This document shows, one piece after another, positions 1 through 64,000 of a DNA stretch of 64,000 nucleotides. Position 1 is the first letter of the stretch. Every line of letters starts with the position of its first letter. The stretch is taken from the NCBI GenBank assembly GCA_020846875.1, contig JADLDB010000092.1:1-64000 (forward strand), written 5' to 3'. The position numbers were made by a program, and so were the translations under genes. The notes under the pieces were generated by a model. The model saw nothing but the letters and a program-made list of their open reading frames with translations. It was not told the DNA's origin and made no database searches. Source of the DNA: Myxococcales bacterium (GTDB lineage: Bacteria; Myxococcota; Myxococcia; Myxococcales; Myxococcaceae).

Positions 1-132
1 GAGCTGCAGTACCTGCGCGACCTGCTGCTGGACGCGGAGACGGGCGACGTGTGGGTGGCCGGGTGGACGGAGGTGGTGCGCCTCCGGCAGGACGGGCCGA
101 GCTGGGCGAAGCAGCGCTTCCGGGTGAGGTGA
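1..132 (+). CDS. C-terminal end of an unidentified protein (5' end outside window)
   Basis: Frame 1 is open from the first base and closes with TGA at 130-132, giving 43 residues (start ELQYLRDLL, end KQRFRVR). The stretch TGDVWVAGWTEVVRLRQDG reads like the last blade of a beta-propeller or a sensor repeat, since it has Trp/Val strands alternating with turns. That is only an impression from composition. No RBS or start is visible, so the gene begins upstream of the window. The next gene starts 137 bp downstream on the same strand. I cannot identify the family. Confidence 0.55.
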   Translation, partial: ELQYLRDLLLDAETGDVWVAGWTEVVRLRQDGPSWAKQRFRVR

Positions 133-269
133 CGCACGTCCGTGTGCGCGGAGGTGAGCCATCTGCGCCTCAGGTGCGCCGACACGCACGGGTGTCAGCG
201 TTTACACATCGGCGTTGGGCGACGCGGACCCTGCTGGGCGATAATGGAAGGAGTTCCCTTGGAGGCTTC

Positions 270-2066
270 ATGCCCAGTCGAGTCCCCCCCAAGCCGAGTG
301 CGCCGCGCCCCGTCCAGCCGAGGCCGGTGCAGTCGCGGCCTTCCGCACCGCAGGCGAGGCCGGCGGCGGCGGCCCGTAAATTCGGAGACGACTTCAGCAA
401 CGGCCGCGGGAGCGCGCTGCGGGCCAAAGCCCTCTCGGTGACGGGCGCGACGCCCTCGCCGGCCAGCCCCTCGCCCGCCACCGGTCTCACCGGCGCACGG
501 CCTTTGGTGGCGGCGTCACCGGCCAACCCCACGGCCGCGGCCAACGTATCGACGCCGGCCGCTCCGCCGCCGTCTGTCGAGCTGCCCGGCGGCGTGACGG
601 TGCGGGCGGATGGGCACGTCAGCTTCACCCAGGAGGCGTCCCTCGACGTCAAGGCCGAGGCCAGCTTCGAGGCCGGCGAGCTGTCCGCCAGCATCTCCGC
701 CGGGCCGCTGGCGGGCACCGAAGTCACCCTGGGCTGGAATCCCGCGGCGCCGCTGCCCGACGGGACGTACGAGGTGACGCTGTCGGTGGCTTCCCAGGTG
801 GGCGCGCAGGCCTCGGGCGCGGTGAGCTACGGGCCCTTCGGCTTGAGCGGCGGGGTGACGGCGGGCGTCAGCGCCGCGCAGGAGTACACGCTGCACCTCA
901 CGCCGGGCCAGCTTGCGCAGCTGGGCGCGGGCACGCTGCCGCTGCCCTCGGTGGCCGACCCCCTGGCGCTCCCGGTGGGCGGCTCGTTGACGATGAGCAC
1001 CGGCAGCTTCCACACCTCCCAGGGTGAGCTCTCCTATGGGGGCCTCAGCGTCAGCTCGTCCAGCTCGCAGACGCACGAGCAGACGCTGGCCGTCGAGCAC
1101 ACCGGCGCCACCACGGTGCGGGTGACGGTGGGCCCGAAGGACACGCTGGAGCAGCAGTTCGGCCTGGGCCTCTCGGTGGGCGAGCTCAGCCTCTCCCTCG
1201 CCCGGGACTCGCACGTCGAGGGCTCGACGCTCACCTCGGTGGAGTTCGACCTCGCCACGCCGGAGGGCGCTGCGGCGTACGAGCACTTCCTGCAGACGGG
1301 CGAGCTGCCTTCGCGCGAAGGCCCGGGCATCACCGACTCGTACCAGGAGCAGTCCTACACCTACGAGGGCGCGCTCACCGCCGGCATCGAGCTGGGGCCG
1401 CTGTCGCACGACGTGGAGCTGTGGGACGAGAGCACCTCCATCGTGCGGCGCACGGAGGACGGGGAGGTGCTCGTCACCGCGCACGCGGAGCTGGCCACCG
1501 AGGGCGTCACCATCGACGCCACCTTCTCCACCGGAGACGCGGTGCTGAACTCGCTCACCTTCACCGTGCCGGACCCTGCGAAGGGGGGAAGCGTGCGGGT
1601 GACGGTGGACGGGCCCGAAGGCTTCTGGGCCCTGCGGCGCGCCGCGGCGGAGCAGATGCAGTACGCGCTGGCCAACACCCTCGCCGCCGAGCAGGGCACC
1701 ACGCGGGAACAGGCGCTCGAGTGGCTGCGCGGTCTGGGGGCCCCGTACGACGCGCTGGCGATGAGCCCCTCGGACCCCGCCTTCTCCTATGAGGCCTTCA
1801 CCGGCGCGCTTGCCCAGTACGAAGCCAACGGGTGGAGCACGCCTGGCCAGCCGATGCTGACGCAGTTGCTGTTGCAGTGGAGACCCGGAGACCCCGTCCT
1901 GCCCGTCTTCTCCAACGGCCTGGCCGGTGCCGACAGCCCGGACAACGCCTTCGGCGAGACAGGCTGGTACGGAGAGCCGCCTCCTCCCGCGGGCGTCGCC
2001 CCGGCGCCGTCGCTGTTGGACATGGGGCTGGGCGACCTCCCGGGCGTCTCCGTCGAGAGCCGCTAG
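270..2066 (+). CDS. Beta-rich protein with basic Pro-rich N-terminus, function unknown
   Basis: 598 residues. The ATG at 270 is preceded by GGAGG at 261-265. The frame stays open upstream to about 51, but nothing there looks like a start. Residues 1-50 are Pro/Arg/Ser/Ala-rich and positively charged, with no signal peptide or membrane segment; KFGDDFS at about 37-43 marks the end of this leader. From about 100 to 440 the protein is Ser/Gly/Ala/Val-rich with alternating small and hydrophobic residues (for example AEASFEAGELSASISAG), typical of a long run of beta-strands. A short helical segment (about 445-485, EQALEWLRGL) and a Pro-rich tail follow. I do not recognise the family. It resembles in architecture, not obviously in sequence, the products at 5273-7138 and 36926-39517. 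The leader could be a secretion or targeting signal for a non-Sec route; this is inference. Confidence 0.75.
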   Translation: MPSRVPPKPSAPRPVQPRPVQSRPSAPQARPAAAARKFGDDFSNGRGSALRAKALSVTGATPSPASPSPATGLTGARPLVAASPANPTAAANVSTPAAPPPSVELPGGVTVRADGHVSFTQEASLDVKAEASFEAGELSASISAGPLAGTEVTLGWNPAAPLPDGTYEVTLSVASQVGAQASGAVSYGPFGLSGGVTAGVSAAQEYTLHLTPGQLAQLGAGTLPLPSVADPLALPVGGSLTMSTGSFHTSQGELSYGGLSVSSSSSQTHEQTLAVEHTGATTVRVTVGPKDTLEQQFGLGLSVGELSLSLARDSHVEGSTLTSVEFDLATPEGAAAYEHFLQTGELPSREGPGITDSYQEQSYTYEGALTAGIELGPLSHDVELWDESTSIVRRTEDGEVLVTAHAELATEGVTIDATFSTGDAVLNSLTFTVPDPAKGGSVRVTVDGPEGFWALRRAAAEQMQYALANTLAAEQGTTREQALEWLRGLGAPYDALAMSPSDPAFSYEAFTGALAQYEANGWSTPGQPMLTQLLLQWRPGDPVLPVFSNGLAGADSPDNAFGETGWYGEPPPPAGVAPAPSLLDMGLGDLPGVSVESR

Positions 2067-2154
2067 CCAGCCAGAGCGCGTCGGCCCACTGGCGCGCGGA
2101 CGCGGGCGCGACTAACAGCGTCTGTCCCCCGGGCCGCCCCGTTTCGTCTCCTTC

Positions 2155-4071
2155 ATGCGCGCGACGCTTCTCCTCTCGCTTCTCCTCTGTTGTTCCGCGT
2201 GTGGCCCCACCTCCTCCGGCGTGGACGGTGGCCCTGACGCCGGCGACGGCCTGGACGCCGGCACCACCGACTGCGGCGAGCCCTTCCGCCGCTGCGCGCT
2301 GGAGTTCCGCTTCCGCGCCATCGACGAGACGACGGTGGAGGTGCGCGGCAGCTTCCGCGACGACGGCTGGACGCAGGGCGTGCGGATGGCGCGCGACGGT
2401 GACACCTGGAAGGCCTCGGTGCCCGTCCCGTACGGCGCGGCGGTGGAATACAAGTTCCTCGTCAACAACAGCGTGTGGGTGACGGACCCGGCCAACCCGA
2501 AGACGCGAAACGGCAACAGCCTGGCCAGCGCCGTCACCTGCAACGCGTGGACGTGCCAGGCCGGCGCGCCCTCCGCCCAGGCCTTCGACTGGCGCGACGC
2601 CGTCCTCTACTTCGTCTTCGTCGACCGCTTCCTCGACGCGGACTCCTCCAACAACTGCACCGTGCCCGGCGCCGACGCTGCCGGCCAGTACCAGGGCGGG
2701 GACTGGAAGGGCGTCACCCGGCGCATCGACGAGGGCTACTTCAACGCCCTGGGCGTCACCGCGCTGTGGCTCACCGTGCCCCTGGACAACCCGGCGGTGG
2801 CGGGGCTGGGCAAGGACGGGCGCCGCTCCTCGGGCTACCACGGCTACTGGCCGGTGGACTTGAGCGCGCTGGAGTCCTGTTTCGGCACCGAGGCCGACTT
2901 GAAGGCCCTGGTGGACGCCGCCCACGCGAAGGGGCTGCAGGTGCTGTTCGACTTCGCGATGGTGCACCTGCACTCGTCCGCGCCCGTCTTCCAGGAGCAC
3001 CCCCAGTGGTTCTGGCCGCTGGACAACGGCGGCACGTCCTGTGTGTGCGGCTCCGGCTGCGACTGGAATAGCCAGGGCGAGCGCTGCTGGTTCACCGACT
3101 ACCTGCCGCACTGGAACTACACGGTGGCGGCGGCGCGCGAGTACTCGGTGGACCGGGCGCTGGCGCTGGTGGCGAAGACGGGCGTCGACGGCTTCCGCCT
3201 CGACGCCATCAAGCACGTGGACGGCTCCTGGTTGTTGTCCCTGCGGCGGCGGCTGCAGGACGAGGTGGTGGCCACGCGCAGCCCGCGGCCGCGCTTCTAC
3301 CTGCTGGGCGAGACGTACGACTTCGGCAGCCGCGACTACTTGAAGTCCTTCGTGGACGTGGCCACGAAGCTGGACGGGCAGTTCGACTTCCCGCTGCGGC
3401 TCGAGCTGCTCAAGGCCGTGGTGATGCGGCAGTCGCCGATGACGGGCCTCGCGGCCTTCGTGGAGTCCAACGACGCCTTCTACGGGCCGCAGGCGGTGAT
3501 GAGCACCTGGATTGGCAACCACGACCTGGGGCGCGTCATCCACATGGCCGAGGACACGCCGCTGTGGGCCGACCCCTATGCCGACGGCCAGGACCGCGCC
3601 TGGGTGAATCCGCCCGCGCTGCCCGGCTACCGGCGGCCCTTCGAGCGCCTCGCCAACGCCTTCGTCTTCCTCTTCACCAGCCCGGGGGCGCCGCTCCTGT
3701 ACTACGGCGACGAGGTGGGCTTGCCGGGCGCGGGCGACCCGGACAACCGGCGGGCGATGGCGTGGACGGGCCTCAGCGCGGACCAGCAGTGGCTGAAGGG
3801 GAGGGTGGCGAAGCTGGGGCAACTGCGGCAGGCCCACCCGGCGCTGCGCCACGGCCAGCGGGCCACGCTGTCCGTCACCGGCGACACCTGGGTGTACTCG
3901 ATGACGAAGGGGCCCGACGTCGTCTACGTGGCGCTCAACCGCGGGGACGCGGACGCGACGGTGACGGGGCTGCCCACGGGCGCGCTGCGCGACGAGTACA
4001 GCGACGCCAGCGTCAGCGGCCCGGCGGTGCTGGTGCCGGCGCGGAGCGCGCGCATCCTGGTGGCGCCGTAG
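2155..4071 (+). CDS. Alpha-amylase family (GH13) lipoprotein with N-terminal glycogen-binding-like domain
   Basis: 638 residues. The start is ATG 2155. A lipoprotein signal (LLLCCSAC) is followed by an Asp/Ala/Gly linker. Residues about 45-125 resemble a CBM48/E-set glycogen-binding domain (VEVRGSFRDDGWTQGV, VEYKFLVNN). The rest is a GH13 barrel. Region I is VLFDFAMVH (D266, H271), where the usual Asn before His is Val. Region II GFRLDAIKHV carries the nucleophile D350. Region III LLGETYDF carries the acid/base E386. Region IV WIGNHDLGR carries D457. All three catalytic carboxylates are present. The likely role is hydrolysis or transfer on alpha-1,4-glucans at the cell surface; specificity cannot be read from the sequence. 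It stands alone, followed 71 bp later by another lipoprotein gene. Confidence 0.93.
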   Translation: MRATLLLSLLLCCSACGPTSSGVDGGPDAGDGLDAGTTDCGEPFRRCALEFRFRAIDETTVEVRGSFRDDGWTQGVRMARDGDTWKASVPVPYGAAVEYKFLVNNSVWVTDPANPKTRNGNSLASAVTCNAWTCQAGAPSAQAFDWRDAVLYFVFVDRFLDADSSNNCTVPGADAAGQYQGGDWKGVTRRIDEGYFNALGVTALWLTVPLDNPAVAGLGKDGRRSSGYHGYWPVDLSALESCFGTEADLKALVDAAHAKGLQVLFDFAMVHLHSSAPVFQEHPQWFWPLDNGGTSCVCGSGCDWNSQGERCWFTDYLPHWNYTVAAAREYSVDRALALVAKTGVDGFRLDAIKHVDGSWLLSLRRRLQDEVVATRSPRPRFYLLGETYDFGSRDYLKSFVDVATKLDGQFDFPLRLELLKAVVMRQSPMTGLAAFVESNDAFYGPQAVMSTWIGNHDLGRVIHMAEDTPLWADPYADGQDRAWVNPPALPGYRRPFERLANAFVFLFTSPGAPLLYYGDEVGLPGAGDPDNRRAMAWTGLSADQQWLKGRVAKLGQLRQAHPALRHGQRATLSVTGDTWVYSMTKGPDVVYVALNRGDADATVTGLPTGALRDEYSDASVSGPAVLVPARSARILVAP

Positions 4072-4142
4072 CGGCCCCGGTGGCGTCCTGGGCGGTGGCT
4101 CGACCGTGTGGCGCCGCGCGTGGGAAGGTGGCGACCTTAGTC

Positions 4143-5066
4143 ATGTCGCCGCGCCGCGTCCTCCTCTTCGCCTCCCTCCTGGCCCTCGCCGGGTGCAGCG
4201 CGCCGCCGGTGGAGGAGTCGGACGCGGGCGTGGACGCCGGCCTCGAGCCGCTGCCCGTGCGCATCGGCACCTTCAACACCCGCCTCTTCTTCGACACCGT
4301 CTGCCAGTCGGGCCAGTGCGCCGCGGGGGACTTCGAGCAGGTGCCCACCCAGGCGGAGTTCGACGCGAGGGCCGACGCGGTAGCGGGCGTGCTGCGGGAC
4401 TTGTCGCTGGACGTGGCGGTGCTGCAGGAAGTGGAGACACAGGCCGGCCTCGACGCCCTGTCCACCCGGCTCTCGGACGTCTTCGACTCCGCGGTGCTGG
4501 GCGACATCGGCACGGCTGGCAGCGTGGACGTGGCGGTGCTGGCGCGCGGGGACATCGAGCAGGTGGTGCTGCACCGGGACAGCACGCCCCTGTTCCGCCC
4601 CGACGGGAGCCGCACCGTCTTCGCCCGCGAGTTCCTCGAGGTCCACCTGCGCCTGGGCGACGTGCCCGTCATCGTCTTCGCCGCGCACTTCCGCTCCAAG
4701 GTGCAGGACGACCCGGGCCGGCGCCTGGCGGAGGCGCAGGCGGCGAGGGACCTCGTCACCCGCGCGGCGGCGGCGGCGCCCGGCGTCCTCACCGTGCTGG
4801 CGGGGGACTTGAATGACGTGCCCGGCTCTCCTCCGCTGGAGGCGCTGGAGGCCAACGGCGGGCTTGGGCGCGTGGCGAAGGACCTGCCTCGAGCGGACCA
4901 GGCGACGTACGTCTTCAACGGCAACGGCGAGGCCATCGACCACCTGCTGGAGGCGACGACTCCGCAGCGCTACGTCCCCGCGTCCGCCGTGGTGGAGCGG
5001 GTGCCGCGCAGCGAGTCCACCAGCGACCACTGGCCCCTGCGGGCCACCTTCCTCGTGCCGCGGTAG
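4143..5066 (+). CDS. Endonuclease/exonuclease/phosphatase-family lipoprotein
   Basis: 307 residues from ATG 4143. The frame is open far upstream, but the signal peptide fixes this start. The lipobox is ALAGC (C18), followed by an Asp/Ala/Gly linker. The EEP fold (DNase I/sphingomyelinase superfamily) shows in order IGTFNTRLFF (Asn45, metal/substrate), VAVLQEVE (metal-binding Glu), AAHFRSK, LAGDLNDVPGS (Asp/Asn pair) and SDHWPL at the end (D295, H296). All metal-binding and catalytic positions of the family look present. It would hydrolyse a phosphodiester at the cell surface or outside the cell; whether the substrate is DNA, a phospholipid or another ester is not visible. The gene is 71 bp after the GH13 gene on the same strand. 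Confidence 0.92.
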   Translation: MSPRRVLLFASLLALAGCSAPPVEESDAGVDAGLEPLPVRIGTFNTRLFFDTVCQSGQCAAGDFEQVPTQAEFDARADAVAGVLRDLSLDVAVLQEVETQAGLDALSTRLSDVFDSAVLGDIGTAGSVDVAVLARGDIEQVVLHRDSTPLFRPDGSRTVFAREFLEVHLRLGDVPVIVFAAHFRSKVQDDPGRRLAEAQAARDLVTRAAAAAPGVLTVLAGDLNDVPGSPPLEALEANGGLGRVAKDLPRADQATYVFNGNGEAIDHLLEATTPQRYVPASAVVERVPRSESTSDHWPLRATFLVPR

Positions 5067-5272
5067 CGGGGGAAATGATGTCTCCAGGTCTCCTCCTGCC
5101 AGCAATCCTCGCCGAAGGGCTTCCAGCGACGGTGGCGGCTGTCGGGCAGTTCTCGCCCCGAAGCAGAAGCTGATCGCCGGCGAGGGCTGGAAGGCGCCAC
5201 CGACTCCGTGCGGCCCGAGGAGGCGGTCGCCCGATGGCCGCCGCCAGGAAGGGCCAGAAGCAGCCCGGCCCA

Positions 5273-7138
5273 TCAGGCCGCCGGAGCGCCCTTCGGTGCG
5301 GCGGCCTGCGCCACCATGCCGATGAGTGGGTTCAGCACCATGCCGACGGCGCCGAGCGCGGCGCGGCCAGCCTCGGTCTTCCCCAGGGTGTTCATCACCC
5401 CCTGGGCCCAGGGCGGCAGCTCTACTTTCGCGAAGAGCCCCACATCGCCACCAGCAGCCGCTCCGGCCCCGACGTCGGCGAGGGCGTAGAACTCGCCGTC
5501 CCGATACCCGGCGCCGGCTCCGGCCTTGACACCAGCCGAGGCCGCCACCGCCCCGTAGCCGCCCAGCGTCAGCTTGAAGCCGAAGAAGTTGATGGTGTTG
5601 GCCACGCTGCCGCCAGCGTTGGCCTCGGCGATGAGCTCGGCGCTGACACCGACGTAGGCCTCGACGTCGCCTTCCTGGTCGAACCCGACGTGGCCCTCAG
5701 CGGTGACTTGCGCGGCGGCCCTGGCCTCGGCGTACCCTGCCGCCTCCCCTCCCCAGCCCACCAGGCCGCCCAGCGTCTCTTGGCCAAGTGAGAGGTTCGC
5801 GCTCACCTCCGCCTCCGCCTCCGCGCCCGCCCGAAGGTGGACGCTGGCGCCGTCCAGGCCTGCGTGCGCACTGCCCTCTGCGCCGGCGTAGACCGAGGCG
5901 TCCGCCGTGGCCTCGCCGTGCACCCTGGACGCACCCACGAGCCCGAAGTCATTGCTGCCGTCGAACGACGCGTCGCCGTGGAAGGAGGCGCCGGTGCCCA
6001 CCCGCCCCCACGCGTCGGCGCCGTCCGGGCCGAGGCTCGCGCGCCCTTCGGTGCCCGCCCAGGCTTCGGCCTGGTAGCCGGCCGCGCCGCGGACCGACAC
6101 CCTGTTGCCGCAGACCGGGTTGACAGAGGTCTGCTCGCCCTTCACCTCGCCCTGGGCGCGGGCGATGGCGCCCGCGCGCCCCTCGGCCACCAGGCTGTCG
6201 CCCTGCTGCCCGACGCGGCCGGTGGTGCCGGCGAAGGCCTCCATCTTCTTCTGGTTGAACGCTCCGTAGCCCGGCAGCTCGCCGTTGGGCCCGACGTCGC
6301 CGGTCTGTGCCCGGGTGCTGCGCTTCTCTTCCCACAGCGGCTTGCCCGAGGCAGGCAGCGCGTTGAAGAAGTCGCCGACGAAGTCCGGGTAGGAGGCCCC
6401 GGGCTTGAGCAGCTCCGAGGCCTTCCCCAGCCCCTCCGCTGCCTGCCTGAGCAGCGCTCCACCCGCCTGCTGGGCGAGCGGCCCCAACACCCCCAGCCCC
6501 AGCTCGAGCGCCAGCGCGAGCTGCCCGATGCCCTGGGCGCCCAGCTTCGCGAAGGACTCTGCCGACAGCAGGCCCGTCTGGAAGAGCTCGCGCCCGGCCT
6601 GGTTGGCGGCGGCGCCGAGGTGGCGCGTCAGGCCATCCGCGAGGTGGAGGGGCAGCGATCGATCCACCACCTCGGACATCTTCTTGTCCGCGAGCTTCGC
6701 CACCTCGTCGCCGGCCGCCGCCAGGCAGTCCACGGCGGTCCTGGCCATGGCCTCACCCGCCACGCCCAGCTCCGCGAAGAAGGGCTCGAGGTCCTTCGCG
6801 AGGCTCGCCAGTTCACTCGTGGTGACTCCGCTCTTCCCGGCCGCCGCCGCGGCGCGGGCGTCGAGCGAGCCCTCGGCGAGCAACTTCTTGAGGCCCGTTG
6901 CCGCAGGCGTGTGCTGCTTCACGTGTGCGGAGAAGAACGCGTCGAGCGCCTTCTTCCCCACCACCTGCGGGACCCTCAGGCCGACGGGCCGGGAGGCAAT
7001 GACGGGATGCGCGGCCGGGTGCGGACGCTGGAACTGGTCGCGCAGGTGGGTGGACTTGGCAGCAACGCCTTCTGCTGGCCGGGGCTTCACGGCAGTGAGA
7101 GCGATGGGACTGCTGCGCTTCTGGCGAATGGTCGTCAC
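5273..7138 (-). CDS. Helical plus Ala/Gly beta-repeat protein, no signal peptide, function unknown
   Basis: 621 residues. I chose GTG at 7138-7136 because AGGGGG lies 7 bases before it; the frame is open further upstream without an RBS. Residues 1-50 form a basic, Pro/Ala/Arg/His-rich leader. Residues about 55-260 are helical and Leu/Ala-rich. From about 330 to the end there are alternating small/hydrophobic strands rich in Ala, Gly, Val and Glu (for example EATADASVYAGAEGSAHAG), with one near-hydrophobic patch at the C-terminus (ALGAVGMVLNPLIGMVAQ). A Cys at NPVCGNRV is isolated. No catalytic motif is visible. The layout (leader, helices, beta-repeat) matches the product at 36926-39517. A surface, secreted or effector-like role is a guess from architecture only. 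Confidence 0.72.
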   Translation of the reverse strand: MTTIRQKRSSPIALTAVKPRPAEGVAAKSTHLRDQFQRPHPAAHPVIASRPVGLRVPQVVGKKALDAFFSAHVKQHTPAATGLKKLLAEGSLDARAAAAAGKSGVTTSELASLAKDLEPFFAELGVAGEAMARTAVDCLAAAGDEVAKLADKKMSEVVDRSLPLHLADGLTRHLGAAANQAGRELFQTGLLSAESFAKLGAQGIGQLALALELGLGVLGPLAQQAGGALLRQAAEGLGKASELLKPGASYPDFVGDFFNALPASGKPLWEEKRSTRAQTGDVGPNGELPGYGAFNQKKMEAFAGTTGRVGQQGDSLVAEGRAGAIARAQGEVKGEQTSVNPVCGNRVSVRGAAGYQAEAWAGTEGRASLGPDGADAWGRVGTGASFHGDASFDGSNDFGLVGASRVHGEATADASVYAGAEGSAHAGLDGASVHLRAGAEAEAEVSANLSLGQETLGGLVGWGGEAAGYAEARAAAQVTAEGHVGFDQEGDVEAYVGVSAELIAEANAGGSVANTINFFGFKLTLGGYGAVAASAGVKAGAGAGYRDGEFYALADVGAGAAAGGDVGLFAKVELPPWAQGVMNTLGKTEAGRAALGAVGMVLNPLIGMVAQAAAPKGAPAA

Positions 7139-7382
7139 GTGTGCACCCCCTGCGCGAGGTTGTCTCCAAGGCGCGCAAAGGTGTCTGTCACCGGGCGAGG
7201 CCACGCGATTCGCTGCATCCGTCAGATGACCGAGGTCGCTTGATTGAAGTCAGGCTTCCGTGCGCTTTCAGTCCGCGAAGCCCACACCCACGGTGCTCCA
7301 GCGACAGCTCCGCACGAGGCTCGCGTTGGTGGGACCTGCGCCGACGCCGCGGCAGAAAAAGCAGCCAGCCGGGCCCGCCCCC

Positions 7383-8213
7383 ATGCGACAGTCGCCGCCC
7401 CCCTTGAACTCCTTCCCTCCTGGCACGCTGACCTTCCCGGTGCTGCTGCAGCGCAACGCCTTCGGGCCGCGCCTGGTGGCCCGCGCCGGGGACGTGTGGC
7501 GGGCCATCCAGGACGTGGTGGTGGACCAGTCGATGTCCGTGGGGTGGACGCCGGAGCGCTTCGTGCAGACGGGCACCATGTTCATCGTCCGCAGCATGAC
7601 GGTGCGGCACCTGCGCGACGTGCGCTTCGCCGAGTCCCTCCAGGGCCGCACCTGGCCGTCGAAGGCCCGCCGCGACATGCTCTTCACCCGCGAGGCGCGC
7701 CTCTTTGCCGGCGAGGAGTTGGTCGTCACCGGCACCACCGAGTGGGCCTACCTCTCGCGGGCGCTCGAGCCCATCCGCGCGGGCAAGGACATCTACGACG
7801 CCTTCACCCTCACCGAAGGCTACCCGTCGGTGAAGCTGCCCGACTTCACCCGGGCGGAAGGCGCGGCGGTGCACCACTACGGCTTCACCACCTGGCACCT
7901 GTGGATGGACGCCAACGCGCACGTCAACCACCCGGCCTACGTCGACTACTGCGACGAGGGCACGCACCGGGTGCTGGCCGCCCGCGGCGTCGACCCGCAG
8001 CGCCTGGCCCCGGTGGCCGAAGAGGTGTACTTCCGCGCCGCCATCGGCCCGGAGGAAGAGGTGTCGGTGGAGACGACGTACCGGGGCGCCGCGGGGGACG
8101 CGGCCGTGCTGGCCCACCGCATCCTGGTGAAGGGCAAGGTGGCCGCCACCTGCACCTCTGTCCGCCGCCTGGTGGACGAGCCGGGCGACGGCTGGCACGC
8201 CGCCCTCAAGTAG
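7383..8213 (+). CDS. Double-hotdog acyl-ACP/acyl-CoA thioesterase
   Basis: 276 residues from ATG 7383. A GTG at 7260 would add 41 low-complexity residues before the domain, and neither start has a strong RBS. Two tandem hotdog domains are visible. The first runs from about 15 to 135 and contains MSVGWTPERFVQTGTMFIV. The second contains MDANAHVNHPAYVDYCDEG, the 4HBT/FatA-type active-site helix with Asp, Asn and His. The order and length fit FatA/FatB-like or bacterial acyl-ACP thioesterases, which hydrolyse acyl thioesters and release free fatty acids in the cytoplasm. Its 3' end overlaps the end of convergent purK by 8 bp. Confidence 0.85.
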   Translation: MRQSPPPLNSFPPGTLTFPVLLQRNAFGPRLVARAGDVWRAIQDVVVDQSMSVGWTPERFVQTGTMFIVRSMTVRHLRDVRFAESLQGRTWPSKARRDMLFTREARLFAGEELVVTGTTEWAYLSRALEPIRAGKDIYDAFTLTEGYPSVKLPDFTRAEGAAVHHYGFTTWHLWMDANAHVNHPAYVDYCDEGTHRVLAARGVDPQRLAPVAEEVYFRAAIGPEEEVSVETTYRGAAGDAAVLAHRILVKGKVAATCTSVRRLVDEPGDGWHAALK

Positions 8214-9357
8214 GCCGCGTCTTCTCCAGCGCGTCACGAAAGGCCAACGCCCGCGCGGTGACACCTTCCGGCGTGGCGCCGTGCACCACGAAGTGCCCCA
8301 TCTTCCGCCCGGCGCGCGCGCGCCGCTTCCCATACACATACACGTCGATGACGTCGGGGAAGTCCTTCCACGCGGTGAGGTCCAGCGCCCCGCCTTCGCG
8401 GCCCTGCGCCAGCCAGACGTCGCCCAGCAGTTGGCCCATGCACCACGCCCCGGAGTGGAGGCGGGGCTCCACCACCGGCACCCCCGAGAGGATGCGGGCC
8501 AGCGCGTCGAACTGGCTCACCGTGCAGGCCTGCCGGGTGACGTGGCCGGAGTTGTGGACGCGCGGCGCCAATTCATTCACATACAGGCGCTCCACGCCGT
8601 CGCGGCCGGTCCCGATGAAGAACTCCACCGTCAAGAGCCCCCGCACCTCCAGCGCCGCCGCGATGCCCGAGGCCACCGCCCGCGCCTCCTCCTGAAAGGC
8701 CTTCGAGACGCCCGCCGGCAGCACCGTCAAGTCCAGCACGTGCCGGCTGTGCAGGTTTTGAAAGACGGGGAAGGTGAAGGCGTGGCTGTACCCGTCGCGC
8801 GCCACGATGCAGGAAATCTCTGCCGCCAGGGTGAGCGCCTCTTCCAGCACCCAGCCCCCGGGCGCGTCTTTCGGCAAGGCCGCCACGTCCGCCTCGGTGC
8901 GCAGGGCGTGCTGGCCCTTGCCGTCGTAGCCGCCCAGCGCCGACTTGGCGATGCACGGCAGGCCGAAGTCGCGCGCCGCGGCCTGTACGTCGCCTCCCGG
9001 CGGCACCACCCGGAAGGCCACCGCGCGGAAGCCCGTCTGGGAGAGGAACGTCTTTTCCTTCGCGCGGTCCTGGGACACCTCCAGCACCCGCAGGGACGGG
9101 GCCAGCTTCGCGGCGTACGGCTTGAGCGGCCCCGCGGGAATGTTCTCCGAGTCGAAGGTGGCCACGCGGGCGCGGGAGAAGAGGTCCGCCAGGCCCTCCG
9201 CGTCGTCGTACGGGCGGGCGATGACGTTGGCGCGGCGGGTGGCGCACGGCGCGTCGGGGTCCGGCTCGAGGATGACGGTGTCCTGCCCCAGGCGGTCGAG
9301 GGACTCGGCCAGCATCAAGCCCAGCTGTCCTCCTCCGAGGATGCCCACCGCCGCCAT
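8206..9357 (-). CDS. purK: N5-carboxyaminoimidazole ribonucleotide synthase (PurK)
   Basis: 383 residues, ATG at 9357-9355. It has the ATP-grasp fold: GILGGGQLGLML at the N-terminus, IAKSALGGYDGKGQ (glycine-rich nucleotide loop), WVLEEALTLAAEISCIVARD, and ELAPRVHNSGHVT with the metal-binding Glu/Asn. PurK uses ATP and bicarbonate to carboxylate aminoimidazole ribonucleotide to N5-CAIR in de novo purine synthesis. The start overlaps the purE stop by one base (TGATG), so the two are translationally coupled. Length is normal for the family. No frameshift or missing motif. Confidence 0.97.
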   Translation of the reverse strand: MAAVGILGGGQLGLMLAESLDRLGQDTVILEPDPDAPCATRRANVIARPYDDAEGLADLFSRARVATFDSENIPAGPLKPYAAKLAPSLRVLEVSQDRAKEKTFLSQTGFRAVAFRVVPPGGDVQAAARDFGLPCIAKSALGGYDGKGQHALRTEADVAALPKDAPGGWVLEEALTLAAEISCIVARDGYSHAFTFPVFQNLHSRHVLDLTVLPAGVSKAFQEEARAVASGIAAALEVRGLLTVEFFIGTGRDGVERLYVNELAPRVHNSGHVTRQACTVSQFDALARILSGVPVVEPRLHSGAWCMGQLLGDVWLAQGREGGALDLTAWKDFPDVIDVYVYGKRRARAGRKMGHFVVHGATPEGVTARALAFRDALEKTRPT

Positions 9358-9893
9358 CAGCGCTTCGTCCTCTTCCGCTTCTTCGCAGACGGCGGCTGCG
9401 TCGGCGCCGCGCGCAGCTCCTTCGTGGAGGCGCGCGCCTTCTGGGCCGCCTCCTCGCGAAAGCCCAGGAGCTTCACCCGTAAGGCCGGGTCGTGCACCGC
9501 GAGCAGCCGCACCGCGAACAGCGCCGCGTTGGTGGCCCCCGCCGCGCCGATGGCGAAGGTGGCCGTGGGGACGCCCGCCGGCATCTGCACGATGGAGAGC
9601 AGCGAGTCGACGCCGGACAGGGCCTTCGACTGCACCGGCACGCCGAGGACGGGCAGGGGCGTCAAGCTGGCCACCATGCCCGGCAGGTGCGCCGCCCCGC
9701 CCGCGCCCGCGATGATGCAGGCGAAGCCTTCGTCGGCCGCGGTGGTGGCGAACTCGTACATCCACTCCGGCGTGCGGTGGGCCGACACCACCTGCGCCTC
9801 GAAGGGCACCCCGAAGCGCTCCAGCGTCTGGGCGGCGTGCTGCATCGTCTCCCAGTCCGAGCTGCTGCCCATGATGACGGCGACGCGACTCAT
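9357..9893 (-). CDS. purE: N5-carboxyaminoimidazole ribonucleotide mutase (PurE)
   Basis: 178 residues from ATG 9893. A GTG-type start 12 codons earlier is possible but adds no conserved sequence. It has the class I PurE signatures [23 protein letters not shown] (catalytic His) and [12 protein letters not shown]. It converts N5-CAIR to CAIR, the step after PurK. The protein ends in a basic tail ([12 protein letters not shown]) beyond the usual 160-165 residues, which may be a lineage-specific extension. purE is first in the purE-purK operon. It lies 58 bp from the lipoprotein gene whose start is far upstream on the same strand, so that gene could be co-oriented in the same transcript. Confidence 0.97.
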
Positions 9894-9950
9894 GTGAGGC
9901 GCCCACCGTAATGCGAAACGCGGCGCCACGCAGGTTTCGGGTACGCGTCG

Positions 9951-12176
9951 TCAGTTGGCGCCGCTCGACGGCACCGTGTCTTCGTGGTGGTCGTGGTCGG
10001 GCCCGCCGAAGGTGCCGCTCCAGGGCTCCTGCGCCACCTTCAGCCCCGGCCAGGTGAACGTGCGGAAGGTGGCCGAGCTCCCCGCGAAGGGCGGGTCGCA
10101 CTTCTGGCACGCCGGGTTGCCGCTGGGGTCCAGCGCGCCTTCCATGAAGGTGAGGCTGCCGTTGGCCACCTCGAGGAGTTGGGGCGAGGTGCGCGCCACG
10201 AGGTTCAAGGGGCAGAGGAAGGCCTCCTGCCCCGTCATCACGTCGATGCCGTGCAGCGCGTAGAGGGGCAGCACGCCGGCCGTCTCGTCGATGACGAAGG
10301 TGAGGGCCACCGTGCGCGGGCCCCGCGAGGTGCTCCACTGCGCCAGGCGCAGCTGCTCCCCCCAGAAGCGCCAGCCGTCCTTCAGGGTGTGCGTCCAACG
10401 GATGGACGTGAGGCCCGCCTCGTAGCCGGTGAGCGTCTTCTCTCTGTCCTTGGGCGCGGGCACGAAGCGCGCGTCGGCCACCACCGCCCGGCCCACCTCC
10501 GTCGGCAACGCCACCGCCGGCAAGCCGGACGTCGCGTACAGCACCACGCTGCCATTCTCCGGGTAGAGCAGCCCGCGCGCCACGGCCAGCTCTCCGCCCA
10601 CCAGCGAGGTGTCCGTCAACTTCCAGCGGAACAGCCCGTCGTGGGTGTAGCTCATCAGCAGCGTCGGGGAGTCCGGCACCAGCGGCGCCGCCTGGGAGCG
10701 CGTGGAGGAGAAGGCGATGTAGAGGTTGCCCACCACGTCCGAGGCCACTCCATAGGGGTGCGGGTGGTTGCACTGCGCGAGGAGCGGGTCCGTCACCTGC
10801 TGGGCCATCACCAGTCCCCCCGCCGCGTTCAACACCACCAGGAAGTAGCTGCGGCAGTATTGCGCGTCGGCCCCGCCCACGCCCCGCGGGTACGCCTCGT
10901 ACAGCGCCGCCAGCCGGTCCGGCCCCTGCACCACCAGCCGCGCCAGGAAGAGGGTGGTGGTGAGCGCCAGGAAGTCGGGCCGCGCCGTGCGCAAGTCGAA
11001 GGTCCACGCCGCGAGGCCCGTGGAGGGGTCCATCGCCGTCACCTTGCCGTTGGGCGCCGCCGGGTAGTCCGCGCACACCAGCTTGTTGCCCCAGAAGATG
11101 CACCGCCGCGAAGGCCCCAGCGGCGCCGTCAGCGCGTTGGCCGTGTTGGCGCGGAGGATGGGGGCCGCCTGGAAGAAGCCGGACAGCGACGCCGCGCCCG
11201 AGGGCTCCAGCACGAAGTCGTGCAACTCCAGGGGAGGCACGCCCATCGACACGTCGCCGGTGGTGGTGGCGTCGAAGGTCCAGGCCGCGTTGAGGGAAGA
11301 GGGCTCCTCGCGCACGCAGGTGTTGCCGGCACACCGGCCCTCCGACTGGCAAGCGGAGGCCTCCGCGCAGACGAAGCCGTCCGGTGGGTCTCTCACCTTG
11401 CACGCCCCGCTGATGCACACCTCCGCGGCGTCGCAGTGGTTGAGGGGCCCGCAGCTCGTCCCGTCCGCCGCCGGCGCCAGGCCGCACCCACTCGTCGGGT
11501 GGCAGACGCCCAGTTGGCACTTGCCGTCGCCCGGGCACGGCGGGCCGGGCACGTTCTCGCAGCCCGTCTCCGGGTAGCAGACGTCCACCGTGCAGAGGTT
11601 GCGGTCGTCGCAGTCCACCGGGGTGCCCACACACCGCCCCGCCTGGCAGGCGGAGGCCGTCACGCACTTCGTCCCCGGGGCGCAGGCGGTGCCGTCCACC
11701 GCCAGCGTCTCCACGCACTTCCCCTCCTCGGTGTCGAAGGCCGCCACCGCGCAGGGCGAAGAAGCTTCGCACGCCGGCACCTCGTTGACGGTGGCCTCCA
11801 GGCCCAGCCGTTGACTGGGCAGGCCCTCCGAGGACACCGTCAGCCAGCGCGAGGAGAGGCCCGCCGTCGTGGCCGTGAAGGCCACCGGAATGGACGTGGG
11901 CCCCGGCGGCACCTCCGCCGGCAACTGCGCGCCAAACGGCGCCTCCAGCGCCGACCAGGTGACGGGCAGCCTCGCCTTGCCGTCGTTGTGCAGCACGAAG
12001 GTGAGGCTGCGCGTCTTGCCGTCCACCCACACCGGCTCGAAGACGAGCGAGGAGGGCTCCAGGCGCAGCCGGCTCTGCACCCCCACCAGCGTGTCCTGGT
12101 TGCACCCCGCCAGGCTGAGGCCCAGCAACACCCCCAGGGCCACCGCAGCGCCGCCTGTTCGACCCGGTCGTGTCAC
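9951..12176 (-). CDS. Large Cys-rich lipoprotein with Ig-like and beta-propeller regions
   Basis: 741 residues from GTG 12176; a GTG at 12218 would add 14 residues. The signal peptide is Arg-rich and hydrophobic, with lipobox SLAGC. Residues about 35-130 form an ASPM/SPD-2/Hydin-like Ig domain (SLVFEPVWVDGKTRSLTFVL, LGLEATV). Residues about 135-290 hold more than 20 cysteines in short CxxGxC-type repeats (TACAPGTKC, DCDDRNLCTVDVC), resembling other myxobacterial disulfide-rich modules. The remaining 450 residues read as a PQQ-like beta-propeller (AMDPSTGLAAWTFDLRT, YTHDGLFRWKL, GIDVMTGQEAF). It is probably an outer-membrane or surface binding protein. No enzyme signature is present. It lies upstream of purE on the same strand with 57 bp between them. 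Confidence 0.85.
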   Translation of the reverse strand: MTRPGRTGGAAVALGVLLGLSLAGCNQDTLVGVQSRLRLEPSSLVFEPVWVDGKTRSLTFVLHNDGKARLPVTWSALEAPFGAQLPAEVPPGPTSIPVAFTATTAGLSSRWLTVSSEGLPSQRLGLEATVNEVPACEASSPCAVAAFDTEEGKCVETLAVDGTACAPGTKCVTASACQAGRCVGTPVDCDDRNLCTVDVCYPETGCENVPGPPCPGDGKCQLGVCHPTSGCGLAPAADGTSCGPLNHCDAAEVCISGACKVRDPPDGFVCAEASACQSEGRCAGNTCVREEPSSLNAAWTFDATTTGDVSMGVPPLELHDFVLEPSGAASLSGFFQAAPILRANTANALTAPLGPSRRCIFWGNKLVCADYPAAPNGKVTAMDPSTGLAAWTFDLRTARPDFLALTTTLFLARLVVQGPDRLAALYEAYPRGVGGADAQYCRSYFLVVLNAAGGLVMAQQVTDPLLAQCNHPHPYGVASDVVGNLYIAFSSTRSQAAPLVPDSPTLLMSYTHDGLFRWKLTDTSLVGGELAVARGLLYPENGSVVLYATSGLPAVALPTEVGRAVVADARFVPAPKDREKTLTGYEAGLTSIRWTHTLKDGWRFWGEQLRLAQWSTSRGPRTVALTFVIDETAGVLPLYALHGIDVMTGQEAFLCPLNLVARTSPQLLEVANGSLTFMEGALDPSGNPACQKCDPPFAGSSATFRTFTWPGLKVAQEPWSGTFGGPDHDHHEDTVPSSGAN

Positions 12177-12218
12177 CTCGGCGCAGTGTCGCACGGGCTG
12201 CCTCACCTTCGTCACCAC

Positions 12219-12555
12219 CGTGCCAGCGTCGTGCCTACTTCGGCTTCTACACAGAGAAGATCCTCATTCATGTCGTGGAAGCAGTAGGGGCCCCACACTT
12301 GTGTAAAACTGGAAATAACCTATGAGTCCGAGGACTTCCGCGGCCCAGCCCTGTGGAGGAAGAGGGGGTTTTTCCAGAGGGTGCCACAGCGTGGGGTGGT
12401 GTGCGCAGCTAACCCACAGTCAGTCACGGAATTCCATCAGGCAGAACACAGGCGCGTCACAGCGTTACCAACATGGCGCTTTGGAAAACCAGAGGCGCGG
12501 CGAAAACACCCGGCCAGCGTCAGGCGCGCAGAAGTAGGCTGACGCCCACGCCCAT
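12219..12555. other. Intergenic region between divergent genes, AT-richer patch with candidate promoter
   Basis: About 340-380 bases separate the divergent lipoprotein and kinase genes. Around 12290-12330 the sequence is markedly AT-richer than its surroundings (TGTAAAACTGGAAATAACC). A weak sigma-70-like pair, TTGTGT at 12299-12304 and TATGAG at 12321-12326 with 16-base spacing, points toward the kinase. A second AT-rich patch near 12475-12520 precedes the kinase start. No hairpin, ORF with an RBS or RNA gene is evident. Confidence 0.3.
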
Positions 12556-14259
12556 ATGAGCCAGCGCATCGGCAAGTACGACGTCCTGGCGCAGCTCACC
12601 AGCGGGGGCATGGCCGAGCTGTGCCTGGGCTGCACGGCGGGGCCGGGTGGCTTCCGCAAGTACGTGGTGCTCAAGCGCATCCTCCCCGACGCGGCCAACG
12701 ACGAAGTCTTCGTGCAGATGTTCCTCGACGAGGCGCGCATCACCGCGGCCTTCTCGCACGCGAACATCGCGCAGGTGTTCGACCTGGGAGAGGACCGGAA
12801 GAGCGGCCTGTACGTGGCGATGGAGTTCATCCCCGGGCAGAACTTGAACGAGGTGGTGGAGGCCTGCGCGCGCCAGGCGGCGGTGCTGCCCCTGGGCTTC
12901 TCGGTGGCGGTGGTGCACGACTGCGCGCTGGCGCTGCACTACGCGCACACCTTCAAGCTGCCCACCGGAGAGCCGTCGCCCGTCATCCACCGCGACGTGG
13001 CGCAGAAGAACGTCATGGTGACGTACGAGGGGCAGGTGAAGCTGCTCGACTTCGGCATCGCCAAGGCGAAGAACGCGCTGTCCCGCACCAAGGCGGGCAC
13101 GGTGAAGGGCACCGCCGGCTACATGTCGCCCGAGCAGGTCCGCGGCGAGGTGGTGGACGCCCGCAGCGACGTCTTCAGCCTGGGCGTGGTGCTGTGGGAG
13201 ATGGTGACCGGCCGGCGCCTCTTCGCCGCCGACACCGAGCTGGAGGAATTGCGCCTCATCCTCTCCGGGCCCATCGAGCCGCCGGACCAGGTGGAGCCGT
13301 CGGTGCCCGAGCCGCTGGGCCGGGTGGCGATGCGGGCGCTGGAGCGGGACAAGCACAAGCGCTTCGCCTCGGCGCGGGACTTCGCGCGGGCCCTGGCCAC
13401 CGAGTGCGGCGACCTCCTCTTCGACGTCGACGAGCGCGCGGCCTTCATGAAGGACCGCTTCGCCTCGAAGATGGAGTCCACCCGCAAGCTCTTCGAGGCC
13501 GCCGCCGCCACCGTGTCCGAGGCCGAGGTGGAGGAAGCAGCCCGCGCCTACCGAGACTCCCGCCAGCACGATGAGAAGGGCAAGACGCCGGCGCGTCCCC
13601 GGGTGGCGGCCGCGAAGTCCCCCAAGGCGTCGGCCAACAAGCTGCCCCAGGTGTCCGCGTCGAAGCTGCCCAAGGTGTCGGCCAACAAGCTCAAGCCAGT
13701 GGGTGCCTCGGCCCGCAAGCTTCCGCTGGTGGAGACGGACACCGAGGCCCAGGTGCCGGTGGCGCCTGCGCCCACTGGCGAGCGGCCGGCGGTGAAGAGC
13801 CCGCTGGTGGTGGGGGCCCTGGCCATCGTCGTCGCGGTGGGCGCCCTCGTCGCCTGGAAGCTGGCCGGAGGCGCGCCGGTGGCCGAGGAGGGCCCGGTGA
13901 CGCCGGACATCGCCGCCATCCCCGGCGCGGGGGGCCCGGAGGACGAGCCGGACCCGCCCGCTGACGTGCCGCCCCAGAAGGCCGCTGATTCCCGCCCCGG
14001 GGACTCCAGAACCAGCGAGCCAAAGACGCCCTCGAAGGTGAAGGGTGAGGTGACGCTGGTGCTCTTGCCCGAAGGCACCGTCACCAAGGGCAAGCAGGAG
14101 CTCGGCCGGGGGATGATGATGACCTTCTCCCTCCCGGTGGGGACGCACCTGGTGACGGTGGTGGGGCCGGACGGGGTGAAGCGCAAGCTGTCCCTGCCCG
14201 TGCAGCAGGGGAAGAACAAGCCGCTCAAGCTCCAGGTGGCCGAGCTGCCTGCGCAGTGA
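12556..14259 (+). CDS. Membrane-anchored Ser/Thr protein kinase with C-terminal PEGA-like domain
   Basis: 567 residues from ATG 12556. The kinase domain spans about 7-275. The glycine loop is TSGGMAEL. K40 sits in VVLKRIL, HRDVAQKN starts at H145 (catalytic D147), DFG is at 165-167 and GYMSPEQ follows. The catalytic loop lacks the Lys of HRDxKxxN (it has Ala), a variation seen in some myxobacterial and tyrosine kinases. Residues about 330-405 are a basic linker with repeated SANKLP/SASKLP units. One TM helix lies at about 417-436. The exported end is a small beta domain of PEGA type (GEVTLVLLPEGTVTKGK). The kinase is expected to phosphorylate cytoplasmic proteins while its outer domain senses or binds. 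Two small genes follow closely on the same strand. Confidence 0.93.
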   Translation: MSQRIGKYDVLAQLTSGGMAELCLGCTAGPGGFRKYVVLKRILPDAANDEVFVQMFLDEARITAAFSHANIAQVFDLGEDRKSGLYVAMEFIPGQNLNEVVEACARQAAVLPLGFSVAVVHDCALALHYAHTFKLPTGEPSPVIHRDVAQKNVMVTYEGQVKLLDFGIAKAKNALSRTKAGTVKGTAGYMSPEQVRGEVVDARSDVFSLGVVLWEMVTGRRLFAADTELEELRLILSGPIEPPDQVEPSVPEPLGRVAMRALERDKHKRFASARDFARALATECGDLLFDVDERAAFMKDRFASKMESTRKLFEAAAATVSEAEVEEAARAYRDSRQHDEKGKTPARPRVAAAKSPKASANKLPQVSASKLPKVSANKLKPVGASARKLPLVETDTEAQVPVAPAPTGERPAVKSPLVVGALAIVVAVGALVAWKLAGGAPVAEEGPVTPDIAAIPGAGGPEDEPDPPADVPPQKAADSRPGDSRTSEPKTPSKVKGEVTLVLLPEGTVTKGKQELGRGMMMTFSLPVGTHLVTVVGPDGVKRKLSLPVQQGKNKPLKLQVAELPAQ

Positions 14260-14281
14260 AGGCCGCGCCCGCGGGTGGTGC

Positions 14282-14602
14282 ATGGACGAGTCGCGACGAC
14301 TCACGCAGGAGGTGGACGCGCTGGCCGCGACGGTGGCCGAGCTGGAAGGGGCCGTGGCCCAGCGGGAGCGCTACCGGGCCGCGCTGCACGAGGCGTCGGT
14401 GGCGATTCACAAGCTGCGCCGGCACCTGCCCCGCGACGAGGGGCCCCTGGGCGGAGAGGCCGCCACCGAGGCCTGGCGCGTCCTCGTCACCGGCGGGGCC
14501 CTGGTGCCGGTGATTGCCGGCGCCTGGGGGCTGGACCAGGCGGTGGGCGGGGCGGCCATCGTGGCGGCGCTGGCGTTGCTCATCTGGGAGGCGGCGGGGT
14601 GA
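14282..14602 (+). CDS. Small coiled-coil membrane protein
   Basis: 106 residues, ATG at 14282, 22 bp after the kinase stop. Residues 1-50 are a charged heptad-like helix (ESRRLTQEVDALAATVAELE). Residues about 67-103 contain one or two hydrophobic helices (VLVTGGALVPVIAGAW, AIVAALALLIWEA). No family is recognised. Its stop overlaps the next gene by four bases (GTGA), so the two are translationally coupled. Position suggests they may work with the upstream kinase, perhaps as membrane partners; there is no direct evidence. Confidence 0.65.
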   Translation: MDESRRLTQEVDALAATVAELEGAVAQRERYRAALHEASVAIHKLRRHLPRDEGPLGGEAATEAWRVLVTGGALVPVIAGAWGLDQAVGGAAIVAALALLIWEAAG

Positions 14603-15054
14603 GCGACCGGGCGCTGCGCAGCGAGTACGAGGCGCTGCAGGCCAGAGAGAAGCGCGCGCGGGACGCGCTGTCCGGCTCGACGCCCGCGGTGCAGGAAGAG
14701 GTCTACCACCTGTCGCGGGAGGTGGAGTCGCTGGAGAAGGCGCTCGAGGCGCGGGAGGCGGGCGCCACGCGCAGGCTCAACCGCCGGCCGGTGTCGCAGC
14801 GGGTGGCGGCCTTCGGCTTTCAGGTCCTCTTCGTCGCGCCCATGGTGGCGATGGTGGGCGTGGGCCTGGGCCGGCAGCTGCGCTACCAGCGGGAGGCGGC
14901 GTGGCTGCTGCTGGTGGGCGGCCTGCTGCTGACGCTGGCGTGGATGGTGGGGCCCTTGCGCACCGCGGTGCTGCGCGGGGCGTCTGGGCCGTGGAGGCTG
15001 GCGCGGCGCGCGCGGCGGGCGCTGGCGGTGGTGGAGGCGTCGCTGCCTCGATGA
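14599..15054 (+). CDS. Coiled-coil protein with two transmembrane helices
   Basis: 151 residues from GTG 14599, overlapping the preceding stop by 4 bp. An N-terminal coiled coil (about 1-60, EYEALQAREKRARDALSG, REVESLEKALEAREAG) is followed by two hydrophobic helices at about 70-90 (VAAFGFQVLFVAPMVAMVGV) and 102-122 (AWLLLVGGLLLTLAWMVG). A short basic tail follows. It has the same plan as the upstream small protein: a cytoplasmic coiled coil followed by membrane helices. I do not recognise it. It ends 8 bp before the convergent FecR gene. Confidence 0.7.
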   Translation: MSDRALRSEYEALQAREKRARDALSGSTPAVQEEVYHLSREVESLEKALEAREAGATRRLNRRPVSQRVAAFGFQVLFVAPMVAMVGVGLGRQLRYQREAAWLLLVGGLLLTLAWMVGPLRTAVLRGASGPWRLARRARRALAVVEASLPR

Positions 15055-15062
15055 AGCACCCG

Positions 15063-16286
15063 CTACTGGAGCAGCTCGCGGGCCTCCGCCACCTTGGCGC
15101 CGTTGGGGAAGCGCTTCACGTAGTCGGCGGCCACCTGCTTCGCCTCGCCCTGCTTCCTGGCCCGCACCAGCACGTCCAGCCAGCGGCCCATCGCGTCGGG
15201 CGCCGTGTCGGCGTTGGGGGCTTCCTTCACCGCCAGGGCAAACCACTTCACCGCCCGCGCGTCGTCGTGCTCCACGTTCGCCGCCAGGTCCCCCAGCCGG
15301 ATGGCCGCGTCCGTGGCCGCGCGCGTCCCCGGGAAGCGCTCGCGCACCTGCAGCCACGCCTCACGCGCGTAGGCCGGCTGCCTGGCCTTCCTCGCCGTGT
15401 CACCCAGCAGCAGCACGTCGGCCTTGGGCAGGGACTTGGTCAACCAGCCGAAGCCCGCTTCGTCCGCCGCCTGCATGGCCCCCTGCGCGTCGCCCTTCTC
15501 CGCCAGGTAGCGCCAGGTGGGCCCCTGCGCCCTCGGCTTCTCGGGCGCCGCGGCGGCGGGCGCGGGGCGCTCCTTCGGCAGCACCCGCACCGAGGGGGGC
15601 GTCACCTGCCTGGTGGCGTCGGCCAGCGCCGGCGGCGTCTCCAGGTACAGCGAGGCGCGGGGCGGGTTGGAGAAGGCTTCCAGCTTCTGCTGAGTCGTCA
15701 CCCGCTGCCTGGAGAGGCCCGGGCCGTCCACCTCCACGATGCCCTCGTCCATCTCCACCTCGAGGCCGCCCGTCTCGGGGTTCCACCGGAGCTCGAAGCG
15801 CGTGCCCACCACGGCCACGCGGTAGGGGCCCGCCACGAAGTTCCACCGCGTCTGCTTGTCGCGGTGCACCACGGCCACGTGGGCCGCGCCCTTCTCGAGC
15901 AGCACGTCGGCGCCGTGGGCCGTCACCTGCGTCACCCGCAGTTGGGAGTCCCGCCGCAGCAGCACCTCGGTGCCGTCGCTGAAGTCGAGGGCCTCGTCGC
16001 CTGCCTGGGCCAGCACGAAGTCCGCGGTGGTGCCCGGCTGGCCGCGCACCGTCACCGACAGGGGCGTCTCGGGCCACGCCAGGAAGGCCACCACGGCGGC
16101 GGCCGCGGCGGCGGACAGCGCGGGGACGAGGAAGCGCCAGGGCGAGGGCGCCGGAGTGTCGACGCCGTGCAGCTTCTCGGCGAAGTGGGCCCGCGCGCGC
16201 GCCAGCACCTCAGCGTCGCTCTTCTTTCCAGCCTGGGCCCCCTGCTTCTCCAGGGCCTCGGTGTACTTCTTCGTGAAATCCTTCAT
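15063..16286 (-). CDS. FecR-domain membrane protein with C-terminal TPR-like repeats (sigma-factor partner)
   Basis: 407 residues from ATG 16286. A cytoplasmic segment (1-48) is followed by one TM helix at about 51-71. A FecR domain covers about 75-200 (DFSDGTEVLLRRDSQLRV, YRVAVVGTRFELRWN, VEVDEGIVEV-like strand). A Pro/Ala linker comes next, then helical repeats of TPR type from about 255 to the end (AYAREAWLQVRERFPG, AIRLGDLAANVEHDDARAV, VAADYVKRFPNG). FecR-type proteins act as anti- or pro-sigma factors across the inner membrane. Here the gene overlaps the sigma gene upstream by 4 bp (ATGA), which supports partnership. There is no TonB receptor next to it, so the signal source is unknown. 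Confidence 0.88.
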   Translation of the reverse strand: MKDFTKKYTEALEKQGAQAGKKSDAEVLARARAHFAEKLHGVDTPAPSPWRFLVPALSAAAAAAVVAFLAWPETPLSVTVRGQPGTTADFVLAQAGDEALDFSDGTEVLLRRDSQLRVTQVTAHGADVLLEKGAAHVAVVHRDKQTRWNFVAGPYRVAVVGTRFELRWNPETGGLEVEMDEGIVEVDGPGLSRQRVTTQQKLEAFSNPPRASLYLETPPALADATRQVTPPSVRVLPKERPAPAAAAPEKPRAQGPTWRYLAEKGDAQGAMQAADEAGFGWLTKSLPKADVLLLGDTARKARQPAYAREAWLQVRERFPGTRAATDAAIRLGDLAANVEHDDARAVKWFALAVKEAPNADTAPDAMGRWLDVLVRARKQGEAKQVAADYVKRFPNGAKVAEARELLQ

Positions 16287-16921
16287 GACGAGAAGGACCT
16301 CCCTTCGGCGAGCCAGCCGCGAATCTCGGGTTCGCGCTTCACCAGCTCGTTGAATACTTCTTCCGCGCGCCACAGGCGGCGCTTTGCCGTCGACAACGAC
16401 ACGCCCACCGACTGGGCCACTTCGGTCAGCTCCAGCCCCTCGAAGTGCCGCAGGGTGAAGCACAGTCTCTCGTCCACCGGCAGGCGGTCCAGCACCACCT
16501 GCACGCGCTTGAGCACCAGCCGCTCCTGCACTGCGTCGGAGGTGGTGAGGGCTGGCAGGCCGCTGTTCTCGAGGGAGTCTTCGTCGCTCCCGCCGGCCGG
16601 GCCACCGAAGGGCAGCCAGCGGCGCCAGCGGCGCTTCTTGAGCAGGGAGCGCGCGGTGAAGACGGTGAGGCTGCGCAGCCAGGGCTTCAATTTGTCTGCG
16701 TGGCGCACGCGGCCGACGCCTTCGAGGGCGCGCGAGAAGACTTCCTGCACCAGGTCCTCCAGCTCCGCGTCCGCCCCCAGCACCTTGCGCAGCACGGACA
16801 GGACGTAGGGCGCGAAGCGGTCGTAGAAGGCGAGCCAGGCGCCCGGACGGCGGGCCACCAGGGCCTCCAGCAGGCGCTCGTCACTCCCGGCGAACGCCAC
16901 CTTCGGGGAGACTTGGCTCAT
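16283..16921 (-). CDS. ECF-type RNA polymerase sigma factor
   Basis: 212 residues from ATG 16921; an ATG at 16972 would add 17 residues, and RBS evidence does not decide. Region 2 is AFYDRFAPYVLSVLRKV followed by ELEDLVQEVFSRALE. The region 2 to 4 linker has an unusually basic stretch (LLKKRRWRRWLPF). Region 4 is DRLPVDERLCFTLRHFEGLE with the HTH EVAQSVGVSLSTAKRRLWRA. It is co-transcribed with, and overlaps by 4 bp, the FecR-domain gene. Auto-regulation from the 449-bp upstream region is likely, as in other sigma/FecR pairs, but no promoter motif was identified. Confidence 0.92.
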   Translation of the reverse strand: MSQVSPKVAFAGSDERLLEALVARRPGAWLAFYDRFAPYVLSVLRKVLGADAELEDLVQEVFSRALEGVGRVRHADKLKPWLRSLTVFTARSLLKKRRWRRWLPFGGPAGGSDEDSLENSGLPALTTSDAVQERLVLKRVQVVLDRLPVDERLCFTLRHFEGLELTEVAQSVGVSLSTAKRRLWRAEEVFNELVKREPEIRGWLAEGRSFSS

Positions 16922-16994
16922 CGCAGCGCTCACGCAGCGGCCCAGTATCCCGTGGAATTGGGGCCGGTTCATTCCCAATCAAATCATCGGGTTG

Positions 16995-17209
16995 GCCCGC
17001 CGGCGGAGAGGGCCCCTGGCTAGAGCGCCGATCAGGTTGGCGGACCGAGTGACGTCGGTGAGTTGCGAGCAGACCAAGGCGCGACGAGGGAAGCTGCTGG
17101 TGGGCAGTTGACCGAGGAGCAACGACGGGATGCGACGCAAATCGCCGATGTCACGACGGGAGCCAACCTGTTCGGCGCTCTCGCGCGCCTTCACCGCTTT
17201 CCGGCGGGC
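16995..17209. repeat. Long imperfect inverted repeat in the sigma/kinase intergenic region
   Basis: Arms of about 73 bases (16995-17067 and 17137-17209) are inverted copies of one another, centred on 17101-17102. The core match is GAGCGCCGATCAGGTTGGC at 17022-17040 against the complement of 17163-17181, with one mismatch. GCCCGCCGG (16995-17003) pairs with 17201-17209, and the TCGGTGAGTTGCG region pairs with CGCAAATCGCCGA. The centre itself is palindromic (CTGC...GCAG). Read as protein, both arms give similar short peptides (DVTRSANLIGALAR and DVTTGANLFGALAR), so the arms may be an inverted duplication of a former coding piece. No function is known to me. The 160 bases after it hold only the upstream region of the kinase gene. 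Confidence 0.7.
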
Positions 17210-17370
17210 CACCGCCCGGCAGGCGCCCACCCGCAGCGGGCCGGAGCGGGGTGAAGCCGCGTCGAGGCTTCGCGGTGGGTGGACTTCCGCGCCGACTCTG
17301 CCCATCCTCCTTTCGAGGCGCTGCCGGAACGTCCCGGCCCGGCTGACGCGTTCCACGGGGGAGCTGCCCA

Positions 17371-19038
17371 GTGCGTGACGACACCACCGACCCGACGGCC
17401 ATCTCCTCCTCGGGGGTGAAGAAGCCGCTCATCGCCGGCCGCTACGAGGTGGAGCGCCGCCTGGGCAGCGGCGGCATGGGCACGGTGTACCTGGCGAAGC
17501 AGGTGGGCGTGGGCAACCGGGTGGCGCTGAAGTTCCTCGCCCCCCAGTTGTGCCACGACGAGGCCTTCGTGCAGCGCTTCCTGCGCGAGGCGCGCGTCTC
17601 GCTGGAAGTCACCCACCCCGGCGCGGCGCAGCTCTTGGACGCGGGCCGCGACGCCGACGGGCAGCTGTACATCGCCTTCGAGTACGTGGAAGGCGAGGAC
17701 CTCCGCGCGCGGCTGGAGCGCGACGGGGCGATGCCCTTCGACGAGGCGCGGCAGGTGGCGCTCAAGGTGGCCGAGGTGCTGGCCTTCGCCCACGCGCGCG
17801 GCGTGGTGCACCGGGACGTCAAGCCCGAGAACGTCCGCATCCGCAAAGACCTCGCGGGCACGCACGTCAAGGTGCTGGACTTTGGCATCGCCCGCTTCAC
17901 CCAGGACGCCGGGGCCCGCCTCACCGCCGAGGGCGGGCTGGCCGGCACGCCCAGGTACATGGCGCCGGAGCAAATCAAAGGCGCCGCCGTGGACGCCCGC
18001 GCCGACCTCTACGCGCTGGGGCTGCTCGTCTTCGAGATGATGACGGGCCGCGAAGCGCACCCCGCCACCAGCACCGCGCTGCTGCTGCTCCACCAACTGC
18101 AGGAGCCGCTGCCGCGCCTCGAGGACGCCCAGCCGGCGCGCGACTTCCCCGCGCTGGACGCGGTGCTGGCGAAGGCCTGCGCCAAGGACCCGTCGCAGCG
18201 CTACCCGGACATGGCGGCCTTCATCGGCGCGCTGATGGCGTTGCCCGACCCCGGGTGGCGCTCGGCCGGTGCACCCCTGCGCCCCGCGGTGGAGACGGAG
18301 TCGAAGCAGCCCACCGCGCTGGCCACGCCGCTGCCGCCGCAACCTCCCCTCGCCCCCATCGGGGGAGGGGGGCCGGGGGAGAAGGGGAGAGCCCGCGGGC
18401 TCGTCGTGCCGGCGCTGCTGGGCCTGGTGCTCCTCCTCCTGGGCGGAGTGGCGGCGTTGCTGCTGCGTCCGCCACCTGTCCCGGTGACGACGACGGTGGT
18501 GACCGCGCCGCCTCCCCTCGCGGCGAGCCCCTGCCCCGCCCTGGACACCTACGAGCCGTCCATCTCCCGCCTCTCGGTGCCGGAGCTGGAGGAGCGGGTG
18601 CTCAAGTCCCGCATCATGATGCCGTCGCAGAACAAGAAGCAGCTCGAGATGCTGCGCGCCACGGTGGGCAACTACGCCCCCGAGAAGCGCGACTGCATGT
18701 ACCGCTCGATGCTGGCGGGCAGCGTGGCCAGCGAGCAGACGATGCTCAAGAGCGTACCGGAGAACTGGGGCCAGGCCCACGAGGTGGAAGAGCTGCGCGC
18801 CTGGTTCCTCGACGTGCCGCTCCAGCAGAAGTGGACGATGGCCCAGCGCCAGGACGTGCTGGACCAGATTGACTCCCTCTTCATCGCCAGCCTGAAGAAG
18901 GAGGGCCCGGGCGACGAGGCGTACTGGCAGCGGATGTACTACGGCATCGAGTTGGCCTGCGAGGCGACCGACGCCACCCTGGAGCGCTTCCAGGCGAAGC
19001 GGCCGTCGTCGTGCCTCAACCTCACGCCGCGCCACTGA
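17371..19038 (+). CDS. Membrane Ser/Thr protein kinase with unique extracytoplasmic helical domain
   Basis: 555 residues from GTG 17371, with GGGGGAG upstream. This is a canonical Hanks kinase: GSGGMGTVYLA, K54 in VALKFL, HRDVKPEN (147-154), DFG at 170-172 and MAPEQI. A Pro/Gly-rich juxtamembrane segment follows (it contains the GC-rich palindrome at 18346-18372). One TM helix lies at about 344-366. The outer domain of about 190 residues is helical and contains four Cys (CPALD, RDCMYR, ELACEAT, SSCLN). It matches nothing I recognise. Unlike the other two kinases here, its catalytic loop is fully canonical. It sits divergently from the sigma/FecR operon. Confidence 0.93.
   Translation: MRDDTTDPTAISSSGVKKPLIAGRYEVERRLGSGGMGTVYLAKQVGVGNRVALKFLAPQLCHDEAFVQRFLREARVSLEVTHPGAAQLLDAGRDADGQLYIAFEYVEGEDLRARLERDGAMPFDEARQVALKVAEVLAFAHARGVVHRDVKPENVRIRKDLAGTHVKVLDFGIARFTQDAGARLTAEGGLAGTPRYMAPEQIKGAAVDARADLYALGLLVFEMMTGREAHPATSTALLLLHQLQEPLPRLEDAQPARDFPALDAVLAKACAKDPSQRYPDMAAFIGALMALPDPGWRSAGAPLRPAVETESKQPTALATPLPPQPPLAPIGGGGPGEKGRARGLVVPALLGLVLLLLGGVAALLLRPPPVPVTTTVVTAPPPLAASPCPALDTYEPSISRLSVPELEERVLKSRIMMPSQNKKQLEMLRATVGNYAPEKRDCMYRSMLAGSVASEQTMLKSVPENWGQAHEVEELRAWFLDVPLQQKWTMAQRQDVLDQIDSLFIASLKKEGPGDEAYWQRMYYGIELACEATDATLERFQAKRPSSCLNLTPRH
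18346..18372. repeat. GC-only hairpin inside the kinase coding sequence
   Basis: A 12-base stem with one mismatch and one wobble pair (18346-18357 against 18361-18372, three-base loop) lies in frame in the juxtamembrane linker. It encodes a Pro stretch followed by a Gly stretch (PPLAPIGGGG). The right side continues into more G-runs. It resembles the short palindromic spacer elements common in GC-rich genomes and may have inserted in frame. Confidence 0.5.
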
Positions 19039-19129
19039 CGCGACCTCCAAGACGTTCCGTCAGTTGGGTGCTGGTTTCCGGAAGGAACCGCGCTATGTGT
19101 GGCGTGTCGGCCGACCCGGAGGAAACACC

Positions 19130-20827
19130 TTGAAGCGAAGCCTGTCGTTGTGGGCGTTGTCGTTGGTGTTGGTGACGTGCACCTCGCAGACCGCGGGCCC
19201 CACCACCACCGCCAAGCTGTCCGCCGTGCGCGGCGTCGTCACCAGCACCACCGGAGCACCGCTGGCGAAGGTCGCTGTCGTCTCGGCACGCTCGGTCGCG
19301 ACCACCGACGCCACAGGGCACTATCAGCTCAAGGTGACGCCCGGCGATGCCGTGGTGCGCTTCAGGCTCGAGGGCTACGTCGAGTCCATCAAGAAGGTGG
19401 CCGTCGCCGAAGACAGCCCGACGCAGTTGCACGTCGGCCTGCTGCCGGCCGCGCCCGCGGTGACGGTGCCGGCGAGCGGTGGGCAGGTCTCCGGCTCCGG
19501 CGGCGCGAGGGTGTCCATTCCGTCGAACGCGTTCGTCTCGCCACAGGGCCAGCCCATCTCGGACGACGTGAAGGTGCGCCTGACCAACATCGACCCCACG
19601 ACGGTGCCGGTGCGCAACGCCGCGTCGGGAGGCTTCACGGCCAACACCGGCGCTGGACTCACCCAGCTCGAGTCCTTCGGGTTGATCTCCATCGACGTGA
19701 GAGACCCCCTCGGCCGCAAGCTCCAGGTCGCCTCGGGCAGCCAACTGGAGGTGGTGATGCCGGTCGCCCAGGGCGTCACCTCACCCGACAGCAGCCTGCC
19801 GCTGTGGAGCTTCAATGAGACCAGCGGCGAGTGGGACCCCGAAGGCACCGTCGCCCTCGACACGACCGGGAACACCTTCACCGCCTCGCTGGGCCACATG
19901 TCGACCTGGAACCTCGACAAGCCCTACCTGGCGACCTGCGTCGCCGGCTGTGTGGCCGAGAGGAACACCAGCGCGCCGCTCCCGGGGGCGTCGGTCCACG
20001 GCGATGGGCTCGACTACCTGGGGAGCAGCTCCACCACCGCCGGCGCCGACGGCTGCTTCCGGCTCGCCGTGCGGAAGTCAGCGAGCGTGCGCATCACCGG
20101 GACCCACGCGAGCGGAGGCGGCACCAGCGTCGACGTGACGACGGGCACCGCCGACACCACGGTTCCTCCTGCCGCTGGCACGCCCTGCCTCGACGCGGGC
20201 ACGCTGCTCGTCGAGAAAGATGTCTACACCTACGGGGACGCCACGACCGACTGCACTGCCCTGCTGAGCACCATGACCGGCGCCGCGTGCCAGTCCGACA
20301 TGGCGACCCTGATGGCCTGCTATCGCCCAGCGGGCGGCTGCACCATGTCGCAGCAGATGCAGGGGCAGGTCATCACCACCACCTCGATGTATGGCTCCGG
20401 CGCCTACAACCAGCAGACCATCGACACGGAGAACCCCGCCGGCTTCAGCTCCTTCACGACCGAGTTCCACGGCGTCGACGGCGCGCTCTGCTACTCCCTT
20501 CGCGTCGAGTCCGCCGCCTCCTTCGTCATCCTCGCGCCCGACTCGAAGGAGTACCGCATGACCTACGACGAGAGCGCCAACTCCATGACCGCCACCTGCC
20601 CCGACGGCTCGCGCTTCGTCATGGATGGCGCCACCACGGCGGCGATGTCAGCCTGTCAGCCCCAACAGTCATCGACAGGCGACACCTGTTCGCTCAACGT
20701 ACCGGGCAGTTGCACCAACTCCGCGGATTGCGCCAGCAGCGGCGGCACCTGCTGCCGCTACGCCAGCACGGCGTTTTGCACCACCAGCGACGGTTGCGCC
20801 GTGGTCGACGGCGGGGTGCTCCCCTAG
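19130..20827 (+). CDS. Secreted FAM171-like / carboxypeptidase-regulatory-domain protein
   Basis: 565 residues. I chose TTG 19130 because GGAGG sits 8 bases upstream and a signal peptide begins exactly there (KRSLSLWALSLVLVTC). The Cys may be a lipidation site, although Thr at -1 is unusual. Residues about 30-105 form a carboxypeptidase-regulatory-like beta-sandwich (AVRGVVTSTTGAPLAKVAV, TDATGHYQLKV). Residues about 120-290 match the FAM171-type domain (ARVSIPSNAFVSPQG, VKVRLTNIDPTTVPV, GQWDPEGT-like ending in HMSTWNLDKP). A second regulatory-like domain (about 290-360) and a Cys-rich C-terminus (CSLNVPGSCTNSADCASSGG) follow. Likely an adhesin or structural surface protein. No enzyme motif. 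Confidence 0.85.
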   Translation: MKRSLSLWALSLVLVTCTSQTAGPTTTAKLSAVRGVVTSTTGAPLAKVAVVSARSVATTDATGHYQLKVTPGDAVVRFRLEGYVESIKKVAVAEDSPTQLHVGLLPAAPAVTVPASGGQVSGSGGARVSIPSNAFVSPQGQPISDDVKVRLTNIDPTTVPVRNAASGGFTANTGAGLTQLESFGLISIDVRDPLGRKLQVASGSQLEVVMPVAQGVTSPDSSLPLWSFNETSGEWDPEGTVALDTTGNTFTASLGHMSTWNLDKPYLATCVAGCVAERNTSAPLPGASVHGDGLDYLGSSSTTAGADGCFRLAVRKSASVRITGTHASGGGTSVDVTTGTADTTVPPAAGTPCLDAGTLLVEKDVYTYGDATTDCTALLSTMTGAACQSDMATLMACYRPAGGCTMSQQMQGQVITTTSMYGSGAYNQQTIDTENPAGFSSFTTEFHGVDGALCYSLRVESAASFVILAPDSKEYRMTYDESANSMTATCPDGSRFVMDGATTAAMSACQPQQSSTGDTCSLNVPGSCTNSADCASSGGTCCRYASTAFCTTSDGCAVVDGGVLP

Positions 20828-20895
20828 TCGCGCGGCCGCAACGACGGCACCTCGGCGGGGGCGGCGGCTTCGCTCGCCCCACGCCCCAGCAGCAG

Positions 20896-22848
20896 TCACC
20901 CCTTCTTCGCGGCGTGCGCGTCGGCGACGGCGATGAGCTGCTCCACCACCTGCGGCTCGGCCAGGGTGCTGGTGTCGCCCAGGTTGTCCCGGGTGCCCTC
21001 GGCGACCTTGCGCAGGAGCCGCCGCATGATTTTCCCCGAGCGCGTCTTGGGCAGCCCGGGCACCACGTGGATGACGTCGGGCGTGGCGATGGGGCCGATG
21101 ACGTGCCGCACCTGCTCCTTCAGCATGCCCACCACCTGCGCCTTGTCCACGTCCTCCTGGCCCGAGCGCAGCACCACCCACGCGCAGATGCCCTGCCCCT
21201 TCAAGTCATGGGGAATGCCCACCACCGCCGCCTCGGCCACCGTCTCGTGCGCCACCAGCGCGCTCTCGATTTCCGCGGTGCCGATGCGGTGCCCCGAGAC
21301 GTTGAGCACGTCGTCCACCCGGCCGGTAATCCAGTAGTACCCGTCTTCGTCGCGGGTGCAGCCGTCGCCGGTGAAGTACAGGCCGGGGTAGGCGGAGAAG
21401 TAGACCTCCTTGAAGCGCCGGTGGTCGCCGTAGAGGGTGCGCGCCTGCCCGGGCCACGGCCGCTTGAGGCACAGGTTGCCCTTCACCCCGTTGCCCTGGA
21501 CCTCCTTCCCGTTCTCGTCCACCAGCACCGGCTCCACGCCGAAGAAGGGCACCGTGGCGCTCCCCGGCTTGGCCTCGATGGCCGCGGGCAGAGGTGAGAT
21601 GAGGACGCCGCCCGTCTCCGTCTGCCACCAGGTGTCCACCACCGCGCAGCGGCCGTCCCCGACGACGTCGTGGTACCACTTCCACACCTCGGGGTTGATG
21701 GGCTCGCCTACCGTGCCCAGCACCCGCAGGCTGGAGCGCTTCGTCTTCTTCACCGGCCCGGCGCCTTCCCGCATCAGGGCGCGCAGCGCGGTGGGCGACG
21801 TGTAACAGGTGGCCGCCTGCACGTCGTCGCACACCTGCCACAGCCGCGAGGCGTCGGGGTGGGTGGGCAGCCCTTCGAAGACGACGGTGGTGGTGCCGTG
21901 GGCCAGCGGCCCGTAGACGATGTACGAGTGGCCCGTCACCCAGCCGATGTCGGCGGTGCAGAAGTGCACGTCCCCGGGGCGAATGTCGAAGACGTACTCG
22001 AAGGTCATCATCGCGTAGAGCAGGTAGCCGGCGCTGGTGTGCAGGACGCCCTTGGGTTTGCCGGTGCTGCCGGAGGTGTAGAGGATGAAGAGCGGGTCTT
22101 CCGCGGCCATCCACTCCACCGGGCAGGTGCTGCGGTGCTTGGGCGTCTCTTCGTCGAGCCACAAGTCCCGGCCCTCCACCATCGGCACCGCGGCGTCGGT
22201 GCGGCGGGAGACGAGGACGTGCTGCACCACGCCCAGGCCCTCCACCGCCTCGTCGACGATGGCCTTCAAGGGGACGGCCTTGGCGCCGCGCAGCCCCTCG
22301 TTGGCGGTGATGACGATTTTCGCCCCGGCGTCGATGACGCGGTCGCGCAGCGAGTCGGCGGAGAAGCCGGCGAACACCACCGAGTGCACCGCCCCGATGC
22401 GGGCGCAGGCCAGCATGGCGTACACGAGGTCCGGCACCATCGGCAGGTAGAGGCAGACGCGGTCGCCCTTCTGCACGCCCAGGGCCTTGAGGACGTTGGC
22501 TACCCGGCCCACCTGGTGCTTGAGCTGCCGGTAGCTGATGCGCTCGTACTCGCCGGGGGCATTCCTGGCCCAGATGAGGGCCGGCTTGTGCGGCGTCTTC
22601 GCGGCGTGGCGGTCGACGGCGTTGTAGCAGACGTTGAGGCGGCCCCCGCCGAACCAGGAGAAGTCGACTTCTTCCCAGTCCACGTCCAGGGCCGAGTCGG
22701 GTGGGTGGAACCAGGTGAGGCGCTCGGTGGCCTCCTTCATCCAGAAGCCCTCCGGGTCCTCCAGCGACTGGCGGTACAGCCGCTGGTAGGCGTCGAGGGA
22801 ATTCAGCCTGGCGGACGCGCGCAGCGAGTCCTTGATGGGTACCTTCAT
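20896..22848 (-). CDS. acs: Acetyl-CoA synthetase
   Basis: 650 residues from ATG 22848, normal length for Acs. It has the N-terminal ACS domain ([16 protein letters not shown]), P-loop-like [21 protein letters not shown] (the Trp that limits the acyl pocket to acetate), [20 protein letters not shown] with the hinge Asp, and [11 protein letters not shown] with the catalytic, acetylatable Lys near the C-terminus. It activates acetate to acetyl-CoA via acetyl-AMP in the cytoplasm. It is a single gene flanked by unrelated secreted-protein genes. No deacetylase or acetyltransferase lies beside it. Confidence 0.97.
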
Positions 22849-22890
22849 GGAAGTCCTCAGAGCGTGCGTGAGGCGGGTGACGGCCGAAGG

Positions 22891-23265
22891 CTACCTGGCC
22901 GCCCAGCCGCCGCCCATGCCGGTGCAGTCGGCGCTGGCGGTGGAGGCGTCCCAATCGGGGGCGTAATAGAAGTGCAGCACCACCCGCTGGGCGACGGACG
23001 GCCGCTTGGTGCACACCCCCACCGCGCCCGTCGGGCACTCGCCGGTGAAGACGGTGCCGCTCAGGGTGCTGGTGCACAGCACGTTGAAGTCGACGTTGAC
23101 GTTGGTCTCCGCCTGCTTGTCGCCGCGCCACTCCTGACACTGGCCGTGCGCCGCCGCGCCGGAGTTGGTGCGGAGGTCGCAGGTCATCATCAGGGGGGAG
23201 GTGGCGCTGAGCCCCCCGCCGCAGCCCGCCAGCACGAGGGTGACGCCGAGGAGAAGTCGTCGCAT
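22891..23265 (-). CDS. Small Cys-containing lipoprotein, function unknown
   Basis: 124 residues from ATG 23265, fixed by the signal peptide (MRRLLLGVTLVLAGC). The mature part has six further Cys (MTCDL, GQCQEW, VLCTS, GECPTG, GVCTKR, ADCTGMG), probably disulfide-bonded. The segment SVAQRVVLHFYYAPDW is strand-like. No family is recognised. It ends 42 bp before acs begins and starts 16 bp after the next gene on the same strand ends, so the three could be co-transcribed. Confidence 0.75.
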   Translation of the reverse strand: MRRLLLGVTLVLAGCGGGLSATSPLMMTCDLRTNSGAAAHGQCQEWRGDKQAETNVNVDFNVLCTSTLSGTVFTGECPTGAVGVCTKRPSVAQRVVLHFYYAPDWDASTASADCTGMGGGWAAR

Positions 23266-23281
23266 GGGCGCGGAAGGTAGC

Positions 23282-24145
23282 TCAGAGCTCGGCGACCAGG
23301 CCGGCTTCGAAGCCGGCGCGCACCTCGTGGCCGAAGGAGTAGACGTTGCCGCCGATTCGCGCGGTGAGCGGCCCGGAGAGGGAGAGAACGAAGGCGCCGT
23401 CGAGGCGCAAGTCGGTGTACGGAGGGCCCACCAGAATCGCGGGCCGCAGCTCGAGGCCGAAGCGCTGGATGGGGCCGTTGCGCCAGAAGGTGTACTCGTG
23501 GGGCAGCGCGGCCTCGAAGCCGTGCACCCGGGTACCGTGGTAGTCGACGCTGCGGTAGCCGAGCGCCAGCGCACCTGAGACGTGGGCCCTGGGCTTGATG
23601 CGCACCAGGAAGTGCATGTCCCACTGGGCGCCTGCGGCCGGCGCGTGGCGGAAGCCGAGGTCCGCGCCGAAGTAGCTGTAGCCGAGGGACGCGCGGGCGC
23701 CGTAGTGGCCGGCGAGGAAGCTCTGCCCGCCGACTTCCGGGGGCGTCCAGGTGCCGCCGCCCAGCAGGCGGACGTCGGCGCCGAAGCCGGAGAAGCGATT
23801 CAGGACGTCCGGCGGGGCGTCCTCGTCGACGGCGTAGATGATGATGGGGAGGAGGGCCACCAGCACCACCGCGACGAGGAGCGCCGCTTCTCCGCCACCG
23901 CCGATGCCGCCCGCGTTGGGGACCGTCTTCAGCGGCGCGTCCGCGGGAGGAGAGCCGGACGGGGTCGGCAGCGAGCTGCTGCTGGGGCCGGGGGCGCGGG
24001 GCGCGACCACCTGGCGAGGGACCGGGTCGACGAAGGTCTGCAGGGGCTCCTCGCGGCAGCGCGGGTCCTCCGGGTCGCGGCAGGTGGGCGTCTCCTGGGC
24101 GAAGGCGAGCGCCGGAATCAGCAGGAGGGCGAGGACGATGCGCAC
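23282..24145 (-). CDS. Predicted outer-membrane beta-barrel protein
   Basis: 287 residues from GTG 24145, set by a signal peptide (RIVLALLLIPALAFAQ, cleavage after AFA). A Pro/Ser-rich segment (about 25-75) is followed by one hydrophobic helix (about 84-104, AALLVAVVLVALLPIIIYAV). Then come about 180 residues of alternating polar/hydrophobic strands ending in a C-terminal Leu (FGADVRLLGGGTWTPPEVGG, ARASLGYSYFGADLGFRHA, GHEVRAGFEAGLVAEL). This is typical of small porin-like or OmpW-like barrels. The internal hydrophobic helix before the barrel is unusual and may be an uncleaved anchor. No family assignment. Confidence 0.72.
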   Translation of the reverse strand: MRIVLALLLIPALAFAQETPTCRDPEDPRCREEPLQTFVDPVPRQVVAPRAPGPSSSSLPTPSGSPPADAPLKTVPNAGGIGGGGEAALLVAVVLVALLPIIIYAVDEDAPPDVLNRFSGFGADVRLLGGGTWTPPEVGGQSFLAGHYGARASLGYSYFGADLGFRHAPAAGAQWDMHFLVRIKPRAHVSGALALGYRSVDYHGTRVHGFEAALPHEYTFWRNGPIQRFGLELRPAILVGPPYTDLRLDGAFVLSLSGPLTARIGGNVYSFGHEVRAGFEAGLVAEL

Positions 24146-24249
24146 GGGGGCGCAGAGAGCAGGCGCCGTACCGCGGCGGAGGTGCGCGAGACGAGGGGGA
24201 GGCTCAGGGGAGCTGCGCAAGGGCGTGCGCAGCGTTCTCCGGCGGTGGC

Positions 24250-24765
24250 TCAGCACCCGGCGGGCTTGAAGCCGCACACCCAGCCGCCGTCGACGCAGGA
24301 CGGCGCGCCGCAGCAGTCGCCGGGCTCGCCCCAGCAGGTGTCGGGGGCGCACAGCGTCGTCTCGACGAAGGGGCGCTCGCAGCTCCACTGGCCGTTGCGG
24401 CACACGGGCGCGAGGAAGGCGTCGGAGCCGCAGAAGTCCGTGCACTGGAAGCCCTGTGGCTGGCCCTCGCAGGTGCAGAAGGAGCCCTGGGTGCAGGCCC
24501 AGGCGCCATCGACGCAGGTGGCGCTGGAGATGCGCGTCGCGCCGGCGCAGCAGTCGGGGCCGAAGGGGACGTTGCCGCAGGGCAGCACGACGCCCGCGTC
24601 TTCCGCGCCGGCATCGGCCGCCGCCGTAAGCACCTGGCCCGCGTCCTCGGGGGGGAAGAAGCGGTCGACGCAGTCCGGGCAGGGGGCGTGGGGCGAAGGG
24701 GGCGTGAGGCCGGCGCGGCCGCAGCCGGCGAGGGCGAAGGCAAGCAGCGCGGTCAGAAGTCGCAT
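24250..24765 (-). CDS. Cys-rich lipoprotein, function unknown
   Basis: 171 residues from ATG 24765, set by MRLLTALLAFALAGC. The mature protein contains about 18 Cys in short disulfide-type repeats (ATCVDGAWACTQGSFC, PVCRNGQWSCERP, PSCVDGGWVCGFK). The repeated motif CxxGxWxC occurs three times. It is likely an exported, disulfide-stabilised surface protein. It shares no operon partner of known function. It is the same style of protein as 9951-12176 and 55200-57119 but lacks a propeller. Confidence 0.78.
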   Translation of the reverse strand: MRLLTALLAFALAGCGRAGLTPPSPHAPCPDCVDRFFPPEDAGQVLTAAADAGAEDAGVVLPCGNVPFGPDCCAGATRISSATCVDGAWACTQGSFCTCEGQPQGFQCTDFCGSDAFLAPVCRNGQWSCERPFVETTLCAPDTCWGEPGDCCGAPSCVDGGWVCGFKPAGC

Positions 24766-24934
24766 GCAGGCAGGCGGTGAGAGCACGGCCCAGGCCAGCC
24801 AGGAGACGGGCGCAAAGGTGCGAGACGTGGGCGGTGAGGCGCTGGCGTGACGACGGAATTCTGAGTGAAGCCGTGGAAGGGCGTCGCTGACCCACACGAC
24901 GTAGAGCGTCCACGCGCTCGGCATGGTGCGTTGG

Positions 24935-25060
24935 TCATCGACAAGGGCCGTGGGCGCGTGCGGACGAAGGGGGCAGACCGGACATCGCCATTCCCGCGGG
25001 GACGGCGAGGAGCACCGCCTGGAGCCAGTTCAGTGCAGAGATGAGCTGCAGGCCGTTCAT
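24935..25060 (-). CDS. Possible 41-residue hydrophobic peptide
   Basis: ATG 25060 has GGAG 8 bases upstream. It encodes a short peptide with a hydrophobic core (LQAVLLAVPAGMAMSG) and then stops. It could be a small membrane peptide or a chance frame in the 370-bp gap between the two lipoprotein genes at 24765 and 25137. Nothing else is visible in that gap. Codon bias is not informative at this length. Confidence 0.25.
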   Translation of the reverse strand: MNGLQLISALNWLQAVLLAVPAGMAMSGLPPSSARAHGPCR

Positions 25061-25136
25061 GCCGCGCTCCACGTCGCCCGAGCTTGACTGACCCAGGACG
25101 TCTCGAGTGGCGTCGCCAAGGTGACCGCGCCCCGAG

Positions 25137-26975
25137 TCAAGGCGGCGCAGTGCCCTCGCAGTCGCCGTCCACCACCTCGGGCAGCGGCCGCCAGCGGTTG
25201 CCCGGGAAGGTGAGGTTGGGCACCGCGGCGCCGCCCCGCTGCCGGTGCACCCACACACACTCCCCATACCAGCGGAGGATGTCGTCGGGCGCGCTGCCCA
25301 CGCCCAGCAGCAGCTTCACCAGGTTGTAGCCGTCGGCCGTGCCCCCGTCCGTCTGCAGCGTCACGGTGGACAGCCCGTCGATGGCGATGTCCCAGCACTC
25401 CTGGGCGCCCTGCCGCGACTCGAGGGTGAGGCGCGGGCTGACGGCGTAGCGGCGGCGGAACTCCGCGTCCGTCCCGCGCGCGGGGTTGGAGGTGGCCCGC
25501 ACCTCGTCCACGTCCAGCGCGCCGTCGCCGTCGCCGTCCCGCAGCGGCTGGCGCCTCGTGGCGTCCATGTCTCCCCGGGCCTCCTGGAGGTCGGTGACGC
25601 CGTCGAAGTCCGAGTCCAACAGCGCGGCGGAGGTGCCCAGCACGTTCTCCTCGAACTGAGACAACCCGTCACCGTCCACGTCCCGGCACACGCAGTTGGG
25701 CGTCATGGGGCTGGCGGGGTCGCACCCGCGCGCGTCCTTTACCTTCGGGTCGAAGAGGGCGGCGGCGCGCTGCACCTCGAAGCCGTCGGACAGGCAGTCG
25801 CCGTCGGTGTCGGGGTTGAGCGGCTCGGTGGCCACCTCCGCTTCGCGCGCGTCGGACAGGCCGTCGCCGTCGCTGTCCGGGAGGGGCGCGGTGTCGGAGG
25901 CCACCGAGCGCAGCGGCAGGGCCCACAGCACCTGCGCCGACGCCACGCCTCCGTCGACGAAGTCCACCTGGCTCAACGGGTTGTCCGTCCCGGCGGTGTC
26001 CAGGTCGCGGGCGGCGCCGCCTCCGCGCGTGGACAACAGGCCCAGCAGGTTGCGCGCGTCCGTCTTCGCCGCCTGGTACTGCCCGCCCGGCGCGACGCCT
26101 GCGTAGCGGCCGAAGGCGTCGTCGCAGACGGGCCCGCAGGCGGCCAGGTTGGCGTCGTTGAAGAAGAAGACGGTGTCGAAGGTGAAGGCGCGCGCCGGCG
26201 CCGCGGCCGTCTTCAGCGCGTCGACGAGGGAGAGGAGGTCGGCCGTCTGGTTGAGGGAGCCTCCGTCGAGGCCTGCCACGTCGTTGCAGAAGGTACTGCT
26301 GTCCGGCCACAGGCCCTCCACCATCGCCGGCGTGGCCCCCGCGTCCTGGGTGTCGTCGGCCAGGCAGCGGGGCGAGGGCGGCCCGTCCGTCAGCACCACC
26401 AGGCGGAAGGTGGTGCGGCTCAACATCCCCGGGTCGATTTGCCGCATCGCCTGCACCTCGGCGGAGAGGCGGGCGTGGGCGAAGGCGAGGGCGCCTTCGA
26501 GGTTGCTGGGGCCCGCCGGGGGCGCCTGGAGGAAGGCCTGGACCTGGGCGCGGAAGGCCGCATCCGGCCGGACGAAGCCGCCCGGGAAGGACGGGAGGGA
26601 GCCGGTGACGGCCTCGCCGAAGAAGGACACGCTGACGAGAGCCTCCGGCGCGGCCTGGGCGCGGCCAAGGAAGGCGTCGAGGGTGGCTTCCCGCCGGGAC
26701 ACGCCGCCCATGCCGGTGAAACCCAGGCAGGCCCCGGCGTCGGAGGCGGTGCCCGGGTCGCTCAGGCAGGTGCTGCCCGAGGTGTCCACCAGCACCAGCA
26801 CCTTGGTGGGGGCGGACACCAACTCCGGGGTGAGGCACAGCGTGGCGGTGGACAGGCGCACCTCGTCCGTCCGCCCTGCGTCTCCCCCGTCCGGCAGAAG
26901 GGGCGAGTCCCCGCTGCACTGGCAGCCACTGCCCACCAGCGCCGCCAGCAGCAGCGCGCAGCTTCGAGTCGTCAT
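25137..26975 (-). CDS. VWA-domain lipoprotein with calcium-binding thrombospondin-3-like repeats
   Basis: 612 residues from ATG 26975, with AGGAGG about 10 bases upstream. The lipobox is VGSGC. A von Willebrand A domain begins at about 58 with an intact MIDAS DTSGS (D64, S66, S68) and LVVLTDGPPSPRC further on. From about 395 to 520 there are five DxDxDGxxD-type calcium loops (DSDGDGLSDA, DTDGDCLSDG, DVDGDGLSQF, DSDFDGVTDL, DGDGDGALDV). A C-terminal domain of about 100 residues follows. This is a surface protein likely to bind ligands in a metal-dependent way. The Asp-rich repeats are typical of myxobacterial extracellular proteins. Transcribed in the same direction as the relic and haem gene upstream. 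Confidence 0.9.
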   Translation of the reverse strand: MTTRSCALLLAALVGSGCQCSGDSPLLPDGGDAGRTDEVRLSTATLCLTPELVSAPTKVLVLVDTSGSTCLSDPGTASDAGACLGFTGMGGVSRREATLDAFLGRAQAAPEALVSVSFFGEAVTGSLPSFPGGFVRPDAAFRAQVQAFLQAPPAGPSNLEGALAFAHARLSAEVQAMRQIDPGMLSRTTFRLVVLTDGPPSPRCLADDTQDAGATPAMVEGLWPDSSTFCNDVAGLDGGSLNQTADLLSLVDALKTAAAPARAFTFDTVFFFNDANLAACGPVCDDAFGRYAGVAPGGQYQAAKTDARNLLGLLSTRGGGAARDLDTAGTDNPLSQVDFVDGGVASAQVLWALPLRSVASDTAPLPDSDGDGLSDAREAEVATEPLNPDTDGDCLSDGFEVQRAAALFDPKVKDARGCDPASPMTPNCVCRDVDGDGLSQFEENVLGTSAALLDSDFDGVTDLQEARGDMDATRRQPLRDGDGDGALDVDEVRATSNPARGTDAEFRRRYAVSPRLTLESRQGAQECWDIAIDGLSTVTLQTDGGTADGYNLVKLLLGVGSAPDDILRWYGECVWVHRQRGGAAVPNLTFPGNRWRPLPEVVDGDCEGTAPP

Positions 26976-26989
26976 GGAGGTGAGTCCTC

Positions 26990-27539
26990 CTAGAGTCTGC
27001 GCCAAGACCCCCCCGGCCGCCACCCTGACGACGCCGTCAGGACTCGAGGCGCGCTCGCCGGCGCCCACGTCACCGGGCCGTCGCCCGTCGCGGACAGGGG
27101 CAGGGAGAAGCGCGCCCCGCAGGTGGCCACCTGGCCCTGCACCGGGGCAATGGACACCGCCGGGCCCGGCGTCGTCACGTCGACGGACGAGGCCGTGGGC
27201 GTGACGTAGCGCCCGTCGGGGGCCGCGTCGACGAAGGACGAGGCCGGCGTGTCCGCCGCCACCACTGGGCCCGAAGGGACGGCTTCCGCTGCCCGCTGGA
27301 GGACGAAGAGGAGGCCCACCTCACCGTCTTCCCACCCCACCGTCACCGGGCCGGCGGCCAGCGGCGAAGGCGTCACCAGCGGCGCGTCAGCGTGGCGCTG
27401 CCCTGCTGGCCGAGAGAGAAGGTCTTGGCGGGCTGGTCCACTCGCCGTTGGTGGGCTCCACCAACCGCGGCACCGCCCCGGCCTGGAAGGCCAGCAGCGT
27501 GGACAGCGACGCGAGGGCGCGGCGGGAGAAGGCGGCCAC
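26990..27539 (-). pseudogene. Frameshifted remnant of a small secreted-protein gene
   Basis: A plausible start (GTG 27539) gives a signal-peptide-like sequence (RRALASLSTLLAFQAGAVP) then LVEPTNGEWTSP. Sense then moves to a second frame (AKTFSLGQQGSATLT) and within 15 codons to a third (LVTPSPLAAGPVTVGWEDGE), which runs on to a stop at 26990. Each segment reads like protein and they join smoothly only if one base is added or lost twice around 27380-27440. The last part ends in WAPASAPRVLTASSGW and may also have lost its true C-terminus. Two sequencing errors are an alternative explanation. Confidence 0.45.
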
Positions 27540-27557
27540 CAGCCTACCCGGGGACGG

Positions 27558-28274
27558 CTACCTCACGAAGAGGTCCACTTCGTCGGCGAAGGCGCCCTGG
27601 CGCACCGGCCCGAAGTCGAACAGCGCGTGCAGCATTTCGCAGCGCGGGCCCGCGTCCTCTCCGCAGGCGGTGTGCTGGGCGGCCACCTCGTGGAGAGGCA
27701 CCAGGGTGCCGGGGTCCGGCCGGAAGGCGTCGGAGACGAAGCCGCCGTCGATGGTGGGGTGCGGCACCTCGTTGCGGTGGCACAGCCCGCAGGTGGTGAC
27801 GCCGAAGCTGGAGTGCACCCGCGTCAGCGGCGCGTCCGGCGCGAAGCCCGCGTCGGGCATGGGGAACTTCAGCTCGCCCTTCAGGGTGCGGGTGCTGCTG
27901 GTCCACTCGGCGAACTCGACGAGGGACGCGCCGTCGCCGTCCGGCACCACCGACACCACCAGGCCGGGCAGCAGCAGGAAGACGCGGGGGCTCTCGCGCC
28001 CGGCGGCCGGCTGGGCGGACAGGACGCTGATGGTAGCCACCGCGTCCACCGGGCGGGGGAGGCCGGCGACAAAGCAAGCGGGGTTTCTCGGCGCGGGCAT
28101 GGCATTGAGGCGCTCCACCGCGGAGAAGATGGTGGCCACCTCGGCCGGGGTGCGCAGCGCGGCGCAGGCCTTCAGGGCGTCGGACGCGTGGGGCGTGCCG
28201 GCGTCCTCTTGAGAGGTGGGGGAGCCGGCGCAGGACAGCGCCAGCAGCGAGGTGAGGACGGCGCCGCGGTTCAT
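27558..28274 (-). CDS. Lipoprotein with a single c-type haem motif
   Basis: 238 residues from ATG 28274, set by a signal with lipobox LALSC. One CxxCH motif (TTCGLCHRNE) lies near residue 173, followed by HPTIDGGFVSDAF, in which no obvious Met ligand is visible. The rest contains strands such as VFLLLPGLVVSVVPDG. It is probably an exported monohaem protein, possibly an electron carrier or sensor. It is not part of the iron-regulated cluster at 31.8-34.8 kb, but it shares the haem-lipoprotein plan with the P460-like gene there. Confidence 0.8.
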   Translation of the reverse strand: MNRGAVLTSLLALSCAGSPTSQEDAGTPHASDALKACAALRTPAEVATIFSAVERLNAMPAPRNPACFVAGLPRPVDAVATISVLSAQPAAGRESPRVFLLLPGLVVSVVPDGDGASLVEFAEWTSSTRTLKGELKFPMPDAGFAPDAPLTRVHSSFGVTTCGLCHRNEVPHPTIDGGFVSDAFRPDPGTLVPLHEVAAQHTACGEDAGPRCEMLHALFDFGPVRQGAFADEVDLFVR

Positions 28275-28334
28275 CGAAACGCCGAGTCTAGGCGAGGCGC
28301 GCCGGGGCGGGGGGGCTGACCTCCTCAAGCGGCG

Positions 28335-30008
28335 TCACGTCTGGTCCATGCCGTCGCCCAGCAGCACCACCACCAGGATGAGGTAGTCGGCCCAGGGGTC
28401 GTCCTTGTTCCGCTGCACCGTCACCACGCCCAGCACGTCCAGCTTCTGCTTCTTGAGCAGCCCCTCGGGCCAGTCCACCTGGGACAGCCTGGTGACGTGG
28501 AGGCGCCAGCCCTGCACCGGCCGCTGGGTGACGTAGGACGCCTCCTCCATGAAGCGCGAGAGGGCCTCTTCGTCGTCCAGGTCCTTCTTCGCCACGCCGT
28601 CGGCCAGCGACTTCTCCAGTTGGGAAGGCAGCTTCACCCACTGCGCCTCGGGGCGGCCCTCCTTCTTGCGCGCCTCGTCGAGGTGCACCAGCACCGCCTC
28701 GGTGGAGTCGGGCCAGGAGGTGCTGTCCACCTTCGGGTAGGCGGAGACGAGGGCGGCGGCGAAGTTCTCCTCGCGGTACAGGCCCACGGCCAGCACCCGG
28801 TTGTCGGGGTCGAGCAACTGGGCGCGGGTGCCGGCGGACTCCAACTGGTGGGCGAGGAGGAGCGAGAGGTCCGGGGCCTCCACCCACGCGCTGTGGATGG
28901 TGCCGCCGGAGATGTCCGACTCCACCCGCCAGCCGGCGATGACGCCCATCGCGATGCGGTCCTGCTCCTTCGCGTCGCCGCGCAAGACGGCGTCGAGGAA
29001 GAAGGGGGCCAATTCGCGGTTGTCGGCCGTCTGGGCCGCGGACAACTCCATGGGCGCGAGGCCCGCGGCGGTGCGCACCTCGTTGAGGCCGGCCAGCAGG
29101 CCTTCGGGAGACAACTCGCCGCCCGGCGTCCCGTACTGCGGCCGCACGTAGACGGAAGAGGGCTGCTGCGAAGGCCACACCAGCACCTGGGCGAAGCCGT
29201 GGCCCAGCAGGCGCCCCTTCTCGGCCGACGCCACGTCAATCCACGCGGAGGCGTCAGAGAGGTCCACCCGGCAGGTGAGCTCGAAGGAGGGCAACTGGAA
29301 GCGGCCGGTGTCCTTACAGCGCTCCGACTTCGCCCGGCCCTGGTTGGCGTAGCCGTACAGCTCGGCGGCGCCGGCCGGCGCGGTGCCGCGCAGCACCACC
29401 GTGCCGTCGGGGGCGGGGAAGATGGAGAGGGGCTCCAGCGCGCCCTTCGGCGTCAGGCTGGCCAGCACCACCGCCGCCTTGTCCCCGGCGCGCGCCAGGG
29501 CGAGGCCGCCCGACTGTCCGGCGGAGAGGCCGTCGAACATCTTCGCCACCTCCTCCTGCCAACGGGCGAGGAGGGCGTCGTCGGTGACGTCCGCCGGCGC
29601 GTCGCCGGAGAGGGAGTTGAGCCGCACGGTGGGCGCGAAGTTGCCGCAGCGGGCGGTGAGGAAGGCCTGAAGCAGCGCGCCGGGGAGCTGGCCCTTCTCG
29701 GCGAGGAAGCGGGCCGTCTCCCGCGCCACGCAGGCCAGCGGCTGGGTGGGCCGCACACCCTTCGCGGACGCACGGCCGACAAAGAAGCGGCTGAAGGCGT
29801 CGGAGGCCTCGTGCGGCGCGTCGCCCACCGTCAGCGGGAAGGGGCCGGTCAACTCCCAGCGCTCCACGTCCAGCGAGGCGTCCTTGAACACCTTCGCCGG
29901 CTTCGGCGCGGCCAGCACCTTCTCCAGTTCCTCGCGGGTGGTGAAGCGCGAGGTGCTCGCGCAGGCAGACATCAACACACAAGTCACCACAAACACCCAG
30001 CGTTCCAT
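28335..30008 (-). CDS. Lipoprotein with CAP/SCP-like segment, function unknown
   Basis: 557 residues from ATG 30008; an in-frame ATG four codons upstream is possible. The lipobox is MSAC (C16). Most of the protein has no recognised family. At about 315-345, LLAGLNEVRTAAGLAPMELS followed by ADNRELAPFF resembles the start of a CAP/SCP domain (pathogenesis-related-1 fold), which is common in surface lipoproteins. The C-terminal third contains alternating helices and strands (LAVGLYREENFAAALVSA) ending in VLGVVTVQRNKDDPWADYL. It is convergent with nothing and divergent from the propeller lipoprotein at 30111 across about 100 bp, which probably holds both promoters. Confidence 0.78.
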   Translation of the reverse strand: MERWVFVVTCVLMSACASTSRFTTREELEKVLAAPKPAKVFKDASLDVERWELTGPFPLTVGDAPHEASDAFSRFFVGRASAKGVRPTQPLACVARETARFLAEKGQLPGALLQAFLTARCGNFAPTVRLNSLSGDAPADVTDDALLARWQEEVAKMFDGLSAGQSGGLALARAGDKAAVVLASLTPKGALEPLSIFPAPDGTVVLRGTAPAGAAELYGYANQGRAKSERCKDTGRFQLPSFELTCRVDLSDASAWIDVASAEKGRLLGHGFAQVLVWPSQQPSSVYVRPQYGTPGGELSPEGLLAGLNEVRTAAGLAPMELSAAQTADNRELAPFFLDAVLRGDAKEQDRIAMGVIAGWRVESDISGGTIHSAWVEAPDLSLLLAHQLESAGTRAQLLDPDNRVLAVGLYREENFAAALVSAYPKVDSTSWPDSTEAVLVHLDEARKKEGRPEAQWVKLPSQLEKSLADGVAKKDLDDEEALSRFMEEASYVTQRPVQGWRLHVTRLSQVDWPEGLLKKQKLDVLGVVTVQRNKDDPWADYLILVVVLLGDGMDQT

Positions 30009-30110
30009 GGCCACGGACATAGCACGCAGCGACGACTGGGTGCAGCAACGACGAGCCCGGCCTCGAGGGGGGGATGACGGAGGCCGGCGGGGGAGGCTAT
30101 CTGCCGCGGA

Positions 30111-31445
30111 ATGCGCTGCGCCTGTCTCGTCGTGGGCCTGCTGCTGGCGGTCGCCTGTGGGCGGACGGCGCCGGTGGTGGAGGCGGAAGCAGGAGGTGGA
30201 AGCGGGGGAGTGGTGGGCGGCGGAGGTGGTGGCGGAGGCGCTCCCGGGGGAGGTCCGGGGGGAGGCGGGGGCGTTGCGCGGGAACCGCTGCTGGTGGACT
30301 TCGACTTCGGCCGACTGACGGGGCACGCCCTGGACGGGCAGACGCGCTTCGTCCACACGCTGAGTACGGAGCAACGGGGACGCTCCCTCGACGGCCTCAC
30401 GGGAGGGGTGGGACAGGTGGGGTGCACCTTCTTCCAGGCGGGCAAGGGCTTCGTGCTGGCGCGGCGCGACGGCCGCCTCTTCCGGCCGGAGAACGTGGCG
30501 GTGGAGCGCGTCTTCTTGAATGAGGGCGGCGCGGTGGTGGTGGGCGGTGACACGCACGGCCACTTCATCGACGGTGAGGAGGTGCACCGCCTCACTCAGC
30601 GCCCGCTGGGGGGCGTGCTGGCCGACGGCCTGGTGCCGACGCTGACGGCGTCGCGCACCGTGCGGTGGGTGGACGCGCGGCGGGACACGGCGGTGCGGGT
30701 GACGGCGGTGGGGCCGGTCACCACCTTCGAGGCGGTGGAGGACCACCTCTTCGCGGCCACAGGAGACGGGCTGTGGGAGTCCACGCCGGAGCGGGACACG
30801 AAGCTTGCGGCCCCCTTCCCCTCGCCGGTGGTGCTGGCGGCCAACCGGGCGCGGCAGGCGCTGGTGAGCGACCCGCGGGAGTCGCGGCTGGTGCTGGCGG
30901 ACTTCGGGCGTGGGCGCGTCGACGACGTGCGGCTGGAGAGCCCCGGCCTGCGGGCGCTGGGGCCGCACGTCGACCAGGGGCTGGCGCTGGACGACGAGGG
31001 CTTCGTGTACGCGTCCTTCCTCGGGGGTGGGCAACTCCACGTGCTGCGCACGGACGCGCTGGGCGCGACGTGGACTCCGGTGGCGGAGGTGGCGGCGACA
31101 GGCGTGACGGTGCTCAGGACGCAGCGCCGGGGAGGCCAGGTGCTGGTAGTGGGGGGCGCGACGCGCGGGCCGTCGGCGGCCGACTGGCGGCAGGCGGTGG
31201 TGGTTTCGTTGTCCACGGGCCTGCAGCACGCGTTGCCGCTCACGGCGCCCCAGGCCACCGTCTTCGGGAATTGGCCGGTGGCACTCTCATCGGACGGGCG
31301 CCTCGCCGCCTTCTGGCGGGACGGACCGGAAGGAAGCGTCCTGTCGGTGTTCGACGCCCAGACGCTCCAGACGACGTCGGTGGAGCGCCGCGCGTTGGCC
31401 ACCGACGTGCTGGGGGTGTTGCCGCGCCTGGCCTGGATGGAGTGA
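30111..31445 (+). CDS. Beta-propeller lipoprotein with Gly-rich linker
   Basis: 444 residues from ATG 30111. The lipobox is AVAC (C16). A long Gly-rich linker (about 28-55) precedes a propeller of six or seven blades with repeated strands (GKGFVLARRDGRLFRPEN, DHLFAATGDGLWES, GGQLHVLRTDALGATW, SSDGRLAAFWRDGPEGS). No enzyme motif. It is probably a surface binding protein, similar in plan to the propeller parts of 9951-12176 and 55200-57119. It ends 10 bp before the convergent acetyltransferase gene. Confidence 0.82.
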   Translation: MRCACLVVGLLLAVACGRTAPVVEAEAGGGSGGVVGGGGGGGGAPGGGPGGGGGVAREPLLVDFDFGRLTGHALDGQTRFVHTLSTEQRGRSLDGLTGGVGQVGCTFFQAGKGFVLARRDGRLFRPENVAVERVFLNEGGAVVVGGDTHGHFIDGEEVHRLTQRPLGGVLADGLVPTLTASRTVRWVDARRDTAVRVTAVGPVTTFEAVEDHLFAATGDGLWESTPERDTKLAAPFPSPVVLAANRARQALVSDPRESRLVLADFGRGRVDDVRLESPGLRALGPHVDQGLALDDEGFVYASFLGGGQLHVLRTDALGATWTPVAEVAATGVTVLRTQRRGGQVLVVGGATRGPSAADWRQAVVVSLSTGLQHALPLTAPQATVFGNWPVALSSDGRLAAFWRDGPEGSVLSVFDAQTLQTTSVERRALATDVLGVLPRLAWME

Positions 31446-31455
31446 GGCGCCGCCG

Positions 31456-31752
31456 TCAAGCCGACAGCACGTCGCGCAGCGCAGCGTGCTTCTCGAACTG
31501 CGCCTTCGCGTAGGGGCACACCGGGAGCACCTTCGTCTTCGTCTGGCGCGCCCAGGCCACCAGCGCGTCCAGCAGCTCCTTGCCCGCGCCCTGGCCCCGC
31601 AGCGCGTCGGACACCTCGGTGTGGTCGATGAGGATGAGGCCGGCGCTGGACCGCGTGTACGTCATCTGCGCCAGCCGGGCGCCCTCCTTCTCAAGAAAGA
31701 AGGCGCCCCGGTGGCCCTGCTCCTCGTGCCTCGGCGTCAGCTCACCCATCAC
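31456..31752 (-). CDS. Small GNAT-like N-acetyltransferase (YidJ/NATD1 type)
   Basis: 98 residues from ATG 31752, with an adjacent ATG at 31749. It has the short Gcn5-like fold: GAFFLEKEGARLAQMTYTR (beta1-beta2), LILIDHTEVSDALRGQGAG (acetyl-CoA loop RGQGAGKELL), LDALVAWARQTKTKVLPVCPYAKAQF. Length and motif match the NATD1/YidJ family of single-domain acetyltransferases. Its substrate is unknown. Its upstream region is shared with the Fur-like box at 31792-31808, so it might also be iron-responsive, but the site lies closer to the + strand genes. Confidence 0.88.
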   Translation of the reverse strand: MMGELTPRHEEQGHRGAFFLEKEGARLAQMTYTRSSAGLILIDHTEVSDALRGQGAGKELLDALVAWARQTKTKVLPVCPYAKAQFEKHAALRDVLSA

Positions 31753-31791
31753 CCCTGCTTAACCCGGCCGGGAAGGGCGCGCAGTCCTGTG

Positions 31792-31808
31792 TTGACTTTG
31801 ATTCTCAA
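31792..31808. promoter_or_regulatory. Fur-like operator
   Basis: TTGACTTTGATTCTCAA matches 13 of 16 informative positions of the Fur box written as TTGAGAATnATTCTCAA. It lies 21 bp before the small protein gene that heads the haem/imelysin operon and 40 bp from the divergent acetyltransferase start. The surrounding 30 bases are AT-rich in an otherwise GC-rich region, as a promoter would be. DtxR-type regulation would be the alternative. Confidence 0.55.
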
Positions 31809-31828
31809 TTCCACAAAGAAGCCGCTCG

Positions 31829-32035
31829 ATGAGCTGCCACGCGAGGAAGTCGGCCCCGGAGGTGCTGGCCCACAGCCCGTGTGCGCAGGTCTCCCGCTGC
31901 GCCGACGGCCATCTGCACGTCAGCGTGGGTCCGGTGACGGTGCGCATGGAGCCCGGCGTCTTCCGTGCCCTGGCTCTTACCTTGACGAGCGCCGCCGCCC
32001 GCCTCGATGCGGAGCCAGCAGAGCGCCACCACTGA
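31829..32035 (+). CDS. Small Cys/His-containing protein at head of iron-regulated operon
   Basis: 68 residues from ATG 31829. It holds Cys at 3, 18 and 24 and the motif ADGHLHVSVGPVTVRMEPGVFRA (split here: GHLHVSVGP then VTVRMEPGVF), ending in a helix (ALALTLTSAAARL). The CxxxxxC...HxH spacing suggests metal binding. No signal peptide. It lies between the Fur-like box and the di-haem oxidoreductase gene, 13 bp from the latter, so it is probably the first gene of that operon. I do not recognise the family with certainty. It may be a metal sensor, chaperone or assembly factor. Confidence 0.6.
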   Translation: MSCHARKSAPEVLAHSPCAQVSRCADGHLHVSVGPVTVRMEPGVFRALALTLTSAAARLDAEPAERHH

Positions 32036-32048
32036 AAGAGAGCCTCCT

Positions 32049-33251
32049 GTGTCCGTGCGCCACGCCTCCCTCGCGGTCGTCCTCGTCCTTGTTGCCTGCG
32101 GACCAGGCCCCTCGGGCCTCAGGCTGCAACAGGAAGACGGCTCGGACTTGCCGGTGCGCGGCCTCGACGCCGCCTGGGGCGCGCGCTTCCTCGAGGGCGA
32201 CGCGCTCTTCGACACGCCGTTCCGGGAGGCCGACGGCCTGGGCCCCGTGTACATCCGCGCGTCCTGCGGCGGCTGCCACCAGGCGGCCACCCGCGGCCCC
32301 GGCTTCGTCGAGCGCATGGTGCAGGTGGACGCCGCGGGCGAGCCAGTGCCGGGCATGCCCGCCCTTCCGTACGGCACCGTGGTGCGCCCCTTCGCCATCA
32401 CGGGCGCCCACCCACTGCTCGCCCCTTCGCGCGCCGACGTGCGACTCCACCAACGCGCCGGCATCCCGGTGATGGGCCGCGGCTGGCTGGAGGCCATCTC
32501 CGACGCCGAGCTGCTGCGAGTGGCGGCCGCCCAGGCCCAGCGCACGGACGGCGTCTCGGGGCGCGTCAACCGCGTCACCTGGCGGTCCGAGGCCAACCCG
32601 GACTCGCCTTTCCATGACTTTCAGCCTGGGGCCGTCGTCATCGGCCGCTTCGGCCTCAAGGCCCGCCAGCCCACCCTGGACGACTTCGCCGCCGACGCGC
32701 TGCAGGGGGACATGGGCATCACCTCTGCGCTGCGGCCGGTGGAGCCACCCAACCCCGACGGCCTCACCGACGACGCGAAGGCCGGCGTGGACGTGGACGC
32801 GGCGCTGGTGAATGCCATCGCTGACTACGTGCGCCTCATCGCCATTCCGCCGCGCCAGGACATGGGCCCCCGCGGCCCGCGGTTGTTCGCCCAGGTGACC
32901 TGCGACGCCTGCCACGTCCCCTCCCTCAAGACGCGCGCCGACTACCCTGTTCCCCAGTTGGCCAACGCCGACGCGCCCGTCTTTACGGACCTTCTCGTCC
33001 ACGACATGGGGCCTGCGCTGGCTGACGGCCTGACGGACGGCGAGGCCACCGGTCGCGAGTGGCGCACCTCCCCCCTCGTCGGCCTGCGCTTCCTGAAGGC
33101 CTTCCTTCACGACGGGCGGGCCCAGAGCCTCGACGAGGCGGTGCGGCTGCACGGCGGCGCGGGCAGCGAGGCGAAGGCCTCCGCCGACCTCTACCTGGCG
33201 CTGTCCGATGACGACCGGGCCGCGCTCCTCAGCTACCTGTCGTCCCTCTGA
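32049..33251 (+). CDS. Di-haem oxidoreductase (DUF1111) lipoprotein
   Basis: 400 residues from GTG 32049; GAGAG lies just upstream and the signal (HASLAVVLVLVAC) starts there. Two c-type haem motifs, CGGCH (C73-H77) and CDACH (C285-H289), are in the positions seen in the DUF1111 di-haem family, which is related to bacterial cytochrome c peroxidases. Other family features include MGRGWLEAISDAEL, GRFGLKARQPTLDDF, FTDLLVHDMG and GLRFLKAFLHDGRA (a His before DGR). It acts in the periplasm, probably in electron transfer or metal oxidation. In other bacteria DUF1111 and imelysin genes sit together under Fur, as here. Confidence 0.93.
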   Translation: MSVRHASLAVVLVLVACGPGPSGLRLQQEDGSDLPVRGLDAAWGARFLEGDALFDTPFREADGLGPVYIRASCGGCHQAATRGPGFVERMVQVDAAGEPVPGMPALPYGTVVRPFAITGAHPLLAPSRADVRLHQRAGIPVMGRGWLEAISDAELLRVAAAQAQRTDGVSGRVNRVTWRSEANPDSPFHDFQPGAVVIGRFGLKARQPTLDDFAADALQGDMGITSALRPVEPPNPDGLTDDAKAGVDVDAALVNAIADYVRLIAIPPRQDMGPRGPRLFAQVTCDACHVPSLKTRADYPVPQLANADAPVFTDLLVHDMGPALADGLTDGEATGREWRTSPLVGLRFLKAFLHDGRAQSLDEAVRLHGGAGSEAKASADLYLALSDDDRAALLSYLSSL

Positions 33252-33262
33252 CACCATCCACC

Positions 33263-34270
33263 ATGCGAAAGCCCCTCTCCTTCGTCGCCGCCCTGGCCGT
33301 CCTCGCCTGCGGCCAGCCTCCACAGGACACCGCGCTCCTCGAGACCAAGGCCTATGTCCAGGAGAACCTCGACGTGCTGCACCAGTCAGCCGCCGCGCTC
33401 TGCGACGCCGCGCCTGCCGCGGCCTGGAATGGCGCCGGCGACCGCGCCGCCATCGACACCATGAAGGGCCACTGGAAGGAGGCGCGCGTCGCGTATGAGC
33501 GCGTGGAGGGCGCCATCGCGGTCCTCTTCCCGGAGTTGGACGCGGCGACCGACGAGCGCTACGACGGCTTCCTCGAGTCACAGCCAGACACCGACCTCTT
33601 CGACGACCAGGTCGTCACCGGGGTGCACGGCATCGAGCGCATTCTCTGGGCGGACATGATTCCAGCCGAGGTCCTCACCTTCGAGCAGGGCCTGGGCAGC
33701 AAGTACGTGGCCGCCGCCTTCCCCGCCACCGCCCAGCAGGCCCAGGACTTCAAGACGAAGCTGTGCGCGCGGCTGGTGAGGGACGTGAAGACGATGAAGG
33801 ACGACTTCGCCCCGCTGGCGCTGGACACGCCGGCCGCCTTCCGCGGCGTCATCGGCTCGATGGAGGAGCAGGTGGAGAAGACGTCCTTCGCGGCCACCGG
33901 AGAAGAGGAGTCCCGCTACGCGCAGCACACGCTGGCAGACATGCGCGCCAACCTCGCGGGCGCGATGACCACCTACGACGCCTTCGCGCCGTGGCTGCTG
34001 TCGCTGGGGAAGGCGGACCTGGACGCCCGCCTCCGCGCCGGCTTCGCGCGGATGAAGGCCGGCTATGACGCGGTGCCGGGCGAGGCGCTGCCCCGGCCGC
34101 CAGCTACGTGGAGCTCCCTCAACCCCTCCGCAGGCGACCGGATGACGCCCTTCGGGAAGCTGTACACCCTGGTGGCGGACGAGACCGACCCCACTCGCGA
34201 GGGCGCGCTGGTGAAGGACCTCACCGAGGCCGCCGAGGCCCTGGGCATTCCCCGGCTGCCCGCCAACTGA
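33263..34270 (+). CDS. Imelysin-family iron-uptake lipoprotein
   Basis: 335 residues from ATG 33263, 11 bp after the di-haem gene. The lipobox is VLAC (C16). The imelysin/EfeO-M75 fold is mostly helical. The diagnostic motif GxHxxE occurs as TGVHGIERILW near residue 120, followed by LCARLVRDVKTMKDDF and the long helices SRYAQHTLADMRANLAGAM and LRAGFARMKAGYDAVPG. Imelysins bind metal at the periplasmic side and take part in iron acquisition. They are not confirmed peptidases. Operon position supports a role with the di-haem protein. It is followed after 12 bp by a P460-like cytochrome gene. Confidence 0.93.
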   Translation: MRKPLSFVAALAVLACGQPPQDTALLETKAYVQENLDVLHQSAAALCDAAPAAAWNGAGDRAAIDTMKGHWKEARVAYERVEGAIAVLFPELDAATDERYDGFLESQPDTDLFDDQVVTGVHGIERILWADMIPAEVLTFEQGLGSKYVAAAFPATAQQAQDFKTKLCARLVRDVKTMKDDFAPLALDTPAAFRGVIGSMEEQVEKTSFAATGEEESRYAQHTLADMRANLAGAMTTYDAFAPWLLSLGKADLDARLRAGFARMKAGYDAVPGEALPRPPATWSSLNPSAGDRMTPFGKLYTLVADETDPTREGALVKDLTEAAEALGIPRLPAN

Positions 34271-34282
34271 AGGGGCTACACG

Positions 34283-34789
34283 ATGAGGCGCCGCGCCCAC
34301 GTCCTGCTGCTGCTGGGCTTCGCCGCCGCCTGCGGGCCGGGCGTGGCGGAGCCCGGCGCCATCGCCCTCGAGCGCGACTTCGCGGACTACCGCGCCTGGC
34401 CCTCGTTCGTGCTGGAGCCGGTGCCCAACGACGGTGGCCTCGACCCGGTGCACACCGCGGACCCGCGCGTCGTGTACATCAACCGGCTGCCCGACGCGGG
34501 GGTGCCGGAGTTCCCGGTGGGCACCCTCATCGTCAAGGAGTCGCCCTTCAACGTCTTCGCCATGGGCAAGCGCGGCGGGGAGTACAACGCCAGCGGGGCG
34601 ACAGGCTGGGAGTGGTTCGAGCTCTTTCGCGACGGAGCCAGCGGGCGCGTCACCATCGAGTGGCGGGGCCTGGGCCCTCCTGCCGGAGAGTCCTACGGGA
34701 AGGCCGGGCAGACGTGCAACGCCTGCCACGGCGCCTTCGCCGCCAACGACTCGGTGATGTCGGCGCCCCTCCAGGTCATAGGGCGCTGA
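34283..34789 (+). CDS. Cytochrome P460-like lipoprotein
   Basis: 168 residues from ATG 34283. The lipobox is AAAC (C17). The order VVYINRLPDAGVPEFPVGT, LIVKESPFNVFAMGKRGG, GWEWFELFRD and CNACHGAFAANDSV (C145-H149) follows the P460 domain pattern, including a Lys in VKES/MGKRGG that could be the haem cross-linking residue. P460 proteins are monohaem oxidases of small nitrogen or electron-donor substrates. The likely role is periplasmic electron transfer or oxidation linked to the di-haem protein. It is the last gene of the operon; the next gene starts 85 bp later. Confidence 0.85.
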   Translation: MRRRAHVLLLLGFAAACGPGVAEPGAIALERDFADYRAWPSFVLEPVPNDGGLDPVHTADPRVVYINRLPDAGVPEFPVGTLIVKESPFNVFAMGKRGGEYNASGATGWEWFELFRDGASGRVTIEWRGLGPPAGESYGKAGQTCNACHGAFAANDSVMSAPLQVIGR

Positions 34790-34873
34790 CGGCTCCTCTC
34801 GTTGCCAGGCGCGGGATGCTTCCCGCGCGTTTGTCTGGCGCTACCGGACACCGGCCTGCACAATGCCCGACCC

Positions 34874-35557
34874 ATGCTGCACCTCTTTCACGGACTGGTG
34901 GGCGTCTCCGAGGGAATGGACCCGCGCCTCAAGGCCCACTTCCAATCCCTCGCCCACGAGCAGAACCCCGAGCTGCTGCTCGTCGCCTGCGGCGACAGCC
35001 GCTTCGAGCAGGTGCTGGGCGCCCAGCCCGGCCAGGTCTTCGTGGTGCGCTGCGTGGGCAACATCATCGCGCCGGCGGACCAGTCGGGGCACAGCGTAGG
35101 CGACGTGAGCGAGGCCTCGGCCATCGAGTACGGCCTGGAGGTGCTGGGCATTCGCGACATCGCCGTGTGCGGCCACAGCAACTGCGGCGCGATGGCCGCC
35201 CTCCTTCGCGGCCGTCAGCAGCTCCACCAGAGCGCCCCCAACCTCGCCAGCTGGCTGGCGCACGCCGAGCCGTCCCTCGAGCGGCTTGCCTGCTCGAAGC
35301 TGTCCTTCCCTGCCGGGCTGGCCGAGGCGGACCGGCTGTCCCAGGAAAATGTCTTGCTGCAGCTCGAGCACGTCGCGTCGTTTCAGCCGGTGAAGCGCCG
35401 CGCCGCCGAGGTGCGGCTGCATGCCCTGTGGTTCGACATCGGCCAGGCGATGATGCACCTCTATGAAGCCGACCAGGCCCGCTTCGTCCCCCTCGATGAG
35501 GCCGAGGTGCTGCGCCTGTTGACGCCCGGCGCGGGCGACCCTCCCACGACGCGCTGA
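34874..35557 (+). CDS. Beta-class carbonic anhydrase
   Basis: 227 residues from ATG 34874; the frame is open upstream but the domain starts here. It has the beta-CA zinc ligands CxDxR (C39, D41, R43 in ACGDSRF) and HxxC (H101, C104 in CGHSNCGAM). IIAPADQSGHSV and VRLHALWFDI are typical flanks. It interconverts CO2 and bicarbonate in the cytoplasm. Bicarbonate feeds, among others, PurK (8206-9357), though the genes are distant. The start of the pseudokinase gene lies only 3 bp after its stop, so the two are probably co-transcribed. Confidence 0.95.
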   Translation: MLHLFHGLVGVSEGMDPRLKAHFQSLAHEQNPELLLVACGDSRFEQVLGAQPGQVFVVRCVGNIIAPADQSGHSVGDVSEASAIEYGLEVLGIRDIAVCGHSNCGAMAALLRGRQQLHQSAPNLASWLAHAEPSLERLACSKLSFPAGLAEADRLSQENVLLQLEHVASFQPVKRRAAEVRLHALWFDIGQAMMHLYEADQARFVPLDEAEVLRLLTPGAGDPPTTR

Positions 35558-35560
35558 AGG

Positions 35561-36784
35561 ATGGCGGTGCCTCCCCAGCCGCCGCCGAAGCGCTGGCGCG
35601 TCTCGCCGCGGGAGACCTCCGTGGCCGCGCTGGTGGAGCGCCTCGCCCGCGAAGGCCGGCAGGTGCCCGCCCCGGTGGCCGTCCGCCTGGTGGCCGACGC
35701 GCTGCGCGGCGCCGAAGGGGCCTTCTTCACCGCGCCCTCGCACCTCTTCTTCGACGACGGCGGCCGGGTGCGCCTCGCCTCGCCAGACAAGCCCGTGGTG
35801 CAGTTGGGGGCCGCCTGGCGCACCTGGGCCGCGCCGGAGGTGGTGCTGGGCCAGCCCCCCACCGCCTCCGCGCTGCAGTTCAGCCTGGGCGCGGTGTTGG
35901 CCGAGTTGCTCGCAGGCGCCCCGCTGTACTCGGCCACGACGCGCGACGAACTGCTCGCCAGCCTCCGCCGCCCGGCGCCCCTGCCTCCGCTGGGCCCTGG
36001 CGTGCCTCACGAGCTGGCGCCGGTGCTGACGCGCATGCTGCAGGCCGACGCCGGCGCGCGCTACGCCACCCACGCGGACTGCGCCGACGCCCTCGCCGCC
36101 TGCTTCTCTCACGCGAAGGGCGCCTTCGAGCGGGCCGCGGCGACGAGGGCCACGCTGGCGCGCGAATCCGCCCTGGCCTCACGCCCGCCCCAGGCCCCTC
36201 CGCCGTCCGCGCGCTGGCCGTTTCTCCTCGCCTTCGTGGGGGTGGCCTGCGCCGGGGCCGGCCTCGCCTGGTACCAAACCACCACCGCCCCGAAGGCGCC
36301 GGCGACCTTCACCCGGCCTGGCGCGCCGGGCGAGGAGGCCCCGGGCGCCCCTCGCAAGCCGACGTACCTGCTGAGCAGCACGCCGCCCGGCGCGGCCCTC
36401 TGGGTCGACGGCCAGCACCTCGGCTTCGCGCCGGGCAGGCTCGCCCTGCCGCTCGGGCGCCGCTACGAGGTGCGCCTCACCCTGCCCTGCCACCACCCAG
36501 AGACGCTCCGCCTCTCTCCCGACGAGGACGCGGTGGACGCCCCGCTGACGGTGACGCTTCGGCGCACCAGCGCGCCGCTGGCGGTCGCCGCCGTCAGGAG
36601 CGTCCCCGACGACTCGCTGGTCCTCCTCGACGCCCAGCCCGTGGCCCGCACCCCCGCCGAGGTGCCCCTCGAGGCCAACAGGCGGCACACCTTGCAGGTC
36701 GTCTTCCCCGACGGCGGCGCCTGGAAGCAGGACCTGCAGCTCCAGGAACACCAGCACCGCACCTGGGAAGCGCGCTCCCCCTGA
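35561..36784 (+). CDS. Membrane pseudokinase with two PEGA domains
   Basis: 407 residues from ATG 35561. A kinase C-lobe is recognisable: HLFFDDGGRVRLASPDKP aligns with the strand and metal loop after the catalytic loop, then WAAPEVVLG (91-93 = APE) and LQFSLGAVLAELLAGAPLYS and MLQADAGARYATHADCADAL, the usual last helices. The N-lobe is almost absent. No Gly-loop, no catalytic Lys, no HRD (its place reads FFTAPSH) and no DFG (place reads ASPD) are present, so it should not phosphorylate. One TM helix lies at about 219-237. The exported part holds two PEGA-like domains (LSSTPPGAALWVDGQ and AVRSVPDDSLVLLDA). It probably acts as a scaffold or sensor. It is translationally close to the carbonic anhydrase gene. 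Confidence 0.82.
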   Translation: MAVPPQPPPKRWRVSPRETSVAALVERLAREGRQVPAPVAVRLVADALRGAEGAFFTAPSHLFFDDGGRVRLASPDKPVVQLGAAWRTWAAPEVVLGQPPTASALQFSLGAVLAELLAGAPLYSATTRDELLASLRRPAPLPPLGPGVPHELAPVLTRMLQADAGARYATHADCADALAACFSHAKGAFERAAATRATLARESALASRPPQAPPPSARWPFLLAFVGVACAGAGLAWYQTTTAPKAPATFTRPGAPGEEAPGAPRKPTYLLSSTPPGAALWVDGQHLGFAPGRLALPLGRRYEVRLTLPCHHPETLRLSPDEDAVDAPLTVTLRRTSAPLAVAAVRSVPDDSLVLLDAQPVARTPAEVPLEANRRHTLQVVFPDGGAWKQDLQLQEHQHRTWEARSP

Positions 36785-36795
36785 AAGCGCCGCCC

Positions 36796-36814
36796 CACAC
36801 TCACCCACAGTGTG
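36796..36814. terminator. Short hairpin after the pseudokinase gene
   Basis: CACACT at 36796-36801 pairs with AGTGTG at 36809-36814 across a 7-base loop, 12 bases after the stop codon. There is no T-run after it, so it is at best a weak or Rho-linked terminator or an RNA-stability hairpin. Confidence 0.3.
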
Positions 36815-36873
36815 TGCCCGAGGGGGCCGGTGTCACCCGAAAGCGACTTTCCAGAAGCGGCGAAAAGGCAGGC

Positions 36874-36892
36874 ATTCTCGAGGCACGAGAAT
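36874..36892. promoter_or_regulatory. Perfect 7-bp dyad upstream of the Ala/Lys-rich protein gene
   Basis: ATTCTCGAGGCACGAGAAT is a perfect inverted repeat (7-base arms, 5-base spacer) 34 bases before ATG 36926, in an AT-richer patch that starts with CGAAAAGG. Size and position fit an operator for a dimeric repressor or an RNA hairpin in the leader. Confidence 0.45.
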
Positions 36893-36925
36893 CTGGGTGA
36901 CTCCACCTCGCTGCAGGGACTCGCC

Positions 36926-39517
36926 ATGACCATCTCGAGTGACGCCGCCCGCCGTGCCGCCCTGGAAGCCGCCCGCCGCGCCGCTGAAGCTGCTGCCCGC
37001 CGCGCCGCCGAAGCCGCCGCGAAGCGCGCCGCGGAGCAAGCCGCGAAGAAGGCCGCGCAGGCCGCCGCGAAGAAGGCCGCCGAGGCCGCGGCGAAGAAGT
37101 TGGCCCAGAAGGCCCCGCCGCCGAAGAAGACCTTCACCAGAGACGAATTGTCCCAGGGAATGGGCCGGGCGCTGCGCGAGCGCGCCACCAACTCGCTGGG
37201 CGCCACCGGCCTGTCCTCCGCGAAGGCGCTGCCCGGGGCCGACGCCACCGCGAAGTCCGCCGCCGCCGCCAAGGCCGCGCTGGCGCGCATGTCCCCCGCG
37301 GAGCGCGCGAAGACGGACGTGGTGTTCATGAAGGACACCCGCCCCGGCACGCCGGTGGACTCGGGCAAGCTGCTCTTCCGCAAGGACGGCCGCTTCACCG
37401 ACCCGGTGGAGAACCGCAGCTACACCTCGCTCAAGAAGTTCGACGCCGACGGCGCCTACGCCCCGGCCGGCACGGTGAAGGCGAAGGACCTCCAGGCGGC
37501 CATGTCCGCGCCCACCGGCAGCGCGGCGCAGCGCGCGGCCTTCGACAGGCTGCACCTGGGCGGCACCGCGAAGGCGCTGCTGAACGCCGACGTGGCCCCG
37601 GCGGAGGCCCCCACGCCGAAGACGCCGGGCGAGCGCGCCTCGGAGCTGTACGAGAAGGAGCTCAAGGGCCTCGTCGAGAAGCCGCTCAGCCAGTGGACCC
37701 ACGCCGACGCGAAGGCCTTCACCGACGGGCTGGCCAGCGCCGCCGAGGCGAACCGGGACGACCCGGCGATGGTCCGCTCGCTGATGACGCTGTCCCAGGA
37801 CCGGCTCAAGCGCTCCGGCGAGCTGCTGGGCGCGGCCACCGACGAGAAGTTCGAGCGCGAGGACGTGGAAGGCATCGCCTCCAACCTGGCCCGGCTGGCC
37901 GAGGTGGCGCCGGAGGACGCGGCGGCCCGCCTGGCCTACGGCGTGGCGCAGGAAATCAACGACGACAGCGAGCTCCACTACGTCGACGACGGCCTCGACG
38001 CCTTCATGGATGGCGGCTCGAAGTTCCGCGGCCTGTTGGCGGGGGCGCTCGAGGCGCAGGGAAAGAGTGAGGCGATGGACGAGTTGGTCACCCAGCACGA
38101 GGGCGGCCTCGGCGGGTTGGTCGACACCATCTACGACAACACGGTGGGCCGGGCGGTGGACGCGGCCGAGTTCTTCGGCGACCTCGCGGGCGAGGTGGGC
38201 GAGGTGGCGGGGGCGGCCTGGGACTTCGGCGGCAGCGTGGTGGGCTCGGTGGTGGACGGGGGCAAGAAGCTCATCGGCGCGGCGGCGGACTTCGCCATCG
38301 ACACCGCCAAGGGCACCCTCTCCGTCATCGGCGACGCCGCCAGCCTGACGCTGGACGCGGTGAAGGAGGGCGTGGAGTGGGCGGCCGAGAAGGGCCTGGA
38401 GTTGGCCGGCCCGCTGCTCGACAAGGCCCGCGACCTGTTCAAGGACGCCGTCAACGGCGCCCTGAAAATCGACGAGAAGGTGGACCGCCTGCAGCCGGGC
38501 GACACCTTCACCGTGGGCGGGGGCGTGGAGGTGACGGCGGGCGTGGACGTGGAGGTGTCCGCGGACCTGCAGGTCAAGCGCAACGAGGACGGCAGCTACA
38601 CGGTGAGCGCGGGCGTCGACGGCAAGGTGGGGCTCGAGGCGCTGGCCGGCGCGGACGTGGGCGCGGGCGGCAAGGTGGAGTTCCGCGCCAAGACGGCCGA
38701 GGAGGCGAAGAAGCTGGCCGAGTCCCTGGCGATGAGCGGCGCGGCGGCGGCGGCGGCGGGCACGCCTCCCTTCAGCGCGGTGGCGCCGCTGCTGGCGCCT
38801 TCGCCTTCCGACCTCTCGTACATGAAGGACCACCTGTCGGCCATCGAGGTGTCGGCCAGCGTGTCGGCGGGCGTCGACGCCAGCCTGGAGGCCGGCGGGG
38901 TGAAGCTGTCGGCGGGCGCGGCGGCCGAGGGCGAGGTGGCCTACCGCATCGAGTTCAACGAGGACGGCACGAAGGACCTGGTGCGCAAGCAGACCATCGA
39001 GGGCACCGTGGCCGGCGACGCCACCGCGCAGTTGCTGGGCGACGGGGTGACGGGCAGCCTGCCGGCGGGCGAGTTGTCGGGCCGCGCTGCGCTGGAGGTG
39101 GAGACGCGGGTGAAGCTGCCGGACAGCCTGGGCGACGTGAAGGACCTGCCGGCGGCGGTGGCGCTGCTGACCGACCAGTCGGGGGCCATCTCCCGGTTGA
39201 TGCCGGGCGCGCAGACGAAAATCACCGGCACCATCGGCGGCGAGGTGAAGGTGGGCGACGTGGCCCACGGCGGGGAAATCTCCCTCGAGGCGTCGGGCCT
39301 GGACGTGGGCGACGCCATCCGCGTGGGGCGGGAGCTGGTGAGCGGCGACCCGCGGGGCGCCTTGCGCGAGCTGCCCGACGTGAAGCTGGAGGGCTACCAC
39401 TACCAGACGACGGGCTTCGACTTCGAGGGCGGCCTGGAGGTGGCCGGCCAGGGCGTCAGCGTGGACCTCCACAACACCATCAAAGACAGACAGGGCGACT
39501 TCGAAGTGACGGTTTGA
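36926..39517 (+). CDS. Large protein with Ala/Lys/Arg helical head and beta-repeat body, function unknown
   Basis: 863 residues from ATG 36926 with AGGGA upstream. Residues 10-70 form a very regular amphipathic helix of AARRAAEAA and AAKKAAQAA repeats, Lys/Arg alternating with Ala, like a TolA or histone-H1 helix. Residues 70-400 are helical and charged. At about 415-500 there are repeated amphipathic helices (EFFGDLAGEVGEVAGAAWDF, VVDGGKKLIGAAADFAID). From about 515 to the end lie Val/Ala/Gly strands (VDVEVSADLQVKRNEDGSY, VSASVSAGVDASLEAGG, ELSGRAALEVETRVKLP). No signal peptide, TM helix or catalytic motif. It shares the leader-helix-beta plan with 5273-7138. A clear terminator follows. The function is unknown; an effector or envelope-spanning role is a guess. 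Confidence 0.78.
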   Translation: MTISSDAARRAALEAARRAAEAAARRAAEAAAKRAAEQAAKKAAQAAAKKAAEAAAKKLAQKAPPPKKTFTRDELSQGMGRALRERATNSLGATGLSSAKALPGADATAKSAAAAKAALARMSPAERAKTDVVFMKDTRPGTPVDSGKLLFRKDGRFTDPVENRSYTSLKKFDADGAYAPAGTVKAKDLQAAMSAPTGSAAQRAAFDRLHLGGTAKALLNADVAPAEAPTPKTPGERASELYEKELKGLVEKPLSQWTHADAKAFTDGLASAAEANRDDPAMVRSLMTLSQDRLKRSGELLGAATDEKFEREDVEGIASNLARLAEVAPEDAAARLAYGVAQEINDDSELHYVDDGLDAFMDGGSKFRGLLAGALEAQGKSEAMDELVTQHEGGLGGLVDTIYDNTVGRAVDAAEFFGDLAGEVGEVAGAAWDFGGSVVGSVVDGGKKLIGAAADFAIDTAKGTLSVIGDAASLTLDAVKEGVEWAAEKGLELAGPLLDKARDLFKDAVNGALKIDEKVDRLQPGDTFTVGGGVEVTAGVDVEVSADLQVKRNEDGSYTVSAGVDGKVGLEALAGADVGAGGKVEFRAKTAEEAKKLAESLAMSGAAAAAAGTPPFSAVAPLLAPSPSDLSYMKDHLSAIEVSASVSAGVDASLEAGGVKLSAGAAAEGEVAYRIEFNEDGTKDLVRKQTIEGTVAGDATAQLLGDGVTGSLPAGELSGRAALEVETRVKLPDSLGDVKDLPAAVALLTDQSGAISRLMPGAQTKITGTIGGEVKVGDVAHGGEISLEASGLDVGDAIRVGRELVSGDPRGALRELPDVKLEGYHYQTTGFDFEGGLEVAGQGVSVDLHNTIKDRQGDFEVTV

Positions 39518-39530
39518 GGAGGCAGGGAAG

Positions 39531-39554
39531 CGGGGTGCCAGACACCCCGTTTTC
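39531..39554 (+). terminator. Rho-independent terminator
   Basis: A perfect 7-base GC stem (CGGGGTG at 39531-39537 with CACCCCG at 39543-39549, 5-base loop) is followed by TTTTC, 14 bases after the stop of the preceding gene. It separates that gene from gyrB. Confidence 0.85.
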
Positions 39555-39628
39555 TTGAGTGGTTTCAGCGGGTTTGAGACCCCGAAAACCCATCGGAAAG
39601 GCCTCAACCGAGGGCCTGTTCGTGCTAG

Positions 39629-42151
<2,523 letters not shown>

Positions 42152-42166
42152 CGGCAGGCGGCGAAG

Positions 42167-42290
42167 TCAGCGCGCCTCGAGGCGCTCCAGCGTGCGCGCC
42201 ATGTCCGCGCGCACCCGGTCGGCCAGCGCCTGCGCGTCCGTCTCCCCCTGCGTGGGCACCGGCGGCAGCACCTCGACTCTGACTGAACGT
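42167..42290 (-). pseudogene. C-terminal tail of a 1-acylglycerol-3-phosphate acyltransferase (PlsC) gene
   Basis: The minus strand reads VRVEVLPPVPTQGETDAQAL then ADRVRADMARTLERLE and stops at 42167-42169. VLPPVPT is the typical last conserved block of PlsC-type acyltransferases. No start or catalytic block precedes it here. The missing middle part of such a gene lies 1.2 kb upstream on the same strand (43487-43632), separated by three other genes or fragments. Gene fusion or programmed events are less likely than breakage. Confidence 0.6.
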
Positions 42291-42302
42291 CGGGCGCGCG
42301 TC

Positions 42303-42710
42303 TCAGTCCTCGGCGGGCATCCAGCTCCAGCGGCACGCCTTCCGGGTGCAGCTCAAGGTCGCGGTGACGAAGGTGGAGCGAGCGCCGGCGGCCCGCGGCG
42401 CCAGGCCAAACTCGGTGCGCAGCAGCTGCGCGCGCACGCAGTCCTCGACGAAGGCGCCCCACGAAGGGACCTTCGCGCTCTCTACCGCGCCGGAGGCGGC
42501 GACGACGAACTCCACCGTCACCTCGCTGGGCCCAGCCCGCACCGCCGGGCGGCGTGGGTTGGGCGGAGGCTCGGGCGCCAGGCAGCCGTGCAGCGGGGGC
42601 AGCAGCGCTTCGAGGCCCGACTGCAGCACGGCAGGGGCGTGCCCGCGGAAGTCGACGGTCGCGACGGGCCGGGGCGCCTGCGCCAGGGCGAGCAGGATGA
42701 CGGCAATCAC
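42303..42710 (-). CDS. Secreted protein with AgmX/PglI-type C-terminal domain
   Basis: 135 residues from GTG 42710. A short signal peptide (IAVILLALAQA) is followed by a single TonB-C-like domain: VTVEFVVAASGAVESAKVPS then FVEDCVRAQLLRTEFG, which matches the AgmX/PglI C-terminal domain first described in myxobacterial gliding proteins, including its Cys before the last helix. The tail carries two more Cys (LSCTRKACRW). It overlaps the preceding gene by 4 bp (GTGA). It probably acts in the periplasm as a binding module. It stands inside the rearranged zone between gyrB and the C39-like gene. Confidence 0.72.
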   Translation of the reverse strand: MIAVILLALAQAPRPVATVDFRGHAPAVLQSGLEALLPPLHGCLAPEPPPNPRRPAVRAGPSEVTVEFVVAASGAVESAKVPSWGAFVEDCVRAQLLRTEFGLAPRAAGARSTFVTATLSCTRKACRWSWMPAED

Positions 42711-43126
42711 GCGGACCCCTCGGCGAGCTCGGCGGCGCGTCGTCGGGCTCGGCGTGCGTCACGCCGCCTGGCCTCCTGGAGCAGGAGCAGCTCGTTTCCC
42801 TCGGGGTCGCGGAGCACGAGGAGCCCGGTCGGCGTTCGCGATGGCGCGAGGCCGCGCGTCTTCAGCGACCGGCGCGCCTCGGCGAGCGAACGAAAGAACA
42901 AGGCCAGCGTCGGGGCGCGGACCTGCGTCGGGTCGACGCGGGGGGCGCGAGGGCTGCCCCAATCGAGGTGGAGCCCGAAGCGCTGCCGGCCGAACTGCAG
43001 GTGCACCACCTGCCCCAGCGACTCATCGACGTTCACGACCCGGCAGCCGAGCACGTCGCGGTACCAGGGCAGCACGAGAGGCCAGTTCGACACCGGGAGC
43101 AGGACCGCTGCCGAGGAGATGCGCAC
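42707..43126 (-). CDS. Glyoxalase/VOC-family protein
   Basis: 139 residues from GTG 43126, with AGGGG just upstream. It reads as one betaalphabetabetabeta-type VOC unit repeated once: LPVSNWPLVLPWYRDVLGCR (N-terminal motif FYxxxLG), HLQFGRQRFGLHLDWG, FFRSLAEARRSLKTRGL and LVLRDPEGNELLLLQE (the conserved DPxGN motif). One His (GLHLD) and the last Glu could bind a metal. The basic tail (RRRDARRARRRA) is unusual. Function is unknown beyond the VOC fold (lyase, dioxygenase or resistance protein). It is translationally coupled to the AgmX/PglI gene downstream. Confidence 0.85.
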   Translation of the reverse strand: MRISSAAVLLPVSNWPLVLPWYRDVLGCRVVNVDESLGQVVHLQFGRQRFGLHLDWGSPRAPRVDPTQVRAPTLALFFRSLAEARRSLKTRGLAPSRTPTGLLVLRDPEGNELLLLQEARRRDARRARRRAAELAEGSA

Positions 43127-43184
43127 CCACCCCTGACCCCGAAGCGGGCTCGGAGGTGCAAGCCCGGCCGCAGAAGATGCCCCG

Positions 43185-43490
43185 GTGAATCCCCCGCGGA
43201 AGGTCAGCGGTGTTTTCGGCTCGCGCGACTCGAAGTGCTGGGACGGCCGCAGCGACTTCTCGCCCTCGCCCGCGCCCAGCGGCGCCACCGCGAAGGTGCG
43301 GCGCTTCATCGACGTCGCCACCGCGCAGGTGGGCAAGCCGTACGTCTTCGGCGCCGAGGGCCCGCGCGCCTTCGACTGCTCGGGGCTCATTCACTGGGCG
43401 CTGAAGCAGGCCGGCGTGGCCGACAGCCGCACCACCGCCGCGGGGTACCAGGCGCGCTTCGCCGGCTCGCGCGTCTCGCGCTCAGACTGA
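43185..43490 (+). pseudogene. Truncated NlpC/P60 peptidase gene
   Basis: 101 residues from GTG 43185. VRRFIDVATAQVGKPYVFG then GPRAFDCSGLIHWALKQAG and SRTTAAGYQAR follow the NlpC/P60 fold up to the catalytic Cys helix and the next strand. The open frame ends at RVSRSD, exactly where the family continues with LRPGDLVFF and the catalytic His. The break abuts the acyltransferase fragment on the other strand (43487 onward). It therefore lacks two of the three catalytic residues and is unlikely to be active. The start sits 58 bp from the divergent VOC gene. Confidence 0.7.
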
Positions 43491-43632
43491 GGTCCGCTTC
43501 CCGCTGGAAGAGGACGGAGTGCTTGGGCAACAGCTCCCGCGCGCCCGACAGCACCACCGGCACCACCGGGCAGCCCGCCTCGAGCGCCAGGCGGAAGGCG
43601 CCCAGCTTGAAGGGGCCTGCCGACTCGCCCGG
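43487..43632 (-). pseudogene. Middle fragment of a PlsC-type acyltransferase gene
   Basis: On the minus strand, GESAGPFKLGAFRLALEAG then CPVVPVVLSGARELLPKHSV and LFQREADLSL is the segment after the EGTRS motif of 1-acylglycerol-3-phosphate acyltransferases (GPFKxGAFxLAxEAGxPVVPV). The frame beyond both ends loses similarity at once: upstream it has no HxxxxD catalytic block, downstream it runs into the truncated NlpC gene. Its natural continuation (VLPPVPT) is found at 42167-42290, same strand and correct order. This is a broken gene. Confidence 0.65.
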
Positions 43633-43785
43633 CCGTGCCGCGTCGTTTGCCCGGGCTGCTCTGTGAATCCGGCGGACCTCGAGCAGCCCCAGAGGGAGTT
43701 GGAGCTCGAGCCTCTTGAGACACCCGGGGAGGGCGAGCTCCGGAGTCGTCCGCCCCGACACACCAAGACGTCGTCAGCGCAGACG

Positions 43786-44907
43786 TCAGCGCCACACCTC
43801 GACGCCGTACCACTGCTTGAAGGACGACAACTCCTTCGCCGTCATGGGCACGACGCCCTTGCGCGACAGCGGGTCCGCCACCAGGTACCGGCCCTGCTTG
43901 TCCTTGCCCATCACCAGAATCGCGTGGCCCTTGTCGTAGCTGTATGTCGAGTACCCGCTGCGGTGCCGCATCGCCTGCTCGAAGGCGGTGAGGTTGCCGG
44001 CGCCGGGCCTGCCCGGCTGGCCACCCAGCAGCACCATGTGGCCCTTCTTGAAGGCCTCGTCCAGGGCCCGCAGCGGGTGGGCACGGGAGATGGGCAGCTT
44101 CTTCTCTTCAAGGCCCAGGCGCTTCGCCCCGCGCTCCCACTGCCACTGCTTGGTGCCCTTGTCGTTGGTGGCCGGCTCTCTGAGCGTGTTCCACCCCGAC
44201 GACTTCGTCATCGCGTTGCGCGCGAGGTCGATGCTGTCCTCCGGATTCCTCGCCACCCGCCCCTGCTCGAGGCCGAAGGCCTTCACCGCCATCGCCAGGC
44301 TGGTGGGGCCGCAGTTGCCGTTGGACAGGGAGCGCACCAGCCGGCCCCGCGCGTTCAGCTCGTCCGGCCTCGGGTTGTACTTCGCGCTGTAGCCCTGGCG
44401 CTTGAAGACGCTGTTGGGGTGGGCCAGCACGCGGTCCAGGCGGCTCCTCCGGGCGGGCTTGGACGGCGCGGGCTCCTTCCCCACCGCCGGGGGAAGCTGC
44501 TGCGTCGGCGACGGCTCCACAGGTGGCTTCGCGGACTGACGCGGCGCCGACGCCTTCTTCATCGCGGCGTGGAGGTGTCTGACGAGGGGCGCCGAGAGGC
44601 TCCGCTGGCCCCGCCGCTGCGCCACTTGCGCCACCTTCGTGTACTCCGCCATCACCGCGCGCGCCTCGGGCGTCAGCCGGCCGGCGTTGGCGTGCGCCCA
44701 ACGGGCGAAGTCCCGGTACTCCACCGAGGCGCCGTGCGCGTCGTAGTCCGCGATGCCTCGGCCAATCGCCCTGGCCAGCGCGGCGCCACTCACCGGGCCG
44801 GGCGTCTCGTCCAGCGCCGCCAGGGCCCTCCTCGCGCTCGCGTCCTTCGCCCTCGCCGGCACCCCGGGTTGCGGTACAACTCGTTGATTTGTGGGCTGAA
44901 TACTCAT
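43786..44907 (-). CDS. C39-like cysteine peptidase-fold protein with disordered basic N-terminus
   Basis: 373 residues from ATG 44907. Residues 1-35 are Pro/Arg/Ala-rich and basic (leader, no signal peptide). A helical domain spans about 40-115 (VEYRDFARWAHANAGRLTP). A second Pro/Lys-rich linker spans about 118-155. A papain/C39-like catalytic domain follows: NGNCGPTSLAMAVKAFG (Cys199), DKGHAILVMGKD (His328) and YLVADPLSRKG (Asp345). All three catalytic residues are in place. C39 enzymes cleave leader peptides, but this lone soluble domain could cut other proteins, for example a target in another cell. The leader resembles those at 270-2066 and 57175-58473. No export system gene is adjacent. 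Confidence 0.8.
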   Translation of the reverse strand: MSIQPTNQRVVPQPGVPARAKDASARRALAALDETPGPVSGAALARAIGRGIADYDAHGASVEYRDFARWAHANAGRLTPEARAVMAEYTKVAQVAQRRGQRSLSAPLVRHLHAAMKKASAPRQSAKPPVEPSPTQQLPPAVGKEPAPSKPARRSRLDRVLAHPNSVFKRQGYSAKYNPRPDELNARGRLVRSLSNGNCGPTSLAMAVKAFGLEQGRVARNPEDSIDLARNAMTKSSGWNTLREPATNDKGTKQWQWERGAKRLGLEEKKLPISRAHPLRALDEAFKKGHMVLLGGQPGRPGAGNLTAFEQAMRHRSGYSTYSYDKGHAILVMGKDKQGRYLVADPLSRKGVVPMTAKELSSFKQWYGVEVWR

Positions 44908-45009
44908 AATGACGCGCCTCCTCTGAAGTTGTCGTCGCCCCGGGGGTGTCGGAGTCCCCGCAGGGTTGTCACCCTCATTGACAGGGGCCGGCCGTGGTAG
45001 AGGCAGCCC

Positions 45010-45840
45010 ATGGTTGGGTGGTTGAGCCTCCTCGTGCTGGCCGGCGCGTCTGACGCGCAGTGGCTGGGCCCCAGGCCTCCTTCGCCGGTGACGCGGGTGG
45101 TGACGGTGGCGCCGTCGCTGACGGAGACGGTGCTGGCCCTGGGCGCGGGGGAGCGGTTGGTGGGCGTCTCGCGCTTCGACGAGCGGCCGGAGGTAAAGGC
45201 CCTGCCGCGCGTGGGCGGCTTCAATGACCTCTCGGTGGAGGCGGTGGTGGCGCTCCGGCCGGAGTTGCTGGTGGTGCAGAAGGCGCCCGCCAACCAGAAG
45301 GCCGTGGAGACGCTGGCGCGCCTGGGCGTGCCGGTGCTGGCGGTGCCCCTCACCACCGTGGGCGACGTGGCCAGCGCGATGACGGTGCTGGGCCGCGTCT
45401 TGGGGAAAGAGGGGGCCGCGAAGACGCTGGTGGATGAGCTGTCCCAGACGCGCACCCGGATGAGGGAGCGCGCGAAGCAGCGAAGGACGAAGCCGCGCGT
45501 CCTCTTCGTCTACGGCTTCACCCCGCTGGTGGTGGCCGGCCCGGGCAGCTTCGCCGACGAGTTGCTGCGCGACTGCGGGGCCGTCAACGCCGCGCAGAAG
45601 GCGCCCACCGCGTACCCGACGTACTCACTGGAGAAGGCGGTGAAGCTGGCCCCGGACGTCCTCATCGACGCCGCCGACTCCATGGAAGGCAAGGCGCCGC
45701 TGCAGGCCCTGGGGCCGCTCGAGCGCACCCGCTGGGTGACGCTGCCCACCAGGGACTTGATGCAGCCCGGGCCCGCGCTGACGCGAGGCCTGCCCCGGCT
45801 GTGCGAATTGCTCGACGCGCCGCCCGACGCGGGGCCGTAG
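45010..45840 (+). CDS. Periplasmic substrate-binding protein of BtuF/helical-backbone type
   Basis: 276 residues from ATG 45010. A signal peptide (LSLLVLAGASDAQW) is followed by the class III binding-protein fold: RVVTVAPSLTETVLALGAGE (BtuF/FepB N-terminal block), LVGVSRFDERP, VEAVVALRPELLVVQ, long linking helix, then RVLFVYGFTPLVVAGPGS and AVKLAPDVLIDAADS. This is typical of vitamin B12, haem or siderophore uptake. The permease and ATPase genes are not next to it, so the ligand is open. No cobalamin riboswitch was seen in the 100 bases upstream. Confidence 0.88.
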   Translation: MVGWLSLLVLAGASDAQWLGPRPPSPVTRVVTVAPSLTETVLALGAGERLVGVSRFDERPEVKALPRVGGFNDLSVEAVVALRPELLVVQKAPANQKAVETLARLGVPVLAVPLTTVGDVASAMTVLGRVLGKEGAAKTLVDELSQTRTRMRERAKQRRTKPRVLFVYGFTPLVVAGPGSFADELLRDCGAVNAAQKAPTAYPTYSLEKAVKLAPDVLIDAADSMEGKAPLQALGPLERTRWVTLPTRDLMQPGPALTRGLPRLCELLDAPPDAGP

Positions 45841-45883
45841 CATCGAGAACGAGGAGGAGGCCGCAGTCAGCGCCGAGCGCCCG

Positions 45884-46807
45884 TCATTGCTCGAAGCAGA
45901 GCAAGCGCATCGACCCGTCGCAGTAGTGCCAGCTGCTGTCCGTCCACCCTGCGGTCGGCGGACCCGAGGTGCCGGTGGTGCCCTGGTAGATGCTCGACGA
46001 CGACATGAAGCCGTTGCAACTGTCGCCGGACGCGCCGCCGCCCGTGGAGGTGCCGGTCCAGTACGGCACGCCGCTCATATTCGCGCCGTTCTCGTCGTAC
46101 ACGAGCGGGACCAGGGGCGCCGTAGAGAGGTTCGCCGCGTTGTTGAAGGTGCGCACCACCGTGCCGTCGTACCGCTCCTGGTACCACGGGCCCACGTCCT
46201 GCAGCCGCGAAAGCGACGACGACGACGACGACGACAGCCACGCCTTCCACGTGCCACCCTTGAGCGACGCCTGCGCGGCGCGGTTGCACAACTTGTCCCC
46301 ACCGGCCAACCCGTCCGCTGCCTGGCCCGCCGCCGCAAGGTCCCCACGGTACGCGGTGCTGGTGATGAAGACGCGCATTGCGCGCGGGGCGCTGCCTCCT
46401 CCTCCGCCAGCCCCGCCGCCACCGCCCGTGGAGCTCCCGCCGCCACCACCGGCGCCACCGCCCGTGGAGCTCCCGCCGCCGCCACCGGCGCCACCGCCCG
46501 CGGAGCCGCCCCCTCCGAAGCCACCACCCGTCGCTCCGCCCCCGCCGCCCCCTACGCCTCCGCCAGCCCCTCCGCCCGCCGAGCCTCCGACGCACTGCCC
46601 GAAGGTGCACGTCTGGCCGGGCAGGCACATCGAGCCCAGGCTGCCGCAGGCGTTCGCCGACGTCGAGGTGACGCAGGCCCCCGACGCGTCACAGCACCCC
46701 GCGCAGCTCGACGCCGAGCAACTCGCCGGCGCCGGCCCGCACGACGACACCGTCGCCCACGCGACGCCGATGATGAACCCCACCACTCCGAAGGACCGCT
46801 GACGCAT
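45884..46807 (-). CDS. Lipoprotein with Gly-rich linker and DUF1554/lectin-like domain
   Basis: 307 residues from ATG 46807, which has GGGAG six bases upstream; GTG 46819 is less likely. The signal ends at SSC (C27). A Cys-rich head (SCAGCCDASGACVTSTS) is followed by about 70 residues of GGG/GGS repeats. The C-terminal domain (about 145-307) follows DUF1554 (collagenase NC10/endostatin-like): RVFITSTAYRGDLAAAGQ, DKLCNRAAQASLKGGTWKAW, LVYDENGANMSGVPYWTGTS and CDGSMRLLCFEQ. Such domains occur on bacterial surface proteins and may bind carbohydrate. The Gly-rich linker is encoded by G/C-poor-diversity repeats that vary easily. Confidence 0.85.
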   Translation of the reverse strand: MRQRSFGVVGFIIGVAWATVSSCGPAPASCSASSCAGCCDASGACVTSTSANACGSLGSMCLPGQTCTFGQCVGGSAGGGAGGGVGGGGGGATGGGFGGGGSAGGGAGGGGGSSTGGGAGGGGGSSTGGGGGAGGGGGSAPRAMRVFITSTAYRGDLAAAGQAADGLAGGDKLCNRAAQASLKGGTWKAWLSSSSSSSLSRLQDVGPWYQERYDGTVVRTFNNAANLSTAPLVPLVYDENGANMSGVPYWTGTSTGGGASGDSCNGFMSSSSIYQGTTGTSGPPTAGWTDSSWHYCDGSMRLLCFEQ

Positions 46808-47010
46808 GACGACTCCCACGCCGGCGCGAGCCGCGGGCGACGCCTTGACGAAGTTGCCGCGATGGCCAGCGCCAGCAGCCCTCCCGTGCTGGCAGAAACC
46901 GCCTGGCCGCGGCGTGTGCAGGAAAGCGTGGCGGACGTCGCCGTCGCTTCTGGCCGGTGCTATGCCGCGACGGCGCCGAGGGGGCTGCGTTTTGCCGCGA
47001 GGTGGAGGCG

Positions 47011-48135
47011 ATGGACCGACTGCAGCAGCTCCTCGAAGACGGCGTCATCGACGAGGTGTACAGCCAGCTCAAGACGGGCAAGGAAGCCGAGGTGTGGCTG
47101 GTGAGCCACCGCGGCGAGCCCGTGGCGGCCAAGCTGTACAAGGACCGCGACACGCGCAGCTTCAAGAATGACGTCGGCTACAAGGAAGGCCGCGCGGTGC
47201 GGAACACGCGCACGCAGCGGGCCATGGACAGGGGCTCGAGGTTTGGCCGCGTGGCGGCGGAGGACGCGTGGAAGTCGGCGGAGGCCGACGCGATGTTCGC
47301 GCTGCACGCGGCGGGCGTGCACGTGCCGAAGCCGGTGCTGTTCTACGAAGGCGTGCTGCTGATGGAGGTCATCGGCGACGCCGAGGGCCGCGTGGCGCCG
47401 CGCCTGGCGGACGTGGGCCTTGGCCGCGAGCAGGCAGGCCCGCTGTACCGGCGCCTGCGCGGCGACGTCATCCGCATGCTGGCCGCGGACTGGATTCACG
47501 CGGACCTCTCGGAATTCAACGTGCTGCTCGGCGTGCAGGGGCCGGTCCTCATCGACTTTCCGCAGGTGGTGACGGCGGCGAAGAACTCGCGATCCGAGCA
47601 CTACTTCCGCCGCGACCTGGGGAACCTGCTGCGCTTCTTCTCGGGCATCGACCCCTCGCTGGCGCGCCACGGTCGCGACGCCGACGACATCTGGCGGGCG
47701 TACGTGCGCAGACACCTCACGCCGGACTACGAGCCGGACCGTCCGCAGCACGCCGCGAGGGGCGGGCTCTCGAGGCACAGTGAGACTCACCTGCGCGGAG
47801 AGCCCAGGGGCACGCAGGGGTGGGGCGATTCGCGGGCGCCGGAGGGCGGGCCGCGCGCCAGGCGCGAGGCGCAGCGCAACCGGGAGGACTCCACGCAACG
47901 CCAGCCGCAGCGGGGCAACGACGCCCAGTCCGCGCAGCACACCCCGAGCGCAGCGAAGGGCCACCCGCCAGGCCGAGCCGAGCCACAACCGCCGCGCCGA
48001 GACTCGCCGTCCGGTTCAGGCGGGCCGCGTGGCCCTCGACGCGGGCCTGATGTGGTGTTCAAGCACGCAGCGGGCCCCGCGTCTTCGCCTCACCCACCGT
48101 CTCGGCGCGGTGCCGGCCCGCCCCGGCGTTTCTGA
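47011..48135 (+). CDS. RIO-family protein kinase with RG-rich C-terminal tail
   Basis: 374 residues from ATG 47011; GTG 46957 in frame is possible but less likely. The RIO1-type kinase domain spans about 10-235: LKTGKEAEVWLV (N-lobe, K41 in AAKLYKDRD), catalytic loop WIHADLSEFNVLL (H163, D165) and LIDFPQVVT (D182; DFPQ in place of DFG, as in RIO proteins). RRDLGNLLRFF follows. The tail (about 240-374) is Arg/Gly/Gln/Pro-rich, low-complexity and basic, recalling RNA-binding RGG tails. RIO kinases support ribosome maturation in archaea and eukaryotes; bacterial ones are poorly studied. Upstream and downstream genes are unrelated. Confidence 0.88.
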   Translation: MDRLQQLLEDGVIDEVYSQLKTGKEAEVWLVSHRGEPVAAKLYKDRDTRSFKNDVGYKEGRAVRNTRTQRAMDRGSRFGRVAAEDAWKSAEADAMFALHAAGVHVPKPVLFYEGVLLMEVIGDAEGRVAPRLADVGLGREQAGPLYRRLRGDVIRMLAADWIHADLSEFNVLLGVQGPVLIDFPQVVTAAKNSRSEHYFRRDLGNLLRFFSGIDPSLARHGRDADDIWRAYVRRHLTPDYEPDRPQHAARGGLSRHSETHLRGEPRGTQGWGDSRAPEGGPRARREAQRNREDSTQRQPQRGNDAQSAQHTPSAAKGHPPGRAEPQPPRRDSPSGSGGPRGPRRGPDVVFKHAAGPASSPHPPSRRGAGPPRRF

Positions 48136-48328
48136 GTTCGCGAGCGCACCGCGTGCAGTCGCCCTCCTGGCCGGCGTGGGAGGCGGACCCGGCAGGCCTC
48201 CCGCTTCTCCCCGCGCCCGAAAGACAGCCTATAACTTGTTGAATTAACATAATGTATCAGCGCCGCAACTCCTGACGCGATGTGTCGATAATTTCCCTAC
48301 ATCCACCCCAACCTCAGCCGAACGCGAG
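48136..48328. promoter_or_regulatory. AT-rich promoter region of the third kinase
   Basis: The 193 bases before the kinase gene contain an AT-rich island at 48228-48260 (ATAACTTGTTGAATTAACAT) and another at 48288-48298 (CGATAATTTCCC). These contrast sharply with about 70 percent GC around them. No exact -35/-10 pair with good spacing was found. No hairpin before it. Confidence 0.4.
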
Positions 48329-49867
48329 ATGACCGAGGACACGGACAGCCTGGAGGGCGCGCGGCGGCGGCGCCGTTCGCTTGCTCCGTCGTCCAGTGGG
48401 CCGCAAGCTGCGAGCCTCATGCTGCAGGAGCCGACGCCGGAAGCGCCGCTGCCGTTCGGGCGCTACCAGCTGATCCGCCGCATCGGCGCGGGCGGCATGG
48501 GAGAGGTGTTTCTGGCGCGAGAAGGAGGGGCGGCGCCGCGCGCCTGCGTGGTGAAGAAGGTGCTGCCCAACCTGGTGGCCAACCGGGCCTTCGTGGGGCG
48601 CTTCCTCGATGAGGCGAAGGTGGTGGTGCGGCTCAAGCACCCGCACATCGCGCGCGTGTACGCGATGGGCGACGTCGATGGGGAGTACTACCTGTCGATG
48701 GAGTACGTGCAGGGCAAGACGGTCAGCCGCTTCACCCGGCGCCTGCGCGACAGGAAGGTGGACATGCCGCTGGGCATCGCGCTGCTCCTCGCGGAGAAGG
48801 TGTGCGAGGGGCTGGAGTACGCCCACCTGGCGCGCGATGAGAACGGAGCGCCGCTGCACCTGGTCCACCGCGACCTCTCGCCCGCCAACGTCTGCATCTC
48901 CTACAAGGGCGAGGTCAAAATCATCGACTTCGGCGCCGCCCAGTCCACGCTGAAGGAAGAGCAGACCGCGCCCCGCGTCGTCATCGGGAACCTCACGTAC
49001 ATGGCGCCCGAGCAGGCGAAGAAGCAAATCGTCGACGGCCGGGCCGACGTCTACTCCTGCGGGGTGATGCTGTGGGAGCTCATCGCCGGGCACGCGCTGC
49101 CCCAGAAGGGCGACCCCATCGAGCGCTGGCGCAAGGCCGCCAACCCTTCCTGGGAGGCGCCTTCGCGGCTCAACGCCGCGGTGCCGAAGGACGTGGACGA
49201 GGTCATCTTGAAGGCGCTCAAGAAGAGCCCCGACGAGCGCTACCCCACCGCGGCGGCCTTCGCGGAGGCGCTGCGACGCGCGCGGCAGCGGCACGCGCCG
49301 GACCTCACCGAGCGGGACCTGGGCGAACTGCTGTCGCGGGTGTTCGCCAAGGAGAAGCAGGGCGAGGACGCGGTGTTGTACGAAGCGGTGTACGGCAAGA
49401 CGCTCATCGAGCTCAAAGACAAGACGCGCAGGGTGCAGGTGGTGCCGCCCACCGCCCTGGCCTTCGAGCACACCGCGGTGCTGGCGCCGGCGGACTTCCT
49501 CCCGTCGGACCAGGAGATTACCGACCCCGGCCGGGACGACCCCACCGCCTCGGGCGAGGGGACGCCCACCCCGGCGAGGGACCCGCGAGAGACGAAGCCG
49601 CTCGAGGTGGGCGCGGCCGTCAACGCGACGCGCACCTCCTTCGGCGTCACCTTCGAGGGCGCGGACGAGCCGCGCTTCGTCGAGAGAAGCCTCATCCAGG
49701 AAATCGAGGCCGTCGACGGGCCGGACGAGTACCAGTCGGACCCGGAGGCGGACACCAGCGCCTATGGCACCGGGACGAGCGCGTGGAAGAAGGCGCTGCT
49801 CTTTGCCGGCGTCTTCCTCGGCGCCACCGGGCTGGGCTTCCTCGCCGTGTGGTTGGCGCTGCGCTGA
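48329..49867 (+). CDS. Ser/Thr protein kinase with C-terminal transmembrane anchor
   Basis: 512 residues from ATG 48329. The kinase domain spans about 43-300: GAGGMGEVFLA, K76 in CVVKKVLP, HRDLSPANV (H180, D182), DFG at 200-202 and MAPEQAKK. In HRDLS the usual Lys is Ser. A cytoplasmic Ser/Thr/Pro-rich linker (about 370-480) follows. A single hydrophobic helix ends the protein (about 488-510, ALLFAGVFLGATGLGFLAVW), with no outer domain: it is a tail-anchored kinase. The N-terminal 40 residues are basic and disordered. The convergent Uma2 gene begins 2 bp after its stop. Confidence 0.93.
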   Translation: MTEDTDSLEGARRRRRSLAPSSSGPQAASLMLQEPTPEAPLPFGRYQLIRRIGAGGMGEVFLAREGGAAPRACVVKKVLPNLVANRAFVGRFLDEAKVVVRLKHPHIARVYAMGDVDGEYYLSMEYVQGKTVSRFTRRLRDRKVDMPLGIALLLAEKVCEGLEYAHLARDENGAPLHLVHRDLSPANVCISYKGEVKIIDFGAAQSTLKEEQTAPRVVIGNLTYMAPEQAKKQIVDGRADVYSCGVMLWELIAGHALPQKGDPIERWRKAANPSWEAPSRLNAAVPKDVDEVILKALKKSPDERYPTAAAFAEALRRARQRHAPDLTERDLGELLSRVFAKEKQGEDAVLYEAVYGKTLIELKDKTRRVQVVPPTALAFEHTAVLAPADFLPSDQEITDPGRDDPTASGEGTPTPARDPRETKPLEVGAAVNATRTSFGVTFEGADEPRFVERSLIQEIEAVDGPDEYQSDPEADTSAYGTGTSAWKKALLFAGVFLGATGLGFLAVWLALR

Positions 49868-49869
49868 CG

Positions 49870-50733
49870 TCACTTCCGTTTCTTCAGCTGGCGCTCCAAC
49901 TCGGCCACCTTCCGTTCCGCCTCCTCTCGTTTGCGTGTCTCCTCCTCGCGCTTACGAGTCTCCTCCTCGCGCTTGCGAGTCTCCTCCTCGCGCTTGCGCG
50001 TCTCCTCCTCGCGCTTGCGCGTCTCCTCTTCGCGGCGGGATTTCTCTTCCTCCAGGCGGTTCTGGAGGTCGTCCACCATCCGCTCGAGGCGCTCGGCCAA
50101 CTCAGTGGTCTCGAGAAGCAGCGCGTTCCCGTCAAAGAAGCGCAGCTTCCCGTTCTCGAGCTGGAGGTCGAGGCCCAGACGCTCGCACCGGTACCGGCCG
50201 TGCTGCGGCACGATGGGGACGTACTTCTTCCCCTTCGAAGCGAGGCGGTAGGCGACCAACGCCGGCGTGTTGCGGTCGAAGATGAAGTACTCGGGGATGC
50301 CCAGGCGCGCGTAGCGCTCGACGTTGTCGATGGCGTCCTTCCTCCGGTCGCCGCCGACGTGGACCTCCATCACCACGTCCAGTCCCTGGCCCTCGGCGTC
50401 CACCACCCACTTGCCGCGCTCTTTGTCCTCGGCGCCCACCACCGCCAGCAGGTCCGGCGCGAAGCGGCGCTCGCCCGGGTAGTACACCGGCAACTCGCAG
50501 GCGAGGTACACGGCGCGCTGCTTGCGCCGGAAGTGGCTCCTCAAGGTGTCGAGGGCGGACACCTTTCCCCAGAAGTGGAGGTCGCCTTCGGGCGGCGACA
50601 TCTCCGCGTCCGTCACCTCGTCGGGCAGCGCGTCCACGACGCGACGGCGCTCCGCGGCCGACAGCTTCAGCCACTCTTCGTGCGTCGGGGCCTTGGGAAA
50701 CGCGTCCAGGTCCACCCGGGGGCGGCGAGACAT
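49870..50733 (-). CDS. Uma2-family (PD-(D/E)XK fold) protein with C-terminal heptad-repeat coiled coil
   Basis: 287 residues from ATG 50733. The Uma2/DUF820 domain spans about 15-205: SPPEGDLHFWGK, PVYYPGERRFAPDLLAVVG (catalytic Asp), VVMEVHVGGDRRKDAI (Glu; His occupies the usual Lys/Ser position) and YARLGIPEYFIFDR. From about 215 the protein turns into EERLERMVDDLQNRLE-type coil and then six near-identical heptads EEETRKR, ending KKRK. The heptads come from the 21-bp repeats at 49920-50024. Uma2 proteins are common in myxobacteria and cyanobacteria, and their substrate is unknown. The coiled coil likely multimerises it. Confidence 0.85.
   Translation of the reverse strand: MSRRPRVDLDAFPKAPTHEEWLKLSAAERRRVVDALPDEVTDAEMSPPEGDLHFWGKVSALDTLRSHFRRKQRAVYLACELPVYYPGERRFAPDLLAVVGAEDKERGKWVVDAEGQGLDVVMEVHVGGDRRKDAIDNVERYARLGIPEYFIFDRNTPALVAYRLASKGKKYVPIVPQHGRYRCERLGLDLQLENGKLRFFDGNALLLETTELAERLERMVDDLQNRLEEEKSRREEETRKREEETRKREEETRKREEETRKREEETRKREEAERKVAELERQLKKRK
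49920..50024. repeat. 21-bp tandem repeats inside the Uma2 gene
   Basis: Five 21-base units begin at 49920, 49941, 49962, 49983 and 50004 (unit near CCTCCTCGCGCTTGCGAGTCT on the + strand). Each encodes one heptad of the coiled coil. Units differ by one or two bases, so length variation between strains is likely. Confidence 0.85.
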
Positions 50734-50765
50734 ACGTCTACTCTAGCCAGTCCCCCCGCGCGGCG

Positions 50766-51575
50766 TCACCGCAGGGAGGGCGGGCCGTAGCGCGACTCCG
50801 AGGAGGGTATGAGGCCTTCCACCGGACCGCCGAGGAGCGCGGTGAGCAGCCGCGACAGCTCCGCCTCCGTCGAGCCAGGCAGCGTCATCATCAACTTCCC
50901 CCCGGTGATGGCGTCCTGCACCAGCGGGGCGACGAGGACTTCGTCGTCCAGCACCACCAGCAGCGGCCGGCCGAGGTTGGCGCGGGTGAGCGTCTCCAGT
51001 TCGCGCGCCGACTTCCCTTCGAAGGAGACGTTGACGGCGGTGCGGCCGTTCAGCTTCTGCCCGGCTTTGACTTCGCCGGCGGTGAGGCGCGGGGCGAGGC
51101 AGCGCTCCTCCGCGGCGTGCGCCACCACCCGGCCGTCGGCCTGCTCGAAGAGGACGCGCAGGCCGCCGGACTTGAAGGAAGCCAGCGCCTGCTCTCCCGC
51201 GGCCTCCAGCCGGCAGGTGTCCGCTTCGCCGTAGCGGACGGCGGTCACCCCGGGGGAGGTGTGCGCGCACCAACTCTTCGCGGTCGCCTCGTCGACGGCG
51301 CAGAGCTCGAGCCGGCCGCGCAGGGCGAGCAACGCCTTCACCGCCGCGACGTCGCCGCCTTCGGGGATGCGCACGGTGAGGGTGGTGTCGTCCTCGGACA
51401 GCTTCGCGGAGAGGCCCGCGCGGGCCAGCCGCCGCTCGATGGCTTCGCGGGGCGAAAGGACGCCCTCCGCCTTCGTGTACCGCAGTTGGGTACCGCGCTC
51501 GGGGTGCTTGCGCTCCGGGCAACCGGAAAGCCCGATGAGGAGACACGACCAACCGAGGGACACCGCACCACGCAT
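50766..51575 (-). CDS. Lipoprotein resembling the SecD/SecF periplasmic (P1) head
   Basis: 269 residues from ATG 51575. The lipobox is GLSGC (C19). The body has the order of SecDF P1: SPREAIERRLARAGLSAKLS (first base subdomain; SecD has AxxxIxxRIxxxG), LTVRIPEGGDVAAVKALLAL, GRLELCAVDEATAK, then a head insert and ARELETLTRANLGRPLLVVL, DDEVLVAPLVQDAITGGKLM then GSTEAELSRLLTALLGGPVE (as in SecD ITGxFT...A..LAxxLxxGaLP). No transmembrane channel part exists. It is a stand-alone, membrane-anchored P1-like module, function unknown. It is preceded by an upstream gap holding a gene relic. Confidence 0.68.
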   Translation of the reverse strand: MRGAVSLGWSCLLIGLSGCPERKHPERGTQLRYTKAEGVLSPREAIERRLARAGLSAKLSEDDTTLTVRIPEGGDVAAVKALLALRGRLELCAVDEATAKSWCAHTSPGVTAVRYGEADTCRLEAAGEQALASFKSGGLRVLFEQADGRVVAHAAEERCLAPRLTAGEVKAGQKLNGRTAVNVSFEGKSARELETLTRANLGRPLLVVLDDEVLVAPLVQDAITGGKLMMTLPGSTEAELSRLLTALLGGPVEGLIPSSESRYGPPSLR

Positions 51576-51692
51576 CGCCGCCGAGCATAAAAACGCGGGG
51601 GCCACCAGTCACGGCCGTTCCACGGCCGCTTCACTCTGGGGTCATGCGGGCCATGGGAATGGCCCACTTGCCCCAGAATGGCCGCCGCCGGG

Positions 51693-51948
51693 TCAGGGCG
51701 TAGGCGCCGCGGACTCGCGTTGCTTGCGCTCCGCTTCCTCGCGCTCCTGTTGCGCCACCACCAAAGTCCCACCAGGCGCGGGCCGACGGGTGCAGCGACA
51801 GCGCCTTGAGCGTGTCCTTCACGCCGGCGAGGTTCCCGCCTTCCCGGAAGAGCAGGGAGACGTACGTCATGGTGGCGCGCACCCGGTTCCACGCGTCCAG
51901 CTTCTGGTCCTGAGCGGGACGGTAGTTCCCCGGCCCGCGCTTCGTCAC
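51693..51948 (-). pseudogene. Frameshifted C-terminal remnant of an unidentified protein gene
   Basis: The minus strand reads PAQDQKLDAWNRVRATMTYV then LLFREGGNLAGVKDTLKAL and HPSARAWWD. Sense then continues only in another frame as LVVAQQEREEAERKQRESAA and stops at 51693-51695. One missing base near 51765 explains it. The content (Tyr/Leu-rich helices, then a charged coil) looks like the end of a TPR-like protein. The start (GTG 51948) is not convincing; the gene has probably lost its 5' part where the + strand gene now begins. Confidence 0.45.
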
Positions 51949-51965
51949 CCCGGGGGACGGCTCGC

Positions 51966-52964
51966 TTGAAGGGGCATCGCAGGGCGCTACGCTGGCGCGC
52001 TGTGACGGCCCTCGCGCTGGTGTGGGTGGTGCAGGCCGCGGCGCCGTCCCTGTCCCTCGACTGGCGGGGTTCCCCGGACTGTCCGCCGCGCGCGGCCTTC
52101 CTCGAAGAGGTGCGCGGGCAGCGCGGCTCCGTGCTGGAGACGGAGGCGGGCTCGGCCGACGTGCAGGCCGTGGTGACGCTGGAGCGCGTCGCGGCCGGCT
52201 GGGTGGCCCGCGTGCAGACGCACACCAAGGGTGGAGTGGGGCTGCGGGTGCTGGACGCGGACTCCTGCGCACACGCCGTGGAGGCCGCCGCGGTCGTGGT
52301 GGCGCTGGCCCTGGCGGATCCCCTCGCGCCTGTGTCCGACGTTGCAGCTGCCGGACTGTCCGCCCCTGACGCGGGCTCGGCTGACGCGCTGGCACCAGCG
52401 TCGAGCGACGCCGCCCTCTCCGCCGACGGGGGCGTGGGCGCACGGGCCGAGTGGGTCTTCACCGTGGGACTCGCGGGAGGCGTGGTGGCAGGCCCGCTGC
52501 CGTCTCCCGCACCGGGGGCGTGGGCCTCGGCGGCGCTTCGCCGAGGGCCGTGGCGCCTGGAGCTGTCCTTCGCCACGCCCTTTGGGGCCACCGCGGGTGA
52601 CTCCCCCAGCGCCACCGTCACCGCGCGCCTCACCGGACGCCTCGCGGCGTGCTTCGAGTTCCCCCTCGGCCGCTGGGCTGTCGGGCCGTGCGCGGGCGTT
52701 TCTGCCAGTTGGGTGTCGGCCTCGGGGCAGAGCGGCCTCGCCTTGCCGTCTACCGGGGACGCCGTCTGGCTGTCCGCCGGCGGCGGGGGCCTGGGGCGCG
52801 TGAGGCTCGTCTCGTCCCTCTGGCTGCGGCTGGACGCCGACGTGGGGGCCGCCCTGGTGCGCCCGCGGGTGGTGGCCACGGTGAGCGGCCAGGAGGAGGT
52901 GCTGTGGGAAGCGCCTGCCTTGAGCCTCGGCGCCCGCCTCGGCGCGGAGTGGCACTTCGAGTGA
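51966..52964 (+). CDS. Secreted beta-barrel-like protein at head of a sigma module
   Basis: 332 residues from TTG 51966 (GGGGGA about 8 bases upstream); GTG 52002 is the alternative start and lies just before the signal core (ALALVWVVQAAAP). A small N-terminal domain (about 25-110; DCPPRAAFLEEVRGQRGS, DADSCAHAVEAAAVVVALAL) is followed by an Asp/Ala/Ser linker. A C-terminal region of about 180 residues has alternating strands and ends in Phe-Glu (WRLELSFATPFGAT, LRLDADVGAALVRPRVVAT, LGARLGAEWHFE). This is typical of small outer-membrane barrels. Its stop overlaps the sigma gene by 4 bp, so it is translationally coupled to it. Confidence 0.75.
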   Translation: MKGHRRALRWRAVTALALVWVVQAAAPSLSLDWRGSPDCPPRAAFLEEVRGQRGSVLETEAGSADVQAVVTLERVAAGWVARVQTHTKGGVGLRVLDADSCAHAVEAAAVVVALALADPLAPVSDVAAAGLSAPDAGSADALAPASSDAALSADGGVGARAEWVFTVGLAGGVVAGPLPSPAPGAWASAALRRGPWRLELSFATPFGATAGDSPSATVTARLTGRLAACFEFPLGRWAVGPCAGVSASWVSASGQSGLALPSTGDAVWLSAGGGGLGRVRLVSSLWLRLDADVGAALVRPRVVATVSGQEEVLWEAPALSLGARLGAEWHFE

Positions 52965-53599
52965 CGTCCAGGACACCAGAATCGCTGGCCCTTTCCGCCA
53001 CGGCTGCCGCGGGTGACGGAAAGGCCGCCGTCCGGCCACCACAGCCGTCCGTGGGCCCTGTCGCGCTGCGAGAGTCGTCGCCGTCCCCGGTGCCGGTGGA
53101 CTTCACCGCCTTCTACCGGGAGACGTTCGCCCCAGTGTGGCGCGTCCTCTCGCGTCTGGGCGTGCGGCCCGCCGAGTTGGACGACGCGGCGCAAAATGTC
53201 TACCTCACCGCGCACCGGCGGCTGGGTGAGTTCCGCGGCCAGTCCACCCTGAAGACGTGGGTGCTGGGCATCGCCGTGCGGGTGGCGTCGGACATGCGGC
53301 GCACCCGCCAGCGCAAGCCGGAGCACCCGCTGGACGAGACGGTGCCGGACGCCGCGCGCACGCCGCTGGAGGCCGCGTCGCAGGCCGAGGCGCTGGCCCT
53401 GGTGGCGCGCATCGTGGAGTCCTTCCCCGAGGAGCGCCGGGACGTCTTCGTGCTGGCCGAGTTCGAGGAGCTGACGGCCCCCGAAATCGCCGACAGCCTG
53501 GGCGTCAACGTCAACACCGTCTATTCGCGGCTGCGGCTGGCGCGGCGCGACTTCGAGGCTGCCCTCGAGGCGCATGACACCGGGCGAGGTGCCCCATGA
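52961..53599 (+). CDS. ECF-type sigma factor
   Basis: 212 residues from GTG 52961 overlapping the previous stop (GTGA). After about 45 disordered residues: FTAFYRETFAPVWRVLSRLG (region 2.1), ELDDAAQNVYLTAHRRLGEF (2.2; QNV instead of the common QEV), STLKTWVLGIAVRVASDMRR, ESFPEERRDVFVLAEFEELT and EIADSLGVNVNTVYSRLRLA (region 4 HTH). It is a member of a three-gene overlapping operon (barrel-like protein, sigma, TM repeat protein), an arrangement seen repeatedly in myxobacteria, where the third protein is likely the sigma regulator. Confidence 0.92.
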   Translation: MTSRTPESLALSATAAAGDGKAAVRPPQPSVGPVALRESSPSPVPVDFTAFYRETFAPVWRVLSRLGVRPAELDDAAQNVYLTAHRRLGEFRGQSTLKTWVLGIAVRVASDMRRTRQRKPEHPLDETVPDAARTPLEAASQAEALALVARIVESFPEERRDVFVLAEFEELTAPEIADSLGVNVNTVYSRLRLARRDFEAALEAHDTGRGAP

Positions 53600-55149
53600 G
53601 CGAGATGAACGCGAAGGCCCGGGCGCTGGTGCTCCGCGCGAAGGCGGCCACCACCCCGTCCACCGAGGACGCGCAGCGGGTGCTGGGCGCCCTGGCCGCG
53701 GCGCTGCCGGCCACCGCGCTGGGCGCCGCGGCGGGCGCGGTGTCGGCCGGTGGTGCCGCGCTGGCTTCAGGGGAGGCGACGGCAGGTGCGCTGACGTCTG
53801 GCGGTGCGGTGGTGTCGGGCGGAGGCGCGGCAGGTGCGGCGGCGTCCGGCGGCGCGGTGGGCGGTGCGCTGACGTCTGGTGGTGCGGTGGCGTCCGGCGG
53901 AGCGGCCGGTGCGGTGACGTCTGGCGGCGCGGTGGGCAGTACGCTCGCGTCCGGTGGAGTGGGTGGTGCGACGAGCGCGCTGGCGTCCAGCGGCGGGGCG
54001 GGCGGTGCGCTCGCGTCGGGTGGCGGCGCGGCTGCGTCCGGCGGCGCGGCGGGTGGTGCGGTGGCGTCCGGCGGAGCGGCTGCAGGTGCGGTGACGTCTG
54101 GCGGCGCGGCGGGCGGAGCGGTGATGTCCGGCGGAGGCGCGGCAGGTGCGGCGGCGTCTGGCGGCGCGGCGGGCGGAGCGGTGGTGTCCGGTGGAGGCGC
54201 GGCTGCGTCCGGCGGCGCGGCGGGTGGTGCGGTGGTGTCGGGCGGAGGCGCGGCGGCGTTTGGCGGCGCAGCGGGCGGTGCGGTGGTGTCGGGCGGAGGT
54301 GCGGCGGCGTTCGGCGGCGCGGCGGGCGGAGCGGTGGTGTCCGGCGGAGGCGCGGCGGGCGTGGTGACGGCTGGCGGCGCCGCAGCGGGCTCGGGCGCGG
54401 CGGCCTCGGGGGCCCTCGCGTCGGCGGGAGCCACCGCCGCCAAGCTGGGCGGCCTCAAGCTGGCTCTGGCCTTCGTCGCCGCCGCCGGGGCGGGCGTCCT
54501 CGGCACCGCCGCGGTGCAGACTCTCGCGACTCGTCCTTCGGCGGCTGACGAGACCGCGCAGGCGGCTCCTCCATCGCGGGTTGCCCCCACGGCTGCACCG
54601 CACCTCGACGCGCCTGGCCCGGAAGCGAGCACACCCGCACCGGCTGGCCCTCTTCCCTCCGTCCCGTCCGCGCCACCCGCGCCCACACCACGTCCCACCA
54701 ACCTCCCTTCCATTGCGCCGTTGCCGCGCGCCGCCGGGCCCTCCAGCCCCACGCCGTCCGCCATTGCGCAGCCTGCACCCGCGACGGACGAGGCCGGACT
54801 TGCGCCGCCGCCCACTCCGGAGGCAGCCGCGCTCGAGACGCCGGAGGTGCCGCCCGCCCCCGCCCGCGCCGCGCCGGACCCCTGCGACCTCGAGGCAGAG
54901 CTCCGCCTCGTCCGCGCCGTCCAGGCGAAGCTGGAGGCCGCCCCCGCCGAGTCACTGGCGCTGCTCGACGACTGGGCGCGCTCCTGCCCGCGAGGGGCGC
55001 TGACGGAAGAGCGGCTCGCGCTGCGGGCCCTGGCGCTGTGTGCGTCCGGGGCGAGACAGCAGGGCGCCACCGCGCTGCTGGAGCTGCGCGTCCGCTTCCC
55101 TGCCTCCCCTTCACTGGCACGCGTCGAAGGGGCCTGTGCACCGCCGTGA
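53596..55149 (+). CDS. Membrane protein with long Ala/Gly/Ser repeat, putative sigma regulator
   Basis: 517 residues from ATG 53596, overlapping the sigma stop (ATGA). The N-terminal 35 residues are helical (NAKARALVLRAKAATTPSTE), a possible sigma-binding region. Residues about 45-275 consist of SGG/AAG repeats, the last part being near-perfect 17-residue units (minisatellite at 54187-54339). One TM helix lies at about 290-315 (LALAFVAAAGAGVLGTAAV). A Pro-rich stretch follows, then a helical C-terminal domain with three Cys (DPCDLEAELRLVRAVQAKLE, SLALLDDWARSCPRG) that looks TPR-like. The position predicts an anti-sigma or accessory role; there is no recognisable zinc anti-sigma motif. Confidence 0.75.
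   Translation: MSEMNAKARALVLRAKAATTPSTEDAQRVLGALAAALPATALGAAAGAVSAGGAALASGEATAGALTSGGAVVSGGGAAGAAASGGAVGGALTSGGAVASGGAAGAVTSGGAVGSTLASGGVGGATSALASSGGAGGALASGGGAAASGGAAGGAVASGGAAAGAVTSGGAAGGAVMSGGGAAGAAASGGAAGGAVVSGGGAAASGGAAGGAVVSGGGAAAFGGAAGGAVVSGGGAAAFGGAAGGAVVSGGGAAGVVTAGGAAAGSGAAASGALASAGATAAKLGGLKLALAFVAAAGAGVLGTAAVQTLATRPSAADETAQAAPPSRVAPTAAPHLDAPGPEASTPAPAGPLPSVPSAPPAPTPRPTNLPSIAPLPRAAGPSSPTPSAIAQPAPATDEAGLAPPPTPEAAALETPEVPPAPARAAPDPCDLEAELRLVRAVQAKLEAAPAESLALLDDWARSCPRGALTEERLALRALALCASGARQQGATALLELRVRFPASPSLARVEGACAPP
54187..54339. repeat. 51-bp minisatellite in the sigma-partner gene
   Basis: Three 51-base units (54187-54237, 54238-54288, 54289-54339) encode SGGGAAAxGGAAGGAVV and differ at a few third positions. 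Degenerate copies extend back to about 53760. In-frame unit size means copy-number change would not break the gene. Confidence 0.85.
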
Positions 55150-55199
55150 CGGATTCGCGGACGGCTGGCCACTCACCGCGGACCACCAGGGAGGCCTTC

Positions 55200-57119
55200 A
55201 TGTACCGAGTCGCTGTCGTCTGCGCCGCCGTCGCCCTCGCCGCGTGCTTCACCGACGTCAACGTCGGCACCACCAAGTCCTGCAAGGAGGAGTTGAGTTC
55301 CCGCCCCTGCAACGACACGTCGGCCCCGCCCGCGGTGGATTGGGGGAGCTGCGGCAGCGACGGCGTGTGCACCTGCATCCCCGGCGCAGTCTTGGGCACC
55401 AACGGCCGCTGTCACCCCGCGCCCGCCGCGTCCTGTGACGCCAGCATCTGTCTCAACCCCTCGCCGAGTTGCACGCCGGGCCGCGACCAGGAGTGCAACG
55501 AGGACCTGGCGATGAGCGCCCTCGCCGGCGACTGCGGCCCCGACGGGCGCTGCACCTGTGGCGCAGGCTTCGAGACGGGCCCCGACGGGCGCTGCCGTCC
55601 CCAGGGCTCGCTCTGCCGCGCCGACGCCGGAGGCCTGCCCACCTTCGCCGACGGAGGCGCGCCGGCGGCCGCAGGCAGTTGCGAAGGCGTCAGCTGCGCC
55701 TTCGCAGGCGCCTGCAGCGCCGATGACGCCGGGGTGGTGAGTTGCACGTCTACGGCCCCGGTGGCGGGCTGCTTCCCCGCGCCCTCCTGTGGCGTCGTCG
55801 AGTGTGGCGCGGGCTGCCGCTGCCTCGACGCCGACGCGGGCGCGTGCACCTGCCCCCCGCCGGACCGCTGCGCGCCGGGCATGGACTCCACCTGCAACGA
55901 CGAGGTGATGGCGGGCACCGCGGGCAGGTGCTCCCGGCCGGACGGCGGCCAGGCGGTGTGCACCTGTGACGACGGCTTCGCCCTCAACCCGGCGACGAGT
56001 CTGTGTCGCCAGGCCTTCGTCAGCCAGCCGCTGGAGAGTGGCCCGGTCGGCTCCCTGGCGGTGGCCGCCGCGCCCGCGCAGGGGAAGGTGGGCGTGGCGT
56101 ACCTGGTGGCCAACGCACTGGACGCGGGCTTTGAGGTCCGCTACCGCGAAGTGACGGCGAGCGGCGTGGGCGCCTCGCAGCCGGTGGACACCGTGGCCCT
56201 GGACTTCGGCGTGGCGCTGGCCTTCGACTCGGCTGGCGAGCCGAAGGTGGCGTACCTGGGCGGCGGCAACGACGGGAGCCTCTTCTGGCCCAACTCCGAC
56301 GCGGTAATGGCCTCGCGGGTGGGCGGCAACTTCGTCAGGCAGGTGGTGGCCACCCAGGGAAACCAGACTGTCTGCGGCAACCCCGTGTCCGACCGAGGCT
56401 TCCTCGTCGGTGTGCACCCGGCCCTCGGCGTGGAAGGCGCCACCACGTACTTCTCCTGGCGCGACGTGCACGACGGGCAGTTCCCCCAGCAGGACTTCGC
56501 CGCCGCTGACGTGGAGGCCGCGGTGGCCACCGGCAGCGGCGCCACCTTCGAGTGTGTGAAGGCCGGGGGCAACGACAAGGGGGCCTGGGGGGCTCACGGG
56601 CGCATGGCGATGGCCGGTGGCCAGCCTGCGCTGGTGTTCGACGCGCTGCCGGGCGCCGTCTCGGGCACGGGGCAGAATGTGTCCTTCACCCGGCGCAGCG
56701 CCGCCGGCACCTGGTCGGCGCTGCGCACCTTCACCGCCGGGCAGGTGGAGGGCGGCCCTTCGCTCGCGTACGACGCCACCACCGGCTTCGTCGTCGCCTG
56801 GCAGGACGGCCCCAGCGTGGTGGCCGTCTCCTCGGCGGACGGCACGACATGGGGCACGCCTGCGCCGGTGGCCACGGGCCTTCCTGGCACCGGCCCCGAC
56901 GTGGCGATGCACCCGACGACGCGCCTGCCGTCGCTGGCAGTGGAGACCGCGGGGGGGCTGCGCGTCTTCACCGCTGCGCCGGGCCTGGCGGGGTGGACGG
57001 GGCAGACGGTGACGGTGGACACCGGGCTGCGGCCAAAGCTGGCCTACCTGCCGGACGGGAAGCGCGTCCTCGCCTGGGTGGACGCCACCGGCGCGTTGCG
57101 CCTGAGCGTCGAGCGCTGA
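55200..57119 (+). CDS. Cys-rich EGF-like / propeller lipoprotein
   Basis: 639 residues from ATG 55200 with GGGAGG upstream. The lipobox is LAAC (C16). Residues about 25-290 contain some 30 Cys in EGF-like or laminin-like modules (GSDGVCTCIPGAVLG, GPDGRCTCGAGFETG, DGGQAVCTCDDGFALN). From about 300 the protein is a beta-propeller-like region (GKVGVAYLVANALDAGFEV, GEPKVAYLGGGNDG, RSAAGTWSALRTF, KLAYLPDGKRVLAWV). It resembles the plan of 9951-12176 but in the order Cys-rich then propeller. It is likely a surface adhesin or binding protein. It converges with the helical repeat gene. Confidence 0.85.
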   Translation: MYRVAVVCAAVALAACFTDVNVGTTKSCKEELSSRPCNDTSAPPAVDWGSCGSDGVCTCIPGAVLGTNGRCHPAPAASCDASICLNPSPSCTPGRDQECNEDLAMSALAGDCGPDGRCTCGAGFETGPDGRCRPQGSLCRADAGGLPTFADGGAPAAAGSCEGVSCAFAGACSADDAGVVSCTSTAPVAGCFPAPSCGVVECGAGCRCLDADAGACTCPPPDRCAPGMDSTCNDEVMAGTAGRCSRPDGGQAVCTCDDGFALNPATSLCRQAFVSQPLESGPVGSLAVAAAPAQGKVGVAYLVANALDAGFEVRYREVTASGVGASQPVDTVALDFGVALAFDSAGEPKVAYLGGGNDGSLFWPNSDAVMASRVGGNFVRQVVATQGNQTVCGNPVSDRGFLVGVHPALGVEGATTYFSWRDVHDGQFPQQDFAAADVEAAVATGSGATFECVKAGGNDKGAWGAHGRMAMAGGQPALVFDALPGAVSGTGQNVSFTRRSAAGTWSALRTFTAGQVEGGPSLAYDATTGFVVAWQDGPSVVAVSSADGTTWGTPAPVATGLPGTGPDVAMHPTTRLPSLAVETAGGLRVFTAAPGLAGWTGQTVTVDTGLRPKLAYLPDGKRVLAWVDATGALRLSVER

Positions 57120-57174
57120 CGAGGCGAAAGGGACGCACCACCGCCGCTGGCCGTGGCTGCGCCGGGGGGTGAGG

Positions 57175-58473
57175 TCAGGCCGCTTTGAGGGCCTCCGCGA
57201 CGAGGCGCTTGAGCAACTCAGTGACGTCGCTGCGGATGTGCTGCATCGCGTCCCGGGCCTTCACCGGGTCCCGGTCGAAGCCGGTGGTGGCTTCGTGGTA
57301 GCGCTCGAGGTTCTTCAGGAGGTCCGCCACCAGCGACTCGAGGCTCTGCTCGGCCGGCTTCGGCGCCGGCGCCGACGGGCCTTCCACCTGGCGCCGGTGC
57401 TGCTCCGCGGTGATGATGTCCAGGCTCTCGAGCTTCTTCGCGAAGTCCGGGCTGCTGCGGTTGAGGCCCTGGCGGAGCTCGTCGGCGGCCTTCTGCAGCT
57501 CGGCGTCGCCCGCCCGCGCGGCCCACCTGCCCAGCCCGTGCACCTCGGCCTCGCGCCGGGTCAGCGCGCCTTCCAGCACCCCCAGCTTGCGCATGAGGTT
57601 GGCCTGCGCGACGGGGTCCTTGCCTTCGAGTTGCTTGAGCTGCCCCTTGAGGCGGGCGATGTCGGCCTGCAGTTGGCCGGAGCTCTTCTGCGCGGCAGCC
57701 TTCTGGAAGACGACCAGCTCCTCGTGGCTGATGGGCTTCGTCTGCGGCGTCCGGCTGCGCTCGACGTGCCCGAGGATGTCGAGCTTCTTCTGCGCGTTGG
57801 CCGCGGCGACGGGGTCGCGGTGCGCGCCGGTGGTGGCGTCACGCAGCTCTCCCAGCACCTTCGCCTTCTCCTGGCGCAGCTGCGCGTCCGTCATCCTCGA
57901 GGCCTTCACCGAGTAGCCGACCTGCTCGAAGATGCCCATCGGCTTGGTGGGCACCGCGCGGGGCAGCGCGCCCTGCAGCTTGTCCTTGAAGCGGCCGATG
58001 GTCTCCTGGCCGAGGATTTCCAGCTTCGCCTTGGCGTCGGCGGCCTTCGTCGGGTCCTGGTCGAGGCCGGAGGTGGCCTCCTGGTAGCGCTCGAGCTGCC
58101 TCGCGCGCTCCAGCGACAGTTGCTGGTCGCTCATCGAGTGCGCCTGCCGCGCGTAGGCGGGGTTGGGCGACTTGGAGAAGTCCGCGCGCGTCTTCTGCTC
58201 TTCGCGCACCTCTCCGAGTTGGGCGCGCGCGCGGGCCGCCACCGACGGGTTTTTGTTCGGGCCGCTGGACGCGTCGGCGATGACGGCCTGCAGGCGCTTG
58301 CCTTCCGCGGCGAGTTGCTGGTCATTCATGCCGCGCAGCTGCGACTTGTAGCCGGAGTGCGTCCCAAAGACGTCCTGCAGGCCTTTGATGGCCGAAGCCA
58401 GCGATGGGGCGGCAGGCCTGGTGGCCGGCTGGGCGATGCGGGGCAACACGACGGAGTTCAGTCGGACAGTCAT
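57175..58473 (-). CDS. Helical-repeat protein with basic N-terminal leader, function unknown
   Basis: 432 residues from ATG 58473, with AGAGGAAA upstream. Leader about 1-35 (VLPRIAQPATRPAAPSL) without a signal peptide. Then five or six units of about 65-75 residues, each a helix pair with a conserved turn: ASSGPNKNP, ATSGLDQDP, ATTGAHRDP, LEGKDP and ATTGFDRDP, preceded by MxDxQLxxE (MNDQQLAAEG, MSDQQLSLER, MTDAQLRQEK). The turn may bind calcium or form a stacked solenoid. No catalytic motif. Same leader style as 43786-44907. It diverges from the FHA/AAA+ gene over 179 bp. Confidence 0.78.
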   Translation of the reverse strand: MTVRLNSVVLPRIAQPATRPAAPSLASAIKGLQDVFGTHSGYKSQLRGMNDQQLAAEGKRLQAVIADASSGPNKNPSVAARARAQLGEVREEQKTRADFSKSPNPAYARQAHSMSDQQLSLERARQLERYQEATSGLDQDPTKAADAKAKLEILGQETIGRFKDKLQGALPRAVPTKPMGIFEQVGYSVKASRMTDAQLRQEKAKVLGELRDATTGAHRDPVAAANAQKKLDILGHVERSRTPQTKPISHEELVVFQKAAAQKSSGQLQADIARLKGQLKQLEGKDPVAQANLMRKLGVLEGALTRREAEVHGLGRWAARAGDAELQKAADELRQGLNRSSPDFAKKLESLDIITAEQHRRQVEGPSAPAPKPAEQSLESLVADLLKNLERYHEATTGFDRDPVKARDAMQHIRSDVTELLKRLVAEALKAA

Positions 58474-58652
58474 GGCGGTTTTCCTCTGGGTAGTGCCTCG
58501 GAGTGAGGCTTCGAGGAGTTCTCGCTTCACGAGAGACCACGGTCCTTCAGGCGACCGGACGCGCAGCGTGGCCTTGCGCACCTCGGACTACCGGGGTTTG
58601 TTGCCTGCGAGTCCCTGCCCCCGGGGTGGTTGTTGCCTGGGGGACCACAACC

Positions 58653-59954
58653 ATGAGCGGCACGTTCAAGCGAAGGACGCACTCCACCCTGAAGCTGCGG
58701 CGCTACGAGCTGCCGAGCTTCCGTCACTTCACCCTGACGCGCTGCGACGGCCTGGCCGGGGCCGTCACCATCAACACCGGCAGCGCGCAGGTGGGCAGCA
58801 GCGCGCTCAACGAGGTGCAGGTGGACGAGCCGACGGTGTCGCGCTTCCACTGTGAGGTGGGGGTGGGGCCCGGCGGCGCGTGGGTGAAGGACCTGGGCAG
58901 CGCCAACGGCACCGAGGTGGACGGCGTGCGCGTGAAGGAGGCGCACCTGAAGGACGGGTGCGTGCTGACGCTGGGGCAGGTGGCGCTGCGCTTCTCGCTG
59001 TCGGGGGACGTGTCACCCCGGCCGCAGTCCAGCGAGGAGGCCTTCGGTCCGCTGCTGGGCGCCGGCGCGGTGATGCGCGCCTGCTTCGCCCAACTGGAGC
59101 GCGCCGCCGAGACGAGCCGCCCGGTGTTGCTGGAAGGCGAGACGGGCACCGGGAAGTCGGCCGCGGCCGAGGCCATCCACGACGCGAGCGCGCGCAAGGA
59201 CGAGCCTTTCCTGACGGTGGACTGCGCTGCGCTCACCCCCGGCGACCTCGAAGCAATGCTGTTCGGCCGCGACAGCCCGCGCCGGCTGTCCGTCTTCGAG
59301 GAGGCGCGCGAGGGCGCGGTGCTGCTCGACGAGGTGGGCGAGTTGTCGGCCGAGCACCAGAACCGCCTCACCACGGTGCTGGAGCGCGGCGAGCTGCGAC
59401 GGCCAGGCGGCGGCGCCTCGGTACTGCTGCGCTGCCGGCTCCTCGCCACCAGCCGCGTCGACTTGCGGCAGCGGGTGAACGAGACGCGCTTCCGCAACAA
59501 CCTCTTCTTCCGTCTCGCCGTCGTCCGCGTGGTGATGCCGCCCCTGCGCCAGCACCCCGAGGACATCCCCGTGTTGGTGGACGACTACCTCGAGGCGAAG
59601 GCGCTGACGGAAGAAGAGGCCGCGCCCCTGCGCACCGATGAATTCCAGCAGCGGCTGCAGGCTTCGAGTTGGCAGGGGAACGTGCGCGAGCTGCACAACC
59701 ACCTGGAGCGCTGCCTGGTGATGGGCGCGGCGCTGCCGCTGCACGACACGGTCCCGCCCAGCAGGGCCGGCCACGTCAACCCGCGGCGGAGCTGGGCCGA
59801 GGCCCGGCGGCTGGCCCTGGAGCAGTTCGAGCGCGACTACCTGGAGGCGCTCTTGAGGCTGCACCGCGGCAAGGTGGCCGAGGCGGCGAAGGCAGCCGAG
59901 GTGGACCGGGTGTACGTGTACAAGCTGCTCAAGAAGTACGGCTTGAAGAGCTGA
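58653..59954 (+). CDS. FHA-domain AAA+ transcriptional regulator lacking the GAFTGA loop
   Basis: 433 residues from ATG 58653. FHA domain at about 38-112 (AQVGSSALNEVQVDEPTVSR, FHCEVGV, LGSANGTEVDGVRV), which binds phosphothreonine. Then the AAA+ domain of sigma-54 activators: Walker A GETGTGKS (162-169), Walker B VLLDEVGEL (D226, E227), arginine region RVNETRFRNNLFFRL and DIPVLVDDYL. Between LFGRDSP and LSVFEEAREG the GAFTGA loop, which contacts sigma-54, is missing altogether. A Fis-like HTH (VAEAAKAAEVDRVYVYKLLK) ends the protein. It is likely a regulator acting without sigma-54, perhaps with the kinases in this window. Confidence 0.9.
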   Translation: MSGTFKRRTHSTLKLRRYELPSFRHFTLTRCDGLAGAVTINTGSAQVGSSALNEVQVDEPTVSRFHCEVGVGPGGAWVKDLGSANGTEVDGVRVKEAHLKDGCVLTLGQVALRFSLSGDVSPRPQSSEEAFGPLLGAGAVMRACFAQLERAAETSRPVLLEGETGTGKSAAAEAIHDASARKDEPFLTVDCAALTPGDLEAMLFGRDSPRRLSVFEEAREGAVLLDEVGELSAEHQNRLTTVLERGELRRPGGGASVLLRCRLLATSRVDLRQRVNETRFRNNLFFRLAVVRVVMPPLRQHPEDIPVLVDDYLEAKALTEEEAAPLRTDEFQQRLQASSWQGNVRELHNHLERCLVMGAALPLHDTVPPSRAGHVNPRRSWAEARRLALEQFERDYLEALLRLHRGKVAEAAKAAEVDRVYVYKLLKKYGLKS

Positions 59955-59972
59955 CGTCCCCGGAGGCGAGCT

Positions 59973-60791
59973 TCAGCTCGCGGCGCGTTTGCGGGCGACG
60001 ACGATGACGCCGCACATCTTCGACTCGTACTTCCTGAAGACAGAGCGCATCTCGAGGACGCGGCGCCGCGCCGCCGGAGAGCGCAGCACGTTGAAGGTGA
60101 TGCGCAGCACGCCCAGCACGCCCTCGTCCTGAAGGAGCCGGCCGAGCTGCAATAGGTGCATCGGCGCGGTCTGCGTCGAGATGACCTCGAAGCCTCCGGC
60201 CTCGAGCGCCTGGCGCCACTCGCTGACGGTGAGGGGCCTGGCCCCGATGTGGATGGACCGCGAGAGCGCCTCCTGAATCTCCGCCTTGTCCGCCTCGGGC
60301 AGGTCGTCGGGCAGAAGCCCGAGCTCATGAATCCCGTAGCGCCCGCCGTCCTTCAGCACCCGGAACGCCTCGCCGATGATGGTCGCCTTCTGCTCGGCGG
60401 TGTTCATCGTCAACATCGCCTCGCCGAAGATGACGTCGGCGCTGGCGCCGTCGAGGCCGGTCTTCGATGCGACGCCCTGCCGGCACTCATCACGGCCCTG
60501 GCGCAAGAATCGCCGCGTGGCCCGCACGGCCACCTCGTCGCGCTCGACGCCCGTGTACGAGGCGGGGTTCATCGCCAGCACCAGCCGCAGCGTGGTGCCC
60601 AGCCCGGGCGCCAACTCGACCACCCTGTCCCCGGACGAAACCGCCAGGCGCGACAGCATCGCCCGCGTCAGCTCGAGTCCACCGGGCCGCAACACCCGCT
60701 TCCCCAGCCGCGCCAGCAGCCAATGCCCCGGCATCCGACTGACGTCCAGGTTGGCGCCAGGCAACTCGACGGTACTCGCTGCCGTGCTCAT
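59973..60791 (-). CDS. SAM-dependent methyltransferase
   Basis: 272 residues from ATG 60791 with AGGAG six bases upstream. Motif I is VVELAPGLGTTLRLVL (SAM pocket), then YTGVERDEVAVRATRRFL (acidic residue for the ribose), ADVIFGEAMLTMNTAEQKAT and AFRVLKDGGRYGIHELGLL, as in small-molecule/ubiquinone-type class I enzymes. The C-terminal part (LRITFNVLRSPAARRRVLEM, YESKMCGVIVVARKR) is an added helical region. The substrate is unknown. A Fur-like site lies 20-36 bases upstream of the start, so it may respond to iron. Confidence 0.9.
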   Translation of the reverse strand: MSTAASTVELPGANLDVSRMPGHWLLARLGKRVLRPGGLELTRAMLSRLAVSSGDRVVELAPGLGTTLRLVLAMNPASYTGVERDEVAVRATRRFLRQGRDECRQGVASKTGLDGASADVIFGEAMLTMNTAEQKATIIGEAFRVLKDGGRYGIHELGLLPDDLPEADKAEIQEALSRSIHIGARPLTVSEWRQALEAGGFEVISTQTAPMHLLQLGRLLQDEGVLGVLRITFNVLRSPAARRRVLEMRSVFRKYESKMCGVIVVARKRAAS

Positions 60792-60810
60792 GAGGGCTCC
60801 TGGGTTGATT

Positions 60811-60827
60811 TTGAGAACCACTCGCAG
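60811..60827. promoter_or_regulatory. Weak Fur-like operator upstream of the methyltransferase gene
   Basis: TTGAGAACCACTCGCAG keeps TTGAGAA and agrees with 12 of 17 positions of TTGAGAATGATTCTCAA. It lies in the 110-bp divergent region between the methyltransferase (minus) and hemolysin-III (plus) genes. Its similarity to the stronger site at 31792-31808 is limited to the half-site. Confidence 0.3.
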
Positions 60828-60901
60828 GATGAGCCGACACGCCCTCCTTGTCAAGCGCGTCGTTGCAAGGGCGTGACACGACGAGACGTACGCTGACTCC
60901 C

Positions 60902-61555
60902 ATGTCCGCGGACGAAGCAGAGAAGGTGAAGCCGAGGCTGCGGGGCGTGTCGCACCAGGTGGCCTTCTTCTTCGCGCTCGCCGCGGGGGTGCCGCTGGTG
61001 GCGCTGGCGCCCGGGCCGAGGGAGGCGTGGGCGGCGCTCGTCTACGCGCTCTCGCTGGCTGGCATGTACGGCATCAGCGCGCTGTACCACCGGAGGTGGT
61101 GGTCGCTGCCCGCGCGGCGGCGCATGCGCAGGCTCGACCACGCCTGCATCTTCCTGCTCATCGCCGGCACCTACACGCCCGTCTGCGTCGTCGGGCTGCC
61201 CGGGCCAATGGGACGCGCGCTGCTCGCGGTGGTGTGGGGCGGCGCGACGCTGGGGTTGCTGCACGCGCTCTTCTTTGTCAACGCGTTCCGCTCGCTCAAC
61301 GTGGTGCTCTACGTGGTGCTGGGCTGCGCGGTGGCGCCCCTGCTTCCGGCCACCGTCGAGGCGCTGGGTGCGGGGCGCACGTCACTGCTGGTCGCGGGGG
61401 GCGTCGTCTACATCACCGGGGCCGTCGTCTACGCGCGCCGTCGGCCCAACCCGAACCCGGCTGTCTTCGGTTACCACGAGGTCTTCCACCTGATGGTCAT
61501 CGCCGCCAGCGCGCTGCACTTCGCGTCCGTCTTCGACCTCGTCGTGAGCCTCTAG
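60902..61555 (+). CDS. Hemolysin III / TrhA-family membrane protein
   Basis: 217 residues from ATG 60902. Seven hydrophobic helices with the family's metal-site residues: SALYHRRWW (His), RRLDHACIFLLIAGTYTPV (Asp/His) and YHEVFHLMVIAASALHF (three His). Same fold as adiponectin/PAQR receptors, suggesting a zinc-dependent lipid-modifying (ceramidase-like) activity or membrane-stress role; it is not proven to be a toxin. Gene stands alone. It faces the methyltransferase and shares its upstream region. Confidence 0.94.
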   Translation: MSADEAEKVKPRLRGVSHQVAFFFALAAGVPLVALAPGPREAWAALVYALSLAGMYGISALYHRRWWSLPARRRMRRLDHACIFLLIAGTYTPVCVVGLPGPMGRALLAVVWGGATLGLLHALFFVNAFRSLNVVLYVVLGCAVAPLLPATVEALGAGRTSLLVAGGVVYITGAVVYARRRPNPNPAVFGYHEVFHLMVIAASALHFASVFDLVVSL

Positions 61556-61587
61556 CGGGAGCGGGCGAACACGGAAGTAACCTCCCG

Positions 61588-61604
61588 GTTCACACGCGGT
61601 GAAC
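61588..61604. promoter_or_regulatory. Perfect 6-bp dyad before the subtilase gene
   Basis: GTTCACACGCGGTGAAC has 6-base perfect arms (GTTCAC/GTGAAC) and a 5-base spacer, 80 bases before ATG 61684 and 33 after the hemolysin-III stop. It is followed by GGGCCATTCACAGG, so a third half-site may exist. It could be an operator or, with no T-run, a weak hairpin. Confidence 0.35.
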
Positions 61605-61683
61605 GGGCCATTCACAGGCGCAGGCGGCAGGGGCCTCGTTCCGGCGGCTTCGGGCTGGCGCAGGCCTTGCCTTGCGGAGGCTC

Positions 61684-64000
61684 ATGAGAAGACACACCGC
61701 ATGGTCGTCGGCCGTCCTCGTCCTCTTCCTCGGCGCGTGCGGCGGCTCACCACCCGCCGCCACCCTCCAGCTCTCCGTCCCCGAGGCCGTCACCGCCCCG
61801 CCGGGCGCGCCCACCTTCCTCGACGTGAAGCTCACCGGCGCGGCCGCCGAGCCCGTCACGCTGAACGCCTCGGTGGGGGCTCCCCTGTCGGCCTCCGCGA
61901 GCGGCCTGCGGGTGCGCCTCGACGTCCCGAAGGACGCGCCGGCCGGCGCCTCGACGCTGTCCCTCACCGCCAGCGACGCCTCAGGGGCGACGGCCACCGC
62001 CTCCGTCCGCGTCGAGGTGCCCAGGCCCGCGAAGCCGCCCACGCGCAAGGCGACCGTCAGCGTGGAGCTGAGCGCCTTCTTCTTCGCCGACGGCGACGTG
62101 GCGAAGGTAACGGTCGACTTGGGCGGCCGGCCCGCGCCCGCGCAGGTAGGCGACGTGGTGCTGGTGGCCAGCGAGTCGCACGACGTGGAGAGGCTGGCGC
62201 TCACCCGCCGCACCGACGGCCGGTACGAGTCCACCGCCGGGGTGCCGGTGCGCGCGTCGCAGGCCTCGGGGGCCGTGCAGGACGGGACGCTCACCCTGCC
62301 CGCCGGCGGGGCCTTCGTCGCCTTCTTCGGCGTCGACACCACCCAGCCCGGGTACGAGGACCTCGAGGCCACCGCCTACAGCGACCTCGCGGTGCTGGAG
62401 GGCGCGCGGCCCGGCGCCCCCGCGTCGCGAGTCGAGCCGGGCCTGGCCCTCACCACCGACGAGGAGCCGCTGCCCGCGGGCGCGCGGCCGGTGGGCACCA
62501 TCTTCCGCGTCGGCGACGGCCCTGGCGCCGGCGCCCCGCTGCAGCTCGCCACCCACCAGTTGGTCCTCTTCCACGACGGCGACGCCGAGCTGAACCGCTT
62601 CCTCGCCGCGTCCGGCGGAACCCTCGTCTCCACCGAGGAGGTGGACAGCGGCTTCGCCTCGCTGGTGGAGGTGGACCCATCCTCCTTGACGCCCGCGCGC
62701 CTCGCTGTGGTCCGCGCGCTGGCCGGTGAGTCGGGGGAGCTTCTCGCCAGCCGCGCCGACGCCGCGGCCATCTACGGCCTGGCGCTGGCCTTCCGCCTCG
62801 ACGGCTTCGTCGTCTCGGTGAACCCACGCCTCCAGTACCACTCGGCGCCGCGCCTGGCCGAGCCCGAGGCCTCTACCGTCACCGCCACCATGCAGTTGCG
62901 CGGCACCGCCGCCGAGACGGCGAGCTGCCTGCCGGGCAGCAGCGCCCGCCCCTGCACCACCACCGTCCCAGCGCTGTGGACGTACCTGGACCTGATGGAG
63001 CTCGACAGCCAGCGGGTGAAGGTGGCGGTGCTGGACATGGGCTTTGCGCCCACCGCCGACTTCCGCGCCGGCGCCGACGGCGGCATCGACCAGTGCGACT
63101 TCACCGGCCGCTCCATGCGCTGCGGGCCGGGCGTGGCGCTCGGGCCCCCGACGGTGGGCGCGTCGCTGGTGGGGCCGCGGGTATGGCATGGGACGGGCGT
63201 CGTCACCGCGCTGGGGGGCGTCGTCGACAACGGCTTCGGCTCCGCGGGCGTGGGCGGGCAGCTCGCCGTGCCCATGCTCTACAAGTACGACCTGGCCGCC
63301 TACGCCTTCGAGATGGGCGGCGGAATCCGCCAGGCGCTCCGCCAGGGCGCGCAGGTCATCAACATCAGCGCCGGCTACCCGTGCACCGTCGTCACCAGCG
63401 TGGGGCCGGACTTCGACATCTGCAGCGAAGCCGGGCGCCTGGGCATCTGCGGCGTCGTCACCGCCATCGCCCACACCGCCGCCGCCGCCTTCTGCACCAG
63501 CCCGCTCGCGGCCATCCCCATCGTCGGGCAGGCCGTGTGCGGAGGCCTCATCACCGCCGCCGTCATCGCGACCAACGCGTGCCTCTCGACGCTGGCGCTG
63601 GGCAACGTGCGCTCCACCATGGCCAGCGCCGTCAATGCCGCCACCGCGTCCGGCGTGCCCGTGGTGGCGTCGGCCGGCAACGCGCTGCCGCGGGAAGCCT
63701 TCCCCGACGTCATCCGCGACTACGTCAACCTGTCCGAGCGCCGCACCGAGGCGTGGGGCATCATCCCCGCGACGCTGCCGGGGGTGCTGGCCATCGGCGC
63801 CGCCGAAGGCCCCGGGCTGGAATCGGTCCACTTCATCGGAGCGCGCGTGGACGTGTGGGCGCCGTCGGGCTCGTCCTTCGTCTCGCCGGACGACGCGAGC
63901 CCGGGGATGACCGTCATCGACGAGGTCAACGCCACCAGCGGCGCGGCGCCCTTCGTGGCGGGTACCGTCGCCGCGATGCAGGCGGCCAACCCGTCGCTCG
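61684..64000 (+). CDS. Subtilisin-like (S8) serine protease lipoprotein, 3' end beyond window
   Basis: 772 residues visible from ATG 61684, frame open at the window end. The lipobox is FLGAC (C19). Residues about 25-115 are an Ig-like beta domain; about 120-250 a second beta domain. The S8 catalytic domain starts at about 445: VKVAVLDMG (D451), WHGTGVVT (H502), VINISAGYP, VVASAGN (oxyanion N666) and NATSGAAPFVAG (S752). All catalytic residues are present. A Cys-rich insertion (DICSEAGRLGICGVV, FCTSPLAAIPIVGQAVC) with hydrophobic stretches is unusual for S8 and lies between His and the oxyanion Asn. It probably degrades or processes proteins at the cell surface during predation or growth. Confidence 0.92.
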   Translation, partial: MRRHTAWSSAVLVLFLGACGGSPPAATLQLSVPEAVTAPPGAPTFLDVKLTGAAAEPVTLNASVGAPLSASASGLRVRLDVPKDAPAGASTLSLTASDASGATATASVRVEVPRPAKPPTRKATVSVELSAFFFADGDVAKVTVDLGGRPAPAQVGDVVLVASESHDVERLALTRRTDGRYESTAGVPVRASQASGAVQDGTLTLPAGGAFVAFFGVDTTQPGYEDLEATAYSDLAVLEGARPGAPASRVEPGLALTTDEEPLPAGARPVGTIFRVGDGPGAGAPLQLATHQLVLFHDGDAELNRFLAASGGTLVSTEEVDSGFASLVEVDPSSLTPARLAVVRALAGESGELLASRADAAAIYGLALAFRLDGFVVSVNPRLQYHSAPRLAEPEASTVTATMQLRGTAAETASCLPGSSARPCTTTVPALWTYLDLMELDSQRVKVAVLDMGFAPTADFRAGADGGIDQCDFTGRSMRCGPGVALGPPTVGASLVGPRVWHGTGVVTALGGVVDNGFGSAGVGGQLAVPMLYKYDLAAYAFEMGGGIRQALRQGAQVINISAGYPCTVVTSVGPDFDICSEAGRLGICGVVTAIAHTAAAAFCTSPLAAIPIVGQAVCGGLITAAVIATNACLSTLALGNVRSTMASAVNAATASGVPVVASAGNALPREAFPDVIRDYVNLSERRTEAWGIIPATLPGVLAIGAAEGPGLESVHFIGARVDVWAPSGSSFVSPDDASPGMTVIDEVNATSGAAPFVAGTVAAMQAANPSL

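Follow-up and report, generated by a model that had tools for sequence, protein, structure and literature searches.

A 164-bp element at positions 17,020–17,183 of the window (the whole 64,000-nucleotide stretch of DNA analyzed) is probably a MITE with IS1182-type ends, carrying a conserved cassette that folds as a single strand and that has been passed between lineages through the exchange of its ends. Sequence comparison reveals copies dispersed in the genome, ends identical to those of IS1182, a core conserved between different arms, and the marks of selection for folding on one strand. Non-autonomous elements are usually regarded as decayed insertion sequences, with conserved ends and a middle that is free to change. 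Across lineages, this picture is mostly reversed here: the folded middle is conserved and the ends differ. If confirmed, this would constitute a family of structured RNA (or single-stranded DNA) present over much of Myxococcota and having no Rfam match, and transposase switching by a non-coding passenger would become testable.

The element in the window and its copies in the same genome

The boundaries of the element, which include both target-site copies, are given by the full copies of its own genome and by the matching ends of IS1182, and its strand (+) is set by the conserved core. The left target-site copy, CTAG (17,020–17,023, no strand assigned), is recognized from the CTAG flanks of other copies and from the CTCAG/CTCGG site of the Anaeromyxobacter version. 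It is followed by the left terminal inverted repeat, AGCGCCGATCAGGTT (17,024–17,038, + strand), the structured core (17,039–17,164, + strand), the right terminal inverted repeat (17,165–17,179, − strand; reverse complement AGCGCCGAACAGGTT), and the right target-site copy (17,180–17,183, no strand assigned), which reads CTCG in the window and CTAG in most other copies. The core forms a long hairpin in which tandem G.A steps recur, supported by a sequence alignment (A2), pair counts, and covariance-model hits; the strings conserved in A2 are GGACCGAG, GCGAGCAG, AGGCGCGACGA, GAGGAGCAACGA, and GATGCGACGC (+ strand).

The preliminary description of this region reported a 215-bp imperfect inverted repeat with arms of about 73 bases. 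Such a repeat does exist, and it folds far better than shuffled sequence: the + strand RNA of 16,990–17,215 reaches −151.1 kcal/mol (z −10.0; mean of 200 shuffles −100.4, none of them as good), and the − strand RNA −122.8 kcal/mol (z −6.8). The true unit is nevertheless the shorter one of 164 bp, and the arms, as measured (17,019–17,067 and 17,136–17,184), are 49 nt long and 78% complementary. At either end of the 215 bp, the outermost ~25 nt are missing from the other copies with flanks examined; as the flanks of other copies are unrelated, the outermost pairs are to be counted with the insertion site rather than with the element. Outside the element, GGCCCGCCGG (16,994–17,003, + strand) forms a perfect 10-bp pair with CCGGCGGGCC (17,201–17,210, + strand), which lengthens the hairpin of the window copy and occurs in no other copy examined. 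This outer pair may represent a palindrome that predates the insertion of the element.

The peptide DVTxxANLxGALAR, read earlier in both arms, is indeed present: the − strand ORF 16,979–17,356 includes DVTRSANLIGALAR and the + strand ORF 17,063–17,254 includes DVTTGANLFGALAR. The arms are inverted copies in codon register and, therefore, both give similar peptides; neither ORF has a Pfam match. Rfam gave no match in the window (the best for a 551-base stretch, with an E of 0.15, is far below the gathering score), and the element has no match in the phage collection, the plasmid collection, or the viral contigs.

A sequence search placed the element at 32 same-strand places of its own genome (G000; 7.06 Mb in 200 contigs), with 91–100% identity and E ≤ 3e-19, besides further copies in other genomes. 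Eighteen of these places are internal to contigs and 14 are cut by contig ends (six left parts and eight right parts), which puts the number of copies at about 26 to 32. The unit common to these copies is 164 bp long, with CTAG at both ends (except for the right CTCG of the window copy). Of the 17 copies in which the two junctions are visible, six are missing the 5′ end and one has an internal deletion; the 3′ end is never missing. Copies truncated in 5′ with an intact 3′ end comprise L012, L026, L028, L029, L030, and L183 in this genome, and L050 and L056 in G031; three of these eight (L026, L050, and L056) start at or beside CTAG. They look like products of target-primed reverse transcription and are treated as unexplained; a DDE mechanism does not account for them. 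Copies truncated in 3′ occur outside the own genome (L071, L082, and L324). Large internal deletions that keep both palindrome tips are seen at L181 (928–947), L182 (2258–2277), and L184 (1064–1177) of G000, as expected from hairpin slippage.

Ends and insertion sites

The termini of the element (CTAG followed by AGCGCCGATCAGGTT, and AGCGCCGAACAGGTT followed by CTAG) are, letter for letter, the ends of IS1182-family copies in two related genomes, L318 in G013 and L319 in G022, which have the left end CTAGAGCGCCGATCAGGTT and the right end CTAGAGCGCCGAACAGGTT. The match covers 19 nt per end, CTAG included, and extends to the single difference between the two ends, a T on the left and an A on the right. 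The G013 IS1182 corresponds to NF033551 (298 bits, for a cut-off of 270), and its G022 relative is 78% identical, with one stop codon; G022 carries three identical IS1182 copies, with CTAG flanks and the ends GAGCGTGTTG. Both elements read in G013, the holder of the matching IS1182, have other ends (L295 and L324).

Searches for an IS1182 transposase found none in the own genome or in several others that are rich in copies of the element; in the own genome, the mover is thus absent, lost, missed, or another enzyme. IS1182 was rejected as a universal partner, as it is missing from many element-bearing genomes. The IS1182 loci of G060, G001, G062, and G066 do not match the local element ends, and the comparison of the ends of 18 DDE_Tnp_1 loci (8 genomes) with those of local elements gave a clear match only for L305, whose ends fit the element of the window rather than the elements of the genome that carries it. 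Among the loci compared, no insertion sequence was found as a partner for the other arm families, the match being restricted to the IS1182 pairs. In G085, the CTAGAGCTCATCTC strings close to an IS701 gene were considered as insertion sequence ends and left unused, since element fragments are as likely given their orientation and the point where the stretch ends. The core covariance model found nothing in seven IS1182 or IS-end loci (best E 0.37). Two G009 loci matched in a DNA search of 60 genomes, L041 and L049, combine the CTAGAGCGCCGATCAGGTT end with a different interior; they resemble insertion sequence ends, namely the left end of the G013 IS1182, more than elements, and are probably IS fragments.

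A target duplication can be read at the L060 site, where Anaeromyxobacter sp. PSR-1 (G067) has a single CTCAG when the site is empty and G045 has CTCGG...CTCAG when it is filled, i.e., a duplication of 5 bp. Nine G045 sites were searched in PSR-1, of which seven gave an element-free match across the junction; the six besides L060 are blurred by divergence, some with a partial target and some without a clear one. Tandem copies have one common CTCAG. Target duplication is, thus, shown in one lineage, that of the Anaeromyxobacter version with CTCAG. In window-type lineages, CTAG flanks are seen at copies, the right flank of the window copy being CTCG. IS1182 itself is flanked by CTCAG in G045 and by CTAG in G022. 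All ten IS1182 copies of G045 are bordered on either side by ctcag or a close variant; half of them (L197, L200, L206, L213, and L214) abut an element at the CTCAG end, one lying between two elements.

The earlier suggestion of a mobile-element footprint was right in kind, what is found being a whole non-autonomous element. It has the features of a MITE: a short length (164 bp, under 500 bp), ORFs without a Pfam match, terminal inverted repeats, target-site duplication, and ends in common with an autonomous insertion sequence, the latter through L318 and L319, outside the own genome. The complete genome G045 has 44 matches, 41 of them full length, and its copies split 16 versus 25 between the replication strands, a difference that is not significant by eye (the origin being assumed at base 1 and the terminus at ~2.5 Mb).

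Spread, folding, and inheritance of the core

The DNA search of 60 genomes (own genome included) gave 11 with a match, some of them short. A search for the core pattern in a collection of 84,980 species genomes yielded 61 stretches. Ten were dropped as chance or unclear (L066, L068, L082, L083, L094, L096, L100, L102, L115, and L120), of which L082 was later seen to be a 3′-truncated element, and L071 and L112 were set aside as incomplete. The elements retained belong to Myxococcaceae, Polyangiaceae, Myxococcales, and Anaeromyxobacter records and to MAGs labelled Deltaproteobacteria, as well as to one Elusimicrobia MAG (three contigs) and one Nitrospirae MAG; as the last two records are MAGs, mis-binning is possible. 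A covariance model built from 30 elements found the core in 40 of 195 genomes of the phylum and 28 of 90 genera (E ≤ 1e-6, the best 14 candidates per genome being scored). The spread across the phylum is patchy, with multiple copies in some genomes.

The retained stretches, together with the loci from the own genome and the 60-genome search, make up 60 unique elements, of which 30 form alignment A2. Over 63 drawn pairs and 30 sequences, 86% of cells are paired, and 44 pairs show changes on both sides. These both-side changes occupy 354 cells, versus 120 in shuffles and 49–121 when the columns are slid by 1 to 3, although drawing the structure from the folds of these very sequences somewhat favors the pair statistics. 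The internal loops are largely invariant, and GA/GA steps recur in them, as in CCGAGCC with GGCGACGG and GCGAGCA with TGCGACGC.

The + strand folds better in all 60 unique elements, with both RNA and DNA parameters. Mismatches within the arms are telling in this respect: when a strand-neutral score is used to align the left arm with the right arm in reverse, 45 G.T and no A.C are counted in 37 elements, which are not fully independent (20 of the 60 unique elements and 17 covariance-model loci, contig-edge loci and repeated lineages being left out). A fixed-column count in the basal helix gives 64 G.T and 13 A.C, seven of the latter coming from the poorly aligned L093 and L111. Among new changes in 11 own-genome and 17 G045 copies, counted at all paired positions (arms and core), G.T and A.C are equally frequent (10 each), and the two distributions differ (45:0 vs. 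10:10; Fisher p 1e-6). As mutation is even and A.C is nevertheless missing from the arms, the A.C class is removed over time. Such an excess of G.T implies that folding is required of the + strand, whether in the form of RNA or of single-stranded DNA. The contrast between arm mismatches and new mutations is a clean sign of one-strand folding selection, and points to a + strand selected to fold; sequence data alone are compatible with both RNA and single-stranded DNA.

Between lineages, the core is 58–85% identical, while the arms are often unrelated. In 78 pairs from 13 lineages, the mean identity is 0.71 for the core and 0.40 for the arms, the core exceeding the arms in 70. For instance, the own and Anaeromyxobacter elements have identities of 0.71 in the core and 0.25 in the arms, and the Anaeromyxobacter and Elusimicrobia ones 0.83 and 0.18. 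The opposite pattern, with arms closer than cores, is seen between the own element and those of Baikal, Polyangiaceae, and one G001 family, whereas the Anaeromyxobacter and Nitrospirae elements are alike in both (core 0.77, arms 0.72). Judging from these identities, cores and ends appear to have separate inheritance.

Competing explanations and known systems

In the explanation favored here, an IS1182-type DDE transposase would act in trans on the element: it would cut the outer ends, and insertion would duplicate the target, CTAG or, for the Anaeromyxobacter version, CTCAG. The identity of the ends suggests that the own-genome copies were moved by such an IS1182 transposase. Between the ends would lie a conserved folding cassette, most likely a putative transcribed structured RNA rather than single-stranded DNA. 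The cassette would pass between lineages by replacing its own ends with ends from other insertion sequences; this exchange presumably occurred by recombination, in which case the other arm families would be the ends of other insertion sequences. By analogy with Correia/ERIC, the fold might be a hairpin that binds a protein or an RNase and acts on the transcript of which it is part, a suggestion made with low confidence. A DDE transposase does not explain the one-strand folding or the 5′-truncated copies of the own genome.

These two features are compatible with a retro-element comparable to a bacterial SINE or to retrotransposed msDNA, in which a reverse transcriptase acting in trans would copy the RNA and insertion at CTAG would start with the 3′ end. 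In the own genome, truncation affects the 5′ end only (6/17 vs. 0/17) and recurs twice in G031, three of the eight truncated copies start at or beside CTAG, and an RNA intermediate would fold in a strand-specific manner. Such an origin is, however, very unlikely, since 3′-truncated copies exist elsewhere, both ends match a DDE insertion sequence, and RVT_1 was found neither in G045, with its 41 full copies, nor in G054, G039, G060, G064, G065, G066, and G067. As genomes with many copies have none, reverse transcriptase was rejected as the mover. The own genome has one RVT_1 match above the cut-off (L031, 1021–2325; G000:C146), on a contig other than that of the window, which reads like a group II intron protein, and no retron reverse transcriptase adjoins the element there or in G045. 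Still less probable is a REPIN-like element, i.e., a folded single-stranded DNA moved by a Y1 (HUH) transposase such as RAYT. The strand-specific hairpin with conserved mismatches recalls that of REPs (PMC8266576), and Y1_Tnp matches occur in many element-bearing genomes. This association at the genome level, nevertheless, goes with no neighboring element within about 1.5 kb of 30 Y1_Tnp loci, and Y1/RAYT was rejected as the mover; G001 and G031 carry the element without a Y1_Tnp match, and the 5-bp target duplication and the DDE-type ends also argue against it. A scan of 59 loci (30 Y1_Tnp and 29 RVT_1) for the element gave one strong hit, at a reverse transcriptase locus, and none at a Y1 locus. 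In NC_groundwater_1649 (L160/L093), an element of a second arm family lies ~0.85 kb from a reverse transcriptase gene, on the opposite strand.

An ordinary IS1182-derived MITE, with a core conserved through recent horizontal spread and a fold devoid of function, would suit the patchy, locally multi-copy distribution and the lack of preference among within-genome polymorphisms. It is an unlikely alternative given the 0.83 core identity against 0.18 in the arms, the 354 both-side changes, the 45:0 ratio of arm mismatches, and the lack of the core in the seven IS1182 or IS-end loci. The preliminary description had also proposed a large RNA hairpin in the leader of the kinase gene, or an inverted duplication of a gene remnant. 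The element does lie between an ECF-type sigma factor gene (− strand) and a Ser/Thr kinase gene (+ strand), on the kinase strand, and the structure holds; but the same sequence stands at unrelated places, as a dispersed family and not as a kinase-leader feature. A gene remnant fits neither the ORFs, which match no protein family, nor a core kept as paired structure, and the probability of either origin is negligible.

Several known systems resemble the element in part. Retron msDNA and its chromosomal copies, known from myxobacteria, form a long hairpin of ~160 nt; unlike for retrons, several element-bearing genomes have no reverse transcriptase. REP/REPIN sequences have the RAYT gene as a neighbor, whereas no such gene (Y1_Tnp) was found beside the element at the 30 Y1_Tnp loci. 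They are, like the element, palindromic, high-copy, and endowed with a strand-specific hairpin and conserved mismatches, but PMC8266576 and PMC3733652 describe 20–40 bp units and a GTAG tag, neither of which was found for the element. The Correia/NEMIS, ERIC, and RUP elements are bacterial MITEs with transcripts predicted as long stem-loops, and both Correia and ERIC influence mRNA, in an orientation-dependent way as reported for ERIC (PMC2229807 and PMC10969869). They share with the element a length of 100–200 bp, terminal inverted repeats, target duplication, and a long hairpin, but are listed with TA at their termini, compared with targets of CTAG or CTCAG here. The element further differs from them by a core common to lineages (in MAGs, phyla) despite unrelated terminal repeats. 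IS1182 (NF033551) has the same 15-nt terminal repeats and CTAG flank in its G013 and G022 copies, whereas the element lacks a transposase gene and its core is missing from the IS1182 loci searched.

In the literature covered, with few subscription papers, neither the element nor any IS1182 MITE at CTAG is described, and no case of a common core with exchanged ends was seen. SINEs are retroposons. The nearest idea is offered by V-SINEs, SINEs with a highly conserved domain, which are eukaryotic and resemble the element at the level of the idea. According to PMC6887750, they carry this domain on otherwise fast-changing elements and, in one case, spread on the MER6 DNA transposon. The element can tentatively be seen as a bacterial counterpart of these conserved-domain SINEs, in which the conserved unit would be the RNA instead of the transposon end, and this ancient functional RNA might survive by moving between genomes and by swapping its ends for the terminal repeats of any resident DDE insertion sequence.
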